Shown here: positions 1 to 64,000 of the stretch, in pieces
How the letters are laid out: each line of letters begins with the position of its first letter
How positions within the stretch are numbered: the first letter of the stretch is position 1
IMG/VR virus record: IMGVR_UViG_3300017917_003143
Location: 279,633-343,632 of that record
Length of the DNA stretch: 64,000 nt
Reading direction: 5' to 3' (one strand)
Source of the DNA: a virus
Notes under the pieces: generated by a model
What the model was told of the DNA's origin: nothing
What the model saw: the letters and a program-made list of their open reading frames with translations, nothing else
Databases searched by the model: none
Made by a program: the position numbers and the translations under genes

Positions 1-250
1 GTATTTTCCAAGGATCTCGTATGGCAGGAATACAACTCTTGATGACATTGACCACAGCTGAACCATTGAACAATGCATCTGCTGTTCGGTATGTGATTTC
101 ATCCATGGCAGTCATTGGGTAGACTGGTAATTCTCTGTTGGGCGGCATGTCCAACACTCCGTCGGGATAGAAATTGCCATCACTGGGCAATTTGATGTAA
201 ATGGCCGGTTGACGGAAGAATCGGCGTAGTGGGTTGGCATTATCTGGCAT
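1..250 (-). CDS. Baseplate protein, T4 gp26-like (partial, 3' end off window)
   Basis: The first 83 codons of a reverse-strand gene start at an ATG at 250 and run off the left edge. The peptide reads MPDNANPLRRFFRQPAIYIK and continues with LPSDGNFYPDG, then PVYPMTAMDEITYRTADALFNG. The LPS-x-G-x-FY segment followed by an acidic MTAMDE stretch is the pattern I associate with the T4 baseplate family that contains gp26. These proteins act in the baseplate hub. An AAGGAA Shine-Dalgarno-like run precedes the ATG. It is divergent from the tape measure gene at 303, which fits a tail module. The exact T4 counterpart (gp26 or gp51) is uncertain because the C-terminal part is missing. Confidence 0.6.
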   Translation of the reverse strand, partial: MPDNANPLRRFFRQPAIYIKLPSDGNFYPDGVLDMPPNRELPVYPMTAMDEITYRTADALFNGSAVVNVIKSCIPAIRDPWKI

Positions 251-262
251 GTTTTTCCTTAC

Positions 263-270
263 CATAAATA
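263..270 (+). promoter_or_regulatory. Late promoter box CATAAATA
   Basis: The octamer matches the T4 late promoter consensus TATAAATA at 7 of 8 positions. It lies 32 nt before the tape measure ATG, so that gene would have a normal leader. Confidence 0.65.
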
Positions 271-302
271 TTTGGATACAACCTTACTTATCGGCGTAGA
301 TT

Positions 303-2699
303 ATGGCAGATTTAGAAAATTCCAGCGAACTGTTGCGACAATCCTTAGATGAATTGCGCAAAACCGGCATGCTCACTGCCAGCACGTTGGACAAGCTAAA
401 TGCAGCCGCTAAAAAAAGCACCAAAGATGTCAAGGATCTTGGAGAAACTACCAAAGAAACTGCCGGTGACGTTGACGACTTTGGAAAGACACTGACCAAA
501 GTCACTCGTGCGCTGATTGATTCTACAGGTGCTATAAGAGAAAACAGAGAAGATTTCCGCAGTCTCAACCCGGCTATCAGAGCATCAGGTATAGCAGTAG
601 GTGCGGCTGGTCGCAAGTTTGGAGATGCGATCAGTGGTGTTGGTGATGCCATCTCTGGCCTTAGTTTATTTTTGGGCCCCAAAGGCAAACTGATTGGTAT
701 CCTGGGCGGTGGCTTATTGTCCGGCCTAGGCAAAGCAGTAGGAGCCAGTTCGGATGCGGCCGCACAATTGGCCGTGCAGTTTGGAGAATTTGCCACAGGT
801 GAATTACAAAATGTAGTCAATGCATATCGTCAAGTGGGAGCAGTGGGCGCGATATCTGCCGGTGGAATGACACAGCTCTATGATCAAGCCATTGCTGCCG
901 GACTGAGCATTGGACAGTTCAGCAAAATCATAGCTGAAAACAGCGAGACACTGGCCAAAGCAACTGGTAGCACTGCCGAAGGTGCCAAGGTGTTGGCACA
1001 AATCGCCAATGTCGGTGACGCCACACAAAAACAATTTTTAGCTCTAGGCATATCAGTTGAACAGACTAGAGAGTTCCAAGCCAAATTCCTAGAACAAAAT
1101 CGAGTCACTGGTCGTATCGCCATCGGCGATACCAAAGCACTGACAGAAGCCAGCAAAGCATACATTTTCCAACTGGATGAGTTGGCCCGAATCACAGGAT
1201 TGAGTAGAGAACAAGCTCAAAAATTATACGACGAACAAAATAGAAACATAAGATTCCGTGCCAGTGTGCGCATGGCCGAACGAGAATTTGGACCAGCCGC
1301 GGCACAAGCCATGAGAGATTCTGTGGCTGTGATCAGTACTGTGAACAAGCAGTTTGGTCAAGGTTTCGCTGACCTTATGGGTCCTGGTGGCGCCTCAACA
1401 GAAGCCGCTAAGAACCTGCAGATAGCTACAGGTAATGCTGCCAAAGGCATCGCTGACATGGTGCGCACCGGACAGATCACTGCGGATCAAGGTGCGGCTA
1501 TGATCCGTCAAGCCATTAGAAACAAGATGGAAGGCCTGGGCGGAGACACATATTTGGGTCTGGTAGGCGGTGTTGAAGGGCCAATGAAGGATCTGCTGTT
1601 GGGCATGGATGACATAGCCATAGCCAACAATCTCAACGTTGAAGAGATGAAAAAGGCTCGTCAAGGTAGCATAGATGCCAGAAAAGCTGAAGATAAAAAT
1701 ACTCAACAGGTCATTGATGCACAGTTAGCACTGCAAAAAATGGCAGTGGAACTTGACAAGATAGTCAGAGATAAAATATTACCTCATGCAGCCACGGCTG
1801 TTAAAACATTCACAGAAACATTGTTGTCGTCGGTCGACTACATCAATGAAAAATTAGGTATTAAACCTGCTGGAGGTGGTGGTGCAGGCGGAGGTGGTGG
1901 AGGTGGCGGCCCAGCAGGTCGCGGAACCGGAACAACACAAGCACCTGCCACAGGTATAGGCGGTGCTGGTGCACCAACACCTGAAGCCGCCGGAACGTTG
2001 GGCGCAATTAGAACACTGATTGGAAAAGCAGAAAGCGGAGGCAACTATAACATATTGGTTGGCGGTAAAAAGGCCGATTTAACAAATATGACGTTGGCAG
2101 AAGTTTACGACTTGCAGAAAAAAATGATGCAACGTGGCAGTGGATTTGAAAGCACTGCGGTGGGCAAGTATCAAATGCTGTATGGCACACTAAGGAGTAC
2201 AGCAAACAAACTTGGACTCGATCCAGCCACTACCAAGTTTGACCAAGCTACCCAAGATAGATTAGCAGACGAACTGATCGTCAGCAATGCCGGTTATAAC
2301 AAATATTCATCAGGTGCTATCAGCAAAGAACGATTCCTTTACAATCTTTCTGCTATCTGGGCAGGCTTACCAAAAGATGCCAGCGGTGTCAGCTATCACA
2401 AAGGAGTGGGTTCTAACAAAGCCACTGTGGGCTGGGAAGAAGCCATGGGCAGTTTTGCCTATGGTGGCATCAGCTCAGGACCAAAGTCGGGTTACATGAG
2501 CATGTTGCACGGCACCGAAGCAGTGATTCCACTGCCAGGCGGTCGCAGTATTCCTGTGGAAATGAACGGGGTTACAGACAAGATTGGCGAACAAGTCACT
2601 ATGATGAGTGCCCAGTTAGATCGATTAGATGAAATGGTTAGTTTGATGAAAACCAACAACGACGTCAACACAAAGATACTTCGCGCCCAGCAAAGTTAG
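303..2699 (+). CDS. Tail tape measure protein with C-terminal muramidase-like domain
   Basis: This 798-residue protein is the probable tail length ruler and hub component, the role of T4 gp29. Residues 1-510 are helical and Ala/Gly-rich, as in tape measures. A polyglycine linker follows at about 521-545. From about 570 to 720 there is a lysozyme-like segment (GKAESGGNYN, then STAVGKYQML) whose Glu in AESGG is a candidate catalytic acid. The C-terminus carries FAYGGISSGPKSGY and MLHGTEAVIPLPGG, a tail-end signature common in phage tape measures. The muramidase could cut peptidoglycan during injection. The gene sits between a baseplate gene and the portal gene. The tape measure call is firm; the enzymatic activity is inferred. 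Confidence 0.75.
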   Translation: MADLENSSELLRQSLDELRKTGMLTASTLDKLNAAAKKSTKDVKDLGETTKETAGDVDDFGKTLTKVTRALIDSTGAIRENREDFRSLNPAIRASGIAVGAAGRKFGDAISGVGDAISGLSLFLGPKGKLIGILGGGLLSGLGKAVGASSDAAAQLAVQFGEFATGELQNVVNAYRQVGAVGAISAGGMTQLYDQAIAAGLSIGQFSKIIAENSETLAKATGSTAEGAKVLAQIANVGDATQKQFLALGISVEQTREFQAKFLEQNRVTGRIAIGDTKALTEASKAYIFQLDELARITGLSREQAQKLYDEQNRNIRFRASVRMAEREFGPAAAQAMRDSVAVISTVNKQFGQGFADLMGPGGASTEAAKNLQIATGNAAKGIADMVRTGQITADQGAAMIRQAIRNKMEGLGGDTYLGLVGGVEGPMKDLLLGMDDIAIANNLNVEEMKKARQGSIDARKAEDKNTQQVIDAQLALQKMAVELDKIVRDKILPHAATAVKTFTETLLSSVDYINEKLGIKPAGGGGAGGGGGGGGPAGRGTGTTQAPATGIGGAGAPTPEAAGTLGAIRTLIGKAESGGNYNILVGGKKADLTNMTLAEVYDLQKKMMQRGSGFESTAVGKYQMLYGTLRSTANKLGLDPATTKFDQATQDRLADELIVSNAGYNKYSSGAISKERFLYNLSAIWAGLPKDASGVSYHKGVGSNKATVGWEEAMGSFAYGGISSGPKSGYMSMLHGTEAVIPLPGGRSIPVEMNGVTDKIGEQVTMMSAQLDRLDEMVSLMKTNNDVNTKILRAQQS

Positions 2700-2700
2700 C

Positions 2701-2708
2701 GGTAAATA
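2701..2708 (+). promoter_or_regulatory. Late promoter box GGTAAATA, 7 nt before the portal ATG
   Basis: The TAAATA core is followed by ATACACT and then ATG, with no Shine-Dalgarno sequence between the tape measure stop and the portal start. With T4 spacing the transcript would begin about 2 nt before the start codon. Confidence 0.55.
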
Positions 2709-2715
2709 ATACACT

Positions 2716-4497
2716 ATGTCATGGAAAAAATATTTCAAAGTGGCCAACGTTTCGGGCCAGATGAGCCCTATTTCGGGCAACATACCCCGAGGGCCAAACT
2801 ACGGCACAGGATACGGAACAGACGGTCAAGCACAGACTGAATTCTCCTTCCGCAACTACGCCAGCCGACTGCCTGAAGTATATACAGGGCATCCCAATCG
2901 TTTGGAACGCTACAACCAATACGAAAACATGGACGGCGATTCAGAAATCAATGCCTGCCTTGACATTTTGGCCGAATTCAGCACACAGACCTGTGAATCA
3001 AACGGTACACCATTTGAGATAGATTTCAAAGAAAAACCCACAGATCACGAAGTAGACATCATCAAAAAACAGCTACAGCAGTGGGTCAAACTAAACAAAT
3101 TAGATCAACGTGTGTTTAAAATTTTCCGCAACACCATCAAGTATGGTGATCAGGTATTTGTGCGTGATCCAGAGACATTTGAGATGTACTGGGTGGACAT
3201 GACCAAAGTGGCCCGAGTGATCGTCAATGAGTCTGAAGGCAAACGTCCTGAGCAGTATGTTATCCGTGACATCAATCCCAATTTCCAGAGTCTGAGCATC
3301 GCTGCCAAGACTACAAATGATTACAACACACAACCACCATCGGGCGGTTATTCAGCACCCTACAATTACACAGCACCCAACGCACCTAACTCGTCGGGGC
3401 AGAGCCGTTTCCAGAAGTCTGTGAACGAAACCTGTATCGATGCCAAGCACGTGGTGCATCTCAGTCTGAGTGAAGGTCTTGATTACTACTGGCCATTTGG
3501 ACAATCTATCCTGGAGATGATTTTCAAAGTTTTCAAACAGAAAGAACTGCTTGAAGATGCTATCCTGATCTATCGTGTGCAACGTGCTCCAGAGCGCAGA
3601 GTATTCAAGATTGACGTGGGCAACATGCCTAGCCACTTGGCTATGCAGTTTGTTGAGCGTGTAAAAAACGAAATACATCAACGCCGTATTCCTAACCAAA
3701 CAGGTGGTAGCGCCAATATCATGGATGCTACATATAACCCACTGTCGATCAACGAAGACTACTTCTTTCCACAGACAGCTGACGGACGTGGATCATCAGT
3801 TGAAACCCTGCCCGGTGGTGAAAACTTAGGTCAGATTGATGACTTGAAATATTTCAACAACAAGATGTGCCGTGGTCTGCGTGTGCCCAGCAGTTACTTG
3901 CCCACAGGGCCAGATGATTCAGATCGTCCTATGAATGACGGTCGTGTTGGCACAGCACTCATACAAGAATACCGCTTTAATCAGTACTGTGAGCGTTTAC
4001 AGCGCCAGATTTGCCAGAAACTGGATGATGAATTCAAGATGTTCCTGCGCTGGAGAGGCTTTAACATTGACGCTGGTTTGTTTAATATTGAGTTTGCACC
4101 GCCACAAAATTTTGCCAGTTATCGTCAAGCAGAACTGGATACCACACGTATGACAGCGTTCCAGGGCTTGGAACAGTTGCCGTATATGAGCAAGCGTTTC
4201 TTGATGAAACGTTATCTTGGACTCAGCGAAGAAGAGATCAACGACAACGAACAGCTTTGGAAAGAAGAACGCGATCAACCCGACTTACAAACACAAAGCG
4301 GCCAGGATTTGCGTTCAGTTGGTATTAGCCCTGCAGACATTGAAGCAGATATTGGCGCTGGCGAAGAAATTGCTGCCGCTGGTGGGTCACCCGAAGGTGG
4401 TATCATGCCACCAGGTGGTGCCGCTCCTGTAGAGCCTGGCAGTGCCGCAGCCGGTGCTGGTCCTGCAGGTGGTGCCGCTCCTGTTCCAACAATCTAA
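2716..4497 (+). CDS. 20: Portal vertex protein, T4 gp20-like
   Basis: The 593-residue protein forms the dodecameric ring at the unique head vertex through which DNA is packaged. Features typical of gp20 include the N-terminal region with YENMDGDSEINACLDILAEF, the stretch FRNTIKYGDQVFVRDPETFEMYWVD (described here in two parts, FRNTIKYGDQVF and RDPETFEMYW), LIYRVQRAPERRVFKIDVGN, and DLKYFNNKMCRGLRVPSSYL. Length is close to T4 gp20 (about 520 residues) with a low-complexity Gly/Ala/Pro tail of about 50 residues. It is followed by small head-core genes in the order 67-68-21-22-23 known from T4. No Shine-Dalgarno precedes the ATG; a late promoter box lies 7 nt upstream. Confidence 0.93.
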   Translation: MSWKKYFKVANVSGQMSPISGNIPRGPNYGTGYGTDGQAQTEFSFRNYASRLPEVYTGHPNRLERYNQYENMDGDSEINACLDILAEFSTQTCESNGTPFEIDFKEKPTDHEVDIIKKQLQQWVKLNKLDQRVFKIFRNTIKYGDQVFVRDPETFEMYWVDMTKVARVIVNESEGKRPEQYVIRDINPNFQSLSIAAKTTNDYNTQPPSGGYSAPYNYTAPNAPNSSGQSRFQKSVNETCIDAKHVVHLSLSEGLDYYWPFGQSILEMIFKVFKQKELLEDAILIYRVQRAPERRVFKIDVGNMPSHLAMQFVERVKNEIHQRRIPNQTGGSANIMDATYNPLSINEDYFFPQTADGRGSSVETLPGGENLGQIDDLKYFNNKMCRGLRVPSSYLPTGPDDSDRPMNDGRVGTALIQEYRFNQYCERLQRQICQKLDDEFKMFLRWRGFNIDAGLFNIEFAPPQNFASYRQAELDTTRMTAFQGLEQLPYMSKRFLMKRYLGLSEEEINDNEQLWKEERDQPDLQTQSGQDLRSVGISPADIEADIGAGEEIAAAGGSPEGGIMPPGGAAPVEPGSAAAGAGPAGGAAPVPTI

Positions 4498-4503
4498 TAA
4501 ATA
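4496..4503 (+). promoter_or_regulatory. Late promoter box AATAAATA, 5 nt before ATG
   Basis: The box overlaps the portal stop region and is followed by ATATT and the ATG at 4509. No Shine-Dalgarno is present. The predicted +1 falls on the A of the start codon. Confidence 0.55.
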
Positions 4504-4508
4504 ATATT

Positions 4509-4727
4509 ATGTTGCTACTTGAGTTTTTCCATAAAGATCCTGCAGGTTATCAAGACGTTGAAGATGATAACTCACAGCCTCAGCTTGGCCAACTGCGCAA
4601 GACAAAACTCACACTACGCCAGATCAACAAACTGCGTAGAATGAATGATGTGCGTACCTTTGAGTACAAAGAAAAACTCAAAGATGTGCGCAAGCAATAT
4701 CAACCACCTGCCGCACCAGCACTGTAA
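4509..4727 (+). CDS. Small basic protein in the gp67 position
   Basis: A 72-residue protein lies between portal and prohead core genes, the place of T4 gene 67. Its sequence starts MLLLEFFHKDPAGYQDVEDD and then becomes basic (LRKTKLTLRQINKLRRMNDV), ending in a Pro/Ala tail. T4 gp67 is acidic, so homology to it is doubtful; only position and size agree. The LLLE near the start fits the L-x-E cleavage rule of gp21-type proteases, but the placement is unusually close to the terminus. A head-core or portal-associated role is inferred from context only. Confidence 0.6.
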   Translation: MLLLEFFHKDPAGYQDVEDDNSQPQLGQLRKTKLTLRQINKLRRMNDVRTFEYKEKLKDVRKQYQPPAAPAL

Positions 4728-4742
4728 AGCAGGTCTTATCTC

Positions 4743-4764
4743 GGTAGAATGTTCATTTTCTACC
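4743..4764 (+). terminator. Weak hairpin after the gp67-position gene
   Basis: GGTAGAA at 4743-4749 pairs with TTCTACC at 4758-4764 around an 8-nt loop, followed by ACTTTTACC. The U-run is short, so this is at most a partial terminator. The 113-nt gap 4728-4840 otherwise holds the late box at 4803. Confidence 0.35.
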
Positions 4765-4802
4765 ACTTTTACCCCATAAACCGCATAGATTTTGACGTGT
4801 GT

Positions 4803-4810
4803 CGTAAATA
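4803..4810 (+). promoter_or_regulatory. Late promoter box CGTAAATA
   Basis: The TAAATA core lies 30 nt before the ATG at 4841, which has a strong GGAGG Shine-Dalgarno. It would drive the core-protease-scaffold-capsid operon. Confidence 0.55.
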
Positions 4811-4840
4811 TCACACAGAGCCATAACTTGGAGGAACCTC

Positions 4841-5680
4841 ATGAACAAATTTGAACAGCTCATTGAATACGTTATCAACGACGAAGAGCAAAAAGCTCGC
4901 GATCTTTTCCACGAGATCGTAGTTGAAAAAAGCCGCGGCATCTATGAAGAATTGATGGCCGAGGAAGAAATTGAAGAAGCCAAAGACGAAGAAGAACTCG
5001 ACGAAGCCAAAGACGAAGAATCTGATGAAGAAGAACTCGATGAAGCCAAGGACGAGGAAGAACTCGACGAAAGCATGATGGGTGAGATGGGCGGCGATCA
5101 AGCCGACGATCTTATTGACGACATTGAAACCGAAGAACAAGGTCTTTCAATGGAAGGCGAAGACGAAATGGCCGACGAAGAAGGCGGCGAAGATCTTGAA
5201 GATCGCGTAGTTGATCTTGAAGACAAACTTGACGAACTCATGGCAGAATTTGAAGCTCTTATGGGCGACGAAGGCCAAGAGGGCGAAGACGAAATGGACA
5301 TTGAAGTTGGTAGCGACGACGTCGAAACCGACGGCATGGGCGCTGGTGAAGAAGAAGAAATGGATTCTGAATTTGAAACCATGGAAGGTACTGAACTTGA
5401 AGAAGCTATCAATTTGAAAGCCGCTCCTGCTCCAGTTAAGTCTGAAGAAGGTAATATCAACAAGAAATCTACTGTTGCAGCCAACAGTGGTGCAAAGGGC
5501 ATGGATGGTAAGCCTGTAATGAGCGCAGACACACCTGAAAAAGGTCGTCCTGCTCCTACAGCCAAAGACTTGATTAGCGATGTGCAAAATGCTCCAGCAA
5601 AGAGCACAGTTAAACAAGGTCCTGCTACCAAGCCACATTTAGCACAGGCTACTGGTGTAAACACCAAGAGCCCTTACTAA
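4841..5680 (+). CDS. Acidic prohead core protein (gp68 position)
   Basis: The 279-residue protein opens with a helical segment (MNKFEQLIEYVINDEEQKAR, then LFHEIVVEKSRGIYEELM) and continues with very acidic tracts containing three near-copies of EEELDEAKDEE between residues 40 and 80. A coiled-coil-like stretch (LEDRVVDLEDKLDELMAEFE) follows, and the C-terminal third is Lys/Pro/Ala-rich. Position between portal and protease matches T4 gene 68, whose product is part of the prohead core, and acidic core proteins of this kind are degraded or trimmed by gp21. It is larger than T4 gp68 (141 residues). A strong GGAGG ribosome site supports the start. Confidence 0.7.
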   Translation: MNKFEQLIEYVINDEEQKARDLFHEIVVEKSRGIYEELMAEEEIEEAKDEEELDEAKDEESDEEELDEAKDEEELDESMMGEMGGDQADDLIDDIETEEQGLSMEGEDEMADEEGGEDLEDRVVDLEDKLDELMAEFEALMGDEGQEGEDEMDIEVGSDDVETDGMGAGEEEEMDSEFETMEGTELEEAINLKAAPAPVKSEEGNINKKSTVAANSGAKGMDGKPVMSADTPEKGRPAPTAKDLISDVQNAPAKSTVKQGPATKPHLAQATGVNTKSPY

Positions 5681-5697
5681 TAGGTTAGTTCAAGGTT

Positions 5698-6321
5698 ATG
5701 GCTCGTTACCTAAGAGAACACCTTACTTTTGACGCCGCTCGTATTGTACTCGAGGGCGCCGAAGGTAAGGACCTTTATATGAAAGGTATTTGTATCCAGG
5801 GTGGAGTCAAAAACGCCAACGAGCGTGTGTATCCGGTGAGTGAAATTGAAAAAGCTGTTCGTCAAATCAACGAACAGATCCAAGGTGGATACAGTGTTCT
5901 CGGTGAAGTTGATCACCCAGATGACCTTAAGATTAACTTAGATCGTTGCAGTCATATCATGACAGAAATGTGGATGGATGGCCCCAACGGATTTGGTAAG
6001 CTCAAGATTCTCCCAACACCAATGGGTAATTTGGTACGCACCATGCTTGAAAGTGGTGTGAAATTAGGAGTTTCAAGCCGCGGTAGCGGAAACGTTAACG
6101 AGGCCAATGGACATGTCAGTGATTTTGAAATTGTCACTGTCGATGTTGTTGCCCAACCCAGTGCGCCCAACGCATATCCAACAGCCGTATATGAAGGCTT
6201 GATGAACATGAAATATGGTCATCGAGTGTTAGAAATGGCCAAAGATGCTGGAGAGGACAGCAAGGTACAGAGATATTTGAGAGACGAGGTAACTCGCTTG
6301 ATCAAAGATCTCAAGATTTAG
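5698..6321 (+). CDS. 21: Prohead core maturation protease, T4 gp21-like
   Basis: The 207-residue serine protease would cleave the scaffold, the capsid protein prosequence and internal proteins during head maturation. The catalytic signatures are visible: His73 in LGEVDHPDD and Ser126/127 in KLGVSSRGSG, the arrangement of gp21-type proteases. Length equals T4 gp21 (212 residues). It lies between the acidic core protein and gp22, in T4 order, with an AAGG ribosome site 5 nt before the ATG. Its expected cleavage rule ([LI]-x-E) is the basis for the internal-protein finding at 40.8-44.8 kb. Confidence 0.92.
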   Translation: MARYLREHLTFDAARIVLEGAEGKDLYMKGICIQGGVKNANERVYPVSEIEKAVRQINEQIQGGYSVLGEVDHPDDLKINLDRCSHIMTEMWMDGPNGFGKLKILPTPMGNLVRTMLESGVKLGVSSRGSGNVNEANGHVSDFEIVTVDVVAQPSAPNAYPTAVYEGLMNMKYGHRVLEMAKDAGEDSKVQRYLRDEVTRLIKDLKI

Positions 6322-6330
6322 GAGAAACGC

Positions 6331-7419
6331 ATGCTAGATGCCATCAAACCGTTACTAGATAGCGACCTAATCAACGAGGAAACTCGTACAGCGATCTCAG
6401 AACAATGGGAACAAAAGCTGAACGAAGCTCGTGAGGTGGTACGTGCAGAACTCAGAGAAGAGTTTGCACAACGCTATGAGCATGACAAACAAGTGATGGT
6501 GGAAGCCCTAGATCGCATGGTAACAGAAGGTCTCGCCGCAGAGATCCAAGCTGTGCAAGCTGAAAAGCAAGCATTGGCCGAAGATCGCGTCAAGTTCAAT
6601 GTCAAGATGAAGGAATCAGCTACAAAGTTTAACGACTTTATGGTTTCTAAACTTGCAGAAGAAATTGGTGAACTGCGTAAAGATCGCAAAATTCACACAG
6701 AATCAATCCAGAAATTGGAAAGTTTTGTCGTGAAAGCTCTTGCTCAAGAAATCCGTGAATTCGCACAAGACAAGAAGGATGCGGTGGAAACCAAAGTCCG
6801 TTTAGTCCGTGAAGCTCGCAAACAGCTTGAGACATTGAAAGCACGTTTCGTAAAAGAAAGTGCTGACAAGATGAGCAAATCTGTAGCCAAGCATCTCAAG
6901 GCTGAACTTAGTCAACTCCACGAAGACATCAAAGTTGCTCGCGAGAACAATTTTGGTCGTCGTATCTTTGAAGCATACGCCGCTGAATTCGGTGCTACTC
7001 ACCTCAGTGAGAACGCAGAAATCCGTAAGCTCAACAGCGTTATTGCTGCCAAAGATCAGAAGTTGGCTGAAGCCATCAAGATCACCGAGAAGGCTAAAAC
7101 CCTCGTTGAATCAAAAGAACGCGAGATTCGCATAATCCGTGAATCCAATGAGCGAGCAAAGCTCATGGACGAACTGCTTGGACCTCTTAACGAGGAAAAG
7201 GCCGGTGTTATGAAGAATCTGCTAGAAAACGTTCAAACATCCCGTTTAAAGAACGCTTTCGAAAAATATTTGCCAGCTGTGCTCGCAGATAACAAACCAG
7301 CAAAAGCTAAGTCAGTGATTGCTGAGAGTGTTACTGAAGTCACTGGTGATAAATCTGCAAAGGTTGTAGCGGAAGATCGCAGTAATGTGATCGACCTTAA
7401 ACGCCTGGCAGGGCTTTAA
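6331..7419 (+). CDS. 22: Prohead core scaffolding protein, T4 gp22-like
   Basis: The 362-residue protein is almost wholly charged helix (for example EQKLNEAREVVRAELREEF and QLETLKARFVKESADKMSKS), as expected of the major scaffold on which the capsid assembles before proteolysis. It contains several potential gp21 sites such as LLE and LSE. A GGAG ribosome site lies 8 nt before the ATG, 9 nt after the protease stop. The C-terminal VIDLKRLAGL just before the capsid gene is typical of gp22 homologues in environmental T4-like phages. T4 gp22 is 269 residues, so this one is longer. Confidence 0.88.
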   Translation: MLDAIKPLLDSDLINEETRTAISEQWEQKLNEAREVVRAELREEFAQRYEHDKQVMVEALDRMVTEGLAAEIQAVQAEKQALAEDRVKFNVKMKESATKFNDFMVSKLAEEIGELRKDRKIHTESIQKLESFVVKALAQEIREFAQDKKDAVETKVRLVREARKQLETLKARFVKESADKMSKSVAKHLKAELSQLHEDIKVARENNFGRRIFEAYAAEFGATHLSENAEIRKLNSVIAAKDQKLAEAIKITEKAKTLVESKEREIRIIRESNERAKLMDELLGPLNEEKAGVMKNLLENVQTSRLKNAFEKYLPAVLADNKPAKAKSVIAESVTEVTGDKSAKVVAEDRSNVIDLKRLAGL

Positions 7420-7444
7420 TCTTAGGAAGGAAGAAGGAGACATT

Positions 7445-8647
7445 ATGTCACAAGAACTACTAGAAAGCCGTTGGGATGAGACCAAAGAAGCCCTACTCGA
7501 AGGCCTACAAGGTGCTCGTCGCTCAACCATGGGTGTTGTTTTAGAAAACACTCGCAAATACTTGAAAGAGAATGCTTCTGCAGGCTCAACAGTTTCAGGT
7601 AATATTGCAACATTAAACCGTGTGATCCTACCAGTGATTCGACGTGTTATGCCAACCGTTATCGCTAACGAGTTGGTTGGCGTTCAGCCAATGACAGGTC
7701 CAGTTGGACAGATCCACACATTACGTGTTCGTTATGCTCAGAGCTTGACAGACAACTCAGCCGCACAAACATCAGTTACAGCTGGTGAAGAAGCGTTGAG
7801 CCCATTCAAGATCGCTCAGGCATATTCGCGTCAAGTATCCGGTGTTGCTGGTGATACAGCTACCGAGTACACAGGTGCTAACACAGCAACTCTTGAAGGC
7901 AATGGTGGTCGTCAGATCTCTGTTCAAATCTTGAAGCAAGCTGTTGAAGCTAAGACACGTAAGCTACAAGCTCGTTGGACATTCGAAGCCGCGCAAGATG
8001 CACAAGCTATGCACGGTATCGATATCGAAGCTGAAATCATGGCAGCTCTTGCACAAGAAATTACTGCTGAAATTGACCAGGAGATTCTCCTGTCACTCCG
8101 CACTCTTGCAAGCACAGAGTTTACATACAACCAAGCTACCGTTTCAGGTACAGCTACATTCGTTGGTGACGAACACGCCGCATTGGCAGTTTTGATCAAC
8201 CGTGTTGCTAACTTGATCGCTCAGCGCACACGTCGTGGCGCTGGTAACTGGGCTGTTGTATCCCCAGCTTCATTGACTGTTCTACAGTCTGCAACAACTT
8301 CTGCTTTTGCACGTACAACAGAAGGCACATTCGAAGCACCTACAAACACCAAGTTTGTTGGTACATTGAACGGTGCTATGCGTGTGTTCTGCGACTCTTA
8401 TGCCGCAGACTCAACACCAGTTCTCGTTGGTTACAAAGGCGCAAGCGAAACTGATGCAGCCGCATTCTACTGCCCATACATCCCATTGATGTCAAGCGGT
8501 GTTGTGCTGGATCCAAGCACATTCGAGCCAGTCGTATCGTTCATGACACGTTACGGCTACATCGAACTCACAAACACAGCATCTTCATTCGGTAACGCCG
8601 GTGACTATGTTGGTGAGATTGCTGTTTCTAACTTGTCATTCTCTTAA
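7445..8647 (+). CDS. 23: Major capsid protein, T4 gp23-like
   Basis: The 400-residue protein builds the head lattice. Residues 56-85 (LPVIRRVMPTVIANELVGVQ, then PMTGPVGQI) match the conserved gp23 core start, and later segments (IDIEAEIMAALAQEITAEID, GAGNWAVVSPASLTVLQS, PYIPLMSSGVVLDPSTFEP) are typical. The N-terminal prosequence ends in KYLKENASAG, where L40-K41-E42 followed by Asn43 fits the gp21 cleavage rule; the propeptide would be 42 residues, against 65 in T4. A long AGGAAGGAAGAAGGAG run gives a very strong ribosome site. A perfect terminator follows 23 nt after the stop. No gp24 vertex gene is in the window. Confidence 0.95.
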   Translation: MSQELLESRWDETKEALLEGLQGARRSTMGVVLENTRKYLKENASAGSTVSGNIATLNRVILPVIRRVMPTVIANELVGVQPMTGPVGQIHTLRVRYAQSLTDNSAAQTSVTAGEEALSPFKIAQAYSRQVSGVAGDTATEYTGANTATLEGNGGRQISVQILKQAVEAKTRKLQARWTFEAAQDAQAMHGIDIEAEIMAALAQEITAEIDQEILLSLRTLASTEFTYNQATVSGTATFVGDEHAALAVLINRVANLIAQRTRRGAGNWAVVSPASLTVLQSATTSAFARTTEGTFEAPTNTKFVGTLNGAMRVFCDSYAADSTPVLVGYKGASETDAAAFYCPYIPLMSSGVVLDPSTFEPVVSFMTRYGYIELTNTASSFGNAGDYVGEIAVSNLSFS

Positions 8648-8670
8648 TCCGACACTGGATCAAGAAAACT

Positions 8671-8696
8671 CAAAAACCCGCTTCGGCGGGTTTTTG
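8671..8696 (+). terminator. Strong intrinsic terminator after the capsid gene
   Basis: CAAAAACCCGC at 8671-8681 and GCGGGTTTTTG at 8686-8696 form a perfect 11-bp stem closed by a TTCG tetraloop, with the U-run inside the 3' arm. It ends the head operon. Confidence 0.95.
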
Positions 8697-8703
8697 TTTG
8701 GCC

Positions 8704-8711
8704 GCTAAATA
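8704..8711 (+). promoter_or_regulatory. Late promoter box GCTAAATA, 5 nt before ATG
   Basis: The box directly follows the capsid terminator and precedes TTATC and the ATG at 8717. There is no Shine-Dalgarno, so a leaderless transcript is predicted. Confidence 0.6.
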
Positions 8712-8716
8712 TTATC

Positions 8717-8857
8717 ATGATTGCACGTATTAACTTTGGATTAGGAATGCCGGCGGCTCGTCCACAAGCACCCATAGGCAATCCTATCGGGCATACAGTT
8801 CCACAAACACTGCCTCGCCCAGCAGTACATAACTTGATAGTAAAAACAAATGGCTAA
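8717..8857 (+). CDS. Small Pro-rich hypothetical protein
   Basis: A 46-codon frame starts MIARINFGLGMPAARPQAPI and ends LVKTNG. It fills the space between the capsid terminator and the next gene, starts 5 nt after a late promoter box, and its stop overlaps the next start by 8 nt (8850-8857). Gene packing and promoter position support it as real although it is short. Function unknown; possibly a small virion component because it begins a structural transcription unit. Confidence 0.5.
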   Translation: MIARINFGLGMPAARPQAPIGNPIGHTVPQTLPRPAVHNLIVKTNG

Positions 8858-9215
8858 TCCACCTCCACCATATGCAGACATCACTGGCATCAGCCGTACA
8901 GTGATGAAAGACAACGCACAAGAATCATTGGCCAACTACGATGGCAATGCCAGACCCGCAGAGTTCACAGTTGATCAAACCACAAGTAATGTTTACATTG
9001 GTAATGCCACAGGTAATTTGACACAAGTTTGGTCACCCACCGTGGCGATATTTCCTGTGTACACAACTTCTGCGGCTGCTAATCTTGTAGGATCTATAGG
9101 ACAAGCGATCTGTATCAGCGACAGTGCCCAAGGCAGTGACCCCGACGGAATGCTGGCATTTTGGGACACAACACACAATCGCTGGAGTTACGTACACAAC
9201 AATCAAGCAGTATAA
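8850..9215 (+). CDS. Small structural or fibre-related hypothetical protein
   Basis: The 121-residue protein contains FTVDQTTSNVYIGNATGNLT, the Asn/Gly/Thr-rich style of the fibre proteins downstream, and a C-terminal DGMLAFWDTTHNRWSYVHNN with the DGxLxFWD...W pattern seen in phage surface domains. It overlaps the preceding small gene. No catalytic motif was seen. A small virion surface or fibre accessory protein is the best guess. Confidence 0.6.
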   Translation: MANPPPPYADITGISRTVMKDNAQESLANYDGNARPAEFTVDQTTSNVYIGNATGNLTQVWSPTVAIFPVYTTSAAANLVGSIGQAICISDSAQGSDPDGMLAFWDTTHNRWSYVHNNQAV

Positions 9216-9223
9216 GTATTGCC

Positions 9224-10288
9224 ATGCAAGACTTGCATTGGCGATATAATTTCAATACAACAAAATTTGACTTTATTGAAAACAATCCACACCAGCATTA
9301 TGAACCACTGCTGAAGCACGTCTACGTGCCCACCTTGGTCATTGATATCAATTTGGTATCTGCCCAGTCATTGGACAAGTACATCAAAAAAGTTTTAGAT
9401 CTTGCTATAGAGCATCGTATTTCTTACCAGCAGATAATATTTGATGGCACACAAGATCCGGTCAATGATTACGCTACCAAAGTCAAAGTTCTTGATCTGT
9501 TTGCCCAGACAGCAGGAATAAAATGCTATTTCGCATTGAGCCAGTTTGATCTACAGACACACCCTTGTCTGGTAGAAATAAACTATCCAAGCTGGTTGTT
9601 TGTGTTCAAAAAACAATCACTGCCTGATTGGAACACAGCCCAGCGCACACACAAATTCAGCTGTCTCAATCGCAATCCTACATTCCATAGATTGATTTTT
9701 TACACCATGATCAAGCAACAAGGTCTGCTGGATGATTTTGTGTATAGTTTCTACAATCGCTGTCCCTATCAAGGACACTTGATAAATCCTATGAAGTATC
9801 GTGGGATTGAAAATTTGGTTGACAGCGACCTTGCACGACAATGCATAGAAAGTTTACAAGACTTTCCGATCAGCTGGGACAACGAAGTGTTAGGTGTCAA
9901 CGATCATTCCATCATGCACCCAGCCTACTCAGATACCTGGTGTAACATAGTGACCGAGACTTCGGCAATCACCAGCTTTACCAGCGAAAAAATTTGGAAA
10001 CCCATGGCCGCTGGACAACTGTTTTTTGTAGTAGGCGCACCCGGAACCTGTGCCTGGTTGAAAAAATTAGGATTCCATACCTTTGATGATGACTACGATT
10101 TCAAAATCAATCTCTCCAGCAGATTAAACATGGTAGTAGAGCGCATCAAAGAACACAGAGATGATGTTCCTGGATGGTGGAATCAGAACAAGTTCCATAT
10201 TGAACACAATTTCCATTGGTTGCGCAGTGGTAATGTAGAGAAAACCCTGCTTGACCCCATAGTAAATCAACTTAACCATAAATACTAG
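9224..10288 (+). CDS. Putative glycosyltransferase (GT10-like C-terminal motif), paralogue of 56157-57179
   Basis: I place the start at ATG 9224 (MQDLHWRYNF), 8 nt after the previous stop, giving 354 residues; an upstream frame extension overlaps the previous gene and lacks support. The C-terminal part has SFTSEKIWKPMAAGQLFFVV followed by GAPGTCAWLKKLGFHTFDDD. The pattern [FI]-[TS]-E-K-x-[WF]-K-x-[ML]-A, then a GxxxxLKxLGFxTFDD block, is shared with the protein at 56157 and resembles the nucleotide-sugar binding end of fucosyltransferase-like GT-B enzymes. Placement among fibre genes suggests a role in modifying virion or host surface sugars. Substrate unknown. Confidence 0.55.
   Translation: MQDLHWRYNFNTTKFDFIENNPHQHYEPLLKHVYVPTLVIDINLVSAQSLDKYIKKVLDLAIEHRISYQQIIFDGTQDPVNDYATKVKVLDLFAQTAGIKCYFALSQFDLQTHPCLVEINYPSWLFVFKKQSLPDWNTAQRTHKFSCLNRNPTFHRLIFYTMIKQQGLLDDFVYSFYNRCPYQGHLINPMKYRGIENLVDSDLARQCIESLQDFPISWDNEVLGVNDHSIMHPAYSDTWCNIVTETSAITSFTSEKIWKPMAAGQLFFVVGAPGTCAWLKKLGFHTFDDDYDFKINLSSRLNMVVERIKEHRDDVPGWWNQNKFHIEHNFHWLRSGNVEKTLLDPIVNQLNHKY
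10277..10284 (+). promoter_or_regulatory. Late promoter box CATAAATA inside the end of the preceding gene
   Basis: The box overlaps the last codons of the 9224 gene and lies 84 nt before the ATG at 10369, which has a TAAGGAG ribosome site. Confidence 0.5.
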
Positions 10289-10368
10289 TCAACGTAATAA
10301 TGCGTTTTATGCGGATACCACCGCGTAGTGGCTAGAACCCACATCGGACTTCTATAAGGAGAAAACAA

Positions 10369-11217
10369 ATGGGACGTTCTCTCAAAATCCAAAAATACGG
10401 TGCCGCTCAAGGTATCACATATCCAAACAACACTTCTGCTAACACACCAGCAGCCGCTGTGCCAGTTGATCAAGGTTATCCTCAGTTCAGTCAGTTGACT
10501 GATCCTGTGTATTATTCTTCGCTGACAGCATCTAACTTCTATGGTGTCGTTGGTGGTAATAGAACAACTGCAACAACTACAACATTCCCTGTTGTTAAAT
10601 GCGCGGTCAACATTGCTCTTCCAGATGGTTCAGGCCAAGGGGTTGAAGACGGCGTTATTTTACGCCAAAAAGGTGCTCACAAATATCTTGTCATGAGCAG
10701 TGGTCAAGACGTACAAGACGAAGACATGGTTGTTGGAGCTTCTTACTACATCAAAACTTTGGATACAACTAACTGGCAACAAATGGGTGCTCCAGTGGGC
10801 GCACAAGTTGGCACAATCTTTACCTGCACAGCACTGTGCGCCAATCCACAAAACGGTGTTGGTTATTTGGTAGGCCAATGTGTTCTAACCAGTGACTTGA
10901 CTCCAGGACCTGGCTTGATGGCTATCAGCTATGCAGTTGGTGGTGACTCAACCGAAGTCGCTGTTTCCAAGTTGACCAACAAGTTCTTACAAAACTGGGA
11001 TAACTTCCAGAATGCTGCCGGTACTTCATTAGACAGCTATGCTGGCACAGGTAACAACGTAGGTGAAGTCAATTACTCAGGTGAGACCACTTATCTGGCC
11101 AACTTCTTCACTGACGATGCAGGCGCACAAGCAACCAAGTCTGGTGCTGATGCCGCAACATTCAGCAACGGTACAGGCGATATTGAATTGGCACAAGTCG
11201 AGAAGTTTACTTCTTAA
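10369..11217 (+). CDS. Putative virion structural protein
   Basis: The 282-residue protein starts MGRSLKIQKYGAAQGITYPN and is rich in Gly, Thr, Ser and Ala with no enzyme motif. It has its own late promoter, a strong Shine-Dalgarno (TAAGGAG) and a perfect terminator, so it is a monocistronic, probably highly expressed late gene. The composition suggests a beta-rich virion protein such as a head decoration or fibre accessory protein, but I do not recognise the family. Confidence 0.6.
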   Translation: MGRSLKIQKYGAAQGITYPNNTSANTPAAAVPVDQGYPQFSQLTDPVYYSSLTASNFYGVVGGNRTTATTTTFPVVKCAVNIALPDGSGQGVEDGVILRQKGAHKYLVMSSGQDVQDEDMVVGASYYIKTLDTTNWQQMGAPVGAQVGTIFTCTALCANPQNGVGYLVGQCVLTSDLTPGPGLMAISYAVGGDSTEVAVSKLTNKFLQNWDNFQNAAGTSLDSYAGTGNNVGEVNYSGETTYLANFFTDDAGAQATKSGADAATFSNGTGDIELAQVEKFTS

Positions 11218-11231
11218 TTTGAGTTAGTTCC

Positions 11232-11266
11232 AAAATCCTCACAGCTATATACTGTGAGGATTTTTT
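11232..11266 (+). terminator. Strong terminator whose 3' arm holds the next gene's ribosome site
   Basis: AAAATCCTCACAG at 11232-11244 and CTGTGAGGATTTT at 11252-11264 form a perfect 13-bp stem with a 7-nt loop, followed by more T to 11266. The ATG of the next gene is at 11267. The GAGGA in the 3' arm is the only Shine-Dalgarno-like sequence for that ATG. Confidence 0.9.
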
Positions 11267-11854
11267 ATGACTACAGCATTTGTATTAGGCAACGGCCGCA
11301 GCCGACAAACAGTTGATCTTGAACAGCTCAAACAGCGTGGGCCAGTCTATGCTTGCAACGCTATCTACAGAGAGTTCACGCCCACTGTGCTTGTGGCCAC
11401 CGATCGGCCCATAGCAGAAGCCATACAAAATTCAGGCTACAGTTTGCAAAACAGATTCCACACACGTCAGCCACTGCCCAATCTAGGTGCCCTGCCGTTG
11501 GATTCAAGATATCGAGGATTTAGTTCTGGGCCCAATGCTGTGGCCCTGGCCTGCAAAGATGGATTCCAGCGTATTTTTATGTTGGGATTTGATCTTGGAA
11601 CTACAAACGGACAGTTCAACAATCTTTACGCTGACACAGAATTTTACAAAAAAAGTTCAGCGCCGCCTACATTCAGCGGAAACTGGGTGAAACAGATAGT
11701 GCAACTGGCCAACGAGTACTCGACCAGAGAATTTATACGGGTAATGGGCCCTGAATCAGCCATGATACCCAGTTTTAACAACATTAAAAATCTACGTGAG
11801 ATGGCAATTCTGGAATTCAAAGACCTGCTAAATACATCAAAAGGCTTGCTATGA
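11267..11854 (+). CDS. GNG-motif Rossmann-like protein, possible glycosyltransferase
   Basis: The 195-residue protein opens MTTAFVLGNGRSRQTVDLEQ, has PVYACNAIYREF and a central RIFMLGFDLGTTNGQF. The GNGxSR and IFxLGxD motifs recur in the protein at 26486, which lies at the other end of the fibre locus. The opening resembles the GxGPS loop of DUF115/MAF-type proteins that take part in glycosylation of flagellin, but this is a distant reading. The start sits directly behind a terminator whose 3' arm supplies GAGGA. Context with fibre genes suggests sugar modification of fibres or of host surface. Confidence 0.5.
   Translation: MTTAFVLGNGRSRQTVDLEQLKQRGPVYACNAIYREFTPTVLVATDRPIAEAIQNSGYSLQNRFHTRQPLPNLGALPLDSRYRGFSSGPNAVALACKDGFQRIFMLGFDLGTTNGQFNNLYADTEFYKKSSAPPTFSGNWVKQIVQLANEYSTREFIRVMGPESAMIPSFNNIKNLREMAILEFKDLLNTSKGLL
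11827..11834 (+). promoter_or_regulatory. Late promoter box GCTAAATA
   Basis: The box lies within the end of the 11267 gene and 16 nt before the ATG at 11851, with AAGG in between. Confidence 0.5.
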
Positions 11855-12477
11855 CCACTTACAAACGCATCGACGGTGATTTTTACATCCAAACTGTCTA
11901 CCCTCCTGAGCAGAAGGTTTATATCGACACGGACACGACTGTGTCTGGTAACTTGGTCGTCCAGGGTAATTTGACCTACATCAATGTTTCTGAGCTCAAC
12001 GTTACAGATCCGTTTATTTTGGTCAACGCTTCCAATACAGGAACATATCAATCAAACTCCGGTCTGCTCACACACAAAACCAGTTCTGACTATGCTGGTA
12101 TCAGATACAACGACAATTCAGGCGCTTGGGAAATCAGCACCAGCACTGGATCTAGCGGAACAACAGGTATATGGCAGCCTTTGATTGCAGGTGGTATCAC
12201 AGCCGCAGGCGCCAACACAGAAATACAGTACAATGATGGTGGCATTCTTGGTGCCAATGCCGCATTTACTTTTGATTATGCAAACGGCCAGATGTCGTTA
12301 GACGGTACCCTGGCCTTGGTATACAACGGTGCGACTCCATCGGCTATTGCTAACACAGCCACAGTGACATCAGATGTTCCAGGCAGTGGCGGGACAGGCA
12401 TATATTTCAACAACAACAGCAATCAAGATGAGTTGATCAGCAAGTCAAAAGCCATCGTGTTTAGCATAATATTCTAA
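11851..12477 (+). CDS. Short fibre-family protein
   Basis: The 208-residue protein shares the fibre module found in the giant proteins downstream: NLVVQGNLTYINVSELNVTD followed by PFILVNASNTG corresponds to NLTVQGNLTYINIDDLRVED at 15.4 and 19.0 kb. Its last part, GAWEISTSTGSSGTTG and TEIQYNDGG, is also fibre-like. It lacks the long repeat arrays and the YADLAE C-terminal domain. It overlaps the preceding stop by 4 nt (ATGA). A short fibre or a chaperone-like fibre connector is likely. Confidence 0.65.
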   Translation: MTTYKRIDGDFYIQTVYPPEQKVYIDTDTTVSGNLVVQGNLTYINVSELNVTDPFILVNASNTGTYQSNSGLLTHKTSSDYAGIRYNDNSGAWEISTSTGSSGTTGIWQPLIAGGITAAGANTEIQYNDGGILGANAAFTFDYANGQMSLDGTLALVYNGATPSAIANTATVTSDVPGSGGTGIYFNNNSNQDELISKSKAIVFSIIF

Positions 12478-12487
12478 GGAAAATAAA

Positions 12488-12802
12488 ATGACGATTCAAG
12501 TAGGAAACGTAACCACATCAGCCGCATCAGTCTACACCAGCGTTGGTAACACAGCTATCACTTTTTTGAGTTTGTGTAACTATACTGCAGGCAACGTGGC
12601 AGCCAATGTTTATGTAGTGCCCAATGGTGATACTGCAGGCAATGACAATGTGATCATCAACAATATTACCATAACTGTAGGCGATACATATCAGCTCTAT
12701 GCTGGTGCAGAAAAACTTTTGTTGGAAAACGGTGACTCAGTTCAAGTTGACGCCAATGCTAACAATGCAATCACTACAGTCACAAGTTACACTTCAATCT
12801 AA
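12488..12802 (+). CDS. Small beta-rich structural protein
   Basis: The 104-residue protein (MTIQVGNVTTSAASVYTSVG) contains the pattern NITITVGDTYQLYAGAEKLL, which parallels NIPAHTVFEVYAGAGNKVTV in the 92-residue protein at 43756. Both probably adopt a small beta-sandwich and decorate the virion. An AAGGAA ribosome site precedes the ATG. Function is not known beyond this. Confidence 0.6.
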   Translation: MTIQVGNVTTSAASVYTSVGNTAITFLSLCNYTAGNVAANVYVVPNGDTAGNDNVIINNITITVGDTYQLYAGAEKLLLENGDSVQVDANANNAITTVTSYTSI

Positions 12803-13224
12803 TGGGATACTTTGTCAAAAATCGCAGGCTACAGAGTGGCAGCTCAAGCATCGTAGTTCCGTCAGGTGATTCTGCTGATCGACCCGAAGCTCCGGTTTTT
12901 GGCAGTTTTCGTTACAACACAGACATAGGTACTTTGGAATTTTTCAACGGAACTGTGTTCAAGCAAGTTGGCCTGGGTGGCGAGCTCAATGTTGATGTTT
13001 ATTCAGCCACTGGCGACGGTTCCACTGTTACTTTTACTATTGGCAATACCACAGCGATCAGTGCAGATGATCAAGTCATCGTGTTTGTAGGTTCTATCTA
13101 TCAAGCACCTACTGCCAATTACACCATCACAGGTGCTGGGTACGATATCACATTTGGGTCTGCTCCTCCTGACGGTGAACCCATCAATATCATACGAAAT
13201 CTGGTAGCTCCCTCCACGCCCTAA
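12802..13224 (+). CDS. Stand-alone fibre module protein
   Basis: The 140-residue protein is a free copy of a module found inside the giant fibres. The segment VPSGDSADRPEAPVFGSFRY with TLEFFNGTVFKQV corresponds to VPVGNTAQRPATPDQGAVRF with EVWDGTQWDVV at about 16.75 kb and to the equivalent at about 20.29 kb. The following GDGSTVTFTI and VGSIYQAPTANYTI blocks also align with both. The start overlaps the previous stop by 1 nt (TAATG). It probably caps or trimerises fibres, or is a relic of module exchange. Confidence 0.7.
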   Translation: MGYFVKNRRLQSGSSSIVVPSGDSADRPEAPVFGSFRYNTDIGTLEFFNGTVFKQVGLGGELNVDVYSATGDGSTVTFTIGNTTAISADDQVIVFVGSIYQAPTANYTITGAGYDITFGSAPPDGEPINIIRNLVAPSTP

Positions 13225-13227
13225 ACC

Positions 13228-13235
13228 CATAAATA
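13228..13235 (+). promoter_or_regulatory. Late promoter box CATAAATA
   Basis: It lies 16 nt before the ATG at 13252, with an AAGGGTG ribosome site in the leader. Confidence 0.65.
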
Positions 13236-13251
13236 CTAAAAAGGGTGATCA

Positions 13252-16200
13252 ATGGCGATTCAACGAGTTTCCGGCAACATTCTGCAGGACAACCTGCAAC
13301 GTGGTGCCAATCTAAGTATCCAGGGTAATTTAGCCTATTTTGACGTGGTTGATAACCGTGTGGGTATCAACACGAGCACACCCCTGCAAGATCTTTCGAT
13401 TGCTGGCAATCTTGGTGTTGGCAACTACATTGTTGTTGACGCTGAAGTTATTTCCAGTGCTGGCAATATTGTGTTGTTGCCCACAGGCAACGTCAGCGTA
13501 TCTAATGTTTACATACAAGATGTACTGGATCCTATCCAAGCACAAGATGCCGCTACAAAAAATTATGTTGACACATCATTAAGTTCATTCCTGACCTTTG
13601 AAGATGATGGTGCCAACACTACATCTATATCAGCTGGTGACACAGTATTCTTCAATGGCACAGCCAACGAAGTTTCAGTAGTGGTCAGCAGTCTGGCAGT
13701 GACTTTTGGTCTGCCTGATGATGTGATCGTTGGAAACTCATTGTCTGTCACTGGAAACTTTGATGCGGCCAATATCTACACCGGTGGTAACATTATCGCC
13801 ATAGGTAATATTGAAGGTGGTAATATTATTTCTGAAGGCGCCGTGATTGGCAACATACAGATCACAGGCAACATCACCGTCAACAATATTACCGTTTTAG
13901 GCAATACCACATCAAACAACGCCAGCATTGGAAACATACTCACAGTTGGTGGCAACATCACAGGTGGTAACTTGATATCCAACGCAGGTATCTATGGCAC
14001 CACAGCCAATGTCACAGGCAACGTATCAGTTGGTAACTTAACTATAACCAGCACCGCTGCCAACCGAGTGCTGTACACTGATGCTAATAAAAATATTACA
14101 ACCACTGCCAACTTCACCTTTGATGGTTCTCAGTTGGTACTCACAGGTACAGCCAATGTCAGTTCCAATGTGTTTGTTGGCAATCTCTATAGTGCGGCCT
14201 TGATCAATGCTGTAGGCAACATCACTGGATCCAATGTTATAGCCAACGGCAATGTCAATGGAAATTATGTCAACGTTACTAAGGATATCTATGCAGGCGG
14301 TAACGCTATCATTGATGGCAACTTGACAATCAATGGCGATCTGATTTATGAAAACGTCACTACACTAGCAGTTGAAGATCCAATCATCTCTTTGGGTCGT
14401 GGTGCTAACAACACTCCGTTGGTCAGCAATGATGGCAAGGACCGTGGTGAACAACTTTGGTATTATTCTGGCGCAGAAAAATCTGCGTTCATAGGGTATG
14501 ACAACTCGGCTGGCAACCTCATAGCCGCGGTAGATGTAACCATCGCCAACGAGATCGTTACAGTCAATCAGTATGGAACTTGGCAAGTTGGTAATATCTA
14601 TGCCCAAACTGCACTGATCACAGGCAATGTAAGTTTTGGAAATATTTCAACTCCAGGCCAGATATCAGCCACGGGCAACATCACCGGCGGTAATTTGATA
14701 TCCAACGCCATGGTATCAGCCGCTACCACAGTCAACGCCACGGGCAACGTCACGGGTGGTAACCTTGTTTCAAATGCGGCTATTTCTGCCGCGACTACTA
14801 TTTCTGCCACTGGTAATATCACTGGTGGCAACTTAATAAGCAACGCTAATATATCAGCATCGTCTGCTATCTTTGCCACAGGTAACATCACAGGTGGTAA
14901 TCTTGTAAGCAACGCTAATATTTCTGCCGCCAATGCTGTATTTGCTACAGGTAACATCACTGGTGGCAATTTGATATCCAACGCAGGTATCTTTGGAACC
15001 ACTGCTACCATAACTGGTAACATCATAGCTGGCAATGTTTCTACTCTGGGAGTAATCAACGTCACCGGCAATATCACCGGCGGTAACCTGATATCCAATG
15101 CCAACATATCGGCAACCAATGCTGTATTTGCTACCGGTAACGTCACTGCTGGTAATCTTGTAAGTAATGCTTCCATCTCGGCTGCTACAACAATCACAGC
15201 CGTGGGTAATATCACCGGCGGTAATCTTGTAAGCAACGCCAATATATCAGCCACTACCGCTGTATTTGCCACAGGTAACATCACTGGTGGTAATCTTGTT
15301 TCAAATGCCAATATATCAGCGGCATCGTTTATCTTTGCTACCGCTAATATAGTTGGTGGCAACCTAATATCCAATGCAAGAATAGTCGGAAATACTCTTG
15401 ACATTTATGGTGATGCACTGGTAGCTGGTAACTTGACTGTACAAGGAAACTTGACATACATCAACATTGATGATTTGAGAGTTGAGGATCCAATCATCCA
15501 GTTGGGTGGTGGTGCCAATGGTAATGCTTTGGTCACCAACGATGGTAAAGATCGTGGTACCCTACTGACCTATTACACCACAGGTCCTGGTAATGCGTTT
15601 GTTGGATGGGACAACAGTTCTGGTAACATGATTATTGCCAGCAACGTGAGCATAGCCAATGAAATTGTCACAGTCAATGCATATGGAACTTTCCAAGCTG
15701 GTAACATTTATGCTGAGAGTGCTGTCATAACAGGTAACACCAGCTTTGGTAATATTTCAACTCCAGGCCAGATATCAGCCACTGGTAACATCACTGGTGG
15801 TAACTTAATATCTAATGCCAACATATCAGCGGCATCTTTTGTATTTGCTACGGCCAACATTGTTGGTGGAAATCTCGTTTCCAATGCTAATATTTCTGCT
15901 ACCAATGCTGTGTTTGCCACAGGTAACATCACTGGTGGCAATTTGGTTTCAAATGCTTCCATTAGTGCGGCCACAACTATATCAGCCACAGGTAACATCA
16001 CTGGTGGTAATCTTGTATCCAATGCCGCAATATCTGCGGCCACTACAATCAATGCTACAGGTAACATCACAGGTGGTAATCTTGTAAGCAATGCCTCAAT
16101 CAGTGCGGCTACAACTATATCAGCTACTGGTAACATCACCGGTGGCAACATTGTGTCCAATGCTTTGGTAAGTGGAGCCAATGTACAGATTTCTACTCTG

Positions 16201-17856
16201 ACTCCTAATCGAGTGGTGTATGTTGGCACCGATGACTACTTGGTTGACTCAGCTAACTTTACCTTTAACGGTTCTAACGCCAACTTGCAAGGACAGTTGA
16301 TCGTTGATAACTTTACCATAGATGGTACAGCAATAACATCCAATGCTAACATATCAATAGCATCCAGTGTCAACGGCAACATAGCAATCACACCTAACGG
16401 TAGTGGCAATGTTGTGATAGACAACATTTCTATCTCTGACAACACTATCTATTCTACTGCTGGTAATATTGTTCTTGATCCTACTGCTAACATTGTGTTG
16501 CCAGATGAGTTGGCTAACTCTGTGCTGTATCTAACAGCTGGCAAAGAAATACAAACTGCCGCCAACTTTACATTTGATGGTGCTAATCTTGTGTTGTTGG
16601 GCCGGGCCAACATTGATAATGTCACTATAGATGGTACGACCATCAGTAGCAATGCCAATCTATCAATCACAGCCAGCTCGGGCAATTTGTTATTGACTCC
16701 TGGCACCACGGGTGTCACACAGATAAGCTCTACCACAGCACTCACAGTTCCTGTGGGTAACACAGCGCAGAGACCTGCGACACCCGATCAAGGTGCTGTA
16801 CGTTTCAACAGTTCCACTTTGGTATTAGAAGTTTGGGATGGTACGCAGTGGGATGTAGTTGGACAAGATCTGGCCATCATCACCAGCCAAACAATCAACG
16901 GCGACGGAACCACTGTAGCATTTACACTCAACGAAGATACTACATCGGGAGGTATCTTGGTCAGCATCAACGGTGTGAGCCAGATTCCAGATGTTTCGTA
17001 CGGAGTAGTTGGAAACATCATTACCTTCACAGAAGCACCGCAAGTTTCAGACGCTGTTGAAGTACGATTCCTGACACAGATACAAACAGTGACAGAAATT
17101 ACCAACACCGTAGGTAACTCTATCGTTGCTGTGGCAGCCAATGTTTCTCAAGTCAACATCACTGGAAACTTGTTGCCCACGGCCAACGTGATCTATAGTT
17201 TAGGCAACACTAGTTTAAGATGGAAAGATTTATATCTTGCAGGTAATTCTATCTATCTTGGTAATGTCATAATAACTAATGCCACAGGAAATACCGTAAG
17301 TTTCTTTGCGGCAGATGGAGTGACTCCAGCAACTATTTCCAGTGGCGGCGGGTTGAATATCGGCACAGGAAATCTCAGTGTTGGCAATATCTTCAACAAC
17401 AACGCCAACGGTGTAGGTAACATTGGTAGCTCAACTACCTATTTCAATACAGTATTTGCCAAAGCAACGTCAGCGCAATACGCTGACTTGGCCGAATACT
17501 TTGAGTCAGATCAAGAGTATGACACAGGAACAGTGATGATATTTGGCGGGTCTAAAGAAGTGACTAGATCTGTAGAGTACGCTGATCAGCGACTGGCTGG
17601 AATAGTGTCAACAGATCCTGCGTTTGTAATGAATGCAACACAGCCCAATTCTCTACCCATTGCTATGGCAGGACGTGTACCTTGCTGGGTCATTGGTCCT
17701 GTGAGCAAAGGTGACGTTCTGACTACTAGCGGCGTGCCAGGGCATGCTGTCAAGCTGTTCAATGATCACTGGAAACCCGGCGTTATTGTAGGTAAATCGC
17801 TGGAATCATGTCCTGAAGGCCACCATAAAATCATGGTTGTAGTAGGGGCCTGGTAA
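13252..17856 (+). CDS. Giant repeat-built tail fibre protein 1
   Basis: The 1534-residue protein is built of modules. The N-terminus (MAIQRVSGNILQDNLQRGAN) leads into Gly/Asn-rich beta repeats. About 17 copies of a 23-residue unit (ATGNITGGNLVSNAxISAAT) form two arrays. Two copies of a DPII...NDGKDRG module lie at about 14.32-14.59 and 15.42-15.70 kb. A VGNTAQRP module follows at 16.75 kb. The C-terminal domain starts at YADLAEYFE (17479) and runs to the end. The regular repeats predict a long trimeric fibre shaft. Three proteins in the locus share the YADLAE domain, so it may be a trimerisation, self-cleaving or receptor-contact domain. Confidence 0.85.
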   Translation: MAIQRVSGNILQDNLQRGANLSIQGNLAYFDVVDNRVGINTSTPLQDLSIAGNLGVGNYIVVDAEVISSAGNIVLLPTGNVSVSNVYIQDVLDPIQAQDAATKNYVDTSLSSFLTFEDDGANTTSISAGDTVFFNGTANEVSVVVSSLAVTFGLPDDVIVGNSLSVTGNFDAANIYTGGNIIAIGNIEGGNIISEGAVIGNIQITGNITVNNITVLGNTTSNNASIGNILTVGGNITGGNLISNAGIYGTTANVTGNVSVGNLTITSTAANRVLYTDANKNITTTANFTFDGSQLVLTGTANVSSNVFVGNLYSAALINAVGNITGSNVIANGNVNGNYVNVTKDIYAGGNAIIDGNLTINGDLIYENVTTLAVEDPIISLGRGANNTPLVSNDGKDRGEQLWYYSGAEKSAFIGYDNSAGNLIAAVDVTIANEIVTVNQYGTWQVGNIYAQTALITGNVSFGNISTPGQISATGNITGGNLISNAMVSAATTVNATGNVTGGNLVSNAAISAATTISATGNITGGNLISNANISASSAIFATGNITGGNLVSNANISAANAVFATGNITGGNLISNAGIFGTTATITGNIIAGNVSTLGVINVTGNITGGNLISNANISATNAVFATGNVTAGNLVSNASISAATTITAVGNITGGNLVSNANISATTAVFATGNITGGNLVSNANISAASFIFATANIVGGNLISNARIVGNTLDIYGDALVAGNLTVQGNLTYINIDDLRVEDPIIQLGGGANGNALVTNDGKDRGTLLTYYTTGPGNAFVGWDNSSGNMIIASNVSIANEIVTVNAYGTFQAGNIYAESAVITGNTSFGNISTPGQISATGNITGGNLISNANISAASFVFATANIVGGNLVSNANISATNAVFATGNITGGNLVSNASISAATTISATGNITGGNLVSNAAISAATTINATGNITGGNLVSNASISAATTISATGNITGGNIVSNALVSGANVQISTLTPNRVVYVGTDDYLVDSANFTFNGSNANLQGQLIVDNFTIDGTAITSNANISIASSVNGNIAITPNGSGNVVIDNISISDNTIYSTAGNIVLDPTANIVLPDELANSVLYLTAGKEIQTAANFTFDGANLVLLGRANIDNVTIDGTTISSNANLSITASSGNLLLTPGTTGVTQISSTTALTVPVGNTAQRPATPDQGAVRFNSSTLVLEVWDGTQWDVVGQDLAIITSQTINGDGTTVAFTLNEDTTSGGILVSINGVSQIPDVSYGVVGNIITFTEAPQVSDAVEVRFLTQIQTVTEITNTVGNSIVAVAANVSQVNITGNLLPTANVIYSLGNTSLRWKDLYLAGNSIYLGNVIITNATGNTVSFFAADGVTPATISSGGGLNIGTGNLSVGNIFNNNANGVGNIGSSTTYFNTVFAKATSAQYADLAEYFESDQEYDTGTVMIFGGSKEVTRSVEYADQRLAGIVSTDPAFVMNATQPNSLPIAMAGRVPCWVIGPVSKGDVLTTSGVPGHAVKLFNDHWKPGVIVGKSLESCPEGHHKIMVVVGAW
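14668..15390 (+). repeat. In-frame 69-bp repeat array A in fibre gene 1
   Basis: About ten tandem 69-bp units encode the 23-residue motif ATGNITGGNL[IV]SNAx[IV]SA. Nucleotide identity between units is high but codons differ, so the array is an old expansion kept in frame. The array ends with a degenerate unit (TANIVGGNLISNARIVG). Confidence 0.85.
15778..16180 (+). repeat. In-frame 69-bp repeat array B in fibre gene 1
   Basis: Six further 69-bp units follow a duplicated lead-in (FGNISTPGQISATGNITGGN), which also precedes array A. Arrays A and B with their lead-ins and the intervening DPII module therefore look like a duplication of about 1.1 kb. Confidence 0.8.
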
Positions 17857-17889
17857 AAAACTGCACACGAAACCATTTTTTAAACTGCC

Positions 17890-17897
17890 GCTAAATA
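17890..17897 (+). promoter_or_regulatory. Late promoter box GCTAAATA
   Basis: It lies 27 nt before the ATG at 17925 in the 68-nt gap between fibre genes 1 and 2. An ATG at 17918 gives only an 8-codon frame. Confidence 0.6.
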
Positions 17898-17924
17898 TAA
17901 TCATAGAGCGGAGCGACATGATTT

Positions 17925-20900
17925 ATGCCAATTACACGGATTAAAAATAACCAAGTTACTGATGCGTCAGCCGGTAACATTTACCTGGGTATCAATGCCG
18001 CAGTTAAACTGCAGGACTACTCAATCACAGCTGGTAAGATTGCCAACAGCTTGGTCTACGGATCAGACCTTACAGTTACAGGTAACTTAACAGTCAATGG
18101 TCAAACAACTACTATCGATACGGTCAGTGTTGTCATTGAAGATCCTATACTGTATTTGGCCGCAAATCAAACAGGCTCTCCAAGTTTAGACATTGGTTAC
18201 ATTGGTGAGCGTGGTACCAGCCAAAATATTGCTTTTGTTTGGGACGAATCCGCAGGTGAGTTTGTCACAGTTTATACCAACGACACCACGACCAACAGCA
18301 CTGTAACCATTGCCAGCTACGCCAACTTCCATACCAACGATGCCAACATTGGTGGTAACATCGTAATCAACGGCACATCGAGTTTTGTTGGAAACATAAC
18401 AGGCAACTTGGCAGTAACAGGTAACTTCCGTGCTGGTAATATCGCTACCGCAGGACAAATTTCTGCCACTGGTAATATTTCTGGTGGTAATTTAATTTCC
18501 AACGCCGCTATATCTGCGGCAACAACTTTAAGTGTAACTGGCAACGCCAACGTTGGCAATCTTGGCACAAACATCATTATAGCTACAGGTAATATCACCA
18601 GCTCTGCAAATGTACAAGCTGGTAACTTGATCGCCAATGGTGCTGTGATTGGCAACGTAACAGTCACAGGCAACTTGAGTCTGGGTAATCTCAGCGTTAC
18701 TGGAGTAATCAATACCACAGGCAACATCACTGGTGGAAACTTGGTTTCCAATGCCATGGTATCAGCCGCTACCACAGTCAATGCTACTGGTAATATCACT
18801 GGTGGTAACTTAGTATCTAATGCTTCTATCTCAGCTGCCACTACAGTCAACGCCACTGGCAACATCACTGGCGGTAATTTAATATCCAATGCCGCTGTTG
18901 TGGCTTCAGGATTGATTTCGTCGGGTACAACTATCAGTGCTACTGGTAACATTACCGGCGGTAATATTATTTCTAACTCTTTGATACAAGGTGGAAATCT
19001 AAGTATCACAGGAGAGGCGCTGATTGCTGGAAACTTGACAGTCCAAGGCAACTTGACATACATCAACATTGATGATTTGCGTGTTGAAGATCCAATCATC
19101 CAGTTGGGCGGCGGTGCCAACGGTAATGCTCTAACAACCAACGACGGTAAAGACCGCGGTGTGTTGATGACCTACTACACATCGGCGCAAGGCAATGCGT
19201 TCATGGGTTGGGATAACTCAACTGGTAACATGATCATTGCTCCAAACGTATCGTTGTCTGGTGAAATAGTCACGGTCAACGGTTGGGGTAACTTCCAATC
19301 AGGTAACGTTTTTGCCACAGGCAATATCACTGCCACAGGCAACATAGCTGGTAACTTTGTAGCACCTGGATCTAACACCCAGGTCATGTACAACAATAAC
19401 GGTCTCATTGCTGGTGATTCGGGCATGACCTATAACGCAACCACAGATGCACTTACTGTGGTTGGAAACATCACTGGTGGTAACTTAGGTACCGCAGGTC
19501 AAGTCACTGCCACAGGTAATATCACTGGCGGTAATATTATCACAGCTGGTAACGTCAACGGTAACGGTGCTTACTTCACCGGTAACATTACCACACTGGG
19601 TAACATCAATGCCACAGCCAACGTTATAGCTACAAACTCTGGTGTGTTTTACGGTAACTCAGTCACAGGTAATGCCGCACTGTTTGCAGGTGTACCTGGA
19701 TTTACCACCTTGGGTTCAAACGTTGTTGTACAGTTTGCTGGTAACGTCAACAACTACAGCCAGATCAACTTTGAGAATACTAACTCAGGCAACCGTGCAT
19801 CTACAGATTACATCCTAACCAATGATCAAGGTACAGACAGCACATACTTTGCTGACTGGGGTATTGCATCAAGCAATCATGACGATCCTACTTTCTTTGG
19901 TGATTCAGGAACTAAAAACGATGCTTACTTGTATGTAGTTGGTAACTCATCCACTGGTTCAGGCAGCCAAAACGTTGGTAACTTGATCTTAGGTTCAACC
20001 AATGGCAACGTTAAGACTTTCGTAGGCAACACAGCACAAGCCAATGTAATAACTACAGCGGCCACAACTGGTTTCTACATTGAAAAAGGCAACTTATACA
20101 CTGCTAATATCACTACCACAGGTAGCCGCATCACAGTCAACAACGGTACAGCTGATATTGACTTTGCTGTCAATGGTACATCAGCTAATATATTCTACAT
20201 TGATGCAGGCACTGGCACAGCCAGCTTTGGTACTTCAACACAGACTACCAATGCTATAGTAGCATTTAACGCTACAAACTCTATCCTGGCTCCTGTTGGT
20301 AATACAGCACAGCGTCCTGGTACAGGTGTTGCTGGTATGGTACGTTTTAACACCACAACATCTAGCTTGGAGTTCTATGATGGCACACAGTGGGTATCCA
20401 CAGGTACTATCTTTACAGTGGTCCAAAGCCAAACATTCAATGGCGATGGTACAACTGTAAACTTTACAATCAACTCTGGCTACACCACAGTCAGCTGTTT
20501 GGTTTCTATCAACGGTATTTTGCAAGTTCCAGTGACAGCCTATGCTGTGTCGGGTACAACACTGACATTTACAGAAGCTCCTGCTGTGGGCGACTTGATC
20601 GAAGTGCGTGAGATTGTTACAACTGTTGCAGTTAAAGGTATCACCAACGCCAACGGTAGTGCTGTAGTTGAAGTATCTGATACTACCAACTATATCCAAA
20701 CCACTGGTAACATCATACCTTCAGGCAACGTATTGTACAACCTAGGATCTGCTACAAACAGATTCAAAGACATATACCTAGCTGGTAACTCTATCACACT
20801 CGGTAACATTGTTCTCAAGAATACATCAGGCAATACTCTGTCATTCTTTGGGCCAGACGGTACCACTCCTGGTACACTGAGTTCTAACAACGTTGACACC

Positions 20901-21488
20901 ACAAGTATTGCTAACGGAACATCAAACGTACAAACATTGACATCGGGTGCTGTTACAATCAGTGCAGGTGGTAATGCTAACGTAGTTGTAGTGGCCAATG
21001 GTTCAGCCACACTCAAAGGCGACCTACTCAATGGTCAAGCCAACGGTGTGGGCAACATTGGTAACTCAACAACATACTTTAATACAGCGTTTATCAAAGC
21101 AACATCTGCACAATACGCTGACTTGGCAGAAAACTATGAGGCAGATGCCACATATGAGCCAGGCACTGTACTTTGCTTTGGTGGAGACAAGGAAGTTATG
21201 ATCTGTAATCAAGCAGATTGTACCAGTGTAGCAGGTGTAGTATCTACTAATCCTAGTTATCTAATGAACTCAGGACAAACTGGCGCACATGTGGCCGCTG
21301 TAGCATTGCAAGGTCGTGTACCAACCAAAGTCACAGGACGCATACGCAAAGGTGATTTGATGGTCAGTGCAGGCGATGGCCGCGCACGAGCCAACAACGA
21401 AGCCCGTGCAGGTACTATCATTGGTAAAGCCCTGGCAGACTTCGATGGTCAAGACGGAGTGATTGAGGTCGTTGTAGGACGAGTTTAA
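17925..21488 (+). CDS. Giant repeat-built tail fibre protein 2
   Basis: The 1187-residue protein begins MPITRIKNNQVTDASAGNIY and carries an early IEDPILYLAANQTG module, short arrays of the ATGNITGGNL unit at 18.71-18.98 kb, and a DPIIQLGGGANGNA module (19.02-19.29 kb) almost identical to one in fibre 1. A unique region around 19.7-20.1 kb (AQANVITTAATTGFYIEKGN and neighbours) has no counterpart in the other fibres and may be a distinct knob. Then come a VGNTAQRP module and the YADLAENYE C-terminal domain from 21114. A terminator follows. The role is inferred from modules and composition. Confidence 0.83.
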   Translation: MPITRIKNNQVTDASAGNIYLGINAAVKLQDYSITAGKIANSLVYGSDLTVTGNLTVNGQTTTIDTVSVVIEDPILYLAANQTGSPSLDIGYIGERGTSQNIAFVWDESAGEFVTVYTNDTTTNSTVTIASYANFHTNDANIGGNIVINGTSSFVGNITGNLAVTGNFRAGNIATAGQISATGNISGGNLISNAAISAATTLSVTGNANVGNLGTNIIIATGNITSSANVQAGNLIANGAVIGNVTVTGNLSLGNLSVTGVINTTGNITGGNLVSNAMVSAATTVNATGNITGGNLVSNASISAATTVNATGNITGGNLISNAAVVASGLISSGTTISATGNITGGNIISNSLIQGGNLSITGEALIAGNLTVQGNLTYINIDDLRVEDPIIQLGGGANGNALTTNDGKDRGVLMTYYTSAQGNAFMGWDNSTGNMIIAPNVSLSGEIVTVNGWGNFQSGNVFATGNITATGNIAGNFVAPGSNTQVMYNNNGLIAGDSGMTYNATTDALTVVGNITGGNLGTAGQVTATGNITGGNIITAGNVNGNGAYFTGNITTLGNINATANVIATNSGVFYGNSVTGNAALFAGVPGFTTLGSNVVVQFAGNVNNYSQINFENTNSGNRASTDYILTNDQGTDSTYFADWGIASSNHDDPTFFGDSGTKNDAYLYVVGNSSTGSGSQNVGNLILGSTNGNVKTFVGNTAQANVITTAATTGFYIEKGNLYTANITTTGSRITVNNGTADIDFAVNGTSANIFYIDAGTGTASFGTSTQTTNAIVAFNATNSILAPVGNTAQRPGTGVAGMVRFNTTTSSLEFYDGTQWVSTGTIFTVVQSQTFNGDGTTVNFTINSGYTTVSCLVSINGILQVPVTAYAVSGTTLTFTEAPAVGDLIEVREIVTTVAVKGITNANGSAVVEVSDTTNYIQTTGNIIPSGNVLYNLGSATNRFKDIYLAGNSITLGNIVLKNTSGNTLSFFGPDGTTPGTLSSNNVDTTSIANGTSNVQTLTSGAVTISAGGNANVVVVANGSATLKGDLLNGQANGVGNIGNSTTYFNTAFIKATSAQYADLAENYEADATYEPGTVLCFGGDKEVMICNQADCTSVAGVVSTNPSYLMNSGQTGAHVAAVALQGRVPTKVTGRIRKGDLMVSAGDGRARANNEARAGTIIGKALADFDGQDGVIEVVVGRV
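18714..18980 (+). repeat. Short 69-bp-type repeat array in fibre gene 2
   Basis: Three to four units of the TGNITGGNL[VI]SNA motif occur, one with an internal insertion (SNAAVVASGLISSGTTISAT). The units match array A of fibre gene 1 closely at the DNA level. Confidence 0.75.
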
Positions 21489-21506
21489 TCGGTGCTTCTG
21501 TACCAC

Positions 21507-21537
21507 AAAATAGGGCTACTCGTGGCCCTATTTTTTT
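21507..21537 (+). terminator. Intrinsic terminator after fibre gene 2
   Basis: AAAATAGGGC at 21507-21516 pairs with GCCCTATTTT at 21525-21534 around an 8-nt loop, followed by more T. Confidence 0.9.
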
Positions 21538-21538
21538 C

Positions 21539-21546
21539 CATAAATA
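21539..21546 (+). promoter_or_regulatory. Late promoter box CATAAATA
   Basis: It immediately follows the terminator and lies 21 nt before the ATG at 21568, with AAGG in the leader. Confidence 0.65.
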
Positions 21547-21567
21547 TTGGGTAGACTAAGGTAAAAA

Positions 21568-24500
21568 ATGGGATTAACTAGACCTCGTGCCGCGCAGATA
21601 TATGACATCGACTATAAACAGGCGGTGCGTGTCATAACCACTACTAATATCACGCTGTCGGGTGGTGCGCCTACAGTGGTCGATGGTGTGACATTAAGTT
21701 TAAACGATCGTATTCTTGTCACAGGACAATCAACAGCTAGTCAAAACGGTATCTATCGCGTTAGCGTGGTTGGCACTGGTGCCAATGGTACTTGGGTAAG
21801 AACCACTGATACCAACGAAACTGGAGAGCTGTTGTCGGGTACCATTGTCATGGTCACCGAAGGTTCTACCTATGCTGACACATCTTGGAAACTTACAACC
21901 AATGATCCAATAACTATTGGAACCACAGCACTGACATTTGAGATTAACACTGGCAACGCATTTGGTGTTATCTCTGCCAATGGAACATCTGTTGTAGCAA
22001 ACTCTGCCACAGGTACAGTTACCTTTAGCACAGCCAATAACTTAATCATAACAGGTAATGCTACTTCAGACACAGTGACCTTTGAAGTCAGCCAAAGTCC
22101 TAACTTTACTGGTACAGTAAACATCAGCGGTGTTGTGGGTAGTAACCTTATACCCAGCGCCAACATCACATACAATCTTGGTAACACAACCAACCGTTGG
22201 AAAGACATTTGGCTATCTAACAGCACTATCTATCTTGGTAACGCCCAGATATCTGCCAACGCTACATCACTGATATTGACCAATCCACAAGGTGCGCAAA
22301 CGGTGCTGTCTGGAACCACTCCGGATATATCAGCATCAACTGTTACAGCCACAGGTAATATCACAGGTGGTAATCTTACAACCTCAGGAAGACTATCAGT
22401 TACAGGCAATGCCAATGTAGGTAACTTAGGCACCACCAATGCTGTATTGGCAGGTACGTTGACTGGAGTTACAACTATTTCTGCTTCGGGCAATGCCAAT
22501 GTAGGAAACATAGGTGCTACCAATGCTGTATTGGCAGGAACATTAACAGGTGTTACAACCATATCAGCATCAGGCAATGCCAACGTGGGTAACTTAGGTG
22601 CTACCAATGCTAACCTAAGCGCAATCACTGTGTCGGGCAATGCCAATGTGGGTAACATTGGTGCAACCAATGCCAACGTCACTGCTATCACAGCTACTGG
22701 CAATGCCAACGTGGGTAACTTGGGCTTTGGTACAGGACAGATCACAGGTACTGGTAACATCACTGGCGGTAACTTAAACATTACTGGTAACATAGTTGAT
22801 ACCGGTGCATTATTTTTAATCACTGGATCCAGCGGCAATGTTACTTTAGCCCCTAATGGATCTAATGTAGTTGTAGCAACAACTACTGGTGCCAACATCA
22901 CAGGCACACTCAATGCCACTGGCAATGCCAACGTTGGTAATCTTGGTGCTACCAATGCGGTACTAGCTGGATCGCTGACAGGCGTAACAACAATATCTGC
23001 TTCAGGCAATGCCAACGTAGGTAACTTAGGTGCTACCAACGCTAACTTAACAGCTATCACAGCCACTGGCAACGCCAACGTGGGCAATCTTGGCACAGCT
23101 GGATTGATCGTTGCCACAGGTAACGTCACAGGTGGCAATCTTGTAACAGCAGGTCAAGTAACAGCGTCTGGTAATATCACAGGCAACTACTTGTTGGCCA
23201 ATATTACCTTTGCCAGCGGCTACAATACTACCAAATTATTCAACGGAACCTCAGAAGCCAACATTGGTACATCGGGCGGCAATGCCAACATTACCATTGG
23301 CGGAGTTTCCAATGTCGCTGTGTTTAGTACAGCAGGTGCCAATATCACAGGCACATTGGGTGTCACGGGCAATATCACAGGCGGCAACCTATCAGGTACA
23401 TTGGTCACTGGTACATTAACCACAGCCGCTCAACCCAACATTACATCTGTTGGTACACTGACTAGTGTGTCGGTAACAGGCAACGTGTCAGGTGGCAATC
23501 TGGTCACAACAGGTACAGTGTCAACAGGTACACTGACTACAACAGGAAACGCCACTGTCGCTGGCAACCTTACGGTCAGCGGTAATGTTATATCGGTCAA
23601 CGTCACAAATTTAAACGTAGTCGACCCAATCATTGGAGTTGGCCGAGGAGCCAATGACTCACCACTCACTACCAATGATGGTAAAGATCGAGGTGAACAA
23701 CTTTGGTATTATACCACTTCTGAACAGTCGGCATTTATTGGTTATAAAAACTCTACTGGCAAACTCATAGCCGCAACCAATGTTTCTATTTCCAACGAAG
23801 TAGTCACTGTAAACAGCTATGGTAACCTGGTTGTTGGTGGACTTGAATCCACAACTATATCTTCAAGTGGTAATGCCAACGTCGGTAACTTAGGCACAGC
23901 AGGACAAATTACTGCCACTGGCAATATCACTGGCGGTAACTTAACAACAGCTGGCAACATCACAGGCAACTACTTGTTGGCCAATATTACTTTTGCCAGT
24001 GGATACAATACAACTAGACTATTTAATGGTACGTCAGAAGCCAACATTGGTACATCAGGTGGTAACTTATCTGTAACTATTGGCGGAACAAGCAACGTCA
24101 TGGTTGTTTCTTCGTCTGGTGCCGCTATCACAGGAACGCTAACATCAAGCGGTAACGCCAACGTTGGTAACTTAGGTACTGTAGGGTTGATTGTTGCCAC
24201 AGGTAATGTTACAGGCGGTAATATTGTAACAACAGGTTTGGTCAGCACTGCTACATTGTCTGCCACTGGTAATGCTAATGTAGGCAACTTGGGTGCCACC
24301 AATGCCAACTTAACAGCTATTACTGCCACTGGTAATGCCAATGTGGGCAACTTGGGTACCGCTGGACAAGTCACTGCTACAGGCAATGTCACAGGTGGTA
24401 ACTTGATTACCACAGGCTTGGTATCTATTGGAACTACCCTAAGTGTCACAGGCAATGCCAACGTTGGTAACCTAGGATTTGGCACAGGTCAAATCACAGG

Positions 24501-25248
24501 TACTGGTAACATCACTGGTGGTAACTTAAATCTTACAGGTGGTATATTTGACAGCACTGGTGCGCTGAACTTAACAACCACTACAGCTTCTAATATTGCT
24601 CTAGCAGTGAACAGTAGTAATATCATTGTTGCCACTGCCACTGGTGCCAACGTTACAGGTACACTCAATGCCACAGGTAATGCCAATGTGGGTAACTTAG
24701 GCACATCAGGATTGATTGTTGCTACAGGAAACATTACATCATCTGGCAATGTATCTGGCGGAAACATTTTAGGCAATGGTTATAACCTGACAGGAATCAA
24801 TACGTTTAGTACCATCGCGGTCACAGGTGCTAATACGATCACTGCTGATTCTATTGCGGACACATTGACTTTGGTAGCTGGTGCAGGTATTACCATTGTA
24901 ACCAACGATAGCACAGATACCATCACTATTGCCGCATCTACTTCGGGCAGTGAAATCTTTGTCGATGGTGCCGATTTTGGCACAGTGACAGAAGCAGTGA
25001 CGCTGAGTCAAGACTTAGGATTGATAACCCAGGCTGTTGATGCACAGAGCGACCTTGGCGAGATTGTTACATCGGGTGTTTTCTACCCAACTCAGTTGGT
25101 GCTACCAAGCTACACAGTCGCAACACTGCCCAGTGCTACGATTCCAGCACAGTTTATCTACGTTAGCAACGCTACAGGCGGTGCTATCACAGCTTTTAGT
25201 GACGGAACTAACTGGCGCCGCACCAGCGATAGAAGCATCATTAACTAA
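21568..25248 (+). CDS. Giant repeat-built tail fibre protein 3
   Basis: The 1226-residue protein has a different N-terminal domain (AVRVITTTNITLSGGAPTVV and DRILVTGQSTASQNGIYRV), a module widespread at the start of phage fibre and tail proteins. The shaft is made of 14 copies of GNANVGN[LI]G in units of roughly 21-28 residues, plus GNITGGN units and two copies of a NYLLANITFASGYNTT module (about 23.19 and 23.97 kb). A DPIIGVGRGAND...NDGKDRG module lies at about 23.57-23.83 kb. It lacks the YADLAE domain and ends instead with a Thr/Asp-rich region and FSDGTNWRRTSDRSIIN, a receptor-tip-like end. Confidence 0.83.
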   Translation: MGLTRPRAAQIYDIDYKQAVRVITTTNITLSGGAPTVVDGVTLSLNDRILVTGQSTASQNGIYRVSVVGTGANGTWVRTTDTNETGELLSGTIVMVTEGSTYADTSWKLTTNDPITIGTTALTFEINTGNAFGVISANGTSVVANSATGTVTFSTANNLIITGNATSDTVTFEVSQSPNFTGTVNISGVVGSNLIPSANITYNLGNTTNRWKDIWLSNSTIYLGNAQISANATSLILTNPQGAQTVLSGTTPDISASTVTATGNITGGNLTTSGRLSVTGNANVGNLGTTNAVLAGTLTGVTTISASGNANVGNIGATNAVLAGTLTGVTTISASGNANVGNLGATNANLSAITVSGNANVGNIGATNANVTAITATGNANVGNLGFGTGQITGTGNITGGNLNITGNIVDTGALFLITGSSGNVTLAPNGSNVVVATTTGANITGTLNATGNANVGNLGATNAVLAGSLTGVTTISASGNANVGNLGATNANLTAITATGNANVGNLGTAGLIVATGNVTGGNLVTAGQVTASGNITGNYLLANITFASGYNTTKLFNGTSEANIGTSGGNANITIGGVSNVAVFSTAGANITGTLGVTGNITGGNLSGTLVTGTLTTAAQPNITSVGTLTSVSVTGNVSGGNLVTTGTVSTGTLTTTGNATVAGNLTVSGNVISVNVTNLNVVDPIIGVGRGANDSPLTTNDGKDRGEQLWYYTTSEQSAFIGYKNSTGKLIAATNVSISNEVVTVNSYGNLVVGGLESTTISSSGNANVGNLGTAGQITATGNITGGNLTTAGNITGNYLLANITFASGYNTTRLFNGTSEANIGTSGGNLSVTIGGTSNVMVVSSSGAAITGTLTSSGNANVGNLGTVGLIVATGNVTGGNIVTTGLVSTATLSATGNANVGNLGATNANLTAITATGNANVGNLGTAGQVTATGNVTGGNLITTGLVSIGTTLSVTGNANVGNLGFGTGQITGTGNITGGNLNLTGGIFDSTGALNLTTTTASNIALAVNSSNIIVATATGANVTGTLNATGNANVGNLGTSGLIVATGNITSSGNVSGGNILGNGYNLTGINTFSTIAVTGANTITADSIADTLTLVAGAGITIVTNDSTDTITIAASTSGSEIFVDGADFGTVTEAVTLSQDLGLITQAVDAQSDLGEIVTSGVFYPTQLVLPSYTVATLPSATIPAQFIYVSNATGGAITAFSDGTNWRRTSDRSIIN
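22400..23160 (+). repeat. GNANVGNLG repeat array in fibre gene 3, first block
   Basis: Eight copies of the GNANVGN[LI]G core occur here, with intervals of 63-84 bp plus one longer gap. The spacer TNAVLAGTLTGVTTISAS recurs three times with one change. Confidence 0.8.
23868..24735 (+). repeat. GNANVGNLG repeat array in fibre gene 3, second block
   Basis: Six further copies of the core occur, together with repeats of TAGQ[IV]TATGN[IV]TGGNL. The block includes a second copy of the GTSEANIGTSGGN segment first seen at about 23.25 kb. Confidence 0.78.
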
Positions 25249-25254
25249 TAAATA
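25247..25254 (+). promoter_or_regulatory. Late promoter box AATAAATA
   Basis: It overlaps the stop of fibre gene 3 and lies 17 nt before the ATG at 25272, which has an AGGAA ribosome site. Confidence 0.6.
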
Positions 25255-25271
25255 TGATACAGGAATAACAC

Positions 25272-26489
25272 ATGTCAACCCAGATACAATACCGCAGAGG
25301 ATCCAGCTCACAAACAGCCAGCTTTACAGGTGCGTTGGGCGAAATTACCGTTGATACCACTAATAAAGTAGTGGTAGTTCATGACGGAGCCACACTGGGT
25401 GGATTTAGCGGAGTTGGTACTACTGCTACTCAAACGCTGACAAACAAAACACTACAAAGTGCTGTTTTAACAGGCACACTCACAGCCAACGGTGGTACAG
25501 GATCTAGTGGACAATTTTTATCTAGTACAGGCACAGGCGTAGCCTGGGCTACAGTTGACGCTACCAGCATAGCCAACGGTACTTCTGCAATAACTGTCAT
25601 TGCGTCAGGCGGTAATATTCGTGCTAACGTAGGCGGCGCAACCAATACTACATTTACTGCTACTGAAGCCAACGTCAGTGCCAACCTTACTTGTACCGCC
25701 CAGACTGGTCTTGGAACAGCACCTACCACAGCCGCTGTGACCATTGGTGGTAATGAAACAGCTACCAGTTGGACTACCAATGGTATTGGTTTAAGAATCA
25801 ATGCGGCAACTTACACGGATTCAGGCACACCGGCTGCCGGCACAGCCGCATCAAATCATATACATGCTATTGCTCAAGGTACTTTGGCTGCTACCAACGG
25901 CACTGTTACTACTACCAACGCCGCAACATTATACATCGCTGGTGCACCAGTAGCCGGTAGTAATATGACTATTACTAATCCGTATGCCATGCAGATTGCC
26001 GCAGGTAACTTTATAACAGCTGGTAACATTTTAGCGGCATCTAACAATACCAGCAACATCGGTACATCATCTACCAAGTTTGGTAACATTTTTGGTGTCA
26101 CAGTCAATGCCACTTACGCTGACTTGGCCGAACATTACACCACTGATGCTGAATATGAACCAGGTACTGTATTGATATTTGGTGGAGACAAAGAAGTTAC
26201 ACAAAGCACAACGAGCCACGATCCAGCAGTGGCAGGAGTAGTTTCAACCAATCCAGCTTATGTCATGAACATTGATCTGCAAGGTGGTGTAGCAGTAGCA
26301 TTGACCGGACGAGTTCCATGCCGTGTGGTAGGAAAGATAAAGAAAGGTGATTTGTTGGTTACCAGCGCCATTCCTGGTACTGCAACCAAGATGGATACCT
26401 TTGTTCCAGGTAGTGTCATTGGCAAAGCATTGGAAAACTATGACAGTGAAACGCCAGGTAAAATTGAAGTGGTGGTGGGAAGATTATGA
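25272..26489 (+). CDS. Tail fibre protein 4 with Mtd-like N-terminus
   Basis: The 405-residue protein begins MSTQIQYRRGSSSQTASFTG and GEITVDTTNKVVVVHDGATL, which is the N-terminal pattern of the major tropism determinant family and many phage fibres (QxRRGT...GE[IL]xVDT...VHDG). The middle is Thr/Ala/Asn-rich, and the C-terminal 125 residues form the YADLAEHYT domain (from 26115) also present in fibres 1 and 2. No reverse transcriptase or template repeat was seen, so there is no sign of a diversity-generating retroelement here. It overlaps the next start by 4 nt. Confidence 0.8.
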   Translation: MSTQIQYRRGSSSQTASFTGALGEITVDTTNKVVVVHDGATLGGFSGVGTTATQTLTNKTLQSAVLTGTLTANGGTGSSGQFLSSTGTGVAWATVDATSIANGTSAITVIASGGNIRANVGGATNTTFTATEANVSANLTCTAQTGLGTAPTTAAVTIGGNETATSWTTNGIGLRINAATYTDSGTPAAGTAASNHIHAIAQGTLAATNGTVTTTNAATLYIAGAPVAGSNMTITNPYAMQIAAGNFITAGNILAASNNTSNIGTSSTKFGNIFGVTVNATYADLAEHYTTDAEYEPGTVLIFGGDKEVTQSTTSHDPAVAGVVSTNPAYVMNIDLQGGVAVALTGRVPCRVVGKIKKGDLLVTSAIPGTATKMDTFVPGSVIGKALENYDSETPGKIEVVVGRL

Positions 26490-27160
26490 TCAATAAAGAA
26501 CGTTACAGAGCAGACTACAGCGGTGAATTTGTGATTACAAAGATCATCTATAGAGATGGACAAAAAATCACAGAAAAAGAATACATTGAAAATCCCATCA
26601 TCAACCAACATATTTCGGGCAGAGCTGTTGTGATTGGAAACGGGCATAGTCTACGCAATGATGTAGTGACTGCCATAGCCAATCACGGTGGCGGATTGTT
26701 AGGACAGAAAAAACTACAAACCTATGGATGCGAAGGTCTTTGGAAGAAGATGCATTTGGATTTCTGTGTTGAATACGACATTCCAACTCTCAATGAAATA
26801 GTGAGTTCAGGATATGCAGAACGCTCAGTAGTCTATACGCTTACCACAAACTGTTTAAAAATGCCTGGAGAGTTCTATCTTATTCCTTACTGTGTTAGAT
26901 TGGCGCCACCAGCGGCAGCCGCGTATCTTGCCGCATTTGACGGACACCAAGAAATTTTCTTGTTAGGCGTAGATGGAACTACGACCGAACACCACATCGA
27001 TCACAAGCATATAATTGACATCAAACAAGTGCTTGCGGCCTATCCAAACACCAAGTTTTATTTTGTTACAGATGGTGCTGATCCACACAACGAGTGGAGA
27101 GCATTTAGAAATGCAGAAGTTATGGACTATAGACAGTTTATACTTCACTGTGATGTCTGA
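26486..27160 (+). CDS. GNG-motif Rossmann-like protein, paralogue of 11267-11854
   Basis: The 224-residue protein has an N-terminal 45-residue extension, then GRAVVIGNGHSLRNDVVTAI (GNGxS motif at residues 51-55), and EIFLLGVDGTTTEHHIDH, matching GNGRSR and IFMLGFDLGTTNGQ in the 11267 protein. It is translationally coupled to fibre gene 4 (ATGA overlap). The two paralogues bracket the fibre locus, which suggests they act on the fibres or on the same surface sugars. A role in glycan transfer is only a hypothesis. It converges with the NUDIX gene, overlapping its 3' end by 16 nt. Confidence 0.5.
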   Translation: MINKERYRADYSGEFVITKIIYRDGQKITEKEYIENPIINQHISGRAVVIGNGHSLRNDVVTAIANHGGGLLGQKKLQTYGCEGLWKKMHLDFCVEYDIPTLNEIVSSGYAERSVVYTLTTNCLKMPGEFYLIPYCVRLAPPAAAAYLAAFDGHQEIFLLGVDGTTTEHHIDHKHIIDIKQVLAAYPNTKFYFVTDGADPHNEWRAFRNAEVMDYRQFILHCDV

Positions 27161-27585
27161 TACTGTTGTTGAACAGTCGACATCTTTTGTTTGACTTCTT
27201 CAAAGTTTACAGTAGACCATAAGCCAGGATGCAGTGGTCTTGGCCATGTGTTGGAATCAATCCATGCCCAGCCTTGATGTTCATCATTGAGTGTAGGAGT
27301 AAACTCTCCAGCTACACTACAAAAGAACGTATGATAAGAAAAATTTCCGTCAGGGCTGGTAAATTTTTCAATTGGTACCAACTTGATTTCGTTGGGCCAA
27401 AATCCTAATTCTTCAACACACTCTCTTTTGATCGTTTCTAACAATGTTTCATTGGATCTAGCCTTGCCGCCAGGAAGGCCCCAGGTACCGGGATTTCTGT
27501 CGTCATTGCGTAGTAGATAGAGATATCTATCAGTGGATATGCTATAAAACCAAACTCCGACTGCGTTCAAAGGACCAAACTCCAT
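27145..27585 (-). CDS. NUDIX hydrolase
   Basis: The 146-residue protein has a complete NUDIX box, G40-x5-E46-x7-R54-E55-x2-E58-E59-x-G61, in GGKARSNETLLETIKRECVE followed by ELGF, preceded by TWGLPG. Such enzymes hydrolyse a nucleoside diphosphate linked to another group (damaged dNTPs, NADH, ADP-ribose, capped RNA). Here the substrate cannot be told. The gene is last in the gp14-gp15-NUDIX operon; its start overlaps the end of gp15 by 19 nt, so it is expressed late. Its 3' end overlaps the convergent 26486 gene. Confidence 0.88.
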   Translation of the reverse strand: MEFGPLNAVGVWFYSISTDRYLYLLRNDDRNPGTWGLPGGKARSNETLLETIKRECVEELGFWPNEIKLVPIEKFTSPDGNFSYHTFFCSVAGEFTPTLNDEHQGWAWIDSNTWPRPLHPGLWSTVNFEEVKQKMSTVQQQYQTSQ

Positions 27586-28955
27586 TCACCTTCGGGATAA
27601 AGACCTTCGTAACTCTTGAGCCACATGTTATCGGCCCAACGATACTGTATTTCGGTGGTCATGTTTGTGACATATTGTACAGCACTAAGGTTTGTGGCCA
27701 AGAACGATATGTTCCATTTCTCTCCATCGTATTCGATGATGTCATTGGTATTAGCGTGTAATATCTCTCCATTGACTCCAGTCCATGCCGCCGCACCACT
27801 GTTGTAATCTGGTGCTCCTGTGTCTCCTACGAGTAGATATCTTTGACCAGCAACTGCTGCCGGCAATCCTGCACCCGGTCCGTTGCGCTGAGGGTCTACT
27901 ATGGCATTCACTGGCTTTAGTGTGTCTTGTGGTAAGGTATCTTCGTCTACAGTGAACAATAAAAATCTATCATCTGTGGGATGATAGGCCACTGTACCTA
28001 CTATTATAGTATCATCAAAGGGATTGTCAAGTCTGACCTGACTGATACCGGGCTGTAAATCGCCAAACAGATTGACCACCGAGTGCCACATTAGATTGCT
28101 AGGAGGACTGGTATCGGGATTGATCGTACCTTCTCCAGGTACCACCGCAGATGGTTCAAGCACTTGCAATTGATTTCCAATCAGCAAGACCTGATAGTTG
28201 TATGGTGTAAATTTTTGCCTTGTGCCCAATAACAAATTGTTATCAATAATGGCCTCACGAAAATCTCCTTTGGCATCGTACATAGAAGCGATAATTTTTT
28301 GTACCACGCCCAGCTTTTTGACTTTGGCTGGAGGAGAAATCCAGATGGGCAATGTAAATCGTAGGCTGGAAATATCAATGGGATCTTCTGTGCCTACAGG
28401 AATAGTACGCTCAGTCCAAGTGGTAGATTCTAATTCACACACTGAAAGACTAGTCCAGTCGAGGAAGTTATCTGTTGACTGTATTTCTAATGCAGGATTG
28501 AACAGCGTTAAGATCTGTTCCAGTATCTGGAATTTTTGATTGGTGTTTGATGTCCATATATCTAGTTTGATCTTGAGATTGAACGGTACGGGCATCAATC
28601 GTTCTATCGTGAAAGCATTGCCTTGTGTGGTTTCGTAGCTTTGTGTGTCGGTATCCCAATAACGCTGACGCACATTGGTTTTTTCAACAAAGTAAGGTTC
28701 TTGCACACGATCTCGAGCATACTCAAGGTCAGTGATATAAAAAGTCATCAGCGGTGTCGACGGTAAAGTGCTGGCAGAGTTGTTCTGTAGCACTGTCTGT
28801 GCTTGTCGGCTGGCATCACCATAACGGATAGGAACTCTTATAAGTCCCTTGACGCCTTCGTCATTGCGACCGTATTCACATTGGAAGTTAGAAAATATCC
28901 TGGTAAACTGTAACAGAAAACGTCGTATCTGCTCGTCGTAAAAAAATTGTTGCAT
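27567..28955 (-). CDS. 15: Tail completion and sheath stabiliser protein, T4 gp15-like
   Basis: The 462-residue protein opens MQQFFYDEQIRRFLLQFTRI with FSNFQCEYG and LIRVPIRYGD, aligning with T4 gp15 (FFYxxxxRR...FSNIQIKR...IRVPI). LKIKLDIWTSNTNQKFQILE and LRFTLPIWISPPAKV also fit. gp15 forms a hexameric ring at the tail top that joins the neck. T4 gp15 is 272 residues; the extra 200 residues at the C-terminus hold surface-type motifs such as EYDGEKWNISFL. Start overlaps the gp14 stop by 1 nt (TAATG on the minus strand), giving translational coupling. Confidence 0.87.
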   Translation of the reverse strand: MQQFFYDEQIRRFLLQFTRIFSNFQCEYGRNDEGVKGLIRVPIRYGDASRQAQTVLQNNSASTLPSTPLMTFYITDLEYARDRVQEPYFVEKTNVRQRYWDTDTQSYETTQGNAFTIERLMPVPFNLKIKLDIWTSNTNQKFQILEQILTLFNPALEIQSTDNFLDWTSLSVCELESTTWTERTIPVGTEDPIDISSLRFTLPIWISPPAKVKKLGVVQKIIASMYDAKGDFREAIIDNNLLLGTRQKFTPYNYQVLLIGNQLQVLEPSAVVPGEGTINPDTSPPSNLMWHSVVNLFGDLQPGISQVRLDNPFDDTIIVGTVAYHPTDDRFLLFTVDEDTLPQDTLKPVNAIVDPQRNGPGAGLPAAVAGQRYLLVGDTGAPDYNSGAAAWTGVNGEILHANTNDIIEYDGEKWNISFLATNLSAVQYVTNMTTEIQYRWADNMWLKSYEGLYPEGEWSLVL

Positions 28956-30283
28956 TAGTTATCTGCCTGAGGTTTAAGGATGTTACTGAGACCTTGACGC
29001 TGTGGAATAGGTCCTCGATCTGCTGTCTGTGTAGTAGCTGTGTTGTTGACGAAACTGCTACGCAAGGTCTTGTTGTCTGGTCCAGGTGTGAGATTGGTCC
29101 GTACAGCATCTTCAATCTTGAGCCAGGCCTTGCCATTGAACCGGAATAGACGGTTTGGAAAATAGTCTAATCGCAAAGCATAATCTCCATCGCGTGGATT
29201 TGGCGGAAACGATATACCAGGTGTCACTGGTAATCCGTTAGGTGCTATACCATCGCCTGTAAGATATCCAGAAGTATATCCATCTCCTCTAGGCGACACA
29301 TTGGCTTGATCTACATCAATGTTGGTATTGTCCACTGTGACCAAAGTATAGTCTGCAGTTGGTATAGAATTAGGATCTGCTGGTGTACCGTCGATATTGG
29401 TAGGTACGATGTAAAATTTAACAGTATCGTAACCACTTAGTGGCACCTCAAACTCAGCCTGCGCCAATATAGCATCGTTGAGTTCATAATCTTTCTTGCG
29501 TGTACCAATGGATTCCTGTATGGTTTCTGGGGTGTAAACTTCCCATTTGGTAGTATCTGTGATTGGCGTATCAACAGGAACATTTTCTTTGGCTTTGTAA
29601 TAAGTGTTACCATCCAGCACGATACTTCCACGTGGATAGTAATTACCTGGATCCCAGATGTTGTCCTGTGCAAATGGTTTGTTGAGTATGTCATTGTACT
29701 CTTGCGCACCAACCAAAGGTGTGGCCTTGACTCGCCACAAGTGTGGTAGCCAAGTTTGACTGAAACCTTCGCTGGCAAAAGCCGCGTCTTGGATCACATA
29801 GTATCTTGGGAGGGCTTTAGGCAACGCAGAGTTCAGTGGATTGTAATCTCGCAAGTTTGGAAATTCCAGCACATCACCGGCCATGAGCTTGCGACCCAAG
29901 GTATCAATCATGTCGTTGTAGTGGAACGTGATAAACAAGGTGTCGTTGTTTAGGAATAAACCAAACTGTGTAAGGTCAAAATCAATGTCTTGCTGATTGT
30001 ACACACCGCGCATGACATAGACGTTGGGACTGTAAGCACGATCTCTGTTTTCTATCAACAGCAGATCTTCAACAAACAGTGGATTTTCATAACTATACGC
30101 TGGCTGGGTGGCATCTTGTGTTCCGCCAGTCTGTGAGCTTGAGTCGTCACCGTGAGGCTTTGGACCCAGATATTTGTGGACATAGATGTCCAGCCCGCCT
30201 ACTGTGTACATTTCGGCTATGGTACGATCTAAAAACTTATAGTCGTTTTGGCGATTGGGGCGGTATAGTGATAATCTTGGCAT
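28955..30283 (-). CDS. 14: Neck protein, T4 gp14-like, with extra C-terminal domains
   Basis: The 442-residue protein matches the T4 neck family: RPNRQNDYKFLDRTIAEMYT, GLDIYVHKYLGP, QFGLFLNNDTLFITFHYNDM, GDVLEFPNLRDYNPL and QTWLPHLWRVKATPLVGAQE (residues 8-195). gp14 forms the neck with gp13 and joins head and tail. T4 gp14 is about 256 residues; here residues 210-250 (YYPRGSIVLDGNTYYKAKEN, ending TTKWEVY) look like a small CBM5/12-type carbohydrate-binding module, and residues 365-390 (PRDGDYALRLDYFPNRLFRF) form another surface-type module. The gene starts an inverted operon with its own late box 19 nt upstream. Confidence 0.9.
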   Translation of the reverse strand: MPRLSLYRPNRQNDYKFLDRTIAEMYTVGGLDIYVHKYLGPKPHGDDSSSQTGGTQDATQPAYSYENPLFVEDLLLIENRDRAYSPNVYVMRGVYNQQDIDFDLTQFGLFLNNDTLFITFHYNDMIDTLGRKLMAGDVLEFPNLRDYNPLNSALPKALPRYYVIQDAAFASEGFSQTWLPHLWRVKATPLVGAQEYNDILNKPFAQDNIWDPGNYYPRGSIVLDGNTYYKAKENVPVDTPITDTTKWEVYTPETIQESIGTRKKDYELNDAILAQAEFEVPLSGYDTVKFYIVPTNIDGTPADPNSIPTADYTLVTVDNTNIDVDQANVSPRGDGYTSGYLTGDGIAPNGLPVTPGISFPPNPRDGDYALRLDYFPNRLFRFNGKAWLKIEDAVRTNLTPGPDNKTLRSSFVNNTATTQTADRGPIPQRQGLSNILKPQADN

Positions 30284-30302
30284 AATTTTTGAGCTCTAAA
30301 AC

Positions 30303-30310
30303 TATTTATT
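30303..30310 (-). promoter_or_regulatory. Late promoter box AATAAATA (minus strand)
   Basis: The plus strand reads TATTTATT. It lies 19 nt before the gp14 ATG and drives the inverted gp14-gp15-NUDIX operon. It is only 7 nt from the -35 element of a divergent sigma70 promoter. Confidence 0.65.
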
Positions 30311-30317
30311 GCTAATC

Positions 30318-30346
30318 TTGACAACAAACTTGTAAGCAACTATAAT
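30318..30346 (+). promoter_or_regulatory. Perfect consensus sigma70 promoter
   Basis: TTGACA at 30318-30323, a 17-nt spacer and TATAAT at 30341-30346 match the bacterial housekeeping consensus at all 12 positions. The expected start is at about 30353, the ATG of the next gene. It predicts early transcription by unmodified host polymerase. Confidence 0.9.
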
Positions 30347-30352
30347 AAAATC

Positions 30353-30613
30353 ATGAACATGGATCAGAGCTTGGCTCACAGCATTGATGAACTAAGAAAA
30401 CAGATAAGCCAAATCAATGCCAAACAGCGGGCAGATCTGCAGAAAATGTTAAACCACTGTCAACATCTTTGGGCAGAAATGAGCAAAGAGCATGTGCGTT
30501 GTCGCAGGGTTTGGCGTCTGACTCCAAAGTATTTGGATTTGGAACAAGAGCTAAAAGACACCCTTAACACAGCGCAACAGCACGTGATTTTGGCTACACT
30601 CATGGGTGGTTGA
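30353..30613 (+). CDS. Small helical early protein of unknown function
   Basis: The 86-residue protein (MNMDQSLAHSIDELRKQISQ) is predicted to be helical and has no motif I recognise. It follows a perfect sigma70 promoter whose expected start site coincides with the ATG, so the mRNA may be leaderless; a second in-frame ATG lies at 30359. Its stop overlaps the -35 element of the next promoter. Early timing suggests a host-takeover or regulatory role, which is only an inference. Confidence 0.6.
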   Translation: MNMDQSLAHSIDELRKQISQINAKQRADLQKMLNHCQHLWAEMSKEHVRCRRVWRLTPKYLDLEQELKDTLNTAQQHVILATLMGG

Positions 30614-30638
30614 CCAGAAATCCAAAAAGTAATATAAT
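30610..30638 (+). promoter_or_regulatory. Near-consensus sigma70 promoter
   Basis: TTGACC at 30610-30615, a 17-nt spacer and TATAAT at 30633-30638. It lies 25 nt before the ATG at 30664, which has a TAGGAG ribosome site. Confidence 0.85.
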
Positions 30639-30663
30639 TACACATTAGATCATAGGAGCCTGT

Positions 30664-31809
30664 ATGAAAACTGCTACCAAATTTGTCGCTGTCAAACCAC
30701 TGAACCCTCGCAGTCCAGACACCAAATACACTGGACTTGAACCACAGTGGAAAACCCAACCCACTGAAAATCGTGTCAGTGCGCTGAGCGGTGCTTTTTC
30801 TTGGTACAATTATCACTATGGCAAAAAAGAAGCCAAGGACATGATCGTCCAGTGGCTCGAACATCATGGTCGCAGTAAAGATGCCAAAAAGTTCCGAGGC
30901 GTGCCGGACAGCCAAGTCCGGCTGACTCCTGCTTGGTTAGCTCGCATGAGCTTGGTAGGGCTGGATCTGTCAGAACACGAAATGATCCATCTCGACGACC
31001 AGATCAACAAGATGCTGGCTGTCAAACAAGAAGCCAAAGTTGAAAAAACCACAGAAGAAGTCGCTGTGGCAAAAGTCACCATCCAGGACCGACTGCGTGA
31101 GAAAGTCCAGGAATGCGCCGGAGAGCTCGAAGGCTTGTTTGATGATTTTGTCGCCGATGGCGCTAAGATGTCGGCGAGCTGGAAACCCATCGCTACTATC
31201 CGTGGCATGAACGTTGCTCCGCAAATGGTTGGCAGTATCGCTGAAGTATGGCGTGCCAAGCTGGCTGAGTTTGAAGAAGTGCTGGAAGGAAAAGATGCAC
31301 AGTTGGTCGAAGGCTATTCAAACTTCAGTAAAATCCAGATTAAAAACTTGGTAAAATTTGCTGAACAAGTGATCAACGATTGCGGTGCTTATGTCCAGAT
31401 CAAGAAAGTGGAACGCAAGCCACGTGCCAAGAAGGCTGTGAGCCCAGAAAAACAATCAAGCAAATTCAAGTTCCTCAAGGAATTTCCTGAGCTTAAACTG
31501 GTCAGCGAAACACCGGCAAAACTCGTGGGTGCCAGCGAAGCATGGTTGTATGATACCAAGAAACGCAAGCTGATCCACGTCGTGGCAGATCAACACTTGG
31601 GTACATTCAGCGTCAAAGGCTCGAGCATCGTGGGCTTTGACACAGGCGGTAGCAATCAAAAAACCCTGCGCAAGCCCGCAGAACAGCTCAAAGGCTTGCT
31701 GTCCGGTGGAAAACCGGCGGCCCGCAAGTATTTCAAGGATATCAAATCCACAGAAGTCAAGTTCAATGGGCGTGGCAATGAGAACTTGATCATCCTCAAA
31801 GCCTACTAA
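30664..31809 (+). CDS. Early protein of unknown function, 381 residues
   Basis: The protein starts MKTATKFVAVKPLNPRSPDT and has several charged helical regions, a Lys/Arg-rich linker (KKVERKPRAKKAVSPEKQSS, about residues 246-265), and a beta-rich C-terminal part with EAWLYDTKKRKLIHVVADQH and KTLRKPAEQLKGLLSGGKPA. The basic linker would suit nucleic-acid binding. It has a near-consensus sigma70 promoter and a good ribosome site, so it is likely an early or constitutive gene although structural genes flank it. I do not recognise the family. Confidence 0.6.
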   Translation: MKTATKFVAVKPLNPRSPDTKYTGLEPQWKTQPTENRVSALSGAFSWYNYHYGKKEAKDMIVQWLEHHGRSKDAKKFRGVPDSQVRLTPAWLARMSLVGLDLSEHEMIHLDDQINKMLAVKQEAKVEKTTEEVAVAKVTIQDRLREKVQECAGELEGLFDDFVADGAKMSASWKPIATIRGMNVAPQMVGSIAEVWRAKLAEFEEVLEGKDAQLVEGYSNFSKIQIKNLVKFAEQVINDCGAYVQIKKVERKPRAKKAVSPEKQSSKFKFLKEFPELKLVSETPAKLVGASEAWLYDTKKRKLIHVVADQHLGTFSVKGSSIVGFDTGGSNQKTLRKPAEQLKGLLSGGKPAARKYFKDIKSTEVKFNGRGNENLIILKAY

Positions 31810-31812
31810 ATA
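31805..31812 (+). promoter_or_regulatory. Late promoter box ACTAAATA
   Basis: It overlaps the stop of the 30664 gene and lies 20 nt before the gp13 ATG, so the transcript would begin at about the foot of the hairpin at 31814. Confidence 0.55.
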
Positions 31813-31813
31813 C

Positions 31814-31833
31814 TGGGGCATAGGAGTGCCCCA
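31814..31833 (+). promoter_or_regulatory. Hairpin presenting the gp13 ribosome site in its loop
   Basis: TGGGGC at 31814-31819 pairs with GCCCCA at 31828-31833. The loop ATAGGAGT contains the Shine-Dalgarno sequence, and the last paired base is the A of the start codon. It could tune gp13 translation. Confidence 0.5.
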
Positions 31834-32603
31834 TGGCTGAAGCTAACGCATCAACATTAGAAATTTTAAAACAAAACCTCATCGAGTATGTTCGCTTGAC
31901 CTTGGGCGATCAGATCGTTGATCTCGAGCTGGACCCAGCACATTACGAAGCCGCATATCAGCGCACCATTGGCGTGTATCGCCAACGTGCCGAAAATGCC
32001 TATGAGGAAAGTTATATTTTCTTAGAAATGGTGCAAGACGTCAACGTTTATACTCTACCTCAAGAAGTACAGAGTGTGCGTCAACTGTTCCGTAGAACCA
32101 TTGGCAACATGCAAGGACCTTACTCTACCAGTTTTGATCCTTTCTCTAGTGCCACGCTAAACACTTATCTGTTAAACTACAGCAGTGCTGGTGGTCTGGC
32201 AACATATGATTTTTATACCCAGTATGTTGAACTTGCGGCTCGCATGTTTGGTGGATTCGTTAACTACACTTGGAATCCTGTGACCAAGCAACTACAGATA
32301 ATGCGCGATCCCAAAGGTTCAGGCGAAACTATCCTGGTTTGGTGCTACAACTTGAAACCAGAAATTACCTTGCTGAGTGATTTCCAAATTCAGCAATGGG
32401 TGCGAGATTACATGGTAGCCGCTTGTAAAATGATCATAGGTGAAGCACGTGAAAAATTTGCCCAGATCGCCGGACCACAAGGCGGAACCAGCCTAAACGG
32501 TGCTGCCTTGAAGCAAGAAGCACAAGCCCAGATGGACATGAAGATTGAAGAACTCAAACTTTATGTAGACGGTAGCCAGCCACTTACCTTTGTTATTGGC
32601 TAA
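31833..32603 (+). CDS. 13: Neck protein, T4 gp13-like
   Basis: The 256-residue protein has TLEILKQNLIEYVRLTLGDQ, VYTLPQEVQSVRQLFRR and a C-terminal DFQIQQWVRDYMVAACKMII followed by GEAREKFAQIAGPQGGTSLNG. These are patterns I associate with gp13 of environmental T4-like phages; T4 gp13 is 309 residues. gp13 sits under the portal and binds gp14 after packaging. Here gp13 lies on the plus strand, separated from gp14 and gp15, which are inverted 1.5 kb upstream. The start lies in a hairpin that exposes the Shine-Dalgarno. Confidence 0.72.
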   Translation: MAEANASTLEILKQNLIEYVRLTLGDQIVDLELDPAHYEAAYQRTIGVYRQRAENAYEESYIFLEMVQDVNVYTLPQEVQSVRQLFRRTIGNMQGPYSTSFDPFSSATLNTYLLNYSSAGGLATYDFYTQYVELAARMFGGFVNYTWNPVTKQLQIMRDPKGSGETILVWCYNLKPEITLLSDFQIQQWVRDYMVAACKMIIGEAREKFAQIAGPQGGTSLNGAALKQEAQAQMDMKIEELKLYVDGSQPLTFVIG

Positions 32604-32629
32604 ACTTTCTCTTTTAATATAAAGAATAT

Positions 32630-32640
32630 CATGCTATAAT
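32630..32640 (+). promoter_or_regulatory. Extended -10 sigma70-type promoter
   Basis: TGCTATAAT at 32632-32640 is a perfect extended -10 element. The -35 region (TTTTAA at 32612-32617) is weak. The expected start is at or next to the ATG at 32647. Confidence 0.6.
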
Positions 32641-32646
32641 GTCCTT

Positions 32647-33174
32647 ATGGACATCATGATTGACATCGAAACCTGCGGTACAGGACCCGAAGCCTGTATC
32701 TTGACCATTGCCGCCCAGTGTTTCGATCCCTTGCGGCGCACTGAGCTCGAGCAAGAGCGTCAATACTATGCCCGTGTAGATCCCGGCAGTCAACCCGACC
32801 GACGTGTTGAACAAATGACCATAGACTGGTGGGCCACCCAACCCAAAGAAGCACAAGAAGAAGCCTTTGGGGAAGAAGGTCGTGTACCACTCAAACAAGC
32901 ATTAGAAGAACTGGGTCGGATGATCTGGCAGAGCAAACGCTTTTGGGCCAACGGTCCGACCTTTGATGCCAACATTTTAGAGCATGCTTACAAGAGCTAC
33001 AACATGCCCTTGCCTTGGCAATTTTACAATGTGCGCGATGCCCGCACCGTCTACAGTCTTTGTCCAGGACTAAACAAATACCCTGCCAGCCATCATGCGC
33101 TGGAAGACTGCCGCAGGCAGATTTACCTGCTGTGGGATACTCTTGAATTTTTAAAAATAAAGGAACTTGTATGA
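32647..33174 (+). CDS. DnaQ-fold 3'-5' exonuclease, DexA-like
   Basis: The 175-residue enzyme has DEDDh-type motifs: D6-I-E8 in MIDIETCGTG, D108 in WANGPTFDANILEH, and His149/His150 with D154 in ASHHALEDCRRQ. The VEQMTIDWWATQP segment resembles the TIEFWKNQSPEAR of T4 exonuclease A (DexA, 227 residues). Such enzymes degrade DNA or RNA from the 3' end. The gene overlaps dNMP kinase gp1 by 4 nt (ATGA), so degradation products and nucleotide recycling are linked. An extended -10 promoter suggests early expression. Confidence 0.8.
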   Translation: MDIMIDIETCGTGPEACILTIAAQCFDPLRRTELEQERQYYARVDPGSQPDRRVEQMTIDWWATQPKEAQEEAFGEEGRVPLKQALEELGRMIWQSKRFWANGPTFDANILEHAYKSYNMPLPWQFYNVRDARTVYSLCPGLNKYPASHHALEDCRRQIYLLWDTLEFLKIKELV

Positions 33175-33830
33175 TCATTGGAGTTTGTGGATTCATTGGA
33201 TCTGGTAAAGATACCATCGCTGATTACCTTGTGAATATACACGAATTTCGTAGAGAAAGTTTTGCAGGCACCCTCAAAGATGCTTGCGCGGCTGTGTTTG
33301 GCTGGGATCGTACCATGCTGGAAGGGCGTACCAAGCAAAGCCGAGAGTGGCGTGATCAGATCGACGAGTGGTGGAGCAAGCGTTTGGGCCTAGCAGTGAC
33401 GCCTCGTTGGATACTACAGCAGTGGGGCACAGAAGTGTGCCGCAGAGGCTTCCATGATGACATTTGGATTGCCAGCTTGGAAAACAAACTACGGACATCA
33501 AAAGACAGCGTAGTGATCAGCGACTGTAGATTCCCTAATGAGATCAAAGCCATTAGAAATCAAGGGGGCATTGTAATACGAGTGGTGCGAGGACCTGAGC
33601 CTGCGTGGTATGATGATGCTGTGTCTATGAATGCTGGACCCACAAACATGCGTTGGTCAATAGCTAAGATGCATATGGAAAAGCTCAATATCCATGCCAG
33701 CGAAACTGCTTGGGTGGGCACTGAGTTTGATGCGGTAATTGACAACAATGGAACTATGGATCAGCTATATCAGCAGATCAACGATCTTCTTCAAGATCTC
33801 CGCGCTTCCAAGGCAAGTCCGCTCGAGTGA
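33171..33830 (+). CDS. 1: Deoxynucleoside monophosphate kinase, T4 gp1-like
   Basis: The 219-residue enzyme would phosphorylate dNMPs to dNDPs for phage DNA synthesis. The P-loop is G7FIGSGKDT15; ILQQWGTEVCRRGFHDDIW and SVVISDCRFPNEIKAI are typical of the T4 gp1 family, where the DxRFxNE motif is conserved. T4 gp1 is 241 residues. It is coupled to the exonuclease gene upstream. Its last 53 nt overlap the convergent HNH gene. Confidence 0.9.
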   Translation: MIIGVCGFIGSGKDTIADYLVNIHEFRRESFAGTLKDACAAVFGWDRTMLEGRTKQSREWRDQIDEWWSKRLGLAVTPRWILQQWGTEVCRRGFHDDIWIASLENKLRTSKDSVVISDCRFPNEIKAIRNQGGIVIRVVRGPEPAWYDDAVSMNAGPTNMRWSIAKMHMEKLNIHASETAWVGTEFDAVIDNNGTMDQLYQQINDLLQDLRASKASPLE

Positions 33831-34125
33831 TTTCGATACTGCAATTTAAACAAATACTCTTGAGATTGCGTAGTTCTGAATTGTTAAGATTGCCATCGAC
33901 ATGATACACTAAAATTTGTGCGGTGCTTTTAGCTCTAAACCCACATCGATCACAAGTCATTTTCTTTTTATAACCAGCACTCTGCCAACGCGGTGTCGCT
34001 GGTTTTTGTTTGCGGCCTTTGCGTATGCAGGCATCACACCTACTGCGATAGTAAATTTTATCATCTCGATAGCAGTTGATTGCCGACGGATTGCGGTTAC
34101 AGGCTTTGCATATGGGTCTTGACAT
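33778..34125 (-). CDS. Small HNH-type endonuclease
   Basis: The 115-residue protein has two CxxC pairs at the N-terminus (C6/C9 and C30/C33), a third at C58/C61, then ILVYHVDGNLNNSELRNLKS with C92/C95. The H-x-D-G-N...N-L-x-x-[IL]-C-x-x-C string is a compact HNH core. It stands alone as an inverted island with a late box 5 nt before its ATG and a 53-nt tail-to-tail overlap with gp1. It may be a homing-type nuclease or a packaging-associated nuclease; its target is unknown. Confidence 0.75.
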   Translation of the reverse strand: MSRPICKACNRNPSAINCYRDDKIYYRSRCDACIRKGRKQKPATPRWQSAGYKKKMTCDRCGFRAKSTAQILVYHVDGNLNNSELRNLKSICLNCSIEITRADLPWKRGDLEEDR

Positions 34126-34130
34126 GCACT

Positions 34131-34138
34131 TATTTAAG
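34131..34138 (-). promoter_or_regulatory. Late promoter box CTTAAATA (minus), 5 nt before ATG
   Basis: The minus strand reads CTTAAATA, AGTGC, ATG. There is no Shine-Dalgarno, so a leaderless transcript is predicted. Confidence 0.55.
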
Positions 34139-34144
34139 ACAAAA

Positions 34145-34156
34145 CCTTACGTAAGG
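34145..34156 (+). promoter_or_regulatory. 12-bp perfect palindrome between divergent genes
   Basis: CCTTACGTAAGG lies between the divergent late boxes of the HNH and sheath genes. It could be an operator or part of a larger stem (CAAAACC upstream with GGTTTTG at about 34172-34178). Confidence 0.3.
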
Positions 34157-34187
34157 GCAAGGATAGACGGCGGTTTTGGTGCCTGCC

Positions 34188-34195
34188 GCTAAATA
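34188..34195 (+). promoter_or_regulatory. Late promoter box GCTAAATA
   Basis: It lies 32 nt before the sheath ATG, with an AAAGGAA ribosome site in the leader. Confidence 0.65.
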
Positions 34196-34227
34196 TGAAT
34201 AGCACTTTTTATTAAAGGAACAGACAC

Positions 34228-37200
34228 ATGGCACTAGTTTCCCCAGGCGTAGAAGTTACAATCATTGACGAAAGTAACTACTTACCAGCCCCAACTAATT
34301 CAGTACCGTTTATCTTGATCGCGACAGCGCAGAACAAGATCAGCGGTAGCGGTGTAGGCGTAGCAGCCGGCACTACAGCGGCCAACGCTAACAGAGTTTA
34401 TTTAATCTCTTCACAGAGAGATTTGGTCAATACGTTTGGTAACCCATTCTTCTACAAGACCACAGCAGGTACACCAATCAATGGTTACGAGCTCAACGAA
34501 TATGGCTTGCTTGCCGCTTACTCAGTCTTGGGTATCAGCAATCGCGCTTACATTCAACGTGCCGACATTGACTTGAGTGAACTCACAGCTACTTTAACCC
34601 GTCCTACAGGCGAACCAAACAATGGTACTTACTGGTTAGATACTAGTTCTACTGCCTGGGGTATTTTTGAGTGGAGTTATACCACTTCAGCGTTCACACT
34701 CAAGACACCTATCGTCATCACTGACGAAAACGACCTTGATGGTGGGTTCCCGAAAGATTCTATCGGTAACATTGGTGACTATTGCGTCAATGCCTTGAAC
34801 ATCAACAACTATGGATATTTCAAGTCTCCAGGTTTGACAGTGACAGACTCTGGCGGTTCAGTTGAAATCGTTCCAGCCAATACTTGGGTATTGATTGGTA
34901 GCGACGACTGGAAAAATTCATGGCCTACAGTGATTGCCAACAACGCCAGCCCAGCATTGACCATTGGTCAATCAATCTTGCTCAATGGCAACATAGTCAC
35001 AGCCACAGGAACCACAGTCACACAATTTGCGATAGATATCAATGATGCAGGTATTCCTGGTGTGTATGCCAATGTAGTTGGTAACAAACTACAGATCTAT
35101 GTTGACGGTAACGGTACCAATGATTTGTCTACTGACGACGGCAACGGTATCCTTAGCATTGAAAACAACAGCGGTACTTTGTTGACTGCTCTAGGTATTA
35201 CAGCTACAGTTTACTATGCTCCTACCTTACAACAGAGTCCAAACTACACTGTTCCACAGTGGAGATCGACTAGTGCCGAACCACATCCAACTGGTTCTGT
35301 ATGGAATAAGATCAATAACGTAAACCAAGGTGCAGATCTTGTTGTTAAAAAGTACGACAGCACAGTAGGATTGTTTGTACAACAAAATTGCCCACTTTAT
35401 GCCAACGATCAAAGCGCAAACAAGGCTTTAGATCCAGCTGGTGGTGGTAGAAACATCACTGTTGGTACTACCTACGCTCAATACAATGTTGAAGTTCTTG
35501 ATGCACTAACTGGTGCCGCGACTTTCACAATGAAACTGTTTGAACGTGCAGCCACAGGCAACACTATCATCACAGGTAACACTACAACTCCTGTGTTTGT
35601 AAACGGTAATACTTTTGAAATATCTTGGAGCACTAAAAACAGCGATGTTTTAAGTGGACCAGTCACAGCTACCTTGGCTGGAACTGATGCCACAGCATTT
35701 GTCACAGCATTCTTGGCAGCAATTCCAAGTGGTGCACCTGTCACAGCTGGCGTAACATCAGACGGTGCAGTACAGATACAGCACACACAAGGCGGTGATG
35801 TGATTCTCAAAGATATCACAGGAACTCCAGTGGATGATGCCGGTATCACTACTTCGGTTGCAGGAGTACGTGCTGGCAAAGACAATGATTTGATCCTCAG
35901 CAACTGGGTCACATTGTTCCCAGATTATTTCCCACAAGGTGTAGCCCCTGATCAAGATCCAACTGATGGACGTCTATGGTACTACTCAGCCACAGATCAA
36001 GTTGACATCATGATCCAGAACAACGGTCAATGGGTTGGCTATCAGACAGTGAACTCAGATGTTCGTGGATTTGATCTAATGGCCACAGACCCTAATGGTC
36101 CAATTATTTCTGTGACTGCCCCAACTATAAACAGTGAGGGTAATCCTTTGGTTTATGGCGACCTGTGGATTGATACTTCTGATCTTGAAGCATATCCCAT
36201 CATCAAACGCTATCAATCAGTTGACGGACAAGACCAATGGGTATTGATTGACAACACCGATCAAACCACTGAAAATGGTGTGTTGTTTGCTGATTTCCGT
36301 TGGGCACCCAATGGATCAACAAATCCAATCACAGATCCAATTCCAACAATCAAGAGCTTGCTAAATTCAAGTTACCTTGATCCAGATGCTCCAACTTCTA
36401 CCTTGTATCCTGAAGGCATGTTAGGTTTCAACCTACGCCGTTCCGGATTCAATGTCAAGAGCTTCCAAGTTGATTACTTCAACACACGTGATTTCCCTGA
36501 CATGGATCCAATGGTTGTAACACAGACCAATGCTTGGGTCACAGCCAGCGGATTGCAAGACAACGGTGCTCCATACATGGGCCGTAAAGCAGTGCGCAAT
36601 CTTGTTGTACAGGCAATGAAGGCAAGTATTGATGGTAATCAAGATCTGCGCGAAGAACAACGCCAGTTCAACTTGATTGCTACACCTAACTATCCTGAGT
36701 TGATTCCTAACATGATAGCACTCAACAACGAGCGTAGCCAAACAGCATTCGTGGTTGGTGACACACCAATGCGCTTGCCTGACACAGCTGACGCGATCAC
36801 TGCTTGGGCAACCAATGCCAATGGTGTTGGACTCGATAGCGAAGATGGTTTGGTTACATCCGATCCGTACTTGGGCACATTCTACCCAAGCTGTGAAACC
36901 ACAGACTTGACAGGTTCCACAGTGGTACAACCACCGAGCCACATGATGTTGCGTACTATCCTGCGCAGTGACGAAGTGAGCTTCCCTTGGTTGGCACCAG
37001 CTGGTACACGTCGTGGTATCGTTGACAACGCATTTGCGTTGGGTTATGTAAATGCACAGACAGGACAGTTTGTTTCAACAGCTATCCGTCAAAGCATACG
37101 TGACACCTTGTATGAAAACAAGATCAATCCGATCACATTCATTCCAGGTGCTGGCATTACTAACTACGGTAACAAGACTGAAGCCGCTACACCAAGCGCA

Positions 37201-37545
37201 CTTGATCGTATCAACGTAGCACGATTGGTTTGCTTCATCCGTGCAAGACTTGAAAGCATTGGTAAGAGCTTTGTGTTTGAACCCAATGATCAGATCACAC
37301 GTGATGAGATCAGCAACGCTATCAGTAACTTGATGAACGACTTGGTTGCCAAGCGTGGTATCTATGATTACTTGGTTGTGTGTGATGATACTAACAATAC
37401 ACCGTCACGTATCGATCGCAACGAGCTTTGGGTCGATATTGCTATCGAGCCGGTTAAAGCAGTTGAATTCATCTACATACCAGTTCGAATCAAGAACACA
37501 GGTGAGATATCTTCCGGGCAGGTTGCGACATCAACTACCGTCTAA
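34228..37545 (+). CDS. 18: Tail sheath protein, T4 gp18-like, with large insertion
   Basis: The 1105-residue contractile sheath subunit is recognised from its N-terminus (MALVSPGVEVTIIDESNYLP, with PFILIATAQNKI) and C-terminal third (NLIATPNYPELIPNMIALNN, SDEVSFPWLAPAGTRRGIVD, GIYDYLVVCDDTNNTP and a final IPVRIKNTGEI). T4 gp18 is 659 residues. The extra length lies at about residues 120-660 and contains several surface-type modules of the GxxWxDTS...W kind, at about residues 133, 355, 575 and 645. In contractile sheaths such inserts lie on the outside of the tail. A terminator follows the gene. Confidence 0.92.
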   Translation: MALVSPGVEVTIIDESNYLPAPTNSVPFILIATAQNKISGSGVGVAAGTTAANANRVYLISSQRDLVNTFGNPFFYKTTAGTPINGYELNEYGLLAAYSVLGISNRAYIQRADIDLSELTATLTRPTGEPNNGTYWLDTSSTAWGIFEWSYTTSAFTLKTPIVITDENDLDGGFPKDSIGNIGDYCVNALNINNYGYFKSPGLTVTDSGGSVEIVPANTWVLIGSDDWKNSWPTVIANNASPALTIGQSILLNGNIVTATGTTVTQFAIDINDAGIPGVYANVVGNKLQIYVDGNGTNDLSTDDGNGILSIENNSGTLLTALGITATVYYAPTLQQSPNYTVPQWRSTSAEPHPTGSVWNKINNVNQGADLVVKKYDSTVGLFVQQNCPLYANDQSANKALDPAGGGRNITVGTTYAQYNVEVLDALTGAATFTMKLFERAATGNTIITGNTTTPVFVNGNTFEISWSTKNSDVLSGPVTATLAGTDATAFVTAFLAAIPSGAPVTAGVTSDGAVQIQHTQGGDVILKDITGTPVDDAGITTSVAGVRAGKDNDLILSNWVTLFPDYFPQGVAPDQDPTDGRLWYYSATDQVDIMIQNNGQWVGYQTVNSDVRGFDLMATDPNGPIISVTAPTINSEGNPLVYGDLWIDTSDLEAYPIIKRYQSVDGQDQWVLIDNTDQTTENGVLFADFRWAPNGSTNPITDPIPTIKSLLNSSYLDPDAPTSTLYPEGMLGFNLRRSGFNVKSFQVDYFNTRDFPDMDPMVVTQTNAWVTASGLQDNGAPYMGRKAVRNLVVQAMKASIDGNQDLREEQRQFNLIATPNYPELIPNMIALNNERSQTAFVVGDTPMRLPDTADAITAWATNANGVGLDSEDGLVTSDPYLGTFYPSCETTDLTGSTVVQPPSHMMLRTILRSDEVSFPWLAPAGTRRGIVDNAFALGYVNAQTGQFVSTAIRQSIRDTLYENKINPITFIPGAGITNYGNKTEAATPSALDRINVARLVCFIRARLESIGKSFVFEPNDQITRDEISNAISNLMNDLVAKRGIYDYLVVCDDTNNTPSRIDRNELWVDIAIEPVKAVEFIYIPVRIKNTGEISSGQVATSTTV

Positions 37546-37562
37546 AGGTATCGCTAATGCAG

Positions 37563-37590
37563 AAAAATGGGGCTTAGGCCCCATTTTTTT
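37563..37590 (+). terminator. Intrinsic terminator after the sheath gene
   Basis: AAAAATGGGG at 37563-37572 pairs with CCCCATTTTT at 37579-37588 around a 6-nt loop, and T continues to 37590. Confidence 0.92.
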
Positions 37591-37603
37591 TGGTCTCATC
37601 TCA

Positions 37604-37611
37604 GATAAATA
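37604..37611 (+). promoter_or_regulatory. Late promoter box GATAAATA
   Basis: It lies 21 nt before the tube ATG, with a TAGGAG ribosome site. Confidence 0.65.
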
Positions 37612-37632
37612 ATTGCATAATAGGAGAATGAT

Positions 37633-38274
37633 ATGGCAGTCTCATCGTTAAACAAAATGACAGTGCCTTTGGCAAGTGATCAATCAAGTCCAACACAAGG
37701 CTTGCTCATGCCCAAGCTCAAGTATCGCTTCCGTGCGGTATTTGAAAATTTAGGTGTTAGTACACCAAGAACTGAATTGACCAAACAGGTTATGGATTTT
37801 ACACGTCCTTCGGTCAGTTTTGAAGAAATGGTCGTTGACATCTATAACAGTAAATTATATCTGGCTGGTAAACACAGCTGGGAAGCAATCGCAGTCAATT
37901 TGCGTGATGATGCAGGCGGTCAAGTTACCAAACTTATTGGCGAACAGCTACAGAAACAGCTAGACTTTGTTGAACAAGCGTCAGCGGCTGCTGGTATTGA
38001 CTACAAGTTTACAACACGTCTTGAGATCCTTGACGGAGGCAATGGTGCGGCAACTCCTGTAGTCCTTGAAACTTGGAAATTGTATGGTTGTTACTTGACA
38101 TCAGTCAACTACAACGATCTCAACTACGGTGAAAGTGCTCCAGTTACAATCACAATGAACATCCGATTTGACAACGCTGTTCAGACTCCAGAAGAAACTA
38201 GTGGAATTGGTATACAGGTTGGTAGTCAGTTTTCTAGATCTATCGATAGAGCAACTGGTCCAATAACAGGATAA
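37633..38274 (+). CDS. 19: Tail tube protein, T4 gp19-like
   Basis: The 213-residue protein forms the inner tube through which DNA passes. LMPKLKYRFRAVFENLGV, QVMDFTRPSVSFEEMVVDIY and VNYNDLNYGESAPVTITMNI with RFDNAVQT fit the tube fold of the gp19 family (T4: 163 residues). It follows the sheath after a terminator and late box, the same order as T4 18-19. The next gene starts 6 nt after its stop. Confidence 0.9.
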   Translation: MAVSSLNKMTVPLASDQSSPTQGLLMPKLKYRFRAVFENLGVSTPRTELTKQVMDFTRPSVSFEEMVVDIYNSKLYLAGKHSWEAIAVNLRDDAGGQVTKLIGEQLQKQLDFVEQASAAAGIDYKFTTRLEILDGGNGAATPVVLETWKLYGCYLTSVNYNDLNYGESAPVTITMNIRFDNAVQTPEETSGIGIQVGSQFSRSIDRATGPITG

Positions 38275-38279
38275 TAGTT

Positions 38280-39482
38280 ATGGCCTTTGGAGAGGACTTC
38301 CTCAAGGGGTTCTTTGGAAGTGACTATCTAAAGGACTACACACATGCCAGCAAAACTTTCCGCGCAGGTGGTTATGAGCTGGCTCCTCGTTATAAGTTTC
38401 TTTTTCACGTTTACTTCAATCTCAACACTGTTGAAATTCCAAAATTAAAAGAAGTATTTGCTCGAGCCGATCAGGACAACCTTGGTCTCTTGGTCAAAAC
38501 AGCACAGCTTCCTAATTATAACATTGAAGTTGATACTATGAATCAGTACAATCGTAAGAGACTGATTCAGAAAAAAATTGAATACAATCCATGCCAGATA
38601 TCGTTCCACGATGATGGATCAGATCTGGCAAGGAATCTTTGGTACAACTACTTTGCTTACTACTACAAAGACCCTACCCAACAATACTGGGGAGTACCTG
38701 TCACACAAGGCAGTCTTGGACAGAGTGGCAATGGTGGTGATCCAAAAATGAGTTACAATGGTAGAGATATCTACTCTACAGATCGCACAGTCAACGACTG
38801 GGGTTATATTGGCGAAAGCTACAGTGACGGCGCAGTGGGCGTGAGCGGAAAACCACCATTCTTTAGAGATATTACGATTTATGGTTTTGATCAAAATAAT
38901 TTCTGTGCTTATGTTCTAGTAAATCCAATGATCACCGAATGGCGCCATGATACATATGATTACAGCCAAGGTGGCGGATTGATGGAACATCAAATGACTT
39001 TGAGATACGAAACAGTAAAATATTATCAAGGCAAACTTGATGCCAACCGACCTACTGCCAACGCCAAAGGTTTTGCAGATCCTGCACGGTACGATACACA
39101 ACCCAGTCCGTTGCTTCGTGGTACAAAAGCCACTGTGCTTGGACCAGGTGGCTTGGTAGATACTGTAGGAGGTATAGTGAACGACTTACAAAGCGGATCA
39201 GTGTTGGGTATCATTGGTGCTGTACAAAAAGCAGGATCAGCATACCAAACATTCAAAGGAAAGAATTTGCAGAGTATTGTTCGTAACGAAGCCAATGCCG
39301 TGGTTAAAGATGTGATACGTGGACAACTACCAGGAGCAGTGAGACAAGTGGCCAATGCCGCTGATGGGTTCTTCTTCCCCAAGGTACCTACGCAGACTAA
39401 TCCAACTACCACTGCACCAGCCACACCAAGATCAGCCACACCGACCTTGCAAGGCCCGGCCACCCAGGACGTTCCAAGATGA
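38280..39482 (+). CDS. Tube-like protein, possible tail tube initiator (gp54/gp48 type)
   Basis: The 400-residue protein repeats the tube-fold logic of gp19: YELAPRYKFLFHVYFNLNTV, LGLLVKTAQLPNYNIEVDTM, NQYNRKRLIQKKIEYNPCQI and ITEWRHDTYDYSQGGGLMEH with MTLRYETVKYYQGK. The second half is Gly/Ala/Pro/Thr-rich. T4 uses the tube-like proteins gp48 and gp54 to start the tube at the baseplate, so this may be one of them; the low-complexity tail could be buried in the tube. The call rests on pattern and position, 6 nt after gp19. Confidence 0.65.
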   Translation: MAFGEDFLKGFFGSDYLKDYTHASKTFRAGGYELAPRYKFLFHVYFNLNTVEIPKLKEVFARADQDNLGLLVKTAQLPNYNIEVDTMNQYNRKRLIQKKIEYNPCQISFHDDGSDLARNLWYNYFAYYYKDPTQQYWGVPVTQGSLGQSGNGGDPKMSYNGRDIYSTDRTVNDWGYIGESYSDGAVGVSGKPPFFRDITIYGFDQNNFCAYVLVNPMITEWRHDTYDYSQGGGLMEHQMTLRYETVKYYQGKLDANRPTANAKGFADPARYDTQPSPLLRGTKATVLGPGGLVDTVGGIVNDLQSGSVLGIIGAVQKAGSAYQTFKGKNLQSIVRNEANAVVKDVIRGQLPGAVRQVANAADGFFFPKVPTQTNPTTTAPATPRSATPTLQGPATQDVPR

Positions 39483-39838
39483 GCACAGTCAATTACGTTG
39501 ATCCAAAATTGGATCCCACAGTCAGGGTATTTGATCAGTTTTATGATTTTGCTGTAGAAGTTCCAGCTGATCAATACGACGTGGTCTACAGTTATTTTAA
39601 AAAAGTTTTTTCAGACAATCTTGCCGCTAAAAATTTCACAGTCACTTTGTTCCAAGTGGCTGACTATCAAAAAAGACCAGTGTTAGAAGTGCTGGCAGAA
39701 ATACAAGGTCAGAGCCAACTACAGCTGACATCAACATTGTGTTACTATCTCAACAATCAACGCAGTAATTCTACCTTGTTGGGAGTCAATGCTTTGGTAC
39801 AACCCAACTACTATGCCGCACGTAATGTATTACCATGA
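39479..39838 (+). CDS. Hypothetical protein in the tail-head gene block
   Basis: The 119-residue protein (MSTVNYVDPKLDPTVRVFDQ) has no recognisable motif. It overlaps the preceding and following genes by 4 nt each (ATGA), so it is translationally coupled with the tube-like protein and gp4. The segments YDVVYSYFKKVFSDNLAAKN and STLCYYLNNQRSNSTLLGVN look globular. A structural or assembly role is likely from context. Confidence 0.6.
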   Translation: MSTVNYVDPKLDPTVRVFDQFYDFAVEVPADQYDVVYSYFKKVFSDNLAAKNFTVTLFQVADYQKRPVLEVLAEIQGQSQLQLTSTLCYYLNNQRSNSTLLGVNALVQPNYYAARNVLP

Positions 39839-40269
39839 GCAGGAACTATGCACAGGGATTCTTTGAAGTAGCGAATCCAAAAAAATATCTTGGCAAGGGC
39901 AAGCCCAAATACCGATCAGGTTGGGAACATGCCTTCATGCGTTTTTGCGACAACAATGATGCCATAGTGGGCTGGGCCAGCGAAAGCATTTCTATACCCT
40001 ATCGTAATCCACTGACAGGCAAGATGACCAACTACATTCCGGATTTCTTGATACAGTATCGCACTCGTACCAACGAAGTAAAAACCGAACTGATTGAAAT
40101 CAAACCCAAAAAGCAAAGCATTTTAGAAAGCAAGATGAGCGTGAGAGATCGTGCCATTGTTGCTGTAAACTATGCCAAATGGGACGCCGCAACCAAATGG
40201 TGTCGCCGGCAAGGGCTAACATTCCGTGTGATTACCGAAGACGATATCTTCCGCAACGGCAAGAAATAA
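39835..40269 (+). CDS. 4: Head completion nuclease-like protein, T4 gp4-like
   Basis: The 144-residue protein has a TnsA/PD-(D/E)xK layout: E31 in GWEHAFMRFC, D70 in NYIPDFLIQY and E88-I-K90 in LIEIKPKKQS. T4 gp4 (150 residues) is a head completion protein of the same fold, thought to process or protect packaged DNA ends before tail joining. It overlaps the previous gene by 4 nt. All three catalytic residues are kept, so an active nuclease is plausible. Confidence 0.8.
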   Translation: MSRNYAQGFFEVANPKKYLGKGKPKYRSGWEHAFMRFCDNNDAIVGWASESISIPYRNPLTGKMTNYIPDFLIQYRTRTNEVKTELIEIKPKKQSILESKMSVRDRAIVAVNYAKWDAATKWCRRQGLTFRVITEDDIFRNGKK

Positions 40270-40272
40270 TGC

Positions 40273-40280
40273 GGTAAATA
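40273..40280 (+). promoter_or_regulatory. Late promoter box GGTAAATA, 5 nt before ATG
   Basis: The box is followed by CCCGC and the ATG at 40286, with no Shine-Dalgarno. GCGG at 40271-40274 and CCGC at 40282-40285 flank it as a short inverted repeat. Confidence 0.55.
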
Positions 40281-40285
40281 CCCGC

Positions 40286-40783
40286 ATGACTAAGAAATTA
40301 GAAGAACTGTTTGATCTACCTCGCAAAGAGGACGCCCAGGGCACAGACGATCCTGAGGATTCACACCCAGGCAACGATGTTGAAACCAATCTTCCAGTAT
40401 TGCCCGAAGCCTTGGCAGCACTGGACAAGATAGAGTCTGCTCTGCCAGCTGTGCGTGGCCTAGAAGCATCTGATCAGGAAATGGATGATCTCGCCAAAAA
40501 AGCCACTGAAAGTTTTGACAACCTCATGGACTTGGGCATGCAAGTAGACAGCCGTTATGCCAGCGAAATCTTTGCAGTGGCAGGTGCCATGTTAGGGCAT
40601 GCGATCACAGCCAAAACAGCCAAACTAAACAAAAAGCTCAAAATGATCGATCTACAGCTCAAAAAAGCCAAGCTCGATCAAGACAACGACGAACCCTCTG
40701 TGTCCACCGGTACCGGTGTGCTGTTGGATCGCAATGAAATACTGGAACGCTTGAGCAAGCGCGAACAACCAAAGAAGCCTTGA
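40286..40783 (+). CDS. 16: Terminase small subunit, T4 gp16-like
   Basis: The 165-residue protein has the size and layout of T4 gp16 (164 residues): an acidic N-terminal region, then a central helical hairpin (YASEIFAVAGAMLGHAITAK followed by LNKKLKMIDLQLKKAKL) that parallels [20 protein letters not shown] of T4 gp16, and a polar tail with VSTGTGVLLDRNEIL, comparable to the VFMGSPTELM of T4. It would form the DNA-recognition ring for packaging. The large subunit lies 7 kb downstream, so the terminase genes are split. Confidence 0.72.
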   Translation: MTKKLEELFDLPRKEDAQGTDDPEDSHPGNDVETNLPVLPEALAALDKIESALPAVRGLEASDQEMDDLAKKATESFDNLMDLGMQVDSRYASEIFAVAGAMLGHAITAKTAKLNKKLKMIDLQLKKAKLDQDNDEPSVSTGTGVLLDRNEILERLSKREQPKKP

Positions 40784-40786
40784 TAG

Positions 40787-40794
40787 GCTAAATA
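40787..40794 (+). promoter_or_regulatory. Late promoter box GCTAAATA
   Basis: It lies 17 nt before the ATG at 40812 and overlaps the region after the gp16 stop; AGGGG lies in the leader. It would drive the internal-protein cluster. Confidence 0.6.
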
Positions 40795-40811
40795 TGATAT
40801 AGGGGATTGAT

Positions 40812-41414
40812 ATGAAAACTTTTGCAGAATACTTAACAGAATCCAAGCACACATACGATTATCGTATTAAAATAGCAGGGGATATTCCTCCTGATTTTAT
40901 GAGCGGGTTCAAAGAAAAGCTCAAGCAATTTGACGTGGTGTCAATGAGCGCACCTAAGAAAACACCGGTGCAAAAACAGTTGTCTGATTTTCCTCAGTAC
41001 AACAATGAAAGCATGACTTTCATGGATGTTACTTTTAACTATCCAGCAACACCGCCACAGATCACACAGATCGCTCAGTTATTGGGCCTTGATCCTAACC
41101 GTATCATCATGCAAGATTCTAAGTATGCTGACAGTATTGATCAAGAACGTGCCAAACAAGATGCAGAGAGCAAAAACTTGCTGACTGACACAGATTATCC
41201 AGCTCCTGACAAAGAACAAAAAGCACTATCCAAAGACTACGCAGTCGGCCCCTACGATCATGCTGTGGTCAAGAATGCTTACAAGAGTGATTTCACCGTG
41301 GCAGGAGGCAAGACTCCGCCTGCAGTGAGTTCCAATGATTTCCCAATGGGACAAAAGAGTCCAGTTGGAACAACTAAAAATAAATTGCCAGCTGTACACA
41401 GCAACGCCAGATAA
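40812..41414 (+). CDS. Putative internal head protein 1 (capsid-targeting peptide)
   Basis: The first ten residues MKTFAEYLTE align without gaps with the T4 capsid-targeting sequence MKTYQEFIAE of IPI-IPIII, with identical M, K, T, E6 and E10 and matching aromatic and aliphatic positions. L8-T9-E10 followed by Ser11 fits the gp21 cleavage rule. The remaining 190 residues (HTYDYRIKIAGDIPPDFMSG, then VVSMSAPKKTPVQKQLSDFP) suggest a small alpha/beta domain and a polar tail. It is first in a late cluster of similar tagged genes. Packaging into the head and injection with DNA are inferred. Confidence 0.7.
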   Translation: MKTFAEYLTESKHTYDYRIKIAGDIPPDFMSGFKEKLKQFDVVSMSAPKKTPVQKQLSDFPQYNNESMTFMDVTFNYPATPPQITQIAQLLGLDPNRIIMQDSKYADSIDQERAKQDAESKNLLTDTDYPAPDKEQKALSKDYAVGPYDHAVVKNAYKSDFTVAGGKTPPAVSSNDFPMGQKSPVGTTKNKLPAVHSNAR

Positions 41415-41425
41415 GGAAAAAACAA

Positions 41426-43066
41426 ATGAATAACATGTATGACATACTCGGTAAAATGAATTTGCTGGAAGGCAAAGGTAGCAAACCTGACTTCCTTGAT
41501 CTGGACAAAGATGGCAACAAAAAAGAACCAATGAAGTCAGCGGCCAAGGAAGTTGATGAAGCATCATATTCTGCCAAAGCCGCTCGTGCTGGCAAAGACA
41601 TTGGCAAGCCAGGCAAAGCATTTGCACAGATAGCTGCCAAAGCTGGCAAGGCCTATGGTAGCAAAGAGCGTGGCGAGAAAGTTGCTGGTGCTGTGTTGGC
41701 CAAACTCCGTGCCAAAGAAGATGTGGCACAAGAAGGCAACAAGTTCACAGGCAATCTAGCCAAGGCTCGTGCCGCAGGCAAAAAAGTAGCAGACCTTGAT
41801 GGTGACGGAGACATGGAGCCAGTGCGCGAAGGTAATCTTGAAGAACTTGACATGAAGTTGCTCAAAGGACTACAAGGTGCAATGAGCAAGAATCAAAAGG
41901 ATCCAGAGAGCGAGCGCAACATCCACAAGAAATATGGATACCGCAGTGATCGTGACGAGACATCAGACGACGACTATGATGAGCACGGCAATCTCAAAGA
42001 CAAGAAAAAAGCCAAGCACAAAGATGATGGTCCTAAGAAAAAAGGACGCCCCAAAGGTTCAGGCCGTAAACTTGGAGCCAAAGGTCCTACAGGCAAGAGC
42101 AAATTGCTCCGTATGAAAGAAGACGAAACACAGTTGGTAGACAAAGGCGAATACGATCGCGAAGGCGACATGGCCAAAGAGCAGTTGCACACTATCGAAG
42201 CCGCTGCCAAAGAATTACACAGTATCCTTGGCGATGATCAGAACTTGCCAGAATGGGTGCAATCAAAGATTACCAAGGCCATGGACTACATTGACACAGC
42301 ACGTGACTATATGTTGAGCCAAAGGCACGATCAAGAAGAAATGCCTGTGGCTGAAAAGGCTGTGAGCAAAGCACAACAACGTTTCATGGGCATGGCACAT
42401 GCCATGCAAAAGGGCGAAAAGATTCCTGGCGCCAGCAAGGAATTAAAGCAAGTAGCCAAGACCATGAAGAAGGGTGACGTAGAAGATTTTGCTAAAACCA
42501 AACACTCAGGTCTTCCTGAAAAGAAAAAGAAGGAAGAAGAAGTCGAAGAAACCACAGTGGCTGGTAGCGTAGCACCTGCACCTGCTGGCGGAAAAGGAAA
42601 AAAAGGTATGGTATTTGGCAAGGGAGTATATGAAAACAAGATCGCTGAGAGCTTTGACAAGAAATTAGGCGAAGTGCTCAACGAAGGCATGAGCATCAAT
42701 ATGAGCATGGGCGAAGACGGACAGAAAAGCCTTACAGTCAACGCCACAGATGACGATGCTGTAAAACTTGCGCAGATTCTCAAATTGGCTGGCATGGGTT
42801 CAAGCCATGGTTACCAAGACGCATGCCCTGCATGTGGACAGCAAGATTGTGGTTGTGAACAGATGGACGAAGCACAAGATGATTTGGCCAATTCTCCTGA
42901 TGAAGAAACAGAAACAACAGAATACATGACCAAAACGATCGCCGGCGGCTTGAACAAGAACAAGGTAACAGGAATGACTACAATACCTGTGGTGCCTACC
43001 CAGCAAGTCACTGAAGCTGAGATTGAAAAAGATCTCATGAATCTTTACAAACAGTTTAAAGCATAA
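41426..43066 (+). CDS. Large multidomain putative internal head protein with Cys knuckle
   Basis: The 546-residue protein begins MNNMYDILGKMNLLEGKGSK; L13-L14-E15 followed by Gly16 fits the gp21 rule. It contains two Ca-loop-like stretches (FLDLDKDGNKKEP and VADLDGDGDMEP), a basic segment GKAFAQIAAKAGKAYGSKER with KVAGAVLAKLRAK, a Lys-rich block KKKAKHKDDGPKKKGRPKGS, and near the C-terminus CPACGQQDCGCEQM. The basic tracts suit DNA contact inside the head. Its stop overlaps the next start by 1 nt. Function unknown; several internal [LI]-x-E sites suggest it could be cut into pieces during maturation. Confidence 0.6.
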   Translation: MNNMYDILGKMNLLEGKGSKPDFLDLDKDGNKKEPMKSAAKEVDEASYSAKAARAGKDIGKPGKAFAQIAAKAGKAYGSKERGEKVAGAVLAKLRAKEDVAQEGNKFTGNLAKARAAGKKVADLDGDGDMEPVREGNLEELDMKLLKGLQGAMSKNQKDPESERNIHKKYGYRSDRDETSDDDYDEHGNLKDKKKAKHKDDGPKKKGRPKGSGRKLGAKGPTGKSKLLRMKEDETQLVDKGEYDREGDMAKEQLHTIEAAAKELHSILGDDQNLPEWVQSKITKAMDYIDTARDYMLSQRHDQEEMPVAEKAVSKAQQRFMGMAHAMQKGEKIPGASKELKQVAKTMKKGDVEDFAKTKHSGLPEKKKKEEEVEETTVAGSVAPAPAGGKGKKGMVFGKGVYENKIAESFDKKLGEVLNEGMSINMSMGEDGQKSLTVNATDDDAVKLAQILKLAGMGSSHGYQDACPACGQQDCGCEQMDEAQDDLANSPDEETETTEYMTKTIAGGLNKNKVTGMTTIPVVPTQQVTEAEIEKDLMNLYKQFKA

Positions 43067-43740
43067 TGAAAACACTGCGCGAATACATCACTGAATCAGA
43101 ACAATGGATGGATAACCCAGCCGTTGGTGATGACTTTGCGATCAACATCAAAGAAGATTGTTTGATTGAAAGCCATATCATCGCAGTAGAAGAAGATAGA
43201 CTCTGCATCGAAGCTGATGAAAAATTGATGGCCATATTAGAAAGTTATGGATATCAATTAGAAGACAAGTGTTCTGTCTGCGGGCACGAAGCCTGCACCT
43301 GCGAAGATCTTGATGAAATGATGAGCGTGGACGATGTGTTGGTCAGTGAAGATCCCACAGAAGAAGAGCCAATGACTCCTGGTCGTGATGATCCAGATGG
43401 TACTACAGCCGATGATCCAATCGGCGAAGATTCTGGCGAAGAAGATGGCATGCCATTGGATATCGACGAAGCTGAATATCAAGGTCGCAAAGTGCCCTTG
43501 GGTAAGCCCATGCGTGGTGATGTCAAGAAGTTCAAAGTTTATGTGCGTGATCCCAGCACTGGCAATGTAAAAAAAGTCAACTTTGGCCACGGTGGTACAT
43601 CGGCTAAACGTCTTGGTCAGAAGACCATGAAGATCAAAAAATCAAATCCTGCACGTCGTAGATCATTCCGTGCTCGCCACAACTGCGACAATCCAGGACC
43701 AAGAACCAAAGCAAGATATTGGTCTTGCCGTGCGTGGTAA
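43066..43740 (+). CDS. Putative internal head protein 2 (capsid-targeting peptide, Cys knuckle)
   Basis: The 224-residue protein starts MKTLREYITESEQWMDNPAV; the first ten residues again match T4 MKTYQEFIAE, with cleavage expected after I8-T9-E10. It carries CSVCGHEACTCEDL, a twin of the Cys motif in the preceding protein, a long acidic middle, and a basic C-terminus with FKVYVRDPSTGNVKKVNFGH and RRRSFRARHNCDNPGPRTKA followed by RYWSCRAW. The RARHNCD...ARYWSC ending is one I have seen in environmental phage proteins of unknown function. The acidic-basic layout suits an assembly or DNA-associated head protein. Confidence 0.65.
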   Translation: MKTLREYITESEQWMDNPAVGDDFAINIKEDCLIESHIIAVEEDRLCIEADEKLMAILESYGYQLEDKCSVCGHEACTCEDLDEMMSVDDVLVSEDPTEEEPMTPGRDDPDGTTADDPIGEDSGEEDGMPLDIDEAEYQGRKVPLGKPMRGDVKKFKVYVRDPSTGNVKKVNFGHGGTSAKRLGQKTMKIKKSNPARRRSFRARHNCDNPGPRTKARYWSCRAW

Positions 43741-43755
43741 ACAAGGAAAATAAAA

Positions 43756-44034
43756 ATGGCCGCAAACGTATACACATCATTGGCTAATGCCACAGTCTAT
43801 ACAGATAAACTACAGATAATTACTACTTCAAACGCTGTAACATACCAGGTTTATGCTACAGCACTGGGCTCTGCTCCAGCAGTTGGTAATATTTACAGCG
43901 AACCTATTAACATTCCAGCCCATACCGTGTTTGAAGTATATGCCGGTGCCGGTAACAAAGTTACTGTGGCTGGTTCTAATTGGACAGCACTTGAATTAGG
44001 GACAGCGAGTTCAGCACAAGAAAGCGTGTTCTAA
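43756..44034 (+). CDS. Small beta-rich structural protein, relative of 12488-12802
   Basis: The 92-residue protein (MAANVYTSLANATVYTDKLQ) resembles the 104-residue protein at 12488 in length and in the INIPAHTVFEVYAGAGNKVT segment (compare ITITVGDTYQLYAGAEKLLL). An AAGGAA ribosome site precedes the ATG. It ends 1 nt before the next ATG. A virion decoration protein is plausible; no targeting peptide is present, unlike its neighbours. Confidence 0.6.
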   Translation: MAANVYTSLANATVYTDKLQIITTSNAVTYQVYATALGSAPAVGNIYSEPINIPAHTVFEVYAGAGNKVTVAGSNWTALELGTASSAQESVF

Positions 44035-44035
44035 A

Positions 44036-44449
44036 ATGAGAGCACGAGAGTTTGTCACAGAAGACGCTGGATTCAACGGGTTTGATCACGACGAGTCTAC
44101 CGGTCGTCGACGTCCTACTAAAAAACACCAAAAAGGTCATCCTGACAATTGGTACGTAGCTACCAGTCCGGGTGCCATGCGTATTGACAACCTTGACAAG
44201 TATTATGATCTATATCGTATGAGTATGATCATGGCTGGCGGCCCCACAGATGACGTAGCTGATGAAGAATCTTACATAGCCAACAGTCCTGTGTTGAGTG
44301 GGTATACTGATGAGGATGATGAAAAAATTAAGTACGCTGCCAAACGCATGGGCGGAGTGATCAGAGATATTGCACCACCTGGCAGCCGCGAACCTCAAGA
44401 TACACAGAAACAGAGTCCAATCAAAGCATTCAAAGGTTACCCAAAATGA
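44036..44449 (+). CDS. Putative internal head protein 3 (MRAREFVTE tag)
   Basis: The 137-residue protein begins MRAREFVTEDAG, a nine-residue variant of the capsid-targeting peptide with V7-T8-E9 before Asp10. It ends SPIKAFKGYPK. The next gene has the same kind of start and the same C-terminal tag, so the two are a paralogous or tag-sharing pair with different middles. The middle here (GHPDNWYVATSPGAMRIDNL and YDLYRMSMIMAGGPTDDVAD) has no known motif. The stop overlaps the next start (ATGA). Confidence 0.65.
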   Translation: MRAREFVTEDAGFNGFDHDESTGRRRPTKKHQKGHPDNWYVATSPGAMRIDNLDKYYDLYRMSMIMAGGPTDDVADEESYIANSPVLSGYTDEDDEKIKYAAKRMGGVIRDIAPPGSREPQDTQKQSPIKAFKGYPK

Positions 44450-44832
44450 GAGCACGTGAGTTTATCACCGAACAAGAAAATCTTGCACCTGAGCAAGCCG
44501 CTCCCATGCGACAAACTTATGTGATTCCTGGACTCAGCGCCGCGGATCCTTACAAAAATTATAGATTTGGTGTGGCCATAGCACGAGCCAGATCTGATCA
44601 AACACCCGATGACATCAACCCACACCGACCCGAGTGGTCAAAAGAAACACCATTTGGTGAGCATGGTGTGGTAGTGGGCATGAATGCAGGAATCAAACCT
44701 GTGATTGATGCCGCACTGAAGATGACAGGTACCCCAGGTGGCAAACGAATAGTATCAACTCCAGCCAGCGACGAGCCAGAGTTCGTGGAAAAAATCAGTC
44801 CAATCAAACCCTTTAAAGGATATCCACGGTAA
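44446..44832 (+). CDS. Putative internal head protein 4 (MRAREFITE tag)
   Basis: The 128-residue protein begins MRAREFITEQEN (I7-T8-E9 before Gln10) and ends SPIKPFKGYPR. The middle contains YRFGVAIARARSDQTPDDIN and FGEHGVVVGMNAGIKPVIDA with ALKMTGTPGG, different from its neighbour but with a similar Tyr-Arg...Ala helix start. The conserved ends and variable middle resemble a cassette for delivering different cargoes to the head. The stop overlaps the next start by 1 nt. Confidence 0.65.
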   Translation: MRAREFITEQENLAPEQAAPMRQTYVIPGLSAADPYKNYRFGVAIARARSDQTPDDINPHRPEWSKETPFGEHGVVVGMNAGIKPVIDAALKMTGTPGGKRIVSTPASDEPEFVEKISPIKPFKGYPR

Positions 44833-46439
44833 TGGCCACGCCAAATCCCTCAGAAGTAGCACCATGGTATCTGCGTAACATAACGCAGGCCCTGGAACTG
44901 GACGAAGCCACAGGCAATGTATTTGTCCGTACCAATGCGGCCATACTTGGCAATGTATCAGTGGGTAATGTATCTATTGGCGCATTAGGCAACATTGACC
45001 TAACAGGTAACACCATGCCGGTGTCTGTTATAGGCGATGTCACAGTTCTACAAGGCACCAATCCTTGGGTAGTCACTGGCAACACAAATGTAGCTATCAC
45101 ATCGGGCAATGTAGGCATCACAGGCAATGTCAACGTCACACAAGGTACAACACCTTGGACAGTGTCCGGCAATGTGGGGATCTCAGGCACAGCCAATGTT
45201 GTGTTGGCCGAAGATGCCAATGTAGTCATCTCAGGATTCAGCGGTGCTGTGTCAGATGCGTTTGGCCGACTGCGTGTGAGCGAACCTTACACCCTGTTTG
45301 ACACACAGGCTCGTTATTTTGATCATCAACAGTTTGCCAGCAACGTCACAGGCACTGGCAACGTTGTTTACGTACAAAATCAAAGCTCGTATCAACTCAA
45401 TGTGGGTTCAGCATCAGGCGACAGCGTACTAAGAGAAACCTTAAAAGCATTTCCTTATCAACCAGGCAAGAGTCAACTTACATTAAACACATTCTGTTTT
45501 AACACACCCAAGACCAATCTGCGCCAGCGTGTGGGATTGTTTGATGCTGACAACGGTGTGTTCTTTGAAAACGATGGAGAATACAACTACTTTGTGATCA
45601 GATCAGGCTCCACAGGAGTAGAAGAGCGTGTGCGTCAAGACGCCTGGAACGGCAATCAACTGCTTGGAGTAGTCAACACCAATAATCCCTCAGGTATAAA
45701 TCTATATCCTGATCGTACCCAGATCATGTTTGCTGACGTAGAGTGGTTGGGTGTGGGTTCGGTGCGTGTAGGATTTGTGATCAACGGTGCTTATGTCATC
45801 TGTCACACATTTAATCATGCTAACCAACCAGGCAATACAAAAGTCTACATGACCACGGCTACCTTGCCCATACGCTATGAGATAACCAACACTGGTGCTA
45901 CTACTGGTGCCAGCATGATGACACAGATATGTAGCTCGGTGATTTCTGAAGGGGGATTCCAGTTAGCAGGATCAGGTAATCCTCGTGCGGCCTCGCATGT
46001 TATAGGTACTCCGGTTCGATTGCCCAACGATCAGAGTTTTAAACCAGTGCTGTCAATCAGATTAAAGAGCACCAACTTAGATGCCGTGGTCATTCCTATC
46101 AACTATTCTTTGGTTCCTGTTGCACAGAGTTTATTCCAATACCGAATCTATAAAAAAGCTGTCACATCAGGCGGCTCATGGGTCAGTTCAGCCGCAGACA
46201 GTTCAGTGGAATACAATCTTGCACCTACCGCATTGGTATCTGGAGATATAGCGGAACAAACTTTTCTAAACTCCAGTAACCAAAGTAGTCAAGCACCTAC
46301 ACAGACATCATTTACATTCGTATATCAATTGGAGCGAGAGCCATTTACAGGCGTAGCATATGAATATGTGATCATGGCTGCCACCACAGGTACTAATCAA
46401 GACGTTTACGCCAGCATTGAATGGCAGGAGATTACATAA
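44832..46439 (+). CDS. Fibre- or adhesin-like structural protein
   Basis: The 535-residue protein has an N-terminal Gly/Asn/Val-rich repeat region (GNVSVGNVSIGALGNIDLTG and GNVGITGNVNVTQGTTPWTV), comparable to fibre shafts, followed by a linker with VSDAFGRLRVSEPYTLFDTQ and a C-terminal globular region of about 380 residues (for example RVGLFDADNGVFFENDGEYN and YRIYKKAVTSGGSWVSSAAD). The VSDAFGRLRVSEP element is a joint I associate with large structural proteins of environmental phages. It is likely on the virion surface. It is coupled to genes before (TAATG) and after (TAATG). Confidence 0.65.
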   Translation: MATPNPSEVAPWYLRNITQALELDEATGNVFVRTNAAILGNVSVGNVSIGALGNIDLTGNTMPVSVIGDVTVLQGTNPWVVTGNTNVAITSGNVGITGNVNVTQGTTPWTVSGNVGISGTANVVLAEDANVVISGFSGAVSDAFGRLRVSEPYTLFDTQARYFDHQQFASNVTGTGNVVYVQNQSSYQLNVGSASGDSVLRETLKAFPYQPGKSQLTLNTFCFNTPKTNLRQRVGLFDADNGVFFENDGEYNYFVIRSGSTGVEERVRQDAWNGNQLLGVVNTNNPSGINLYPDRTQIMFADVEWLGVGSVRVGFVINGAYVICHTFNHANQPGNTKVYMTTATLPIRYEITNTGATTGASMMTQICSSVISEGGFQLAGSGNPRAASHVIGTPVRLPNDQSFKPVLSIRLKSTNLDAVVIPINYSLVPVAQSLFQYRIYKKAVTSGGSWVSSAADSSVEYNLAPTALVSGDIAEQTFLNSSNQSSQAPTQTSFTFVYQLEREPFTGVAYEYVIMAATTGTNQDVYASIEWQEIT

Positions 46440-47143
46440 TGAAAAAACTATTAGCCATTCTACTATTTGTACCCGTGGCAGTATGGGCACAAATCAATCA
46501 ACAATGTCCACAGTTTACCAGTCACGGCACACCTGCTTATCAAGCACAGCCAGGTGATCAAGAACTGTGTAAAACAAACTATGCTGTCATCCATCGTTGT
46601 TCAGTCAAAGCACCTGTGGCAGTGTTTGAACATTTGACAGTGGCCGCAATGACAGGTCCTGCCAAACGTAAAGACAACTTCCGACCAGATCCTGCTGTAC
46701 ATCCAGAATGTCAAGCTACCTTGGCCGACTATGCCACAGTGGGCCGCACACACGATCGCGGACACATGGCTCCGGCGGCTAACAACACACAAAATGATCA
46801 GATCATGAGCGAAAGCTTCTTCTTATCAAACATGGTAGCACAAGTGGCCAACAACAATCGTGGTATCTGGAAACAGTTGGAAACTTGGGAACGTGACTGG
46901 GCCATGAAAGGCGGAGACTTCTACATCATCTCCGGTGGTATCTTTGATCAAGGTCATCCAGTGACAGGCAATGGATTGGGCATACCCACACGCCTTTACA
47001 AAGTCATACACGAAAAAGCATCAGGACAGACCATGGCATATCTCATGCCCAATGCTCCACTACCTGTTGCAGATTTACCTAAGTATCAAGTTCCACTGGA
47101 AGCAGTAGAACAAGCCACAGGCTTCCGTTTTCCTTTTAGATGA
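46439..47143 (+). CDS. Secreted DNA/RNA non-specific endonuclease
   Basis: I choose the ATG at 46439, overlapping the previous stop (TAATG), because it gives a clean signal peptide: MKKLLAILLFVPVAVWA followed by Gln18. The 234-residue enzyme has the DRGH catalytic motif of the NUC1/Serratia-nuclease family (D106-R107-G108-H109 in RTHDRGHMAPAA) and the downstream Asn-rich NMVAQVANNNRGIWKQLE that supplies the metal ligand. Cys23, 44, 54 and 91 could form disulfides, which suits export. It would act in the periplasm or outside the cell, on invading or environmental nucleic acid. Confidence 0.87.
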   Translation: MKKLLAILLFVPVAVWAQINQQCPQFTSHGTPAYQAQPGDQELCKTNYAVIHRCSVKAPVAVFEHLTVAAMTGPAKRKDNFRPDPAVHPECQATLADYATVGRTHDRGHMAPAANNTQNDQIMSESFFLSNMVAQVANNNRGIWKQLETWERDWAMKGGDFYIISGGIFDQGHPVTGNGLGIPTRLYKVIHEKASGQTMAYLMPNAPLPVADLPKYQVPLEAVEQATGFRFPFR

Positions 47144-47343
47144 CCGCAGAAGAACTACAGAGACTCGCTGGTATAGGAGTTTATCGACCATATAACCTGC
47201 CTCCAACGGCAGGTTCTAACATCAGCATCACTGGCAATGAAAAAGGCGAGCTGATGAAAAAACACAACATCCAGCCAGGCACACCTGAGTGGTTCCAGTT
47301 ATGGTTCAGTAAGCCTTACTTGACTGGTGAGCATCCTCTTTGA
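47140..47343 (+). CDS. Small conserved-looking hypothetical protein
   Basis: The 67-residue protein (MTAEELQRLAGIGVYRPYNL) ends in HNIQPGTPEWFQLWFSKPYL, a compact motif rich in Trp and Pro. It overlaps the nuclease stop by 4 nt and the convergent HNH gene by 38 nt. The opening AEELQRLAGI resembles a short helix used in protein contacts. No function can be assigned. Confidence 0.6.
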   Translation: MTAEELQRLAGIGVYRPYNLPPTAGSNISITGNEKGELMKKHNIQPGTPEWFQLWFSKPYLTGEHPL

Positions 47344-47851
47344 GACCCAAGTAAAGATTCCAGCTGGGGTGCCGTACACCGCGATAGGTGCTTTTCACAG
47401 AGTTGACCAAGGCCCAGTAGTTAGGCTTTACAGGAGCTTTGTTTGGCCTCCAGATCTTGTTGCCTTTTTCTGAGTTACACTCTTTACAGGCAGTGACACA
47501 GTTTTCCCACGTAGTGGTTCCGCCTTGTGCTCGAGGTAGCACATGATCGATGGTGAGTTCACGGCCGTTGAATGTTTCGTCGCAGTATTGGCAAGTGAAT
47601 AGATCTCGTAGATAAAGATTCTGCCTGCTGAATCGCATGCCGCCATTTTTGCCAAAACCTCGCTTGGTCACGGCCACAGCAGGGACTCGCATCTCCAGCT
47701 TGGCGCTTCGTACGACCCAATCATCATACCATTCTAACACTTGGATTTTGTCCAAGAAGAATAGTTTAACCGCTGTTTGCCAATCAATTGTGCTGAGTGG
47801 CAAGTAATTGACCGGTTGGTAGTCCGGTGCTAATATAAGGGTATCACTCAT
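47306..47851 (-). CDS. HNH endonuclease
   Basis: The 181-residue protein has an N-terminal domain (LILAPDYQPVNYLPLSTIDW, with LEWYDDWVVRSA) and a C-terminal HNH domain: C87-Q-Y-C90, D102-H103 in LTIDHVLPRAQGG, N117 in WENCVTACKECN and C122-x2-C125. This two-part architecture is common in phage and bacterial HNH proteins, often near terminase genes, where HNH proteins can help cut concatemers. It is inverted, directly upstream of the large terminase gene, with an exact TATAAATA box 5 nt before its ATG. Confidence 0.88.
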   Translation of the reverse strand: MSDTLILAPDYQPVNYLPLSTIDWQTAVKLFFLDKIQVLEWYDDWVVRSAKLEMRVPAVAVTKRGFGKNGGMRFSRQNLYLRDLFTCQYCDETFNGRELTIDHVLPRAQGGTTTWENCVTACKECNSEKGNKIWRPNKAPVKPNYWALVNSVKSTYRGVRHPSWNLYLGLKEDAHQSSKAY

Positions 47852-47856
47852 AAGAA

Positions 47857-47864
47857 TATTTATA
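47857..47864 (-). promoter_or_regulatory. Exact T4 late promoter TATAAATA (minus), 5 nt before ATG
   Basis: The minus strand reads TATAAATA, TTCTT, ATG. It is an 8/8 match to the T4 consensus with no Shine-Dalgarno, predicting that the mRNA of the HNH gene starts at its AUG. Confidence 0.7.
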
Positions 47865-47876
47865 TGCTAACATTTT

Positions 47877-47884
47877 GGTAAGTA
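47877..47884 (+). promoter_or_regulatory. Variant late box GGTAAGTA, 5 nt before the terminase ATG
   Basis: One change from TAAATA. GGTAAGTA, ATACT, ATG closely parallels GGTAAATA, ATACACT, ATG of the portal gene, which supports it as a functional variant. Confidence 0.4.
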
Positions 47885-47889
47885 ATACT

Positions 47890-49455
47890 ATGTCAAAGAG
47901 TTTAGAAGGTGTATTAGTCAAGGCTCCTCATCGGCGCCAACCCTACACTGAACAACAAATCGAAGAATTCGTGAAATGTGCAGACCCTATCACAGGTCCT
48001 CATTATTTCATGTCAAACTTCTTTTTCATCCAACATCCTTTGCATGGCAAGATGTTGTACCAGCCCTATGAATTCCAAGACAGGCTGATAGAAACATATC
48101 ACAATTATAGATTCTCTATCAGCATGATGCCACGACAAACGGGCAAATCGACCTCGGCTGCTGGCTATCTTTTATGGTACGCTATGTTTGTACCAGACTC
48201 GACAATTTTGGTCGCGGCGCACAAGTATTTAGGCGCACAAGAAATTATGCAACGTGTACGATATGCTTATGAAGCCTGTCCAGATCATATCCGTGCTGGT
48301 GTGACATCGTACAATAAAGGATCTATAGAATTTGATAACGGTAGTCGTATTGTAGCACAAACTACTACTGAAAATACCGGTCGTGGTATGTCTATCACAC
48401 TCCTGTACTGTGACGAGTTTGCATTTGTAAGACCTACCATAGCCAAAGAGTTTTGGACTTCTATCACTCCTACATTGTCAACTGGTGGTAAGGCGATCAT
48501 TACATCAACACCAAACTCAGACGAAGATCAGTTTGCCTTGATCTGGAAGCTGGCCAACAAGCTGGAGGATGACTATGGCAACCCAACAGAGATAGGCCAA
48601 AACGGATTCCGTGCGTTCCGTGCGTTTTGGAGAGAGCACCCAGATCGTGACGAAAATTGGGCAAAACAACAAAGAGCAATACTGGGTGAAGAACGATTCC
48701 GTCGAGAGATGGACTGCGAATTCATCATCGATGATGAAACATTGATAGCACCTACCAAACTAGTTGATCTGACATCAAGAGACCCATTGTATAAAACAGG
48801 ACAGGTGCGCTGGTTCCAGAACCCACAACCTGATCGATTCTATGTAGTAGCGTTAGACCCCAGTCTGGGCACCGGCGGCGACCCTGCTGCCATACAAGTG
48901 TTTGATGCCAACACCACCGAGCAAATAGCCGAATGGAGGCACAACAGGACCACGATACCTGAACAGGTACGTATCCTGGCAGATATCTGCAAACACATCA
49001 ACGAAAAGATCAAAGATTCAAAGAGTATCTACTACAGCATAGAAAACAACACCATTGGCGAAGCCGCACTGATATCTATAGCAGAGTACGGCGAAGAAAA
49101 CATACAGGGCTATTTCCTCAGCGAATCAGGTGGCACCAGCGGGCGTAGATATCGTAAAGGATTTAACACTACTAACAAGCCCAAGCTGGCAGCTTGTGCC
49201 AAGATGAAAAATCTGATAGAAACAGGGCGCATGAAAATACACTCAGCCAGCTTAGTCACTGAGCTTAAAAACTTTATCGCATCGGGCGCTGGATATGCCG
49301 CAAAAGCTGGAGAAACTGATGATTTAGTGATGGCTACTATACTTGCAGTGCGCATGATGCAACTGTTGCAGAGCTATCACACTGAACTGGACACGCAATT
49401 ACGAGATCACAGCGACACGGTCATAGAACCCATGCCATTCATAGCAGCCTTCTAA
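47890..49455 (+). CDS. 17: Terminase large subunit, T4 gp17-like
   Basis: I use the ATG at 47890 (MSKSLEGVLV), not an upstream TTG, giving 521 residues (T4 gp17 is 610). The packaging ATPase has Walker A P81RQTGKST88 and Walker B LLYCDEF with D175-E176. The C-terminal RNase H-like nuclease has D323 in VALDPSLGTGGD, E385 in YYSIENNTIG and D477/D478 in GETDDLVMA. It pumps DNA into the head through the portal and cuts the concatemer. The small subunit is at 40286. The gene is divergent from the HNH gene, with 38 nt between the starts. Confidence 0.95.
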   Translation: MSKSLEGVLVKAPHRRQPYTEQQIEEFVKCADPITGPHYFMSNFFFIQHPLHGKMLYQPYEFQDRLIETYHNYRFSISMMPRQTGKSTSAAGYLLWYAMFVPDSTILVAAHKYLGAQEIMQRVRYAYEACPDHIRAGVTSYNKGSIEFDNGSRIVAQTTTENTGRGMSITLLYCDEFAFVRPTIAKEFWTSITPTLSTGGKAIITSTPNSDEDQFALIWKLANKLEDDYGNPTEIGQNGFRAFRAFWREHPDRDENWAKQQRAILGEERFRREMDCEFIIDDETLIAPTKLVDLTSRDPLYKTGQVRWFQNPQPDRFYVVALDPSLGTGGDPAAIQVFDANTTEQIAEWRHNRTTIPEQVRILADICKHINEKIKDSKSIYYSIENNTIGEAALISIAEYGEENIQGYFLSESGGTSGRRYRKGFNTTNKPKLAACAKMKNLIETGRMKIHSASLVTELKNFIASGAGYAAKAGETDDLVMATILAVRMMQLLQSYHTELDTQLRDHSDTVIEPMPFIAAF

Positions 49456-49461
49456 TAAATA
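49454..49461 (+). promoter_or_regulatory. Late promoter box AATAAATA, 7 nt before ATG
   Basis: It overlaps the terminase stop and is followed by CATTACT and ATG at 49469; no Shine-Dalgarno is visible. Confidence 0.55.
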
Positions 49462-49468
49462 CATTACT

Positions 49469-50863
49469 ATGAGTCAATCAAACACTGCTTCCCAACAATT
49501 ATATGATCTATTAGTTTCGCGCGATTTTGAGCCCGAAGCACTGGACGCCGCTGGCAAACCCGCTGCCGACCCGGGCGAAGCAGATATCATCAGTTTTGAT
49601 TACAAGACACAGGAAAAAGATTACGGTACTGTGGTGCTGGTAATTGACGAAGAAAACAATCTTGATGTGTACTACGGCGACAACATGGGTCGCGCCATGG
49701 AAGGCGAAGACAAGGGAGACTGGTATGATTTCCTTTATCTCTTGCGTATGTTTGCCAAGCGCAATTTATTGACATTCAGCCTTAAAAATCTATCTCGACT
49801 CAAGTACAGCATGAGAACCATGGCCGCTGTCAAAGAGAGCTTGTTTGAAGGATACTACGGTAACCGCCGAGTCAGCTACAGCGATCAGCCCAACAAAGCA
49901 CGTTTGGTAATCAAACATAATCGCAATCTGGGTGAAGGTGATGCACGTTTCCGTCATATCGAAAGTTTGTTTGTAGAAAACGACAAGGGCGAACGATTCC
50001 GTGTACCATCGAAAAGTTTAATCGAAGGACGCATACTTGCTCGCCATGTAGCCGAAGGTGGCAATCCATACGATGCATTTGGTCAACACATATCTGAAAT
50101 GGTCAAAGATTTAAAAACATTGGCCAACTTCGTCAGAGTAGCCCGCCACAAAGATTACACAGGCGAAGCAAGCCACATGGTAGAAAGCGCCATCAAGCAT
50201 TACACAGAACTCAAAGCCAAAGCCAAGCGCATGATCAGTCGTCGTGGGTATCACGAAGCATTGGACAGTTTTGATCCGTCAGTAATCACACCAGTTGACG
50301 AAGCAGTTGAAACCATTAGAGAACTATTTGTACAGCAAACACTAGATCCTCGTGTAGAGCAGGCTTTGCCTGTGCTGGCCAGATTGCAAGAACAAGAAAC
50401 CATCATGAAAGAAGTAAATGATTTTGAGTCCTGGACCAATCAGATGATGGAAGGAACCTGGGCACTGGCAGATACACCTGAACTAGTAAAAAAACTACAG
50501 GATCTGATGAGCAAGGAACTCATAGTGGGTCCTGATGCTACCAATGCCACAGAACAATTATATGATCTCGTGGGAGACGATCAACTGTTTGACATACTTG
50601 ACGATATAGCTCAAGTCAATCCAGACGCCAATGCCTGGGATGATCCAAGAGTACAACAGAGACTGGCTCAATTAGGAGTGGCCATGCCCAGTGTAAATGC
50701 CCAAGCCGACTCTGATAAAGATCTTGATACCACTGATCTCAAAGAAGGATCGTGCAACATGACTCGTGAAGGTGTAGAATGTCCTGTACACGGAATGAAC
50801 GAATGTGGTATGTACGAATCTCGTGATTTAGAAAGAATCAAGACTCTCGCTGTAGTAAAATGA
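49469..50863 (+). CDS. Putative structural protein of unknown function
   Basis: The 464-residue protein has an N-terminal alpha/beta part (YGTVVLVIDEENNLDVYYGD, then DWYDFLYLLRMFAKRNLLTF), a middle helical part with ARFRHIESLFVENDKGERFR and RARILARHVAEGG-like sequence (SLIEGRILARHVAEGGNPYD), and a C-terminal acidic tail that ends with GSCNMTREGVECPVHGMNEC, a third Cys/His-rich motif of this genome. Position after the terminase and the late box suggest a virion or assembly protein. It overlaps the next gene by 4 nt. I do not recognise the family with certainty. Confidence 0.6.
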   Translation: MSQSNTASQQLYDLLVSRDFEPEALDAAGKPAADPGEADIISFDYKTQEKDYGTVVLVIDEENNLDVYYGDNMGRAMEGEDKGDWYDFLYLLRMFAKRNLLTFSLKNLSRLKYSMRTMAAVKESLFEGYYGNRRVSYSDQPNKARLVIKHNRNLGEGDARFRHIESLFVENDKGERFRVPSKSLIEGRILARHVAEGGNPYDAFGQHISEMVKDLKTLANFVRVARHKDYTGEASHMVESAIKHYTELKAKAKRMISRRGYHEALDSFDPSVITPVDEAVETIRELFVQQTLDPRVEQALPVLARLQEQETIMKEVNDFESWTNQMMEGTWALADTPELVKKLQDLMSKELIVGPDATNATEQLYDLVGDDQLFDILDDIAQVNPDANAWDDPRVQQRLAQLGVAMPSVNAQADSDKDLDTTDLKEGSCNMTREGVECPVHGMNECGMYESRDLERIKTLAVVK

Positions 50864-51435
50864 ATTGCTATCGCGTAAATTCTCAACTTTGGTTAGCAGA
50901 CGATTTTTTCACCAACGAGCGGTTCAAAGAGATTAAAAATCTTTATCGCAACAATCGTGTGCCATTTACCATGCAATACGACAATCGGTTGTTGACCCCT
51001 TGGGACTCTACACCTGAGCTACAAGAAATAGTACAGCAAGAAACGCAACGTATTTCAGAAATAGTCAAACAACCACTGTCTCCGCAAGTGGCTTACATTA
51101 GCATCGATCTTGCTGGAAGTTCTATCATGATGCATCGACTGCATCCGGATATCTACGTACAGGCACAGATAGTGCTCGGCGAAACATCAGATGCGATGAT
51201 GGATTTTGCTTTTTGTAACAATCAAGAAATCAATAGATCTTCTGAGCTGGACTATCAACCTATACGTAAGATCAGCAGGCACGATGTGGACTTGGCACAC
51301 TATCATCCCAATTCAGCATCGATCTATTTTAACGATCCAAGGGGGTTTGTGGGCATGCTTGGTCAAGTACCAAGAAACACAGTGAGAGAAGTCCTGGTAC
51401 TCAGTTACACACGTTATACTGAAACACAACACTAG
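50860..51435 (+). CDS. 2OG-oxygenase-like protein lacking the distal His
   Basis: The 191-residue protein has a double-stranded beta-helix-like layout with H95-P-D97 in MMHRLHPDIYVQAQIVL, an HxD motif, and a C-terminal strand with R176 in PRNTVREVLVLSY. The distal iron-binding His expected about 9 residues before that Arg is absent (the region reads DPRGFVGMLGQVPRN). The convergent neighbour at 51401 keeps all residues. This copy may be inactive, use another ligand, or not be a dioxygenase. It is coupled to the previous gene and overlaps its neighbour by 35 nt tail to tail. Confidence 0.5.
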   Translation: MNCYRVNSQLWLADDFFTNERFKEIKNLYRNNRVPFTMQYDNRLLTPWDSTPELQEIVQQETQRISEIVKQPLSPQVAYISIDLAGSSIMMHRLHPDIYVQAQIVLGETSDAMMDFAFCNNQEINRSSELDYQPIRKISRHDVDLAHYHPNSASIYFNDPRGFVGMLGQVPRNTVREVLVLSYTRYTETQH

Positions 51436-51964
51436 ACCGAGTTCCTAATCCTCTCATTACCTGATGTACTTTTGAATCAATATTGAGATTGATATAACCG
51501 TGGTTGGGTCGTATAGCGATCTCATGAGGGGGTTCCACATGCATGAATTCGACCCCGTGGCAGGGCTCATTGGAATCAGAATGCACATCTACATAAACTT
51601 GATATGTGACAACGATATCGGTAGCATCTGAGTGTGGCTGGCAACCAAAGTTAGGCAGATCCAACCAATATTTCACGACCATGAGATTTAGATCCTGTCC
51701 AGTGATCTCATTGAGTTTGGGTATGATATCCAATCCAATCTGCTGTAATCTTTCATAGTCGGCGCCAGGCTTTAACCATAGACGATGATGCGGCCTGGTG
51801 ACTTCGAATTCGTTGCCCTCATTGACTGTGATGTCCTGTAACCATTGTAAAGTCTCAGCCGAAAAGCACTGATCTACTTCCCAGCAGTTGGGAGCCACTG
51901 ATTCGATCAAACAAGTTTCGTCATAAATCTTGACTTGCTGTGCAGATGTGTTATACTGTGTCAT
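51401..51964 (-). CDS. Fe(II)/2-oxoglutarate-dependent oxygenase
   Basis: I place the start at ATG 51964 (MTQYNTSAQQ), 7 nt after a late box, giving 187 residues. The facial triad is visible: H111-S-D113 in GCQPHSDATDIVVTYQVYVD and H167 in SKVHQVMRGLGTRSS, with R176 as the 2-oxoglutarate-binding Arg. The LKPGADYERLQQIG and MVVKYWLDLPNFGCQPHSD stretches resemble prolyl-hydroxylase-type phage oxygenases. It could hydroxylate a protein side chain or modified base. It is an inverted single-gene island with its own late promoter. Confidence 0.8.
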   Translation of the reverse strand: MTQYNTSAQQVKIYDETCLIESVAPNCWEVDQCFSAETLQWLQDITVNEGNEFEVTRPHHRLWLKPGADYERLQQIGLDIIPKLNEITGQDLNLMVVKYWLDLPNFGCQPHSDATDIVVTYQVYVDVHSDSNEPCHGVEFMHVEPPHEIAIRPNHGYINLNIDSKVHQVMRGLGTRSSVVFQYNVCN

Positions 51965-51971
51965 ATGCTGA

Positions 51972-51979
51972 TATTTAAG
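51972..51979 (-). promoter_or_regulatory. Late promoter box CTTAAATA (minus), 7 nt before ATG
   Basis: The minus strand reads CTTAAATA, TCAGCAT, ATG. This spacing supports the start at 51964 over the longer TTG-initiated frame. Confidence 0.5.
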
Positions 51980-52019
51980 TACCAAATCGCATCTTCAGAA
52001 GAAAAATCACCTTTTGACG

Positions 52020-52047
52020 TTGACAGTATAAATATCTATGCTACACT
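52020..52047 (+). promoter_or_regulatory. Composite promoter of gene 32: sigma70-type with a late box in the spacer
   Basis: TTGACA at 52020-52025, a 16-nt spacer and TACACT at 52042-52047 form a plausible sigma70 promoter. An exact T4 late box TATAAATA lies inside the spacer at 52027-52034, 76 nt before the ATG. gp32 is needed early and late, which fits dual control. Confidence 0.55.
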
Positions 52048-52110
52048 CAGTAGGGTGTATGCAAGGCATATATAGGCAATTTAAAATTTCTTGAAAGGAC
52101 AATTTCTATT

Positions 52111-53100
52111 ATGGCATCTTTAGCAGAAATCCGCGCTCGACTACAAGCCGCAGAGTCGAACAAAGGCGGTAATCAACAATCAGGCGGCGACAACGCAATT
52201 TATCCCCACTGGAACATCGACGAAGGACAGAGTGCAACACTCCGTTTCCTACCTGACGGTGACTCAAAGAACACTTTCTTCTGGGTTGAACGTGCGATGA
52301 TCAAACTGCCATTCAATGGCATCAAAGGGGAAATGGAATCCAAACAGGTCCAAGTGCAAGTTCCTTGTGTGGAAATGTGGGGTGAGGCATGTCCTATCCT
52401 TGCAGAAGTTCGCACATGGTTCAAAGACAAAGCTCTTGAAGACATGGGCCGTAAGTATTGGAAAAAGCGTAGTTACATCATGCAAGGTTTCGTTCGTGAG
52501 AACCCACTTGCAGATGACAAGACACCGGAGAATCCGATCCGCCGATTCATCATCGGTCCTCAGATTTTCCAAACAATCAAGTCAGCACTCATGGATCCAG
52601 AATTGGAAGAGTTGCCAACTGACTTGATGCGTGGTCTGGACTTCCGTATCACCAAGACAAGCAAAGGTGGATACGCAGACTACTCAACTTCTAAATGGGC
52701 TCGTAAGGAAAGCGCATTGACTGAAGCAGAACAAGCCGCTCTTGAGGCACATGGTTTGTTCACGCTCTCCGACTTCCTTCCTAAGAAACCATCAGAGGCC
52801 GAACTCAAAGTCATGAAAGAAATGTTTGAAGCTTCGGTTGATGGCAAACCTTATGATCCCGACCGTTGGGGTGCGTACTTCCGCCCTGCTGGTGTAGCGG
52901 CTCCGCAAGGTTCTTCCGCAGGCTCTGAAACTGTAGCAGAACAAGCCGCACCAGTAGCAAAGGCCGCGCCTGCTTCTTCTACCAGCTCGTTTGATGAAGA
53001 GGATGATGCACCGGCTGCCACAGCACCGGTAGAAGCCAAGCCAACTCAGAAGGCTGAGGATATCTTGGCAATGATCCGCGCTCGTCAGAACAAACAGTAA
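52111..53100 (+). CDS. 32: Single-stranded DNA-binding protein, T4 gp32-like
   Basis: The 329-residue protein coats ssDNA in replication and recombination. The N-terminal MASLAEIRARLQAAE is the cooperative-binding helix; the core has IYPHWNIDEGQSATLRFLPD, the Cys pair in VPCVEMWGEACPILAEVR (T4 gp32 has a zinc site in this region) and RRFIIGPQIFQTIKSALMD. The C-terminus is Ala/Ser-rich and acidic (SFDEEDDAPA), used for protein contacts, and ends AEDILAMIRARQNKQ. T4 gp32 is 301 residues. The 126-nt leader between the divergent start at 51964 and this ATG holds a composite promoter; AAAGGA is the ribosome site. Confidence 0.92.
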   Translation: MASLAEIRARLQAAESNKGGNQQSGGDNAIYPHWNIDEGQSATLRFLPDGDSKNTFFWVERAMIKLPFNGIKGEMESKQVQVQVPCVEMWGEACPILAEVRTWFKDKALEDMGRKYWKKRSYIMQGFVRENPLADDKTPENPIRRFIIGPQIFQTIKSALMDPELEELPTDLMRGLDFRITKTSKGGYADYSTSKWARKESALTEAEQAALEAHGLFTLSDFLPKKPSEAELKVMKEMFEASVDGKPYDPDRWGAYFRPAGVAAPQGSSAGSETVAEQAAPVAKAAPASSTSSFDEEDDAPAATAPVEAKPTQKAEDILAMIRARQNKQ

Positions 53101-53115
53101 TATATACGAGCACTC

Positions 53116-53142
53116 AGCACAAGGGTATCTTGCCCTTGTGCT
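53116..53142 (+). terminator. Hairpin between gene 32 and uvsX
   Basis: AGCACAAGGG at 53116-53125 pairs perfectly with CCCTTGTGCT at 53133-53142 around a 7-nt loop, followed by TCTTCTC. The weak U-tract suggests partial termination or mRNA 3'-end protection that would keep gp32 message above uvsX. Confidence 0.6.
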
Positions 53143-53165
53143 TCTTCTCAAACAATAGGTGAAAT

Positions 53166-54224
53166 ATGGGTAAACCCTTTGACGTATCTAAATTCCGGAA
53201 GGAAATTACAAAATCTATCGACGGCTTGTCGATTGGATTCAACGATCCTACAGATTGGATCTCCACAGGCAACTTTGCGCTTAACTACCTTATCTCGGGC
53301 GACTTCAACAAAGGCGTACCGTTGGGCAAAGTCACTGTGTTTGCTGGCGAATCAGGTGCTGGCAAATCGTATATCTGTTCAGGCAATATCATCAAGAACG
53401 CACAAGAACAAGGTATCTTTGTTGTACTGATCGACTCAGAGAACGCACTAGACGAAGCTTGGTTACATGCGTTGGGCGTAAGCACCGATGAATCAAAATT
53501 GCTTAAACTCAGCATGGCCATGATCGACGATGTGGCCAAAACCATTTCGACATTCATGGGCGATTACAAGGCCTTGCCCGATGGTGAGCGTCCTAAAGTA
53601 TTGTTTGTGATTGACTCACTGGGTATGTTGCTCACCCCTACTGATATCAATCAGTTTGACAGTGGTGATTTAAAAGGTGACTTGGGTCGTAAGCCTAAAG
53701 CACTCACCGCCTTGGTTCGTAACTGTGTCAACATGTTTGGTAGTTATAATGTAGGTTTGGTGTGTACTAATCACACATACGCAAGCCAAGATATGTTTGA
53801 CCCAGATGACAAGATCTCAGGTGGACAAGGCTTCATCTACGCAAGTTCTATCGTTGTTGCTATGAAGAAACTCAAGCTCAAAGAGGACGAGGATGGCAAC
53901 AAGATCAGTGACGTTATGGGTATTCGTTCGGCCTGTAAGGTCATGAAAACACGTTATGCCAAACCCTTCGAAGGTGTACAGGTCAAGATTCCTTATGAGA
54001 CAGGTATGAATCCTTATTCAGGACTCACTGACTTGGCTGAAAAGAAAGGCTTGCTTAAGAAAGATGGTAACAGACTTATGTTTGTGACCAGCGAAGGCGA
54101 GATTATCAAATACTTCCGCAAAGGATGGGAATCCAATGAAGATGGATGCCTTGACAAGGTCATGGTCGATTTTAAAAATCAGAAGACCGAGGTAAGTACA
54201 GCTGAATCAGAACAGGAGGAATAA
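53166..54224 (+). CDS. uvsX: RecA-like recombinase UvsX
   Basis: The 352-residue ATPase forms filaments on ssDNA for strand exchange and recombination-dependent replication. Walker A is G61ESGAGKS68, Walker B is VLFVIDSLGML. VGLVCTNHTYASQDMFDPDD and GQGFIYASSIVVAMKKLKLK match the T4 UvsX family (T4: 391 residues). It follows gp32 and precedes, with two genes between, a UvsY-like mediator; gp32, UvsX and UvsY act together. A TAGGTG ribosome site lies 7 nt before the ATG. Confidence 0.95.
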   Translation: MGKPFDVSKFRKEITKSIDGLSIGFNDPTDWISTGNFALNYLISGDFNKGVPLGKVTVFAGESGAGKSYICSGNIIKNAQEQGIFVVLIDSENALDEAWLHALGVSTDESKLLKLSMAMIDDVAKTISTFMGDYKALPDGERPKVLFVIDSLGMLLTPTDINQFDSGDLKGDLGRKPKALTALVRNCVNMFGSYNVGLVCTNHTYASQDMFDPDDKISGGQGFIYASSIVVAMKKLKLKEDEDGNKISDVMGIRSACKVMKTRYAKPFEGVQVKIPYETGMNPYSGLTDLAEKKGLLKKDGNRLMFVTSEGEIIKYFRKGWESNEDGCLDKVMVDFKNQKTEVSTAESEQEE

Positions 54225-54227
54225 CTG

Positions 54228-54467
54228 ATGTCAGTGGAATTAGCAAGTGAACTTTGGTCAGAAATCAAACGATATGTCAACTCTGTAGACCGTAACGAAG
54301 CCGCAGAAACCGTAGTTAGTATTCTCATCGACAACGACATTGATGCAGAAGATATCAAATCAGCTTTCAAAGGTGATGGTGATATCAAACGTGCATTGGC
54401 AGAATATCTCAAGGAAGAAGAAGAACTTGAGGAAGAAGAAGAGGATGACTACGAGGATGACTATTGA
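54228..54467 (+). CDS. Small acidic protein downstream of uvsX
   Basis: The 79-residue protein (MSVELASELWSEIKRYVNSV) has a helical body with ETVVSILIDNDIDAEDIKSA and ends in a long Glu/Asp tail. It starts 3 nt after the uvsX stop and its stop overlaps the radical SAM start (TGATG). The acidic tail is like that of DNA-mimic or SSB-tail proteins, but no role is known. I have the impression that similar small genes follow uvsX in other environmental T4-like phages. Confidence 0.6.
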   Translation: MSVELASELWSEIKRYVNSVDRNEAAETVVSILIDNDIDAEDIKSAFKGDGDIKRALAEYLKEEEELEEEEEDDYEDDY

Positions 54468-55726
54468 TGAAAGACAAGAAGTATTTTCCTATTAAGACTG
54501 CCACAGCATGTCAACTTAAATGGAGCTGGAGTACAATTTTATTGTGGCAAGGCATAACAAGATCTTGCCACAGAACATCAGATTCAGAATTGACTGCAGA
54601 AAACTTCTTCGACTTTCATAATACCAAACTCAAACTGCAAGACAGACAGGCCATGCTCGATGGGCAATGGCCGGAAAAAAACTGTTCTTATTGTAAAAAT
54701 ATCGAAGCTCGTGGTGGTACAAGCGATCGTATACGCATGACAAGCATACCTGACCTTTACCCCAACGAGTTAGATGATGATCCTACAAAACTCATAGTCG
54801 ATCCTTCTATAGTTGAAGTATATTTCAACAATACTTGTAATCTTGGTTGCTTGTACTGTAATTTAGGATTTAGTTCGGTTAATGAAGACGAAAATCGGCG
54901 TTACGGTGATTTCCGTTACGGTGAAGTTCGACTGATCGCGAGGCCCAAAGGACAGTATAAAAATCTTGTTCCTTATTTTTGGAAATGGTTTGAAAAAGAT
55001 TTTCAGAAAGTCAAACGACTGCATATACTTGGCGGAGAACCGTTTTTACAAAAAGAGTTGTTTGTGCTGTTAGACAAGATCGAACAGTTACCCAATCCCA
55101 ACTGCGAACTAAATGTAGTCACAAACTTGATGTGCGACGAAAAAGTACTGGATGAGTTTATAGCCCGTTGCAAAAAACTATTAGTTGGTCGAGCACTCAA
55201 AAGAGTTGATATCACTTGTAGCATCGATTGCTGGGGCGCCGATCAAGAACATGTGCGTTGGGGGATCAAGATGGATCAATGGGAAAAAAACTTTCGCACC
55301 TTGCTACAATACAAATGGCTGAAAATCAATATCAACCAAACGATCACTGTGTTAACGATAAAAACCATGCCAGACCTCCTGAGAAAATTAAAGGAATGGC
55401 AAAAGATACATCCTGTTGGGCATTTCTTCAGCGAAGGTGAACCTCTAATCGAATGTTTAGAAATTGATGTCCTGGGCCATGATATTTTTAGCAAAGAGAT
55501 CAGTGAAATCTTAGATATCATGCCAGAAACCAATGACGAAGAAATCTTGACAAAAAAGTACATGGATAGTATACTGTCAAAACTCGTTGGAACTAAACCC
55601 GATCCGAGACGCATGAAAGATCTAAAGGCTTTCTTAGATGAAAAGGATCGTAGACGTGGCACTGACTGGAAACAAGTTTTCCCCTGGGTACAAGAAGAAT
55701 TTAAAAAATGTGGTATAGCCGAGTAG
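54467..55726 (+). CDS. Radical SAM enzyme (CxxxCxxC, extra N-terminal Cys motif)
   Basis: I use the ATG at 54467, overlapping the previous stop. The 419-residue protein has the iron-sulfur motif C124-N-L-G-C128-L-Y-C131 within FNNTCNLGCLYCNLG, a GGEPFLQKE SAM-binding segment and an upstream C73-S-Y-C76 pair that could bind an auxiliary cluster. The N-terminal SCHRTSDSELTAENFFDFHN with a RQAMLDGQWPEKNCSYCK block is typical of phage radical SAM proteins with a twitch-like region. The substrate is unknown. Its 3' end overlaps uvsY by 19 nt, so it is expressed with the recombination genes. Confidence 0.85.
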   Translation: MKDKKYFPIKTATACQLKWSWSTILLWQGITRSCHRTSDSELTAENFFDFHNTKLKLQDRQAMLDGQWPEKNCSYCKNIEARGGTSDRIRMTSIPDLYPNELDDDPTKLIVDPSIVEVYFNNTCNLGCLYCNLGFSSVNEDENRRYGDFRYGEVRLIARPKGQYKNLVPYFWKWFEKDFQKVKRLHILGGEPFLQKELFVLLDKIEQLPNPNCELNVVTNLMCDEKVLDEFIARCKKLLVGRALKRVDITCSIDCWGADQEHVRWGIKMDQWEKNFRTLLQYKWLKININQTITVLTIKTMPDLLRKLKEWQKIHPVGHFFSEGEPLIECLEIDVLGHDIFSKEISEILDIMPETNDEEILTKKYMDSILSKLVGTKPDPRRMKDLKAFLDEKDRRRGTDWKQVFPWVQEEFKKCGIAE

Positions 55727-56160
55727 TAGCGAACTTAGGATCGATTCCTGACTTTATAGCACACTATGAACGTGAGCTAGATGAAGCACGTCGGGAATGC
55801 CGCATCGGTGGAATGGTCGAACACAACATCAAAGAACTTCCGGGCATCACCGAACATAGATTCAATCAACTGCAAGAGATAGAAGCAGTACTCAACTATC
55901 TCAACATACAACTACGAAAAATCCGCCGCCGCCACTTTCAGAAGTATCTCGAAGCATATCAACGTGCCTTGACATCAAGAGATGCTGAAAAGTATGTAGA
56001 TGGTGAAGATGAAGTCATAGACTTTGAAACTATCATCAACGAAGTAGCCTTGTTGCGTAACAAGTGGCTGGGTATCATGAAAGGTCTGGATACCAAGCAG
56101 TGGCAGATGGGGCATATCGTGCGACTGCGTACTGCAGGCATGGAAGATATACAGGTATGA
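55708..56160 (+). CDS. uvsY: Recombination mediator, UvsY-like
   Basis: The 150-residue protein matches the layout of T4 UvsY (137 residues): an N-terminal helical region and a C-terminal NKWLGIMKGLDTKQWQMGHI followed by VRLRTAGMEDI, parallel to LQYWGILLDFCSGALDAIKS...IKHIQDMRAFEAG in T4. A basic QLRKIRRRHFQKYLEAYQRA segment would bind ssDNA. UvsY loads UvsX on gp32-coated DNA. The start lies inside the radical SAM gene, and the stop overlaps the next start (ATGA). Call supported by position after uvsX. Confidence 0.72.
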   Translation: MWYSRVVANLGSIPDFIAHYERELDEARRECRIGGMVEHNIKELPGITEHRFNQLQEIEAVLNYLNIQLRKIRRRHFQKYLEAYQRALTSRDAEKYVDGEDEVIDFETIINEVALLRNKWLGIMKGLDTKQWQMGHIVRLRTAGMEDIQV

Positions 56161-57179
56161 CCTCTCGTTTGCGTAGAGCAGACCCTTATGTATATTATGA
56201 TGTATGGAGAAACATTGGATCATATGCGTTGAGATCCGGAGAGTTCTCCTCCATACTTGAACAGGATTTTGAGACAGCTGGAATACCCAAAGATCAAGTC
56301 AAAGATTTTGTCTGGATATTTGATCACAAGCCCGAGGGCATCTCTGCAGAAGACATGCAAGGCTTTTATGAATATTTTAAAAGTCTTGGAGTTCCAGACA
56401 AAAACTTTCGTGTGGCATTTAGTTGCGTAGAAGACATTGACGCATTGCCATATCCAGCTGTGTGTTTACCGGATCGCTTGATCTACAATGGCAATTGGTA
56501 CATGCATCTCAAGCACTACAACATTGACTGGGAAAATTTGCCAATGACTCACAAGATAGTGTGTTTAATGCGCAGGCCCAGCGTAGGACGAGGCAATCTA
56601 GCCAAGCGATTATTGGCCAAGATTGGGCCAGACAATCTCATAATGACTTTTGGTACCAATGGCGAGCACTGTGACGAATCAGTCAAAAAGCTAATATGGC
56701 CACATTCATTTCCCATGATCGTGGACAGACCCATGGCCGACCAAGTGTTCCAGCATCGTATAGATCATGATTTTTTCTACAAGGCTCCTGTGAACTTGAT
56801 AGTAGAGAGTTCCAGCCAAATAGATCCAAACACTTGGCGCAGTATTTTTATCACAGAAAAGACATTCAAAGCCCTGGCTTGGTATCAGTTTCCAATGTGG
56901 TATGCAGTACCAGGTCTGGTTGATCAAGTCCGACAGATGGGCTTTGATGTGTTTGATGATATTTTCAACGGTCATGTGTATGACAAAGAATCTGATCCTT
57001 GGGTGCGTATGACCCAAGTTGTGCAGTTGGCCAAACAGATGTGTGATCAAGACTTGCCACGATTGAGAAAAGCACACTGGCACCGGCTACAAAAAAATGC
57101 AGAGCTGATTGAAAAGATACATAATGAAGCAATTACAAAACATACACAAGCATTACATAAACTAACCAATGACATCTAA
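56157..57179 (+). CDS. Putative glycosyltransferase (GT10-like C-terminal motif), paralogue of 9224-10288
   Basis: I use the ATG at 56157 (MTSRLRRADPYV), overlapping the UvsY stop, giving 340 residues. The C-terminal part has SIFITEKTFKALAWYQFPMW followed by AVPGLVDQVRQMGFDVFDDI, the same [IF]TEK...GL...MGF[DT]xFDD pattern as the protein at 9224. HKIVCLMRRPSVGRGNLAKR in the middle parallels KFSCLNRNPTFHR there. A GT-B-type sugar transferase is likely. It is the first gene of the sugar cassette and is coupled to the recombination operon. Confidence 0.55.
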   Translation: MTSRLRRADPYVYYDVWRNIGSYALRSGEFSSILEQDFETAGIPKDQVKDFVWIFDHKPEGISAEDMQGFYEYFKSLGVPDKNFRVAFSCVEDIDALPYPAVCLPDRLIYNGNWYMHLKHYNIDWENLPMTHKIVCLMRRPSVGRGNLAKRLLAKIGPDNLIMTFGTNGEHCDESVKKLIWPHSFPMIVDRPMADQVFQHRIDHDFFYKAPVNLIVESSSQIDPNTWRSIFITEKTFKALAWYQFPMWYAVPGLVDQVRQMGFDVFDDIFNGHVYDKESDPWVRMTQVVQLAKQMCDQDLPRLRKAHWHRLQKNAELIEKIHNEAITKHTQALHKLTNDI

Positions 57180-57930
57180 ATTTGTTAATCCTCAAGCCAG
57201 TCATGAACACAGTCTGAGAACGCTCAACGACCTGTATGAGCATGACGATTTCATGGAAAGCGTAGGCCGTGTGGTAGATCTTGGTTGCGGATACGATGCT
57301 TTAGATCTGCAATGGTGGGCCACACGGACCACACGCGACGATGATCCTCTACCGTTGAATATACAGTGCGTTGGTATTGATCTGATTGATACGATCAGTA
57401 GAGAAGCAAGACAAAACAACGTAACATATCAGCGCGGAGATTTGGAAACAGTACAACAGCCCAAACGTGCTTATGACATAGTGTGGTGTCACGATACTTT
57501 CCAGTACATGATCAACCCGCTACAATGTTTGGTCAATTGGCGTAACTTATGCACAGCCAACGGAATGTTAGTATTGATACTACCACAAACTACCAACATA
57601 GAATTCAATCGACAGGCATTCGATCAACCATCAGGATGCTACTATAATCATACCATGGTCAGTCTCATACACATGCTGGCCGTCACAGGATGGGATTGTC
57701 GTAGCGGATTTTTTAAAAAAGCACCCAACGATCCATGGCTACATGCCATAGTTTACAAGAGCGATCAAGAGCCCAGCGATCCACGTGGTACCTCATGGTA
57801 CAGTCTTGCCGAAAAGGGTCTACTACCGGCCAGCGCAGAAGAATCTATCAACAAATACGGTTACTTGCGACAGCACGATCTTGTGTTACCTTGGATTGAC
57901 AAGAGCCTGAGCTGGATGGGGCATCAGTAA
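57169..57930 (+). CDS. SAM-dependent methyltransferase (class I)
   Basis: The 253-residue protein has SAM motif I in GRVVDLGCGYDALDLQ (residues 33-48), an acidic motif in CVGIDLIDTI and motif IV-like IVWCHDTFQYMINPLQCLVN. It is of the Methyltransf_11/23 small-molecule type. Overlap of 11 nt with the preceding gene and position in a sugar cassette suggest methylation of a sugar or lipid-linked product. The C-terminal 60 residues (GTSWYSLAEKGLLPASAEES) are not part of the core fold. Confidence 0.75.
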   Translation: MTSKFVNPQASHEHSLRTLNDLYEHDDFMESVGRVVDLGCGYDALDLQWWATRTTRDDDPLPLNIQCVGIDLIDTISREARQNNVTYQRGDLETVQQPKRAYDIVWCHDTFQYMINPLQCLVNWRNLCTANGMLVLILPQTTNIEFNRQAFDQPSGCYYNHTMVSLIHMLAVTGWDCRSGFFKKAPNDPWLHAIVYKSDQEPSDPRGTSWYSLAEKGLLPASAEESINKYGYLRQHDLVLPWIDKSLSWMGHQ

Positions 57931-57954
57931 TCCAAGACCGTAATATGTGCCTAT

Positions 57955-57962
57955 TATAAATA
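57955..57962 (+). promoter_or_regulatory. Exact T4 late promoter TATAAATA, 5 nt before ATG
   Basis: TATAAATA, TGCAC, ATG at 57968. It is an 8/8 consensus match and decides between three possible starts (57947 GTG, 57962 ATG, 57968 ATG), because the predicted transcript starts at the last. Confidence 0.65.
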
Positions 57963-57967
57963 TGCAC

Positions 57968-58732
57968 ATGAACAAAATCGTATTGGTTACCGGGGGATTT
58001 GACCCTGTACATTCTGGACACATCGCGTATTTCAAAGCCGCACGAGCTCTCGGCGACACTCTAATCGTTGGATTAAATTCTGACGAATGGCTCGAGCGTA
58101 AAAAAGGACGTGCATTCATGCCATGGAATGAGCGTCTTTGCGTGATCAATAATCTATCCATGGTCGATGAAGTCTACACGTTTGATGATGAAGACGGATC
58201 AGCCCGACATTTTATACAACAGGTGCGGGCACACTATCCCATGGCTGAGCTGATATTTGCCAATGGTGGCGATCGCACAGACAAAAACATTCCTGAAATG
58301 GATGTTGTTGACCCCAATCTAAAATTTGTGTTTGGTGTGGGCGGATTCAACAAGGCCAACTCCAGTAGCTGGATACTGGAAGAATGGCGAGCACCAAAGA
58401 CAGAAAGACCTTGGGGGTATTATCGTGTGCTACATGAACCTAACAAAAATGTAAAACTAAAAGAGCTCACGGTCGAACCTGGCAAAACTCTCAGCATGCA
58501 ACGCCATGCTGATCGAGGAGAGCTTTGGTTTGTCAGCGAAGGCGAAGCTACGCTGTACACGATCAACCGAAAATCTGACGCAGAGCTACACGGTCGATAC
58601 ACACGCAATCAAATGATCGTAATCAATCGTCAAGAGTGGCATCAGCTGGCCAACGAAGGCACAGAACCTCTCAAAGTCATCGAAATACAATACGGTGATC
58701 GATGTGAGGAAAATGACATAGAACGACAATGA
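57968..58732 (+). CDS. Cytidylyltransferase-cupin fusion (sugar nucleotide biosynthesis)
   Basis: The 254-residue protein joins two domains. Residues 1-130 form a nucleotidyltransferase with the HxGH motif (GGFDPVHSGH, H15 and H18), as in RfaE, TagD and related cytidylyltransferases. Residues 145-250 form a cupin of the mannose-6-phosphate isomerase type II kind, with QRHADRGELWFV (H180, E185), EWHQLAN and PLKVIEIQYGDRCEENDIER, its end signature. The start is set by the late box. It could make or balance a sugar precursor such as a CDP- or GDP-activated sugar for the transferases around it. Confidence 0.85.
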   Translation: MNKIVLVTGGFDPVHSGHIAYFKAARALGDTLIVGLNSDEWLERKKGRAFMPWNERLCVINNLSMVDEVYTFDDEDGSARHFIQQVRAHYPMAELIFANGGDRTDKNIPEMDVVDPNLKFVFGVGGFNKANSSSWILEEWRAPKTERPWGYYRVLHEPNKNVKLKELTVEPGKTLSMQRHADRGELWFVSEGEATLYTINRKSDAELHGRYTRNQMIVINRQEWHQLANEGTEPLKVIEIQYGDRCEENDIERQ

Positions 58733-59415
58733 ATGACATTATTCCTATCTTTGTAGGATATGATCCGCGAGAAGCTATAGCCTTTCACACTTGTGTGAAC
58801 TCAATCATACGTCATGCTACACAACCAGTGGCCATACATCCAGTAGCTCTCAATCTGTTTAAAGACTACAATGAGACACACACTGACGGTAGCAATCATT
58901 TTATCTACACGCGATTCCTTGTGCCGCACTTGATGGGTTGGAAAGGTTGGGCTATATTCATTGACGGTGACATGATCTTGAGAGATGATATCACCAAACT
59001 CTGGAATCTACGTGAGACAGACAAAGATGTCATGGTAATCAAACACGATTACAAAACCCGTATGCCTGTAAAATACTTAGGAGCAAAGAATGAAGACTAT
59101 CCTAGAAAAAATTGGAGTAGTGTTATTTTGTGGAATTGTAGTAGCTTTCCTAACAGGAAACTTACCCCTGAGTTCGTCCAACAATCCACGGGTAGTTTCC
59201 TCCACCGTTTCTCGTGGTTAAACGATGAACGAATCGGTGAGCTACCACCCGAGTGGAATTGGTTACCCGATGAATACGGTGTCAATCCTGATGCCAAGCT
59301 CTTGCACTATACTCTAGGTACGCCCTGCTTCCATGAATTTGCCGACACACCACAAAGTGAAGAATGGCATAGAGAACGCATACTAACAGAATACTGCCAA
59401 CAAAGGAACATATAA
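58729..59415 (+). CDS. Glycosyltransferase, GT8-like
   Basis: The 228-residue enzyme has GT-A features: IIPIFVGYDPREAIAFHTCV at the start, a D79-G-D81 metal and nucleotide-sugar motif in WAIFIDGDMILRDDI, and a C-terminal KLLHYTLGTPCFHEFAD, which supplies the usual H-x-x-G region. It overlaps the preceding gene by 4 nt. It probably transfers a hexose from a UDP or GDP donor. A similar domain is frequent in environmental T4-like phages. Confidence 0.8.
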   Translation: MNDIIPIFVGYDPREAIAFHTCVNSIIRHATQPVAIHPVALNLFKDYNETHTDGSNHFIYTRFLVPHLMGWKGWAIFIDGDMILRDDITKLWNLRETDKDVMVIKHDYKTRMPVKYLGAKNEDYPRKNWSSVILWNCSSFPNRKLTPEFVQQSTGSFLHRFSWLNDERIGELPPEWNWLPDEYGVNPDAKLLHYTLGTPCFHEFADTPQSEEWHRERILTEYCQQRNI

Positions 59416-59416
59416 A

Positions 59417-60070
59417 ATGATAGACCAACTGGAAATGAGAGAAGGCCTTTGGTGGCCAAAAAATGAAGTCAGGTGTTTCAATTGGACCAAGAAAGAATCG
59501 GACCTGCCTGAGCACTTGATGACACATGTTCCTGAAAAGAAAGTCATGGTACAAGCCGGGGGCAACATGGGTTGGTTCACCCAGATATATGCCAAACAGT
59601 TTGAACGGGTGTATGTGTTTGAACCCGATAACATAAATTTCCTTTGCCTGACTCTTAATAATCCCGAGCGCCATGTCATGAAATATCAGGCCTGCATTGG
59701 TAACGAGCGCAACCTGGTCAGTGTGACCTGGAGAGAGGATGATCGAGGTAAAAATCACATAGCCGGCGGACAAGATCTAGTAAAGATGGCCAAGAAGGGC
59801 AAGCAGGCAGACAACATACCCACCTTGATGATCGACGACTTAAATCTTGATGCATGTTCTTACATACACTTGGACATTGAAGGATTTGAATGGTTTGCTC
59901 TTAACGGTGCAGAACAAACAATCAAAAAATATCTGCCGATCATCGCTGTGGAAGAAGCTGGGCACGGCCTGAGATATGACAAACCTTTTCCTGAAGTTGA
60001 AAAATATCTTGCTCAGTTTGGATATAGAATCATAGACAGATATCGACACGAAGCAGTTTTTTCTGTATGA
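59417..60070 (+). CDS. FkbM-family methyltransferase
   Basis: The 217-residue protein has SAM motif I in VMVQAGGNMGWFT (residues 43-55), the acidic end of beta-2 in RVYVFEPDNINF, and the FkbM signature YIHLDIEGFEWFALNGAEQT. FkbM proteins O-methylate sugars or polyketides. Together with the surrounding transferases it points to methylated surface glycans. It starts 1 nt after the previous stop region and its own stop overlaps the next start (ATGA). Confidence 0.88.
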   Translation: MIDQLEMREGLWWPKNEVRCFNWTKKESDLPEHLMTHVPEKKVMVQAGGNMGWFTQIYAKQFERVYVFEPDNINFLCLTLNNPERHVMKYQACIGNERNLVSVTWREDDRGKNHIAGGQDLVKMAKKGKQADNIPTLMIDDLNLDACSYIHLDIEGFEWFALNGAEQTIKKYLPIIAVEEAGHGLRYDKPFPEVEKYLAQFGYRIIDRYRHEAVFSV

Positions 60071-60822
60071 AAGCATTTGTAATCTATTTGCCCACCCGGC
60101 CACACAGCGTTGAATCGTCTGCTGTGATGATAAAAAATCTCAAGAGATACGGAATCGACGCTGAACTGTTTGAAGGGACCACCGGTGACCAAGCCGTAGC
60201 CTTGGCTGAAAAATCTAAAAAAACTCTGTATCCATACAGCATCAAAAACCGAGTGCTTGACGAGCATGATGTTGAGCAGTTGATACGTCCAGAACTATAC
60301 GAAGAATTTAAAAAAAAGCATCGTTATGAAATAATCGAGCGCCAGTTAATCGACGAAACAGAACAAGCCAAGATGAGTCGTCCGGGAGTGATTGGGTGTT
60401 TCTATAGCCACTACAACTTATGGAAACGATGTGTAGATCTTGATGAACCCATCATGATTTTTGAAGATGACGTTAAATTCTATCGTGGTTACTATCCTGT
60501 AGAGTTTGATGGGGTCTTGATCTTGAGCCTGGGAAAAAGCTCGTTTATGTCAGACCCACAAAAGAGCTATCTCGAAAACCCAACAGGCCCTGTACAAGCT
60601 CGTAAATGGCAAAATTTTAGCATGCCTGGCGCCAGTGGTTATGCCATACAGCCCGATGCCGCGAGAGCACTGATTAAATTTTATCGACCTTATTGGTACC
60701 CGGCAGACAATGCTATAAATCAGTTTGTGGTTCCTATACACATCAGTACCTACATCATGGGCCGCAACACTTTGCCCGAGGAAGGAAACATCTCAATGAC
60801 CAAGGCCAAGGATTGGTTATGA
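60067..60822 (+). CDS. Glycosyltransferase, GT25-like
   Basis: The 251-residue protein has MKAFVIYLPTRPHSVESSAV at the start, PGVIGCFYSHYNLWKRCVDL (GC-x-x-SH-x-x-x-W, residues 110-119) and the acidic E133-D-D135 in IMIFEDDVKFY, which are signatures of the GT25 LPS galactosyltransferase family. ASGYAIQPDAARALIKFYRP also fits. GT25 enzymes add sugars to lipopolysaccharide or protein. It overlaps its neighbours by 4 nt on each side. Confidence 0.82.
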   Translation: MKAFVIYLPTRPHSVESSAVMIKNLKRYGIDAELFEGTTGDQAVALAEKSKKTLYPYSIKNRVLDEHDVEQLIRPELYEEFKKKHRYEIIERQLIDETEQAKMSRPGVIGCFYSHYNLWKRCVDLDEPIMIFEDDVKFYRGYYPVEFDGVLILSLGKSSFMSDPQKSYLENPTGPVQARKWQNFSMPGASGYAIQPDAARALIKFYRPYWYPADNAINQFVVPIHISTYIMGRNTLPEEGNISMTKAKDWL

Positions 60823-61727
60823 AGGTAGGAATATTTTACAACTCAATCAGCAATCCTGCCAAGTTTTCCAACAAAGTGATGTTAATGGACAACTTCAAAG
60901 CTGGTGTGCTGGCCAATGGCGATGAAGTAATAGAGTTTAAAGATAACAATTTGCCCAACCAGCCATTGGGTGCTGGATTCGTTCTTGGCTACACGCTGGA
61001 AGATAATTTTAGAAAAAAGATCATTGACTGTTTGCGCAATCAAAACACACCTGCTATCTTTGTTGACAGCAACATCCTGCACTATGCAAGAAAAGAACAC
61101 GAGTGGCACAGATACAGTTTAGGCAGTGTCTACCCAGATTCGGGAACTTATTTCTTTGGAGAACTGGACAGAACCAAGTGGCAAACTTACAGTGCCTGGC
61201 ACAGTGCTGAATTAAAGCCCTGGCGGACAGCAGGACAACACATACTGATACTCTGCCAGAGACCCAAGGGATTTAACATGTTCACAGATCAGGAAGCCTG
61301 GCTAGATGCGACCATTGCCAAGATTCGCAAACATAGCCAACGTCCTATAATGATCCGGATGCACCCTGGTGACGGAACCAGAGAAAAACAAATACACAAG
61401 ATCCAGAAAAAGTACGGAACCACGGTCACGATATCCACGCATGACAACATACGCGAAGCTCTGGTCAATTGTTGGTGTACTGTGGGATTAAACTCAACAC
61501 CAAATGTAGTCGCGGCCATCGAAGGTATACCGGGTTACATCGAAGATCCTCAGCACAGCTGGGCCAACGGAATCGCGTTTACTGACTTGTCTCAGATTGG
61601 GAACCCGCCCAGGCCAGATCGCACAGAGTGGATCCATAAGATTGCCAACATACACTGGAGCAATCAAGAAGTAAGATCGGGAAAACTCTGGTCAACAATC
61701 AAGACTTATATCGAGCAGTCTCGTTGA
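60819..61727 (+). CDS. Putative capsule-type (KpsS/GT-B-like) glycosyltransferase A
   Basis: I use the ATG at 60819 (MKVGIFYNSISN), overlapping the preceding stop; longer frames run into the upstream gene. The 302-residue protein has AGQHILILCQRPKGFNMFTD, RPIMIRMHPGDGT and CTVGLNSTPNVVAAIEGIPG, a layout like capsule polysaccharide synthesis proteins and related GT-B enzymes (RxHP, then NSTxxxxAxxxGxP). The protein at 62509 has the same layout. The last 29 nt overlap the convergent glycosyltransferase gene. Confidence 0.6.
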   Translation: MKVGIFYNSISNPAKFSNKVMLMDNFKAGVLANGDEVIEFKDNNLPNQPLGAGFVLGYTLEDNFRKKIIDCLRNQNTPAIFVDSNILHYARKEHEWHRYSLGSVYPDSGTYFFGELDRTKWQTYSAWHSAELKPWRTAGQHILILCQRPKGFNMFTDQEAWLDATIAKIRKHSQRPIMIRMHPGDGTREKQIHKIQKKYGTTVTISTHDNIREALVNCWCTVGLNSTPNVVAAIEGIPGYIEDPQHSWANGIAFTDLSQIGNPPRPDRTEWIHKIANIHWSNQEVRSGKLWSTIKTYIEQSR

Positions 61728-62490
61728 CGAATACTGCCAATTCTTTCCTGGTGCCTTTGGCAGTCCAAATATAACTGTCAGGGTGCATGTTCCAATCAAT
61801 GTAAGACATAGGTAGTTGCCCATGCTGATATCGAGGAACGATAGGATCTAATACATCTTGATCCAACCCCCAGTAAACATAATCGCGCTCAAACCAAGAT
61901 TTTAATTCTTGTGCGTAATCTGACAGGAATTGTTGGCATGCAGGAGTAGCATTGAGCCAAAGGCCTCCTGCAAGGTATCTGGCACGTTTACCAGTGATGT
62001 GATGTATATAAAAATCGTGTGATTCATTGAGAGCAGGCACGCTCTTCCGTACCACAGCATCTACATCGATGGCCAATACTTGAGTGCGCCGATATAGGTC
62101 AGACAAACGAATGAATCTGGCACAAGCATAGTATGTTTTTTGCAGGCGCTCAATCACGCTACGATCATTGCCTTTGCCCATGGCGTTTAAAGTCCGATCA
62201 TAACGACTTTTTTCTGGCTCTGTGATGGGTACTTGTGCCCAACGCTGTGCGGCTGGTCTAAATAGATCTTCTGTGACGTGTTCCCAGGACACTGAAACTT
62301 TTTTCTCCTGACAAAAATCAATTTGATCGTTGCGTGGATTGAACAAGTGCAAATGTATGCTCAATTTTGTGTTGTGCTGGATACTGTTTATGAACGCATG
62401 ACCGAATTCATCAAAGTATTGTGAGTCACAAGCAGAGTAGACAAATAAATCTTGATGATGGCAGGTTCCGTGTAGCTCGGGTAACTTCAT
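61699..62490 (-). CDS. Glycosyltransferase (GT-A fold, DxD)
   Basis: I place the start at ATG 62490 (MKLPELHGTC), because a late box lies 7 nt upstream; a longer open frame to 62805 overlaps the divergent gene. The 263-residue enzyme has DLFVYSACDSQYFDEFGHAF, a D142-V-D144 motif in TQVLAIDVDAVVRKS, and a C-terminal YWGLDQDVLDPIVPRYQ, typical of GT8/GT24-like enzymes. It is an inverted single-gene island within the sugar cassette. Confidence 0.75.
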   Translation of the reverse strand: MKLPELHGTCHHQDLFVYSACDSQYFDEFGHAFINSIQHNTKLSIHLHLFNPRNDQIDFCQEKKVSVSWEHVTEDLFRPAAQRWAQVPITEPEKSRYDRTLNAMGKGNDRSVIERLQKTYYACARFIRLSDLYRRTQVLAIDVDAVVRKSVPALNESHDFYIHHITGKRARYLAGGLWLNATPACQQFLSDYAQELKSWFERDYVYWGLDQDVLDPIVPRYQHGQLPMSYIDWNMHPDSYIWTAKGTRKELAVFVNETARYKS

Positions 62491-62491
62491 A

Positions 62492-62505
62492 GTTAAATAT
62501 TTAAC
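62492..62505 (+). promoter_or_regulatory. Palindromic divergent late promoter GTTAAATATTTAAC
   Basis: The 14-bp perfect palindrome gives one GTTAAATA box on each strand. The minus box (62505-62498) is 7 nt from the ATG at 62490 and the plus box (62492-62499) is 9 nt from the ATG at 62509. Both genes lack a Shine-Dalgarno. Confidence 0.6.
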
Positions 62506-62508
62506 CTT

Positions 62509-63360
62509 ATGATCATCGCCTATTTTCCAAAACAATGTGCCCAAAACAGTGGTCCTGTCTTGGAAGCCATGCTGGCCAGTTTGAAAGCCGCTGGCCACAC
62601 CTGTGTTGAAAACAGTTATGATGCAGATGCGGCCATCATATGGTCGGTGTTGTGGTCGGGACGCATGGCTCGCAATCATGAAGTCTGGGTGCGATATAGA
62701 GATGCCAAGAAGCCAGTGATCGTAGTAGATGTGGGTGCTTTGTATCGCGGCGAAACCTGGAAGATAGCGGTAAACTCGATCACGGCCAATGGCTATTATG
62801 GACACACAGAAAACCTGGATTGGGATCGCCCTAAAAAGTTAGGCATCAGCTTGGCCATCAACCTCAGTCGTAATCCCAGGATCGTCATTGCGGCACAGCA
62901 TGCCCGCAGTCTACAGGTGGCAGGTTTGGTTAGCATAGAAGGTTGGATCTGGTCTCAGGTGGAAGAACTTAGAAAGGTCACAGACAGGCCCATAGTGGTC
63001 AGACCTCATCCTAGGAGCCCGCTTGATAGCTCCATCCATATCCATTTGCCCAAGGATGTAATAATAGAACAGCCGCAGAAAATAGCCAACACCTACGACA
63101 GCTATAACTTGGCCTTTGATTGCCATGCCATGGTCAACCATAATTCAGGTCCTGGCATACAGGCTGCCTTGGCTGGAACCAGACCCATTGTGGATTCTAG
63201 CAGTCTAGCACACCCAGTCAGCATCCGCATAGAGGACATCGAACAGCCTTACACAGTAGATCGCGATCAGTGGCTGGTAGAAATATGCCACACAGAATAC
63301 ACAGTAGATGAAATAAAACAAGGGCGATGGATAGACCGCCTACAGCCAGGACTCAGATGA
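62509..63360 (+). CDS. Putative capsule-type (KpsS/GT-B-like) glycosyltransferase B
   Basis: The 283-residue protein (MIIAYFPKQCAQNSGPVLEA) has RPIVVRPHPRSPLDSSIHIH and DCHAMVNHNSGPGIQAALAG followed by TRPIVDSSSLAHPVS, the same R-x-HP and NSGPxxxAxxxGTxP layout as the 60819 protein. It probably handles a nucleotide-sugar or polysaccharide. It is driven by one half of the palindromic late promoter. The stop overlaps the next start (ATGA). Confidence 0.6.
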   Translation: MIIAYFPKQCAQNSGPVLEAMLASLKAAGHTCVENSYDADAAIIWSVLWSGRMARNHEVWVRYRDAKKPVIVVDVGALYRGETWKIAVNSITANGYYGHTENLDWDRPKKLGISLAINLSRNPRIVIAAQHARSLQVAGLVSIEGWIWSQVEELRKVTDRPIVVRPHPRSPLDSSIHIHLPKDVIIEQPQKIANTYDSYNLAFDCHAMVNHNSGPGIQAALAGTRPIVDSSSLAHPVSIRIEDIEQPYTVDRDQWLVEICHTEYTVDEIKQGRWIDRLQPGLR

Positions 63361-64000
63361 CAGAAGAAACCAAAGAAGAAAAAAGGAAGCGCAAACTGGA
63401 AGCCATGGCCCAGCGCGATCAAAAAATAACTGCTGGCTTTGTTGACTGTGCTTGCCTTATACATGACACACTCTACGACTGGACTTATGTAGAGCGTCTG
63501 TACAACAGCTTGTGTAGGAATCTGACTCCGCAGGTACGTTTACATGTTTACACAGAAAAGAATCGCCCAGTTCCAGATCATATGATACATCATCCACTGC
63601 AAGAATGGCCTGGCATACGAGGTCCAAAAAGATCCTGGTGGTATAAAATACAGTTGTTTAATTCCCAATATCACAGCAATCCTATGATTTATTTTGATCT
63701 GGATACAGTGATCACAGGAAACATCGATTGGATCTGGCGCTTGCCTACCGCACAGTTTTGGGCAGTGCAAGACTTTAAGTATCTTTTCAAAAGCAGGAAT
63801 CCAGTGATCAATAGTTCCGTGATGTGGTTCAATCCTGCACAATGGAATCATGTCTATCAAGAATTTGACCCAGATGAAATAGTCAGAGCACGTGGAAAAT
63901 GGCACGGTGATCAAGATTTCATACAGGAAAAGATACCCATGGAGAAATGCCGTTATTTTCCCATAGATCAGGTGCGTAGCTGGCGCTGGGAACTCAAAGA
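63357..64000 (+). CDS. Glycosyltransferase, GT-A fold (partial, runs off right edge)
   Basis: The 214 codons visible start MTEETKEEKRKRKLEAMAQR, a basic lead, then the GT core: AGFVDCACLIHDTLYDWTYV, PKRSWWYKIQLFNSQYHSNP, the D114-L-D116 motif in MIYFDLDTVITGNIDW, NSSVMWFNPAQWNHV and KWHGDQDFIQEK. The arrangement is that of GT-A nucleotide-diphospho-sugar transferases. The start overlaps the preceding stop (ATGA). The C-terminal end lies beyond the window. Confidence 0.78.
   Translation, partial: MTEETKEEKRKRKLEAMAQRDQKITAGFVDCACLIHDTLYDWTYVERLYNSLCRNLTPQVRLHVYTEKNRPVPDHMIHHPLQEWPGIRGPKRSWWYKIQLFNSQYHSNPMIYFDLDTVITGNIDWIWRLPTAQFWAVQDFKYLFKSRNPVINSSVMWFNPAQWNHVYQEFDPDEIVRARGKWHGDQDFIQEKIPMEKCRYFPIDQVRSWRWELK

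What the first reader, a model, noticed from the sequence alone, without database searches (positions are those of the whole stretch)
40812..44832. A cluster of late genes whose products carry T4-like capsid-targeting peptides
Four proteins in 4 kb begin with short tags ending in [LIV]-T-E: MKTFAEYLTE|S, MKTLREYITE|S, MRAREFVTE|D and MRAREFITE|Q. The first two align gap-free with MKTYQEFIAE|A, the targeting and gp21-cleavage peptide of the T4 internal proteins IPI, IPII and IPIII. A fifth (41426) begins with a longer leader ending LLE|G. The phage encodes a gp21-type protease with catalytic His and Ser. The likely meaning is a set of proteins packed in the head, trimmed by gp21 and injected with DNA. 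T4 IPI blocks a host restriction system, so these proteins are candidate injected anti-defence or takeover effectors. The mature sequences match nothing I recognise.
Basis: partly seen in the sequence, partly recalled or inferred. Interest (0 to 1): 0.85.

Follow-up and report, generated by a model that had tools for sequence, protein, structure and literature searches.

The report
Shared capsid-packing tags on phage proteins
A giant T4-like water phage, and many relatives, put the same two short "pack me into the head, then cut here" tags on dozens of unrelated proteins, probably so that they travel inside the virus particle and enter the bacterium with the DNA.

Summary
The four tags are real, and 41426 carries a conserved LLE|[GS] leader. 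In the 343.6-kb record a strict tag motif hits six of 410 genes (shuffled mean 0.3, never 6 in 2000). In IMG/VR the two tag types (MKTF.E[FY][LIV].E and MRA.EF[LIV].E) head 338 proteins in 87 unrelated clusters; a codon-scrambled control finds 3 places in the whole collection. The same pattern run on T4 returns ipII, ipIII and gene 61.1 only. Tagged proteins include two distant Acb1 anti-CBASS enzymes, an ADP-ribosyltransferase, a DnaJ protein, GNAT and nucleotidyltransferases and HAD phosphatases. The phage encodes an S77 (gp21) protease with its His and Ser, and its capsid protein has a matching YLKE|N site.

Best reading: a T4-type capsid-targeting and gp21-cleavage signal used as a modular head-cargo label. 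Packaging, cutting and injection are inferred. For these five genes the effector claim is weak: the 40812 family is a conserved, syntenic, virion-detected protein (PA5oct), and two distant relatives lack the cleavage Glu. The second cluster (132-144 kb of the record) and the relatives fit "effector" better.

The parts
40812..41414 (+). 200-aa protein, tag + about 90-aa alpha/beta domain + disordered tail
   Evidence: ORF; 78 relatives in IMG/VR; PA5oct relative EST35_0202 detected in virions by ESI-MS/MS; AlphaFold2: helix 4-10 at pLDDT 59, domain 15-102 at 82-88, tail disordered
40812..40841 (+). Tag MKTFAEYLTE, predicted cut after Glu10
   Evidence: M1 K2 Y7 L8 invariant, F4 and E10 at least 90% in 41 relatives (part of these were selected by the tag)
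41426..43066 (+). 546-aa Lys/Glu-rich multidomain protein with DUF3008 at residues 312-367
   Evidence: PF11450 E = 1.3e-5; modules shared with cyanophage proteins
41426..41470 (+). Leader MNNMYDILGKMNLLE with conserved LLE|[GS]
   Evidence: Relatives MNNMYEILGKMNLLEG, MKNMYEILDRMNLLES, MNNMYDILATMNLLES
43066..43740 (+). 224-aa acidic protein with basic C-terminal Cys/Trp module (RARHNCDNPGPRTKARYWSCRAW)
   Evidence: PHROG 7595, E = 1e-12; module also in pelagiphages and others
43066..43095 (+). Tag MKTLREYITE, predicted cut after Glu10
   Evidence: 22 relatives found by the mature sequence, not by the tag: Tyr(P4), Leu/Ile/Val(P3) and Glu(P1) in 22 of 22, P2 variable, P1' mostly Ser, also Ala and Thr
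43756..44034 (+). 92-aa untagged protein inside the cluster
   Evidence: ORF
44036..44449 (+). 137-aa member of a tagged paralogous family (C-terminus SPIKAFKGYPK)
   Evidence: Alignment A2, 56 members
44036..44062 (+). Tag MRAREFVTE, predicted cut after Glu9
   Evidence: M1 R2 E5 F6 invariant, A3 and E9 at least 90% in A2
44446..44832 (+). 128-aa paralogue of 44036 (C-terminus SPIKPFKGYPR)
   Evidence: AlphaFold2 pLDDT 84, pTM 0.56, three helices only
44446..44472 (+). Tag MRAREFITE, predicted cut after Glu9
5698..6321 (+). gp21-type prohead protease, family S77
   Evidence: Pfam PF03420 E = 6e-27; His and Ser motifs aligned with T4 gp21
7559..7570 (+). Candidate gp21 site YLKE|N (residues 39-42) in the major capsid protein (gene 7445-8647)
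   Evidence: Just upstream of the GST-SGN segment that aligns with T4 gp23 GQTSGA, downstream of T4 FLTE|A; gene = PHROG 138 major head protein
44832..46439 (+). Conserved virion structural protein next to the cluster
   Evidence: PHROG 1645, E = 3e-105; in cyanophage S-SRM01 its homologue gp209 also follows a tagged gene, gp208 MKSFKQFISE
40286..40783 (+). Terminase-small-like gene on the left flank
   Evidence: PHROG 445, E = 0.0016
47875..49455 (+). Terminase large subunit on the right flank
   Evidence: PHROG 36964, E = 4e-116

Best explanation
The tags are a T4-type capsid-targeting sequence joined to a gp21 (S77) cleavage site, used as an exchangeable label. Late in infection tagged proteins are built into the prohead core through the N-terminal helix (hydrophobic residue near position 4, [FY] before the cut). 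The S77 protease then cuts after [LIV]-x-E, the mature proteins stay among the packed DNA, and some are ejected into the next host with it. In this phage at least seven proteins carry the full label. The window cluster is mostly conserved head content. The second cluster and relatives' tagged proteins include enzymes that look like host-takeover or counter-defence cargo. Shown by computation: tags, their enrichment, their presence on unrelated proteins, site-like conservation, the protease. Supported through a relative: virion presence of the 40812 family. Inferred: targeting, cutting, injection, effector function.
For: Genome-wide enrichment. In 28 records one pattern hits 28 times against 0 for its backward control, T4 returning ipII, ipIII and 61.1; the second gives 29 against 1. 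Synonymous codons vary freely in the tag, so the peptide is kept, not the DNA. The 43066 family, not selected by tag, keeps P4, P3 and P1 in 22 of 22 with free P2. S77 protease in G000, in T4, PA5oct, Atu_ph07 and Phosso, and in most large tagged records. Related HAD enzymes (E = 1e-41) carry MRA-type and MKT-type N-termini in different phages. PA5oct relative seen in virions. ATAAATA upstream of 42 of 155 tagged genes against 153 of 1181 others, p = 1e-5.
Against: No cleavage or packaging data for this phage. PA5oct (MKSFRDYYDA|S) and Phosso (MKNFYEYLSS|V) relatives of 40812 lack the Glu, and one 4403x paralogue is MRLFEFSKS, so the tag can persist without a cut site. Genes of the second cluster begin MRASEFSNS, MRAWELGEV, MRAQDFIPT without the site. 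The S77 protease was not found in several tagged records, though these are fragments. No exact late promoter upstream of 40812. Straboviridae Acb1s begin with short M..FK[DE]F segments lacking a site, so part of the Acb1 tag could belong to that family.
Confidence: 0.78

Rival explanations
1. The tag is a docking helix to the scaffold, portal or shell that stays in place: targeting without cutting. Glu and the hydrophobic residue are part of the binding surface.
For: PA5oct, Phosso and one 4403x paralogue keep the helix and lack the Glu. PA5oct's protein is still in the virion. AlphaFold2 draws residues 4-10 as a helix apart from the domain.
Against: In the 43066 family P3 and P1 never vary while P2 does, as expected of a protease site; the capsid protein of the same phage has the same kind of site; T4 IPIII is processed through residues 8 and 10 of this tag (PMC9026906).
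Confidence: 0.15
2. The window proteins are ordinary structural proteins of the head or neck, conserved for assembly; the cargo or effector idea applies to other tagged genes only. This is compatible with the tag mechanism and competes only with the effector step.
For: The 40812 family is conserved and syntenic between the terminase genes in PA5oct and the jumbo phages and is virion-detected; the 4403x family is also widespread, with one to four paralogues per locus.
Against: The 4403x genes vary in number and sequence (mean column identity 38%), unlike a fixed structural part.
Confidence: 0.5
3. The tag is a translation-start or mRNA feature carried with a mobile upstream cassette.
For: Short N-terminal position; late-promoter-like sequence enriched upstream.
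Against: All synonymous codons are used at fixed residues; upstream sequences differ; two peptide variants share the same [FY][LIV]xE end.
Confidence: 0.02
4. Chance similarity of short N-termini.
For: Tags are short; the pattern also hits 112 places in 257 Gb of cellular genomes, 40 of the 57 N-terminal ones being a single Prevotella-type gene.
Against: 0.3 expected against 6 seen in the genome; 3 control places against at least 120; T4 hits are two known internal proteins plus one.
Confidence: 0.01

Closest known systems
T4 internal proteins IPI, IPII, IPIII with the 10-residue capsid-targeting sequence
   Same: Same length, register and key residues (4, 7, 8, 10); unrelated mature parts behind one shared tag (T4 Ip1-3 share only the leader, PMC12373910); phage encodes the gp21-type protease.
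   Different: Larger and more varied set; a second 9-residue MRAxEF variant; some members are conserved virion proteins rather than accessory ones; host and function unknown.
T4 Alt (packaged ADP-ribosyltransferase, cut by gp21)
   Same: A tagged ART-PolyVal protein occurs in another phage contig (L174, E = 1e-23): same idea of a packaged ADP-ribosyltransferase.
   Different: Different ART family, and the tag is the IPIII kind. Only one was confirmed by Pfam; other ART-like proteins are by eye.
T4-type Acb1 (anti-CBASS)
   Same: Two tagged proteins are Pfam Acb1 (L188 E = 3e-23; L531 E = 1e-27).
   Different: Full tag with cut site, and in L531 a T4-type late promoter (TATAAATA) directly upstream, suggesting a preloaded form. 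Homologues in isolated T4-like phages have only short M..FK[DE]F-like starts.
PhiKZ and SPN3US inner-body and ejection proteins cut by their prohead proteases
   Same: Many different head proteins trimmed after Glu by a gp21 relative (PMC9026906).
   Different: PhiKZ sites are S/A-X-E with no other evident requirement; no short shared N-terminal tag is described.
Polyvalent proteins injected by phages
   Same: ART and GNAT domains in proteins thought to enter with the DNA (PMC7824862).
   Different: Polyvalent proteins are large multidomain proteins; here many small proteins share one label.

Membership tests
T4-type internal proteins (CTS cargo) | N-terminal CTS with targeting residues near 4 and 7 | tested here: met
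   F/L at 4 and Y at 7 in both MKT-type tags; MRA-type has F at the corresponding place
T4-type internal proteins (CTS cargo) | [LI]xE cleavage site closing the tag | tested here: met
   All four; conserved in 22 of 22 relatives of 43066 and at least 90% in the others; missing in PA5oct and Phosso relatives of 40812
T4-type internal proteins (CTS cargo) | Same tag on proteins with unrelated mature parts | tested here: met
   87 clusters, 71 with clean starts; in the window 40812, 43066 and the 4403x pair are unrelated
T4-type internal proteins (CTS cargo) | gp21-type protease in the genome | tested here: met
   Window 5698-6321, PF03420 E = 6e-27
T4-type internal proteins (CTS cargo) | Protein present in the mature head | tested here: inconclusive
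   Only through the PA5oct relative of 40812, annotated ESI-MS/MS structural protein; position in the head unknown
T4-type internal proteins (CTS cargo) | Cleaved by gp21 after Glu | not testable with these tools
   Needs virion proteomics or an in vitro assay
T4-type internal proteins (CTS cargo) | Injected with DNA | not testable with these tools
   Needs an infection experiment
Homologues of T4 IPI, IPII or IPIII | Homology of the mature part | tested here: inconclusive
   Not compared directly with the IPs. Profiles of the 40812 and 4403x families find no solved structure but one marginal, unrelated chain; the 40812 model matches an Ip7 protein of phage MX01 only weakly (E = 0.013, TM 0.38)
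Acb1 (for L188 and L531, not the window) | Pfam Acb1 above cut-off | tested here: met
   82.7 and 96.9 bits against a cut-off of 27

The most novel reading that the evidence does not exclude
A single short label marks a large, exchangeable arsenal of proteins that aquatic T4-like and giant phages preload into their heads and inject, including ready-made anti-CBASS enzymes, ADP-ribosyltransferases, acetyl- and nucleotidyltransferases; reading the label in genomes would list injected effectors directly.
Probability: 0.5. Interest if true: 0.88.

Novelty: new variant of a known kind. Interest (0 to 1): 0.76.

Why it matters
T4 internal proteins defeat type IV restriction as the DNA arrives, but few injected phage proteins are known because little marks them in a genome. 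If this tag is such a mark across T4-like phages, injected proteins can be listed from sequence and tested by tag fusion. A preloaded Acb1 would mean a signalling defence can be disarmed before any phage gene is expressed. T4's own gene 61.1 would be a further candidate cargo.

Tried and rejected
Chance: rejected by shuffles, a scrambled pattern, backward controls and cellular genomes. DNA-level cassette: rejected by free synonymous codons. Fold of 40812: the domain resembles ferredoxin-like folds (ribosomal S6, PII, HPPK) at low TM; relatives in the viral library are unnamed phage proteins; no function follows. Fold of 44446: too little structure to search. Near DNA matches in isolate phages: none. 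A scan for relatives of the tagged Acb1 in IMG/VR found only itself. L188's Acb1 tag as a clean fusion: weakened, because Straboviridae Acb1s start with M..FK[DE]F. A few IMG/VR 'tagged' clusters are probably internal chance hits (L257, L309, L334) and do not pass the start test. No tag pattern hit HTVC008M, Melnitz-3, immuto or S-PM2, so the label is not universal in marine T4-like phages.
Full report
WHAT IS THERE. The window is bases 279,633-343,632 of a 343,632-bp IMG/VR virus record. It holds a T4-type head and tail module: portal, S77 protease, capsid protein, sheath, two tube proteins, a gp4-like head closure protein, a terminase-small-like gene and terminase large. Genes 40812-44832 lie between the two terminase genes. 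One gene in the run, 43756, has no tag.

NOT CHANCE. I called 410 genes in the whole record and asked for M[KR]x(3-5)[FY][LIV]xE at the N-terminus. Six genes match: the four, plus 133260 MRATEFVAE and 143162 MRAQEFVSE. Shuffling residues between genes gives 0.30 on average and never six in 2000; of 1936 internal Met residues one matches. A 60-aa gene at 137907 (MRAHEFIVE) brings the count to seven. A second cluster, 132-144 kb of the record, is full of MRAxE[FL]-like starts, some without the Glu: MRASEFSNS (a HAD phosphatase), MRAWELGEV, MRAQDFIPT.

THE TAG IS A MODULE. I searched IMG/VR for each tag as a codon pattern. With the earlier loci this gave 338 tagged proteins of 45 aa or more. With the tag removed they fall into 87 clusters, 68 of them single; 71 clusters contain a clean gene start. 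Lys, Thr, Arg, Ala, Glu and Phe codons in the tag vary synonymously, so selection is on the peptide. In 28 whole records the MKT-type pattern hits 28 times and its backward control never; the hits in T4 are ipII, ipIII and 61.1 (MKTFKEFIKE). The MRA-type pattern hits 29 times against 1. In 257 Gb of cellular genomes the MKT pattern occurs 112 times. Of the 57 N-terminal cases 40 are one Prevotella-type gene, and some others look like phage genes in metagenome-assembled genomes, such as L506, a 40812 homologue. One locus, L123, has four tagged genes in a row. A HAD enzyme has an MRA-type start in this phage and MKT-type tags in two others (E = 1e-41).

IT LOOKS LIKE A PROTEASE SITE. T4 genetics places targeting at residues 4 and 7 and processing at 8 and 10 of MKTYQEFIAE (PMC9026906). 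Relatives of 43066 found with the mature sequence, not the tag, keep Tyr at P4, Leu/Ile/Val at P3 and Glu at P1 in 22 of 22, with P2 free and Ser, Ala or Thr at P1'. In alignments of the 40812 and 44446 families the tag positions are among the most conserved columns, though part of those members were selected by the tag. The phage's own capsid protein has YLKE|N just before the segment that aligns with mature T4 gp23, whose site is FLTE|A; this position is by homology, not measured. The protease keeps the T4 His and Ser motifs. It was found in G000, in T4, PA5oct, Atu_ph07 and Phosso and in most large tagged records; it was missing in several, but those are fragments.

ARE THE PROTEINS IN THE VIRION? 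One indirect piece of evidence: the 40812 homologue of Pseudomonas phage PA5oct, in the same gene order, is annotated as a structural protein seen by ESI-MS/MS, and so is the gene after it. That homologue starts MKSFRDYYDA|S, without the Glu; Phosso has MKNFYEYLSS|V; Atu_ph07 keeps MKTLQDYLTE|S. So targeting and cutting may come apart, as an Asp at position 10 of T4 IPIII also shows. In cyanophage S-SRM01 a tagged 102-aa gene lies directly before the homologue of window gene 44832 and terminase large.

WHAT THE CARGO IS. Pfam finds among tagged proteins of other phages: Acb1 in L188 (E = 3e-23) and L531 (E = 1e-27), ART-PolyVal in L174 (1e-23), DnaJ in L133 (3e-8), DUF6267 in L237 (1e-32), NTP_transf_2 in L361 (4e-5), cytidylyltransferase-like in S-SRM01 (9e-7), GNAT in L393 (5e-4, just over cut-off), and weak HAD matches. 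L531's Acb1 has TATAAATA and a ribosome-binding site directly upstream, as a late gene would. Overall ATAAATA lies upstream of 42 of 155 tagged genes and 153 of 1181 others in the same loci (p = 1e-5). A caution: Acb1 of Straboviridae begins with short M..FK[DE]F-like stretches without a site, so the tag may not be a clean fusion there.

WHAT THE WINDOW GENES ARE. 40812 is predicted as a loose tag helix, one alpha/beta domain and a disordered tail, with no named fold relative. Its conservation, gene order and PA5oct data suggest a regular head component. 44036 and 44446 are paralogues of a widespread family (56 aligned, mean column identity 38%), with one to four copies in a locus. 43066 and 41426 are charged, modular proteins with domains shared with other aquatic phages. 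None has a recognised effector domain, so for these five the anti-defence claim is open.

PRIOR WORK. T-even ip genes have been listed by their shared leader, at least ten are reported, and T4 Ip1-3 each block a different GmrSD restriction enzyme (PMC12373910; see also PMC9391042). A review of Lindsay Black's work suggests the CTS lets T4-like phages carry varied proteins (PMC9026906). My searches of the open library found no survey of the tag outside T-even phages and no tagged Acb1; subscription journals are not covered.

VERDICT. Real, and broader than reported. Mechanistically it is a new variant of a known kind: a T4-type capsid-targeting and cleavage label, with a second sequence variant and a large cargo set. 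Packaging, cutting and injection await experiment.

Noticed in passing
T4 record NC_000866, gene 61.1 (18966-19130, minus); L340: T4 gene 61.1 encodes MKTFKEFIKE|DMVAGDSGG..., the same tag as in aquatic phages; it is the only T4 hit besides ipII and ipIII and may be an unrecognised internal protein.
   Followed up: partly
L531:5332-5940 and L188:2104-2571: Two distant Acb1 anti-CBASS proteins with the full tag; L531 has a T4-type late promoter directly upstream. Straboviridae Acb1s start with M..FK[DE]F-like stretches, perhaps a decayed or uncut tag.
   Followed up: partly
record 132298-133074 (L086:12298-13071) and IMG/VR cluster 3 (e.g. L303, L318, L219, L250): A basic C-terminal module of about 60 aa ending GKMYHWCANMKSGRKK is shared at up to 86% identity by otherwise unrelated MRA-tagged proteins: a second label at the other end.
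   Followed up: partly
window 43066-43740, C-terminus: The module RARHNC(D)NPGP..KARYWSC..W (PHROG 7595) also ends proteins of Pelagibacter, Roseobacter, Methylophilales and Flavobacterium phages, some with genomes of only 32-54 kb, so it is not tied to T4-type heads.
   Followed up: partly
window 6331-7419 (C-terminus) and 47140-47343: The scaffold-position protein ends DLKRLAGL and a 67-aa protein starts MTAEELQRLAGI; several tagged proteins end in LRKLAGI or LKKLSGI. A possible further short binding motif.
   Followed up: no
window 46421-47143: Nuclease (PHROG 14168, E = 7e-46) whose N-terminus looks like a secretion signal, inside the late region.
   Followed up: no
record 246741-261476, minus strand: A single open reading frame of 4911 aa just outside the window.
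   Followed up: no
record 133260-133577: Tagged 105-aa protein MRATEFVAE|D... with a marginal match to T4 endoribonuclease RegB (E = 0.04, below cut-off).
   Followed up: partly
L361 (G007), L408 and L413 (cyanophages S-SM2 and S-SRM01): Tagged nucleotidyltransferases: an NTP_transf_2 protein and two GRFNPPTVGH cytidylyltransferase-like proteins in cultured cyanophages.
   Followed up: partly

What the first reader, a model, noticed from the sequence alone, without database searches (positions are those of the whole stretch)
57968..58732. Cytidylyltransferase fused to a mannose-6-phosphate isomerase-type cupin
HxGH nucleotidyltransferases and type II PMI cupins normally occur in different proteins (the cupin is usually fused to a GDP-mannose pyrophosphorylase of another fold). 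Here a TagD/RfaE-type domain replaces that partner. The fused enzyme may make an unusual activated sugar.
Basis: partly seen in the sequence, partly recalled or inferred. Interest (0 to 1): 0.5.

Follow-up and report, generated by a model that had tools for sequence, protein, structure and literature searches.

The report
Fused sugar-activating enzyme in giant phage
A giant virus of bacteria carries a two-part enzyme, also found in some of the ocean's commonest bacteria, that probably makes the activated sugar GDP-mannose with a catalytic half unrelated to the textbook enzyme.

Summary
Window 57968-58732 (+) encodes 254 aa: an HxGH nucleotidyltransferase (NTase) followed by a type II phosphomannose isomerase (PMI) cupin. 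The window is the end of a 343,632-base virus record. The fusion is not rare: all 80 viral loci kept carry both halves, and 48 of 53 genomes of a SAR11 family carry it, as do many SAR86 genomes. No curated equivalog model fits. Best reading: an unusual enzyme for an ordinary sugar. In some bacteria the NTase is unfused and clusters with phosphomannomutase, PMI cupin and GDP-mannose dehydratase (Gmd), where it fills the missing step, mannose-1-phosphate to GDP-mannose. Of 41 Gmd-bearing genomes with the NTase (among 63 chosen for it), 2 have the canonical guanylyltransferase. In a sample of 190 from one class, it is in 68 of 77 Gmd+ genomes without the NTase and 0 of 6 with it. Type I PMI is in 2 of 63. 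I propose a ManC/AlgA-like PMI/GDP-mannose pyrophosphorylase whose pyrophosphorylase half was replaced by a non-homologous HxGH domain. Nucleotide and sugar are inferred, not assayed.

The parts
57968..58732 (+). Fused NTase-cupin gene, 254 aa (upstream in-frame starts GTG 57947 and ATG 57962 possible)
57974..58387 (+). N-terminal HxGH nucleotidyltransferase domain (residues 1-138)
   Evidence: PF01467; alignment A3; 1coz_A Z 15.0, 5xf2_B Z 14.8
58010..58021 (+). HSGH catalytic motif (residues 13-16)
   Evidence: 81 of 81 identical
58262..58297 (+). Subfamily signature NGGDRxxxNxPE (residues 97-108)
   Evidence: N97 G98 G99 D100 R101 N105 P107 E108 identical in 81 of 81 viral copies; N97-R101, N105 and E108 invariant over the 21 rows of A3
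58358..58372 (+). NSSSW motif (residues 129-133), at the place of the STTK-type motif of other HxGH NTases (placement recalled)
58400..58726 (+). C-terminal type II PMI cupin (residues 143-251)
   Evidence: PF01050 78.7 bits; 7zvy_B Z 16.6
58499..58522 (+). Cupin motif QxHxxRxE (residues 176-183), likely metal/substrate site (role recalled)
   Evidence: Q176, H178, R181, E183 identical in 81 of 81 and in the 14 rows of A5
58640..58642 (+). Second cupin-motif histidine H223
   Evidence: 81 of 81
58729..59415 (+). Overlapping downstream gene, GT8-type glycosyltransferase
   Evidence: PF01501 29.4 bits
60067..60822 (+). GT25-type glycosyltransferase in the same glycan island
   Evidence: PF01755 66.5 bits
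57169..57930 (+). Upstream SAM methyltransferase of the same island
   Evidence: PF08241
53166..54224 (+). UvsX recombinase: phage core gene upstream of the island, clustered in 54 of 81 fusion loci

Best explanation
The protein is a bifunctional enzyme of GDP-mannose synthesis that works like ManC/AlgA (type II PMI/GDP-mannose pyrophosphorylase) but with an unrelated pyrophosphorylase half. The cupin interconverts fructose-6-phosphate and mannose-6-phosphate (inferred from family, fold and conserved site). A separate phosphomannomutase, presumably the host's, makes mannose-1-phosphate (inferred). The HxGH domain then joins mannose-1-phosphate to GMP from GTP, releasing pyrophosphate (inferred from gene clusters and from the absence of the canonical enzyme). 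In the phage the GDP-mannose would feed the adjacent glycosyltransferases that remodel the host surface or the virion (inferred from neighbourhood). Shown here: the fusion, its conservation, its spread, the pathway clusters in bacterial relatives and the complementary distribution with canonical ManC. Not shown: activity, nucleotide or sugar specificity.
For: (1) Clusters. In L136 (Elusimicrobium MAG) consecutive genes are phosphomannomutase PF03332 (98.6 bits), NTase, PMI cupin PF01050 (106.8 bits), a glycosyltransferase-like ORF (by eye), Gmd (557.7 bits) and a gene of the SDR cluster that resembles GDP-fucose synthase. Phosphomannomutase lies directly upstream of the NTase in 10 of 23 standalone loci (by clustering; Pfam-checked in L150, L154, L163); in L154 and L163 it is itself fused to a PMI cupin. 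Gmd is within 13 of 23 standalone loci (by clustering); in L150, the one checked, Gmd scores 558 bits (cut-off 415) and is followed by a GDP-fucose-synthase hit of 401.8 bits (under its cut-off of 500). Fused or split pairs beside Gmd: L131, L133, L135 (near-copy of L133), L136, L146. (2) Displacement. Among 63 bacterial genomes chosen for holding the NTase, Gmd at >=360 bits is in 41 and the pyrophosphorylase part of TIGR01479 at over 26 bits in 2, both among the 41. Of 39 fusion hosts, 20 have Gmd and 0 have canonical GMP. (3) Control, 190 genomes of the class of a SAR11 genome: canonical GMP in 68 of 77 Gmd+ NTase- genomes, 0 of 6 Gmd+ NTase+ (Fisher p 1.3e-5); all 10 NTase+ genomes have a PMI cupin without the GMP part, against 10 of 180 others. 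(4) Type I PMI in 2 of 63; one of them, G081, has no TIGR01479 match at all, so no cupin was found there. (5) Phage contigs L030 and L070 carry Gmd near the fusion (411 bits, cut-off 415; and 243 bits, partial at the contig end). (6) Archaeal single-domain PMIs have the highest Z for the cupin, tied with CapF.
Against: No assay exists, and I recall no HxGH enzyme known to make GDP-sugars. 19 of 39 fusion-bearing host genomes show no Gmd at 360 bits. Truly fused genes have Gmd within 6 kb in only 3 of 54 fusion-cluster loci (L131, L133, L135), and in 23 SAR11 loci the gene sits beside polA and an MFS transporter, not in a sugar cluster. The window's virus has no Gmd (best 45 bits), and a home-made model of the bacterial phosphomannomutase finds none in the window. 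9 of 77 Gmd+ NTase- genomes also lack TIGR01479 GMP, so absence alone proves little. Seven NTase-bearing genomes have 18-25-bit hits in the GMP part, which I took as generic NTP transferases. A eukaryote/archaeal-type GMP would score poorly with TIGR01479 and was not tested. G074 and G092 have both NTase and canonical GMP; G096 shows neither cupin nor type I PMI. The control is not wholly independent: its centre G017 was itself chosen for the NTase (without it 0 of 5), and G086 and G089 are in both sets. Foldseek ranks CapF first and the best PMI 20th. Genomes are MAGs/SAGs, often incomplete, and related, so the p-values ignore kinship.
Confidence: 0.72

Rival explanations
1. ADP- (or GDP-)heptose enzyme: the HxGH half is an HldE/HldC-like heptose-1-phosphate nucleotidyltransferase and the cupin isomerises sedoheptulose-7-phosphate in place of GmhA.
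For: Closest NCBIfam model by score is TIGR02199, the HldE adenylyltransferase domain (74.6 bits); HldC 5xf2_B Z 14.8. Some phage copies are annotated as bifunctional heptose kinase/adenyltransferase.
Against: Far under the TIGR02199 cut-off of 181.5. The heptose kinase domain is present (>=190 bits) in 8 of 39 fusion-bearing hosts and GmhA (>=120 bits) in 11 of 39, so GmhA is not simply replaced. The PMM, Gmd and Fcl neighbours have no place in this pathway.
Confidence: 0.1
2. An NDP-mannose other than GDP-mannose, or GDP linked to another sugar-1-phosphate, feeding a Gmd paralogue and a rarer deoxy or amino sugar.
For: Base specificity cannot be read from the sequence. L131 has an RfbH-like aminotransferase beside the fusion (258.9 bits, cut-off 423). 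The virus has its own SDR and DegT-type genes elsewhere (L176).
Against: Gmd in 35 of 64 records passes the curated equivalog cut-off for GDP-mannose 4,6-dehydratase, and genes resembling GDP-fucose synthase follow in L133 and L150 (494.6 and 401.8 bits, cut-off 500).
Confidence: 0.12
3. TagD-like CDP-polyol synthesis (glycerol-3-phosphate cytidylyltransferase) with the cupin as an unrelated sugar-binding or regulatory domain.
For: 1coz_A is among the closest HxGH structures (Z 15.0, tied with others); two listed records annotate the phage NTase as glycerol-3-phosphate cytidylyltransferase (H3, H4).
Against: 43.1 bits against a cut-off of 165.4. The PMI cupin is found with the NTase fused, split downstream (L136), split upstream (L146) or fused to PMM upstream (L154, L163), which fits a pathway link rather than a fortuitous domain.
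Confidence: 0.04

Closest known systems
Bifunctional type II PMI/GDP-mannose pyrophosphorylase (ManC/AlgA, TIGR01479)
   Same: C-terminal PMI cupin (profile positions 358-460 matched); predicted product and pathway place; two steps on one chain flanking phosphomannomutase
   Different: The N-terminal pyrophosphorylase domain is absent and replaced by an HxGH domain; 69.9 bits against a cut-off of 372.95
HldE C-terminal domain / HldC heptose-1-phosphate nucleotidyltransferase (TIGR02199)
   Same: HxGH fold, closest sequence model
   Different: 74.6 bits against 181.5; NGGDRxxxNxPE and NSSSW signatures; fused to a cupin; heptose kinase found in 8 of 39 fusion-bearing hosts
TagD glycerol-3-phosphate cytidylyltransferase (1coz)
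   Same: Fold, Z 15.0 over 125 residues at 2.5 A
   Different: 43.1 bits against 165.4; different genome context
Standalone NGGDR NTases of cyanophages (S-SSM7, S-SCSM2R, P-TIM68)
   Same: About 50-54% identity over the NTase half, same signature
   Different: No fused cupin; lie between the DNA polymerase and UvsX/RecA genes
Monofunctional cyanophage type II MPI of S-SCSM1 (PMC9602691, passages read)
   Same: PMI cupin in a T4-like phage that also has Gmd and GDP-fucose synthase
   Different: Cupin only; the passages describe no NTase half

Membership tests
Bifunctional PMI/GMP (TIGR01479) | N-terminal NTP_transferase-type GMP domain | tested here: not met
   The match covers profile positions 358-460 of 467 only (358-461)
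Bifunctional PMI/GMP (TIGR01479) | C-terminal PMI cupin | tested here: met
   PF01050 78.7 bits over a 23.6 cut-off
Bifunctional PMI/GMP (TIGR01479) | Curated whole-protein cut-off | tested here: not met
   69.9 against 372.95 bits
Type II PMI cupin | Family profile, fold and conserved QxHxxRxE and second-motif His | tested here: met
   PF01050; conserved residues; PMIs top the Z list but tie with CapF, so the fold alone does not single out PMI
Type II PMI cupin | Fructose-6-P / mannose-6-P isomerase activity | not testable with these tools
   Needs an assay; the lack of type I PMI in 61 of 63 NTase-bearing genomes is indirect support
HxGH (CTP_transf_like) nucleotidyltransferase | PF01467 over cut-off and HxGH motif | tested here: met
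   52.5 bits over 21; HSGH 81 of 81
HldE/RfaE domain II | TIGR02199 cut-off | tested here: not met
   74.6 against 181.5
HldE/RfaE domain II | Heptose pathway present in host | tested here: not met
   Kinase in 8 of 39, GmhA in 11 of 39 fusion-bearing hosts, which are incomplete genomes
TagD | TIGR01518 cut-off | tested here: not met
   43.1 against 165.4
GDP-mannose pyrophosphorylase as an activity class | GTP + mannose-1-P to GDP-mannose | not testable with these tools
   Inferred from clusters and displacement

The most novel reading that the evidence does not exclude
The NGGDR HxGH family is a previously unrecognised, non-homologous class of mannose-1-phosphate guanylyltransferase. It has displaced the ManC-type enzyme in SAR11, SAR86, gut and host-associated Alphaproteobacteria and Elusimicrobia, and in a large group of phages. 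In phages and marine bacteria it is fused to the PMI cupin to make a second, independently assembled PMI/GDP-mannose pyrophosphorylase.
Probability: 0.68. Interest if true: 0.75.

Novelty: new variant of a known kind. Interest (0 to 1): 0.62.

Why it matters
If true, one step of a textbook nucleotide-sugar pathway has a second, unrelated solution carried by some of the commonest marine bacteria and by phages, and annotated in phage records as heptose or glycerol enzymes. It would give SAR11 and SAR86 a GDP-mannose source that homology searches miss, correct pathway-absence calls in metagenomes, and show phages carrying two steps of a host glycan precursor pathway in one gene. The claim is testable with one purified protein and two standard assays.

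Tried and rejected
Rarity of the fusion: rejected. Plasmid carriage: no match at E 1e-15 in PLSDB. Near DNA relatives among deposited phages: none for window 40000-64000. GmhA replacement by the cupin: rejected after GmhA and HldE kinase proved patchy and GmhA was found alongside the fusion. Gmd in the window's own virus: not found, only generic SDRs. Single origin of the fusion: the NTase tree (70 rows) needs 6 changes for the bacterial-fusion label, with long branches, so the number of fusion events is left open; 13 of 14 phage fusions form one set (99/95), L020 lies apart. Structure search: in the VIA listing the NTase half appears in few rows because the cupin fills the list; Foldseek puts CapF and cysteine dioxygenases above the PMIs; domain arrangement is unsure (pTM 0.60). 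First reading of a gene cluster as 'PMI cupin upstream of the NTase' was wrong in part: that cluster is phosphomannomutase, in some members fused to a PMI cupin. The phosphomannomutase and Gmd models were built from those same clusters, so their hits on the standalone loci hold by construction; only the loci named were checked against curated models, and whole genomes for Gmd. Gmd survey of deposited phages (85 records) did not show whether phages with the standalone NTase also have Gmd, since 25 records were not listed. A motif scan for canonical GMP in the fetched loci found none, but the motif was written from recall and is weak evidence. Papers: PMC9602691, PMC7029224, PMC7824862 and PMC7725333 were seen as passages; other papers in search listings only; the library holds open-access papers only.

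In one search, 57 of the 80 loci (matches across both halves) were clustered; 54 fall in the fusion cluster, and L136, L146 (split) and L138 (match lacks residues 1-29) do not. The 23 standalone loci are the rest of the 80; L139 and L140 hold identical NTases and look like phage contigs, and L140 was left out of the tree. In the class sample, NTase+ means 80 bits or more (10 genomes, one of them, G260, a 49-position fragment); ten further genomes with 49-60 bits were counted as NTase-. Canonical GMP+ there means best TIGR01479 E below 1e-55.

Full report
WHAT IS THERE. The ORF at 57968-58732 (+), 254 aa from the ATG at 57968, holds an N-terminal HxGH nucleotidyltransferase domain (PF01467, residues 5-100) and a C-terminal type II PMI cupin (PF01050, residues 143-251) in one frame (residue numbers count from K at 57974). 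The window is positions 279633-343632 of a 343,632-base virus record. Upstream lie a gp32-like single-strand binding protein and UvsX; around the gene are methyltransferases, a radical SAM protein and glycosyltransferases of families GT8 and GT25. The next gene overlaps its stop codon (58729). No deposited phage matches window 40000-64000 at near-DNA level.

IT IS COMMON. In bacterial genomes 218 stretches encode relatives; among the best 80, 57 match across both halves and 54 of those fall in one fusion ORF cluster; of the 57, 23 bear Pelagibacteraceae and 19 SAR86 titles. In the family of one Pelagibacteraceae (SAR11) genome, 48 of 53 genomes have the full-length fusion, one a cupin-side piece at a contig end, three no match and one only a weak other NTase. 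In 23 SAR11 loci it follows polA and precedes an MFS transporter and what looks like pckA (polA checked in L105 and MFS in L111; pckA read by eye). Some 'bacterial' hits (for example the FZLS01 and CAIJZG contigs) sit among phage-like genes and are probably misbinned phage (by eye). Deposited cyanophages carry the NTase half alone, at about 50-54% identity.

CONSERVATION. HSGH, NGGDR...N.PE and the cupin residues Q176, H178, R181, E183, H223 are identical in 81 of 81 viral copies, and most remain invariant in 43 fused sequences that include SAR11, SAR86 and a Kaiserbacteria MAG (S14 and P107 vary). The model (pLDDT 90.9, pTM 0.60) has its highest cupin Z with phosphomannose isomerases of Thermococcus (16.6 and 16.4), tied with CapF (15.8); its NTase half matches TagD, HldC and the Fom1 cytidylyltransferase domain (Z 14.8-15.0). 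Foldseek alone ranks CapF first and the best PMI 20th. No curated NCBIfam equivalog cut-off is reached.

WHICH REACTION. The strongest clue is where relatives sit. In host-associated Alphaproteobacteria and Elusimicrobia the NTase is a separate gene. In 10 of 23 standalone loci the gene directly upstream belongs to a phosphomannomutase cluster (eukaryotic-type, PF03332 in the three members checked), in L154 and L163 itself fused to a PMI cupin; 13 of 23 loci hold a Gmd-cluster gene. L136 shows the series phosphomannomutase, NTase, PMI cupin, glycosyltransferase-like ORF, Gmd, GDP-fucose-synthase-like gene, back to back. The NTase and cupin are linked in both gene orders and by fusion, which argues for a pathway link. 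In L136 every step from fructose-6-phosphate to GDP-fucose has a recognised gene except guanylyl transfer, and the NTase is the candidate in place.

DISPLACEMENT TEST. Over 63 bacterial genomes chosen for holding the NTase (plus the virus), Gmd at 360 bits or more is in 41 and the canonical pyrophosphorylase part of TIGR01479 in 2, G074 and G092, both Gmd+; seven more have 18-25-bit hits there that I took as generic NTP transferases. Among the 39 genomes with the fusion that were also used, Gmd is in 20 and canonical GMP in none. As a control, 190 genomes drawn from the class of the SAR11 genome G017 were searched three times: 10 have the NTase; canonical GMP is in 0 of those 10, in 68 of 77 Gmd+ NTase- genomes and in 0 of 6 Gmd+ NTase+ genomes (p 1.3e-5, kinship ignored; G017 is the centre and was itself chosen, without it 0 of 5). 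All 10 NTase+ genomes have a PMI cupin without the GMP part, against 10 of 180 others. Type I PMI occurs in 2 of 63; one of these, G081, shows no cupin match, while G096 shows neither. In each of the 40 records the best PF01050 match lies in an open frame of 254-275 aa, the size of the fusion.

WHAT SPEAKS AGAINST. Nineteen of the 39 fusion hosts show no Gmd at 360 bits. Only 3 of 54 fusion-cluster loci (L131, L133 and its near-copy L135) have Gmd within reach, and SAR11 has no sugar cluster around the gene. The virus record has no Gmd, and no phosphomannomutase of the bacterial cluster type was found in the window, so it would need the host's. Nine of 77 Gmd+ NTase- genomes also lack canonical GMP. 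Genomes are incomplete. A eukaryote-type GMP was not searched for. Only the chemistry of the superfamily, not the base or sugar, can be read from the sequence. The heptose rival is weakened by the patchy heptose kinase (8 of 39) and GmhA (11 of 39).

PHAGE ROLE. Two of 80 related viral loci carry Gmd within 6 kb (L030, 411 bits, just under the cut-off of 415; L070, 243 bits, partial at the contig end). A loose ORF cluster that includes the window's GT8-type gene is present near the fusion in 71 of 81 viral loci (not checked member by member). Published work reports phage glycan clusters with cupin isomerases and HIGH-superfamily NTases, described apart (PMC7824862, passages), rfaE and GT8 genes in pelagimyophages (PMC7029224, passages), and a cyanophage with a monofunctional PMI cupin plus Gmd and GDP-fucose synthase (PMC9602691, passages). 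I found no paper on this fusion or on an HxGH GDP-mannose pyrophosphorylase (searches; open-access library only).

VERDICT.

Noticed in passing
L175:1931-2392 (virus record 172430-172891): A second HxGH NTase in the same virus, of another subfamily (no NGGDR motif), beside a 641-aa ORF that looks like a radical SAM protein (by eye).
   Followed up: partly
L174:2399-3352 and L176:2595-4623 (virus record about 156400-157350 and 223094-225122): The virus carries a GalE-type epimerase (294 bits, cut-off 262) and an SDR plus DegT-type aminotransferase pair: a wider sugar toolbox.
   Followed up: partly
L154:4914-5999, L163:4848-5915: PMI cupin fused to a eukaryotic-type phosphomannomutase in host-associated Alphaproteobacteria, directly upstream of the NTase: a second unusual fusion in the same pathway.
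   Followed up: partly
L030:10685-11668 and L070:12209-12757: Phage contigs with the fusion also carry a GDP-mannose 4,6-dehydratase gene (L070 partial).
   Followed up: partly
L020:2983-3738: This viral fusion has a divergent N-terminal stretch and falls outside the other phage fusions in the tree; possible recombinant.
   Followed up: no
L100, L113, L117, L088: Contigs binned as Rhodobacteraceae or Bacteroidetes whose fusion lies among phage-like genes (by eye); probably misbinned phage.
   Followed up: no
window 55708-56160: A 150-aa ORF of unknown function whose cluster is near the fusion in 67 of 81 viral loci, more often than UvsX (54).
   Followed up: no
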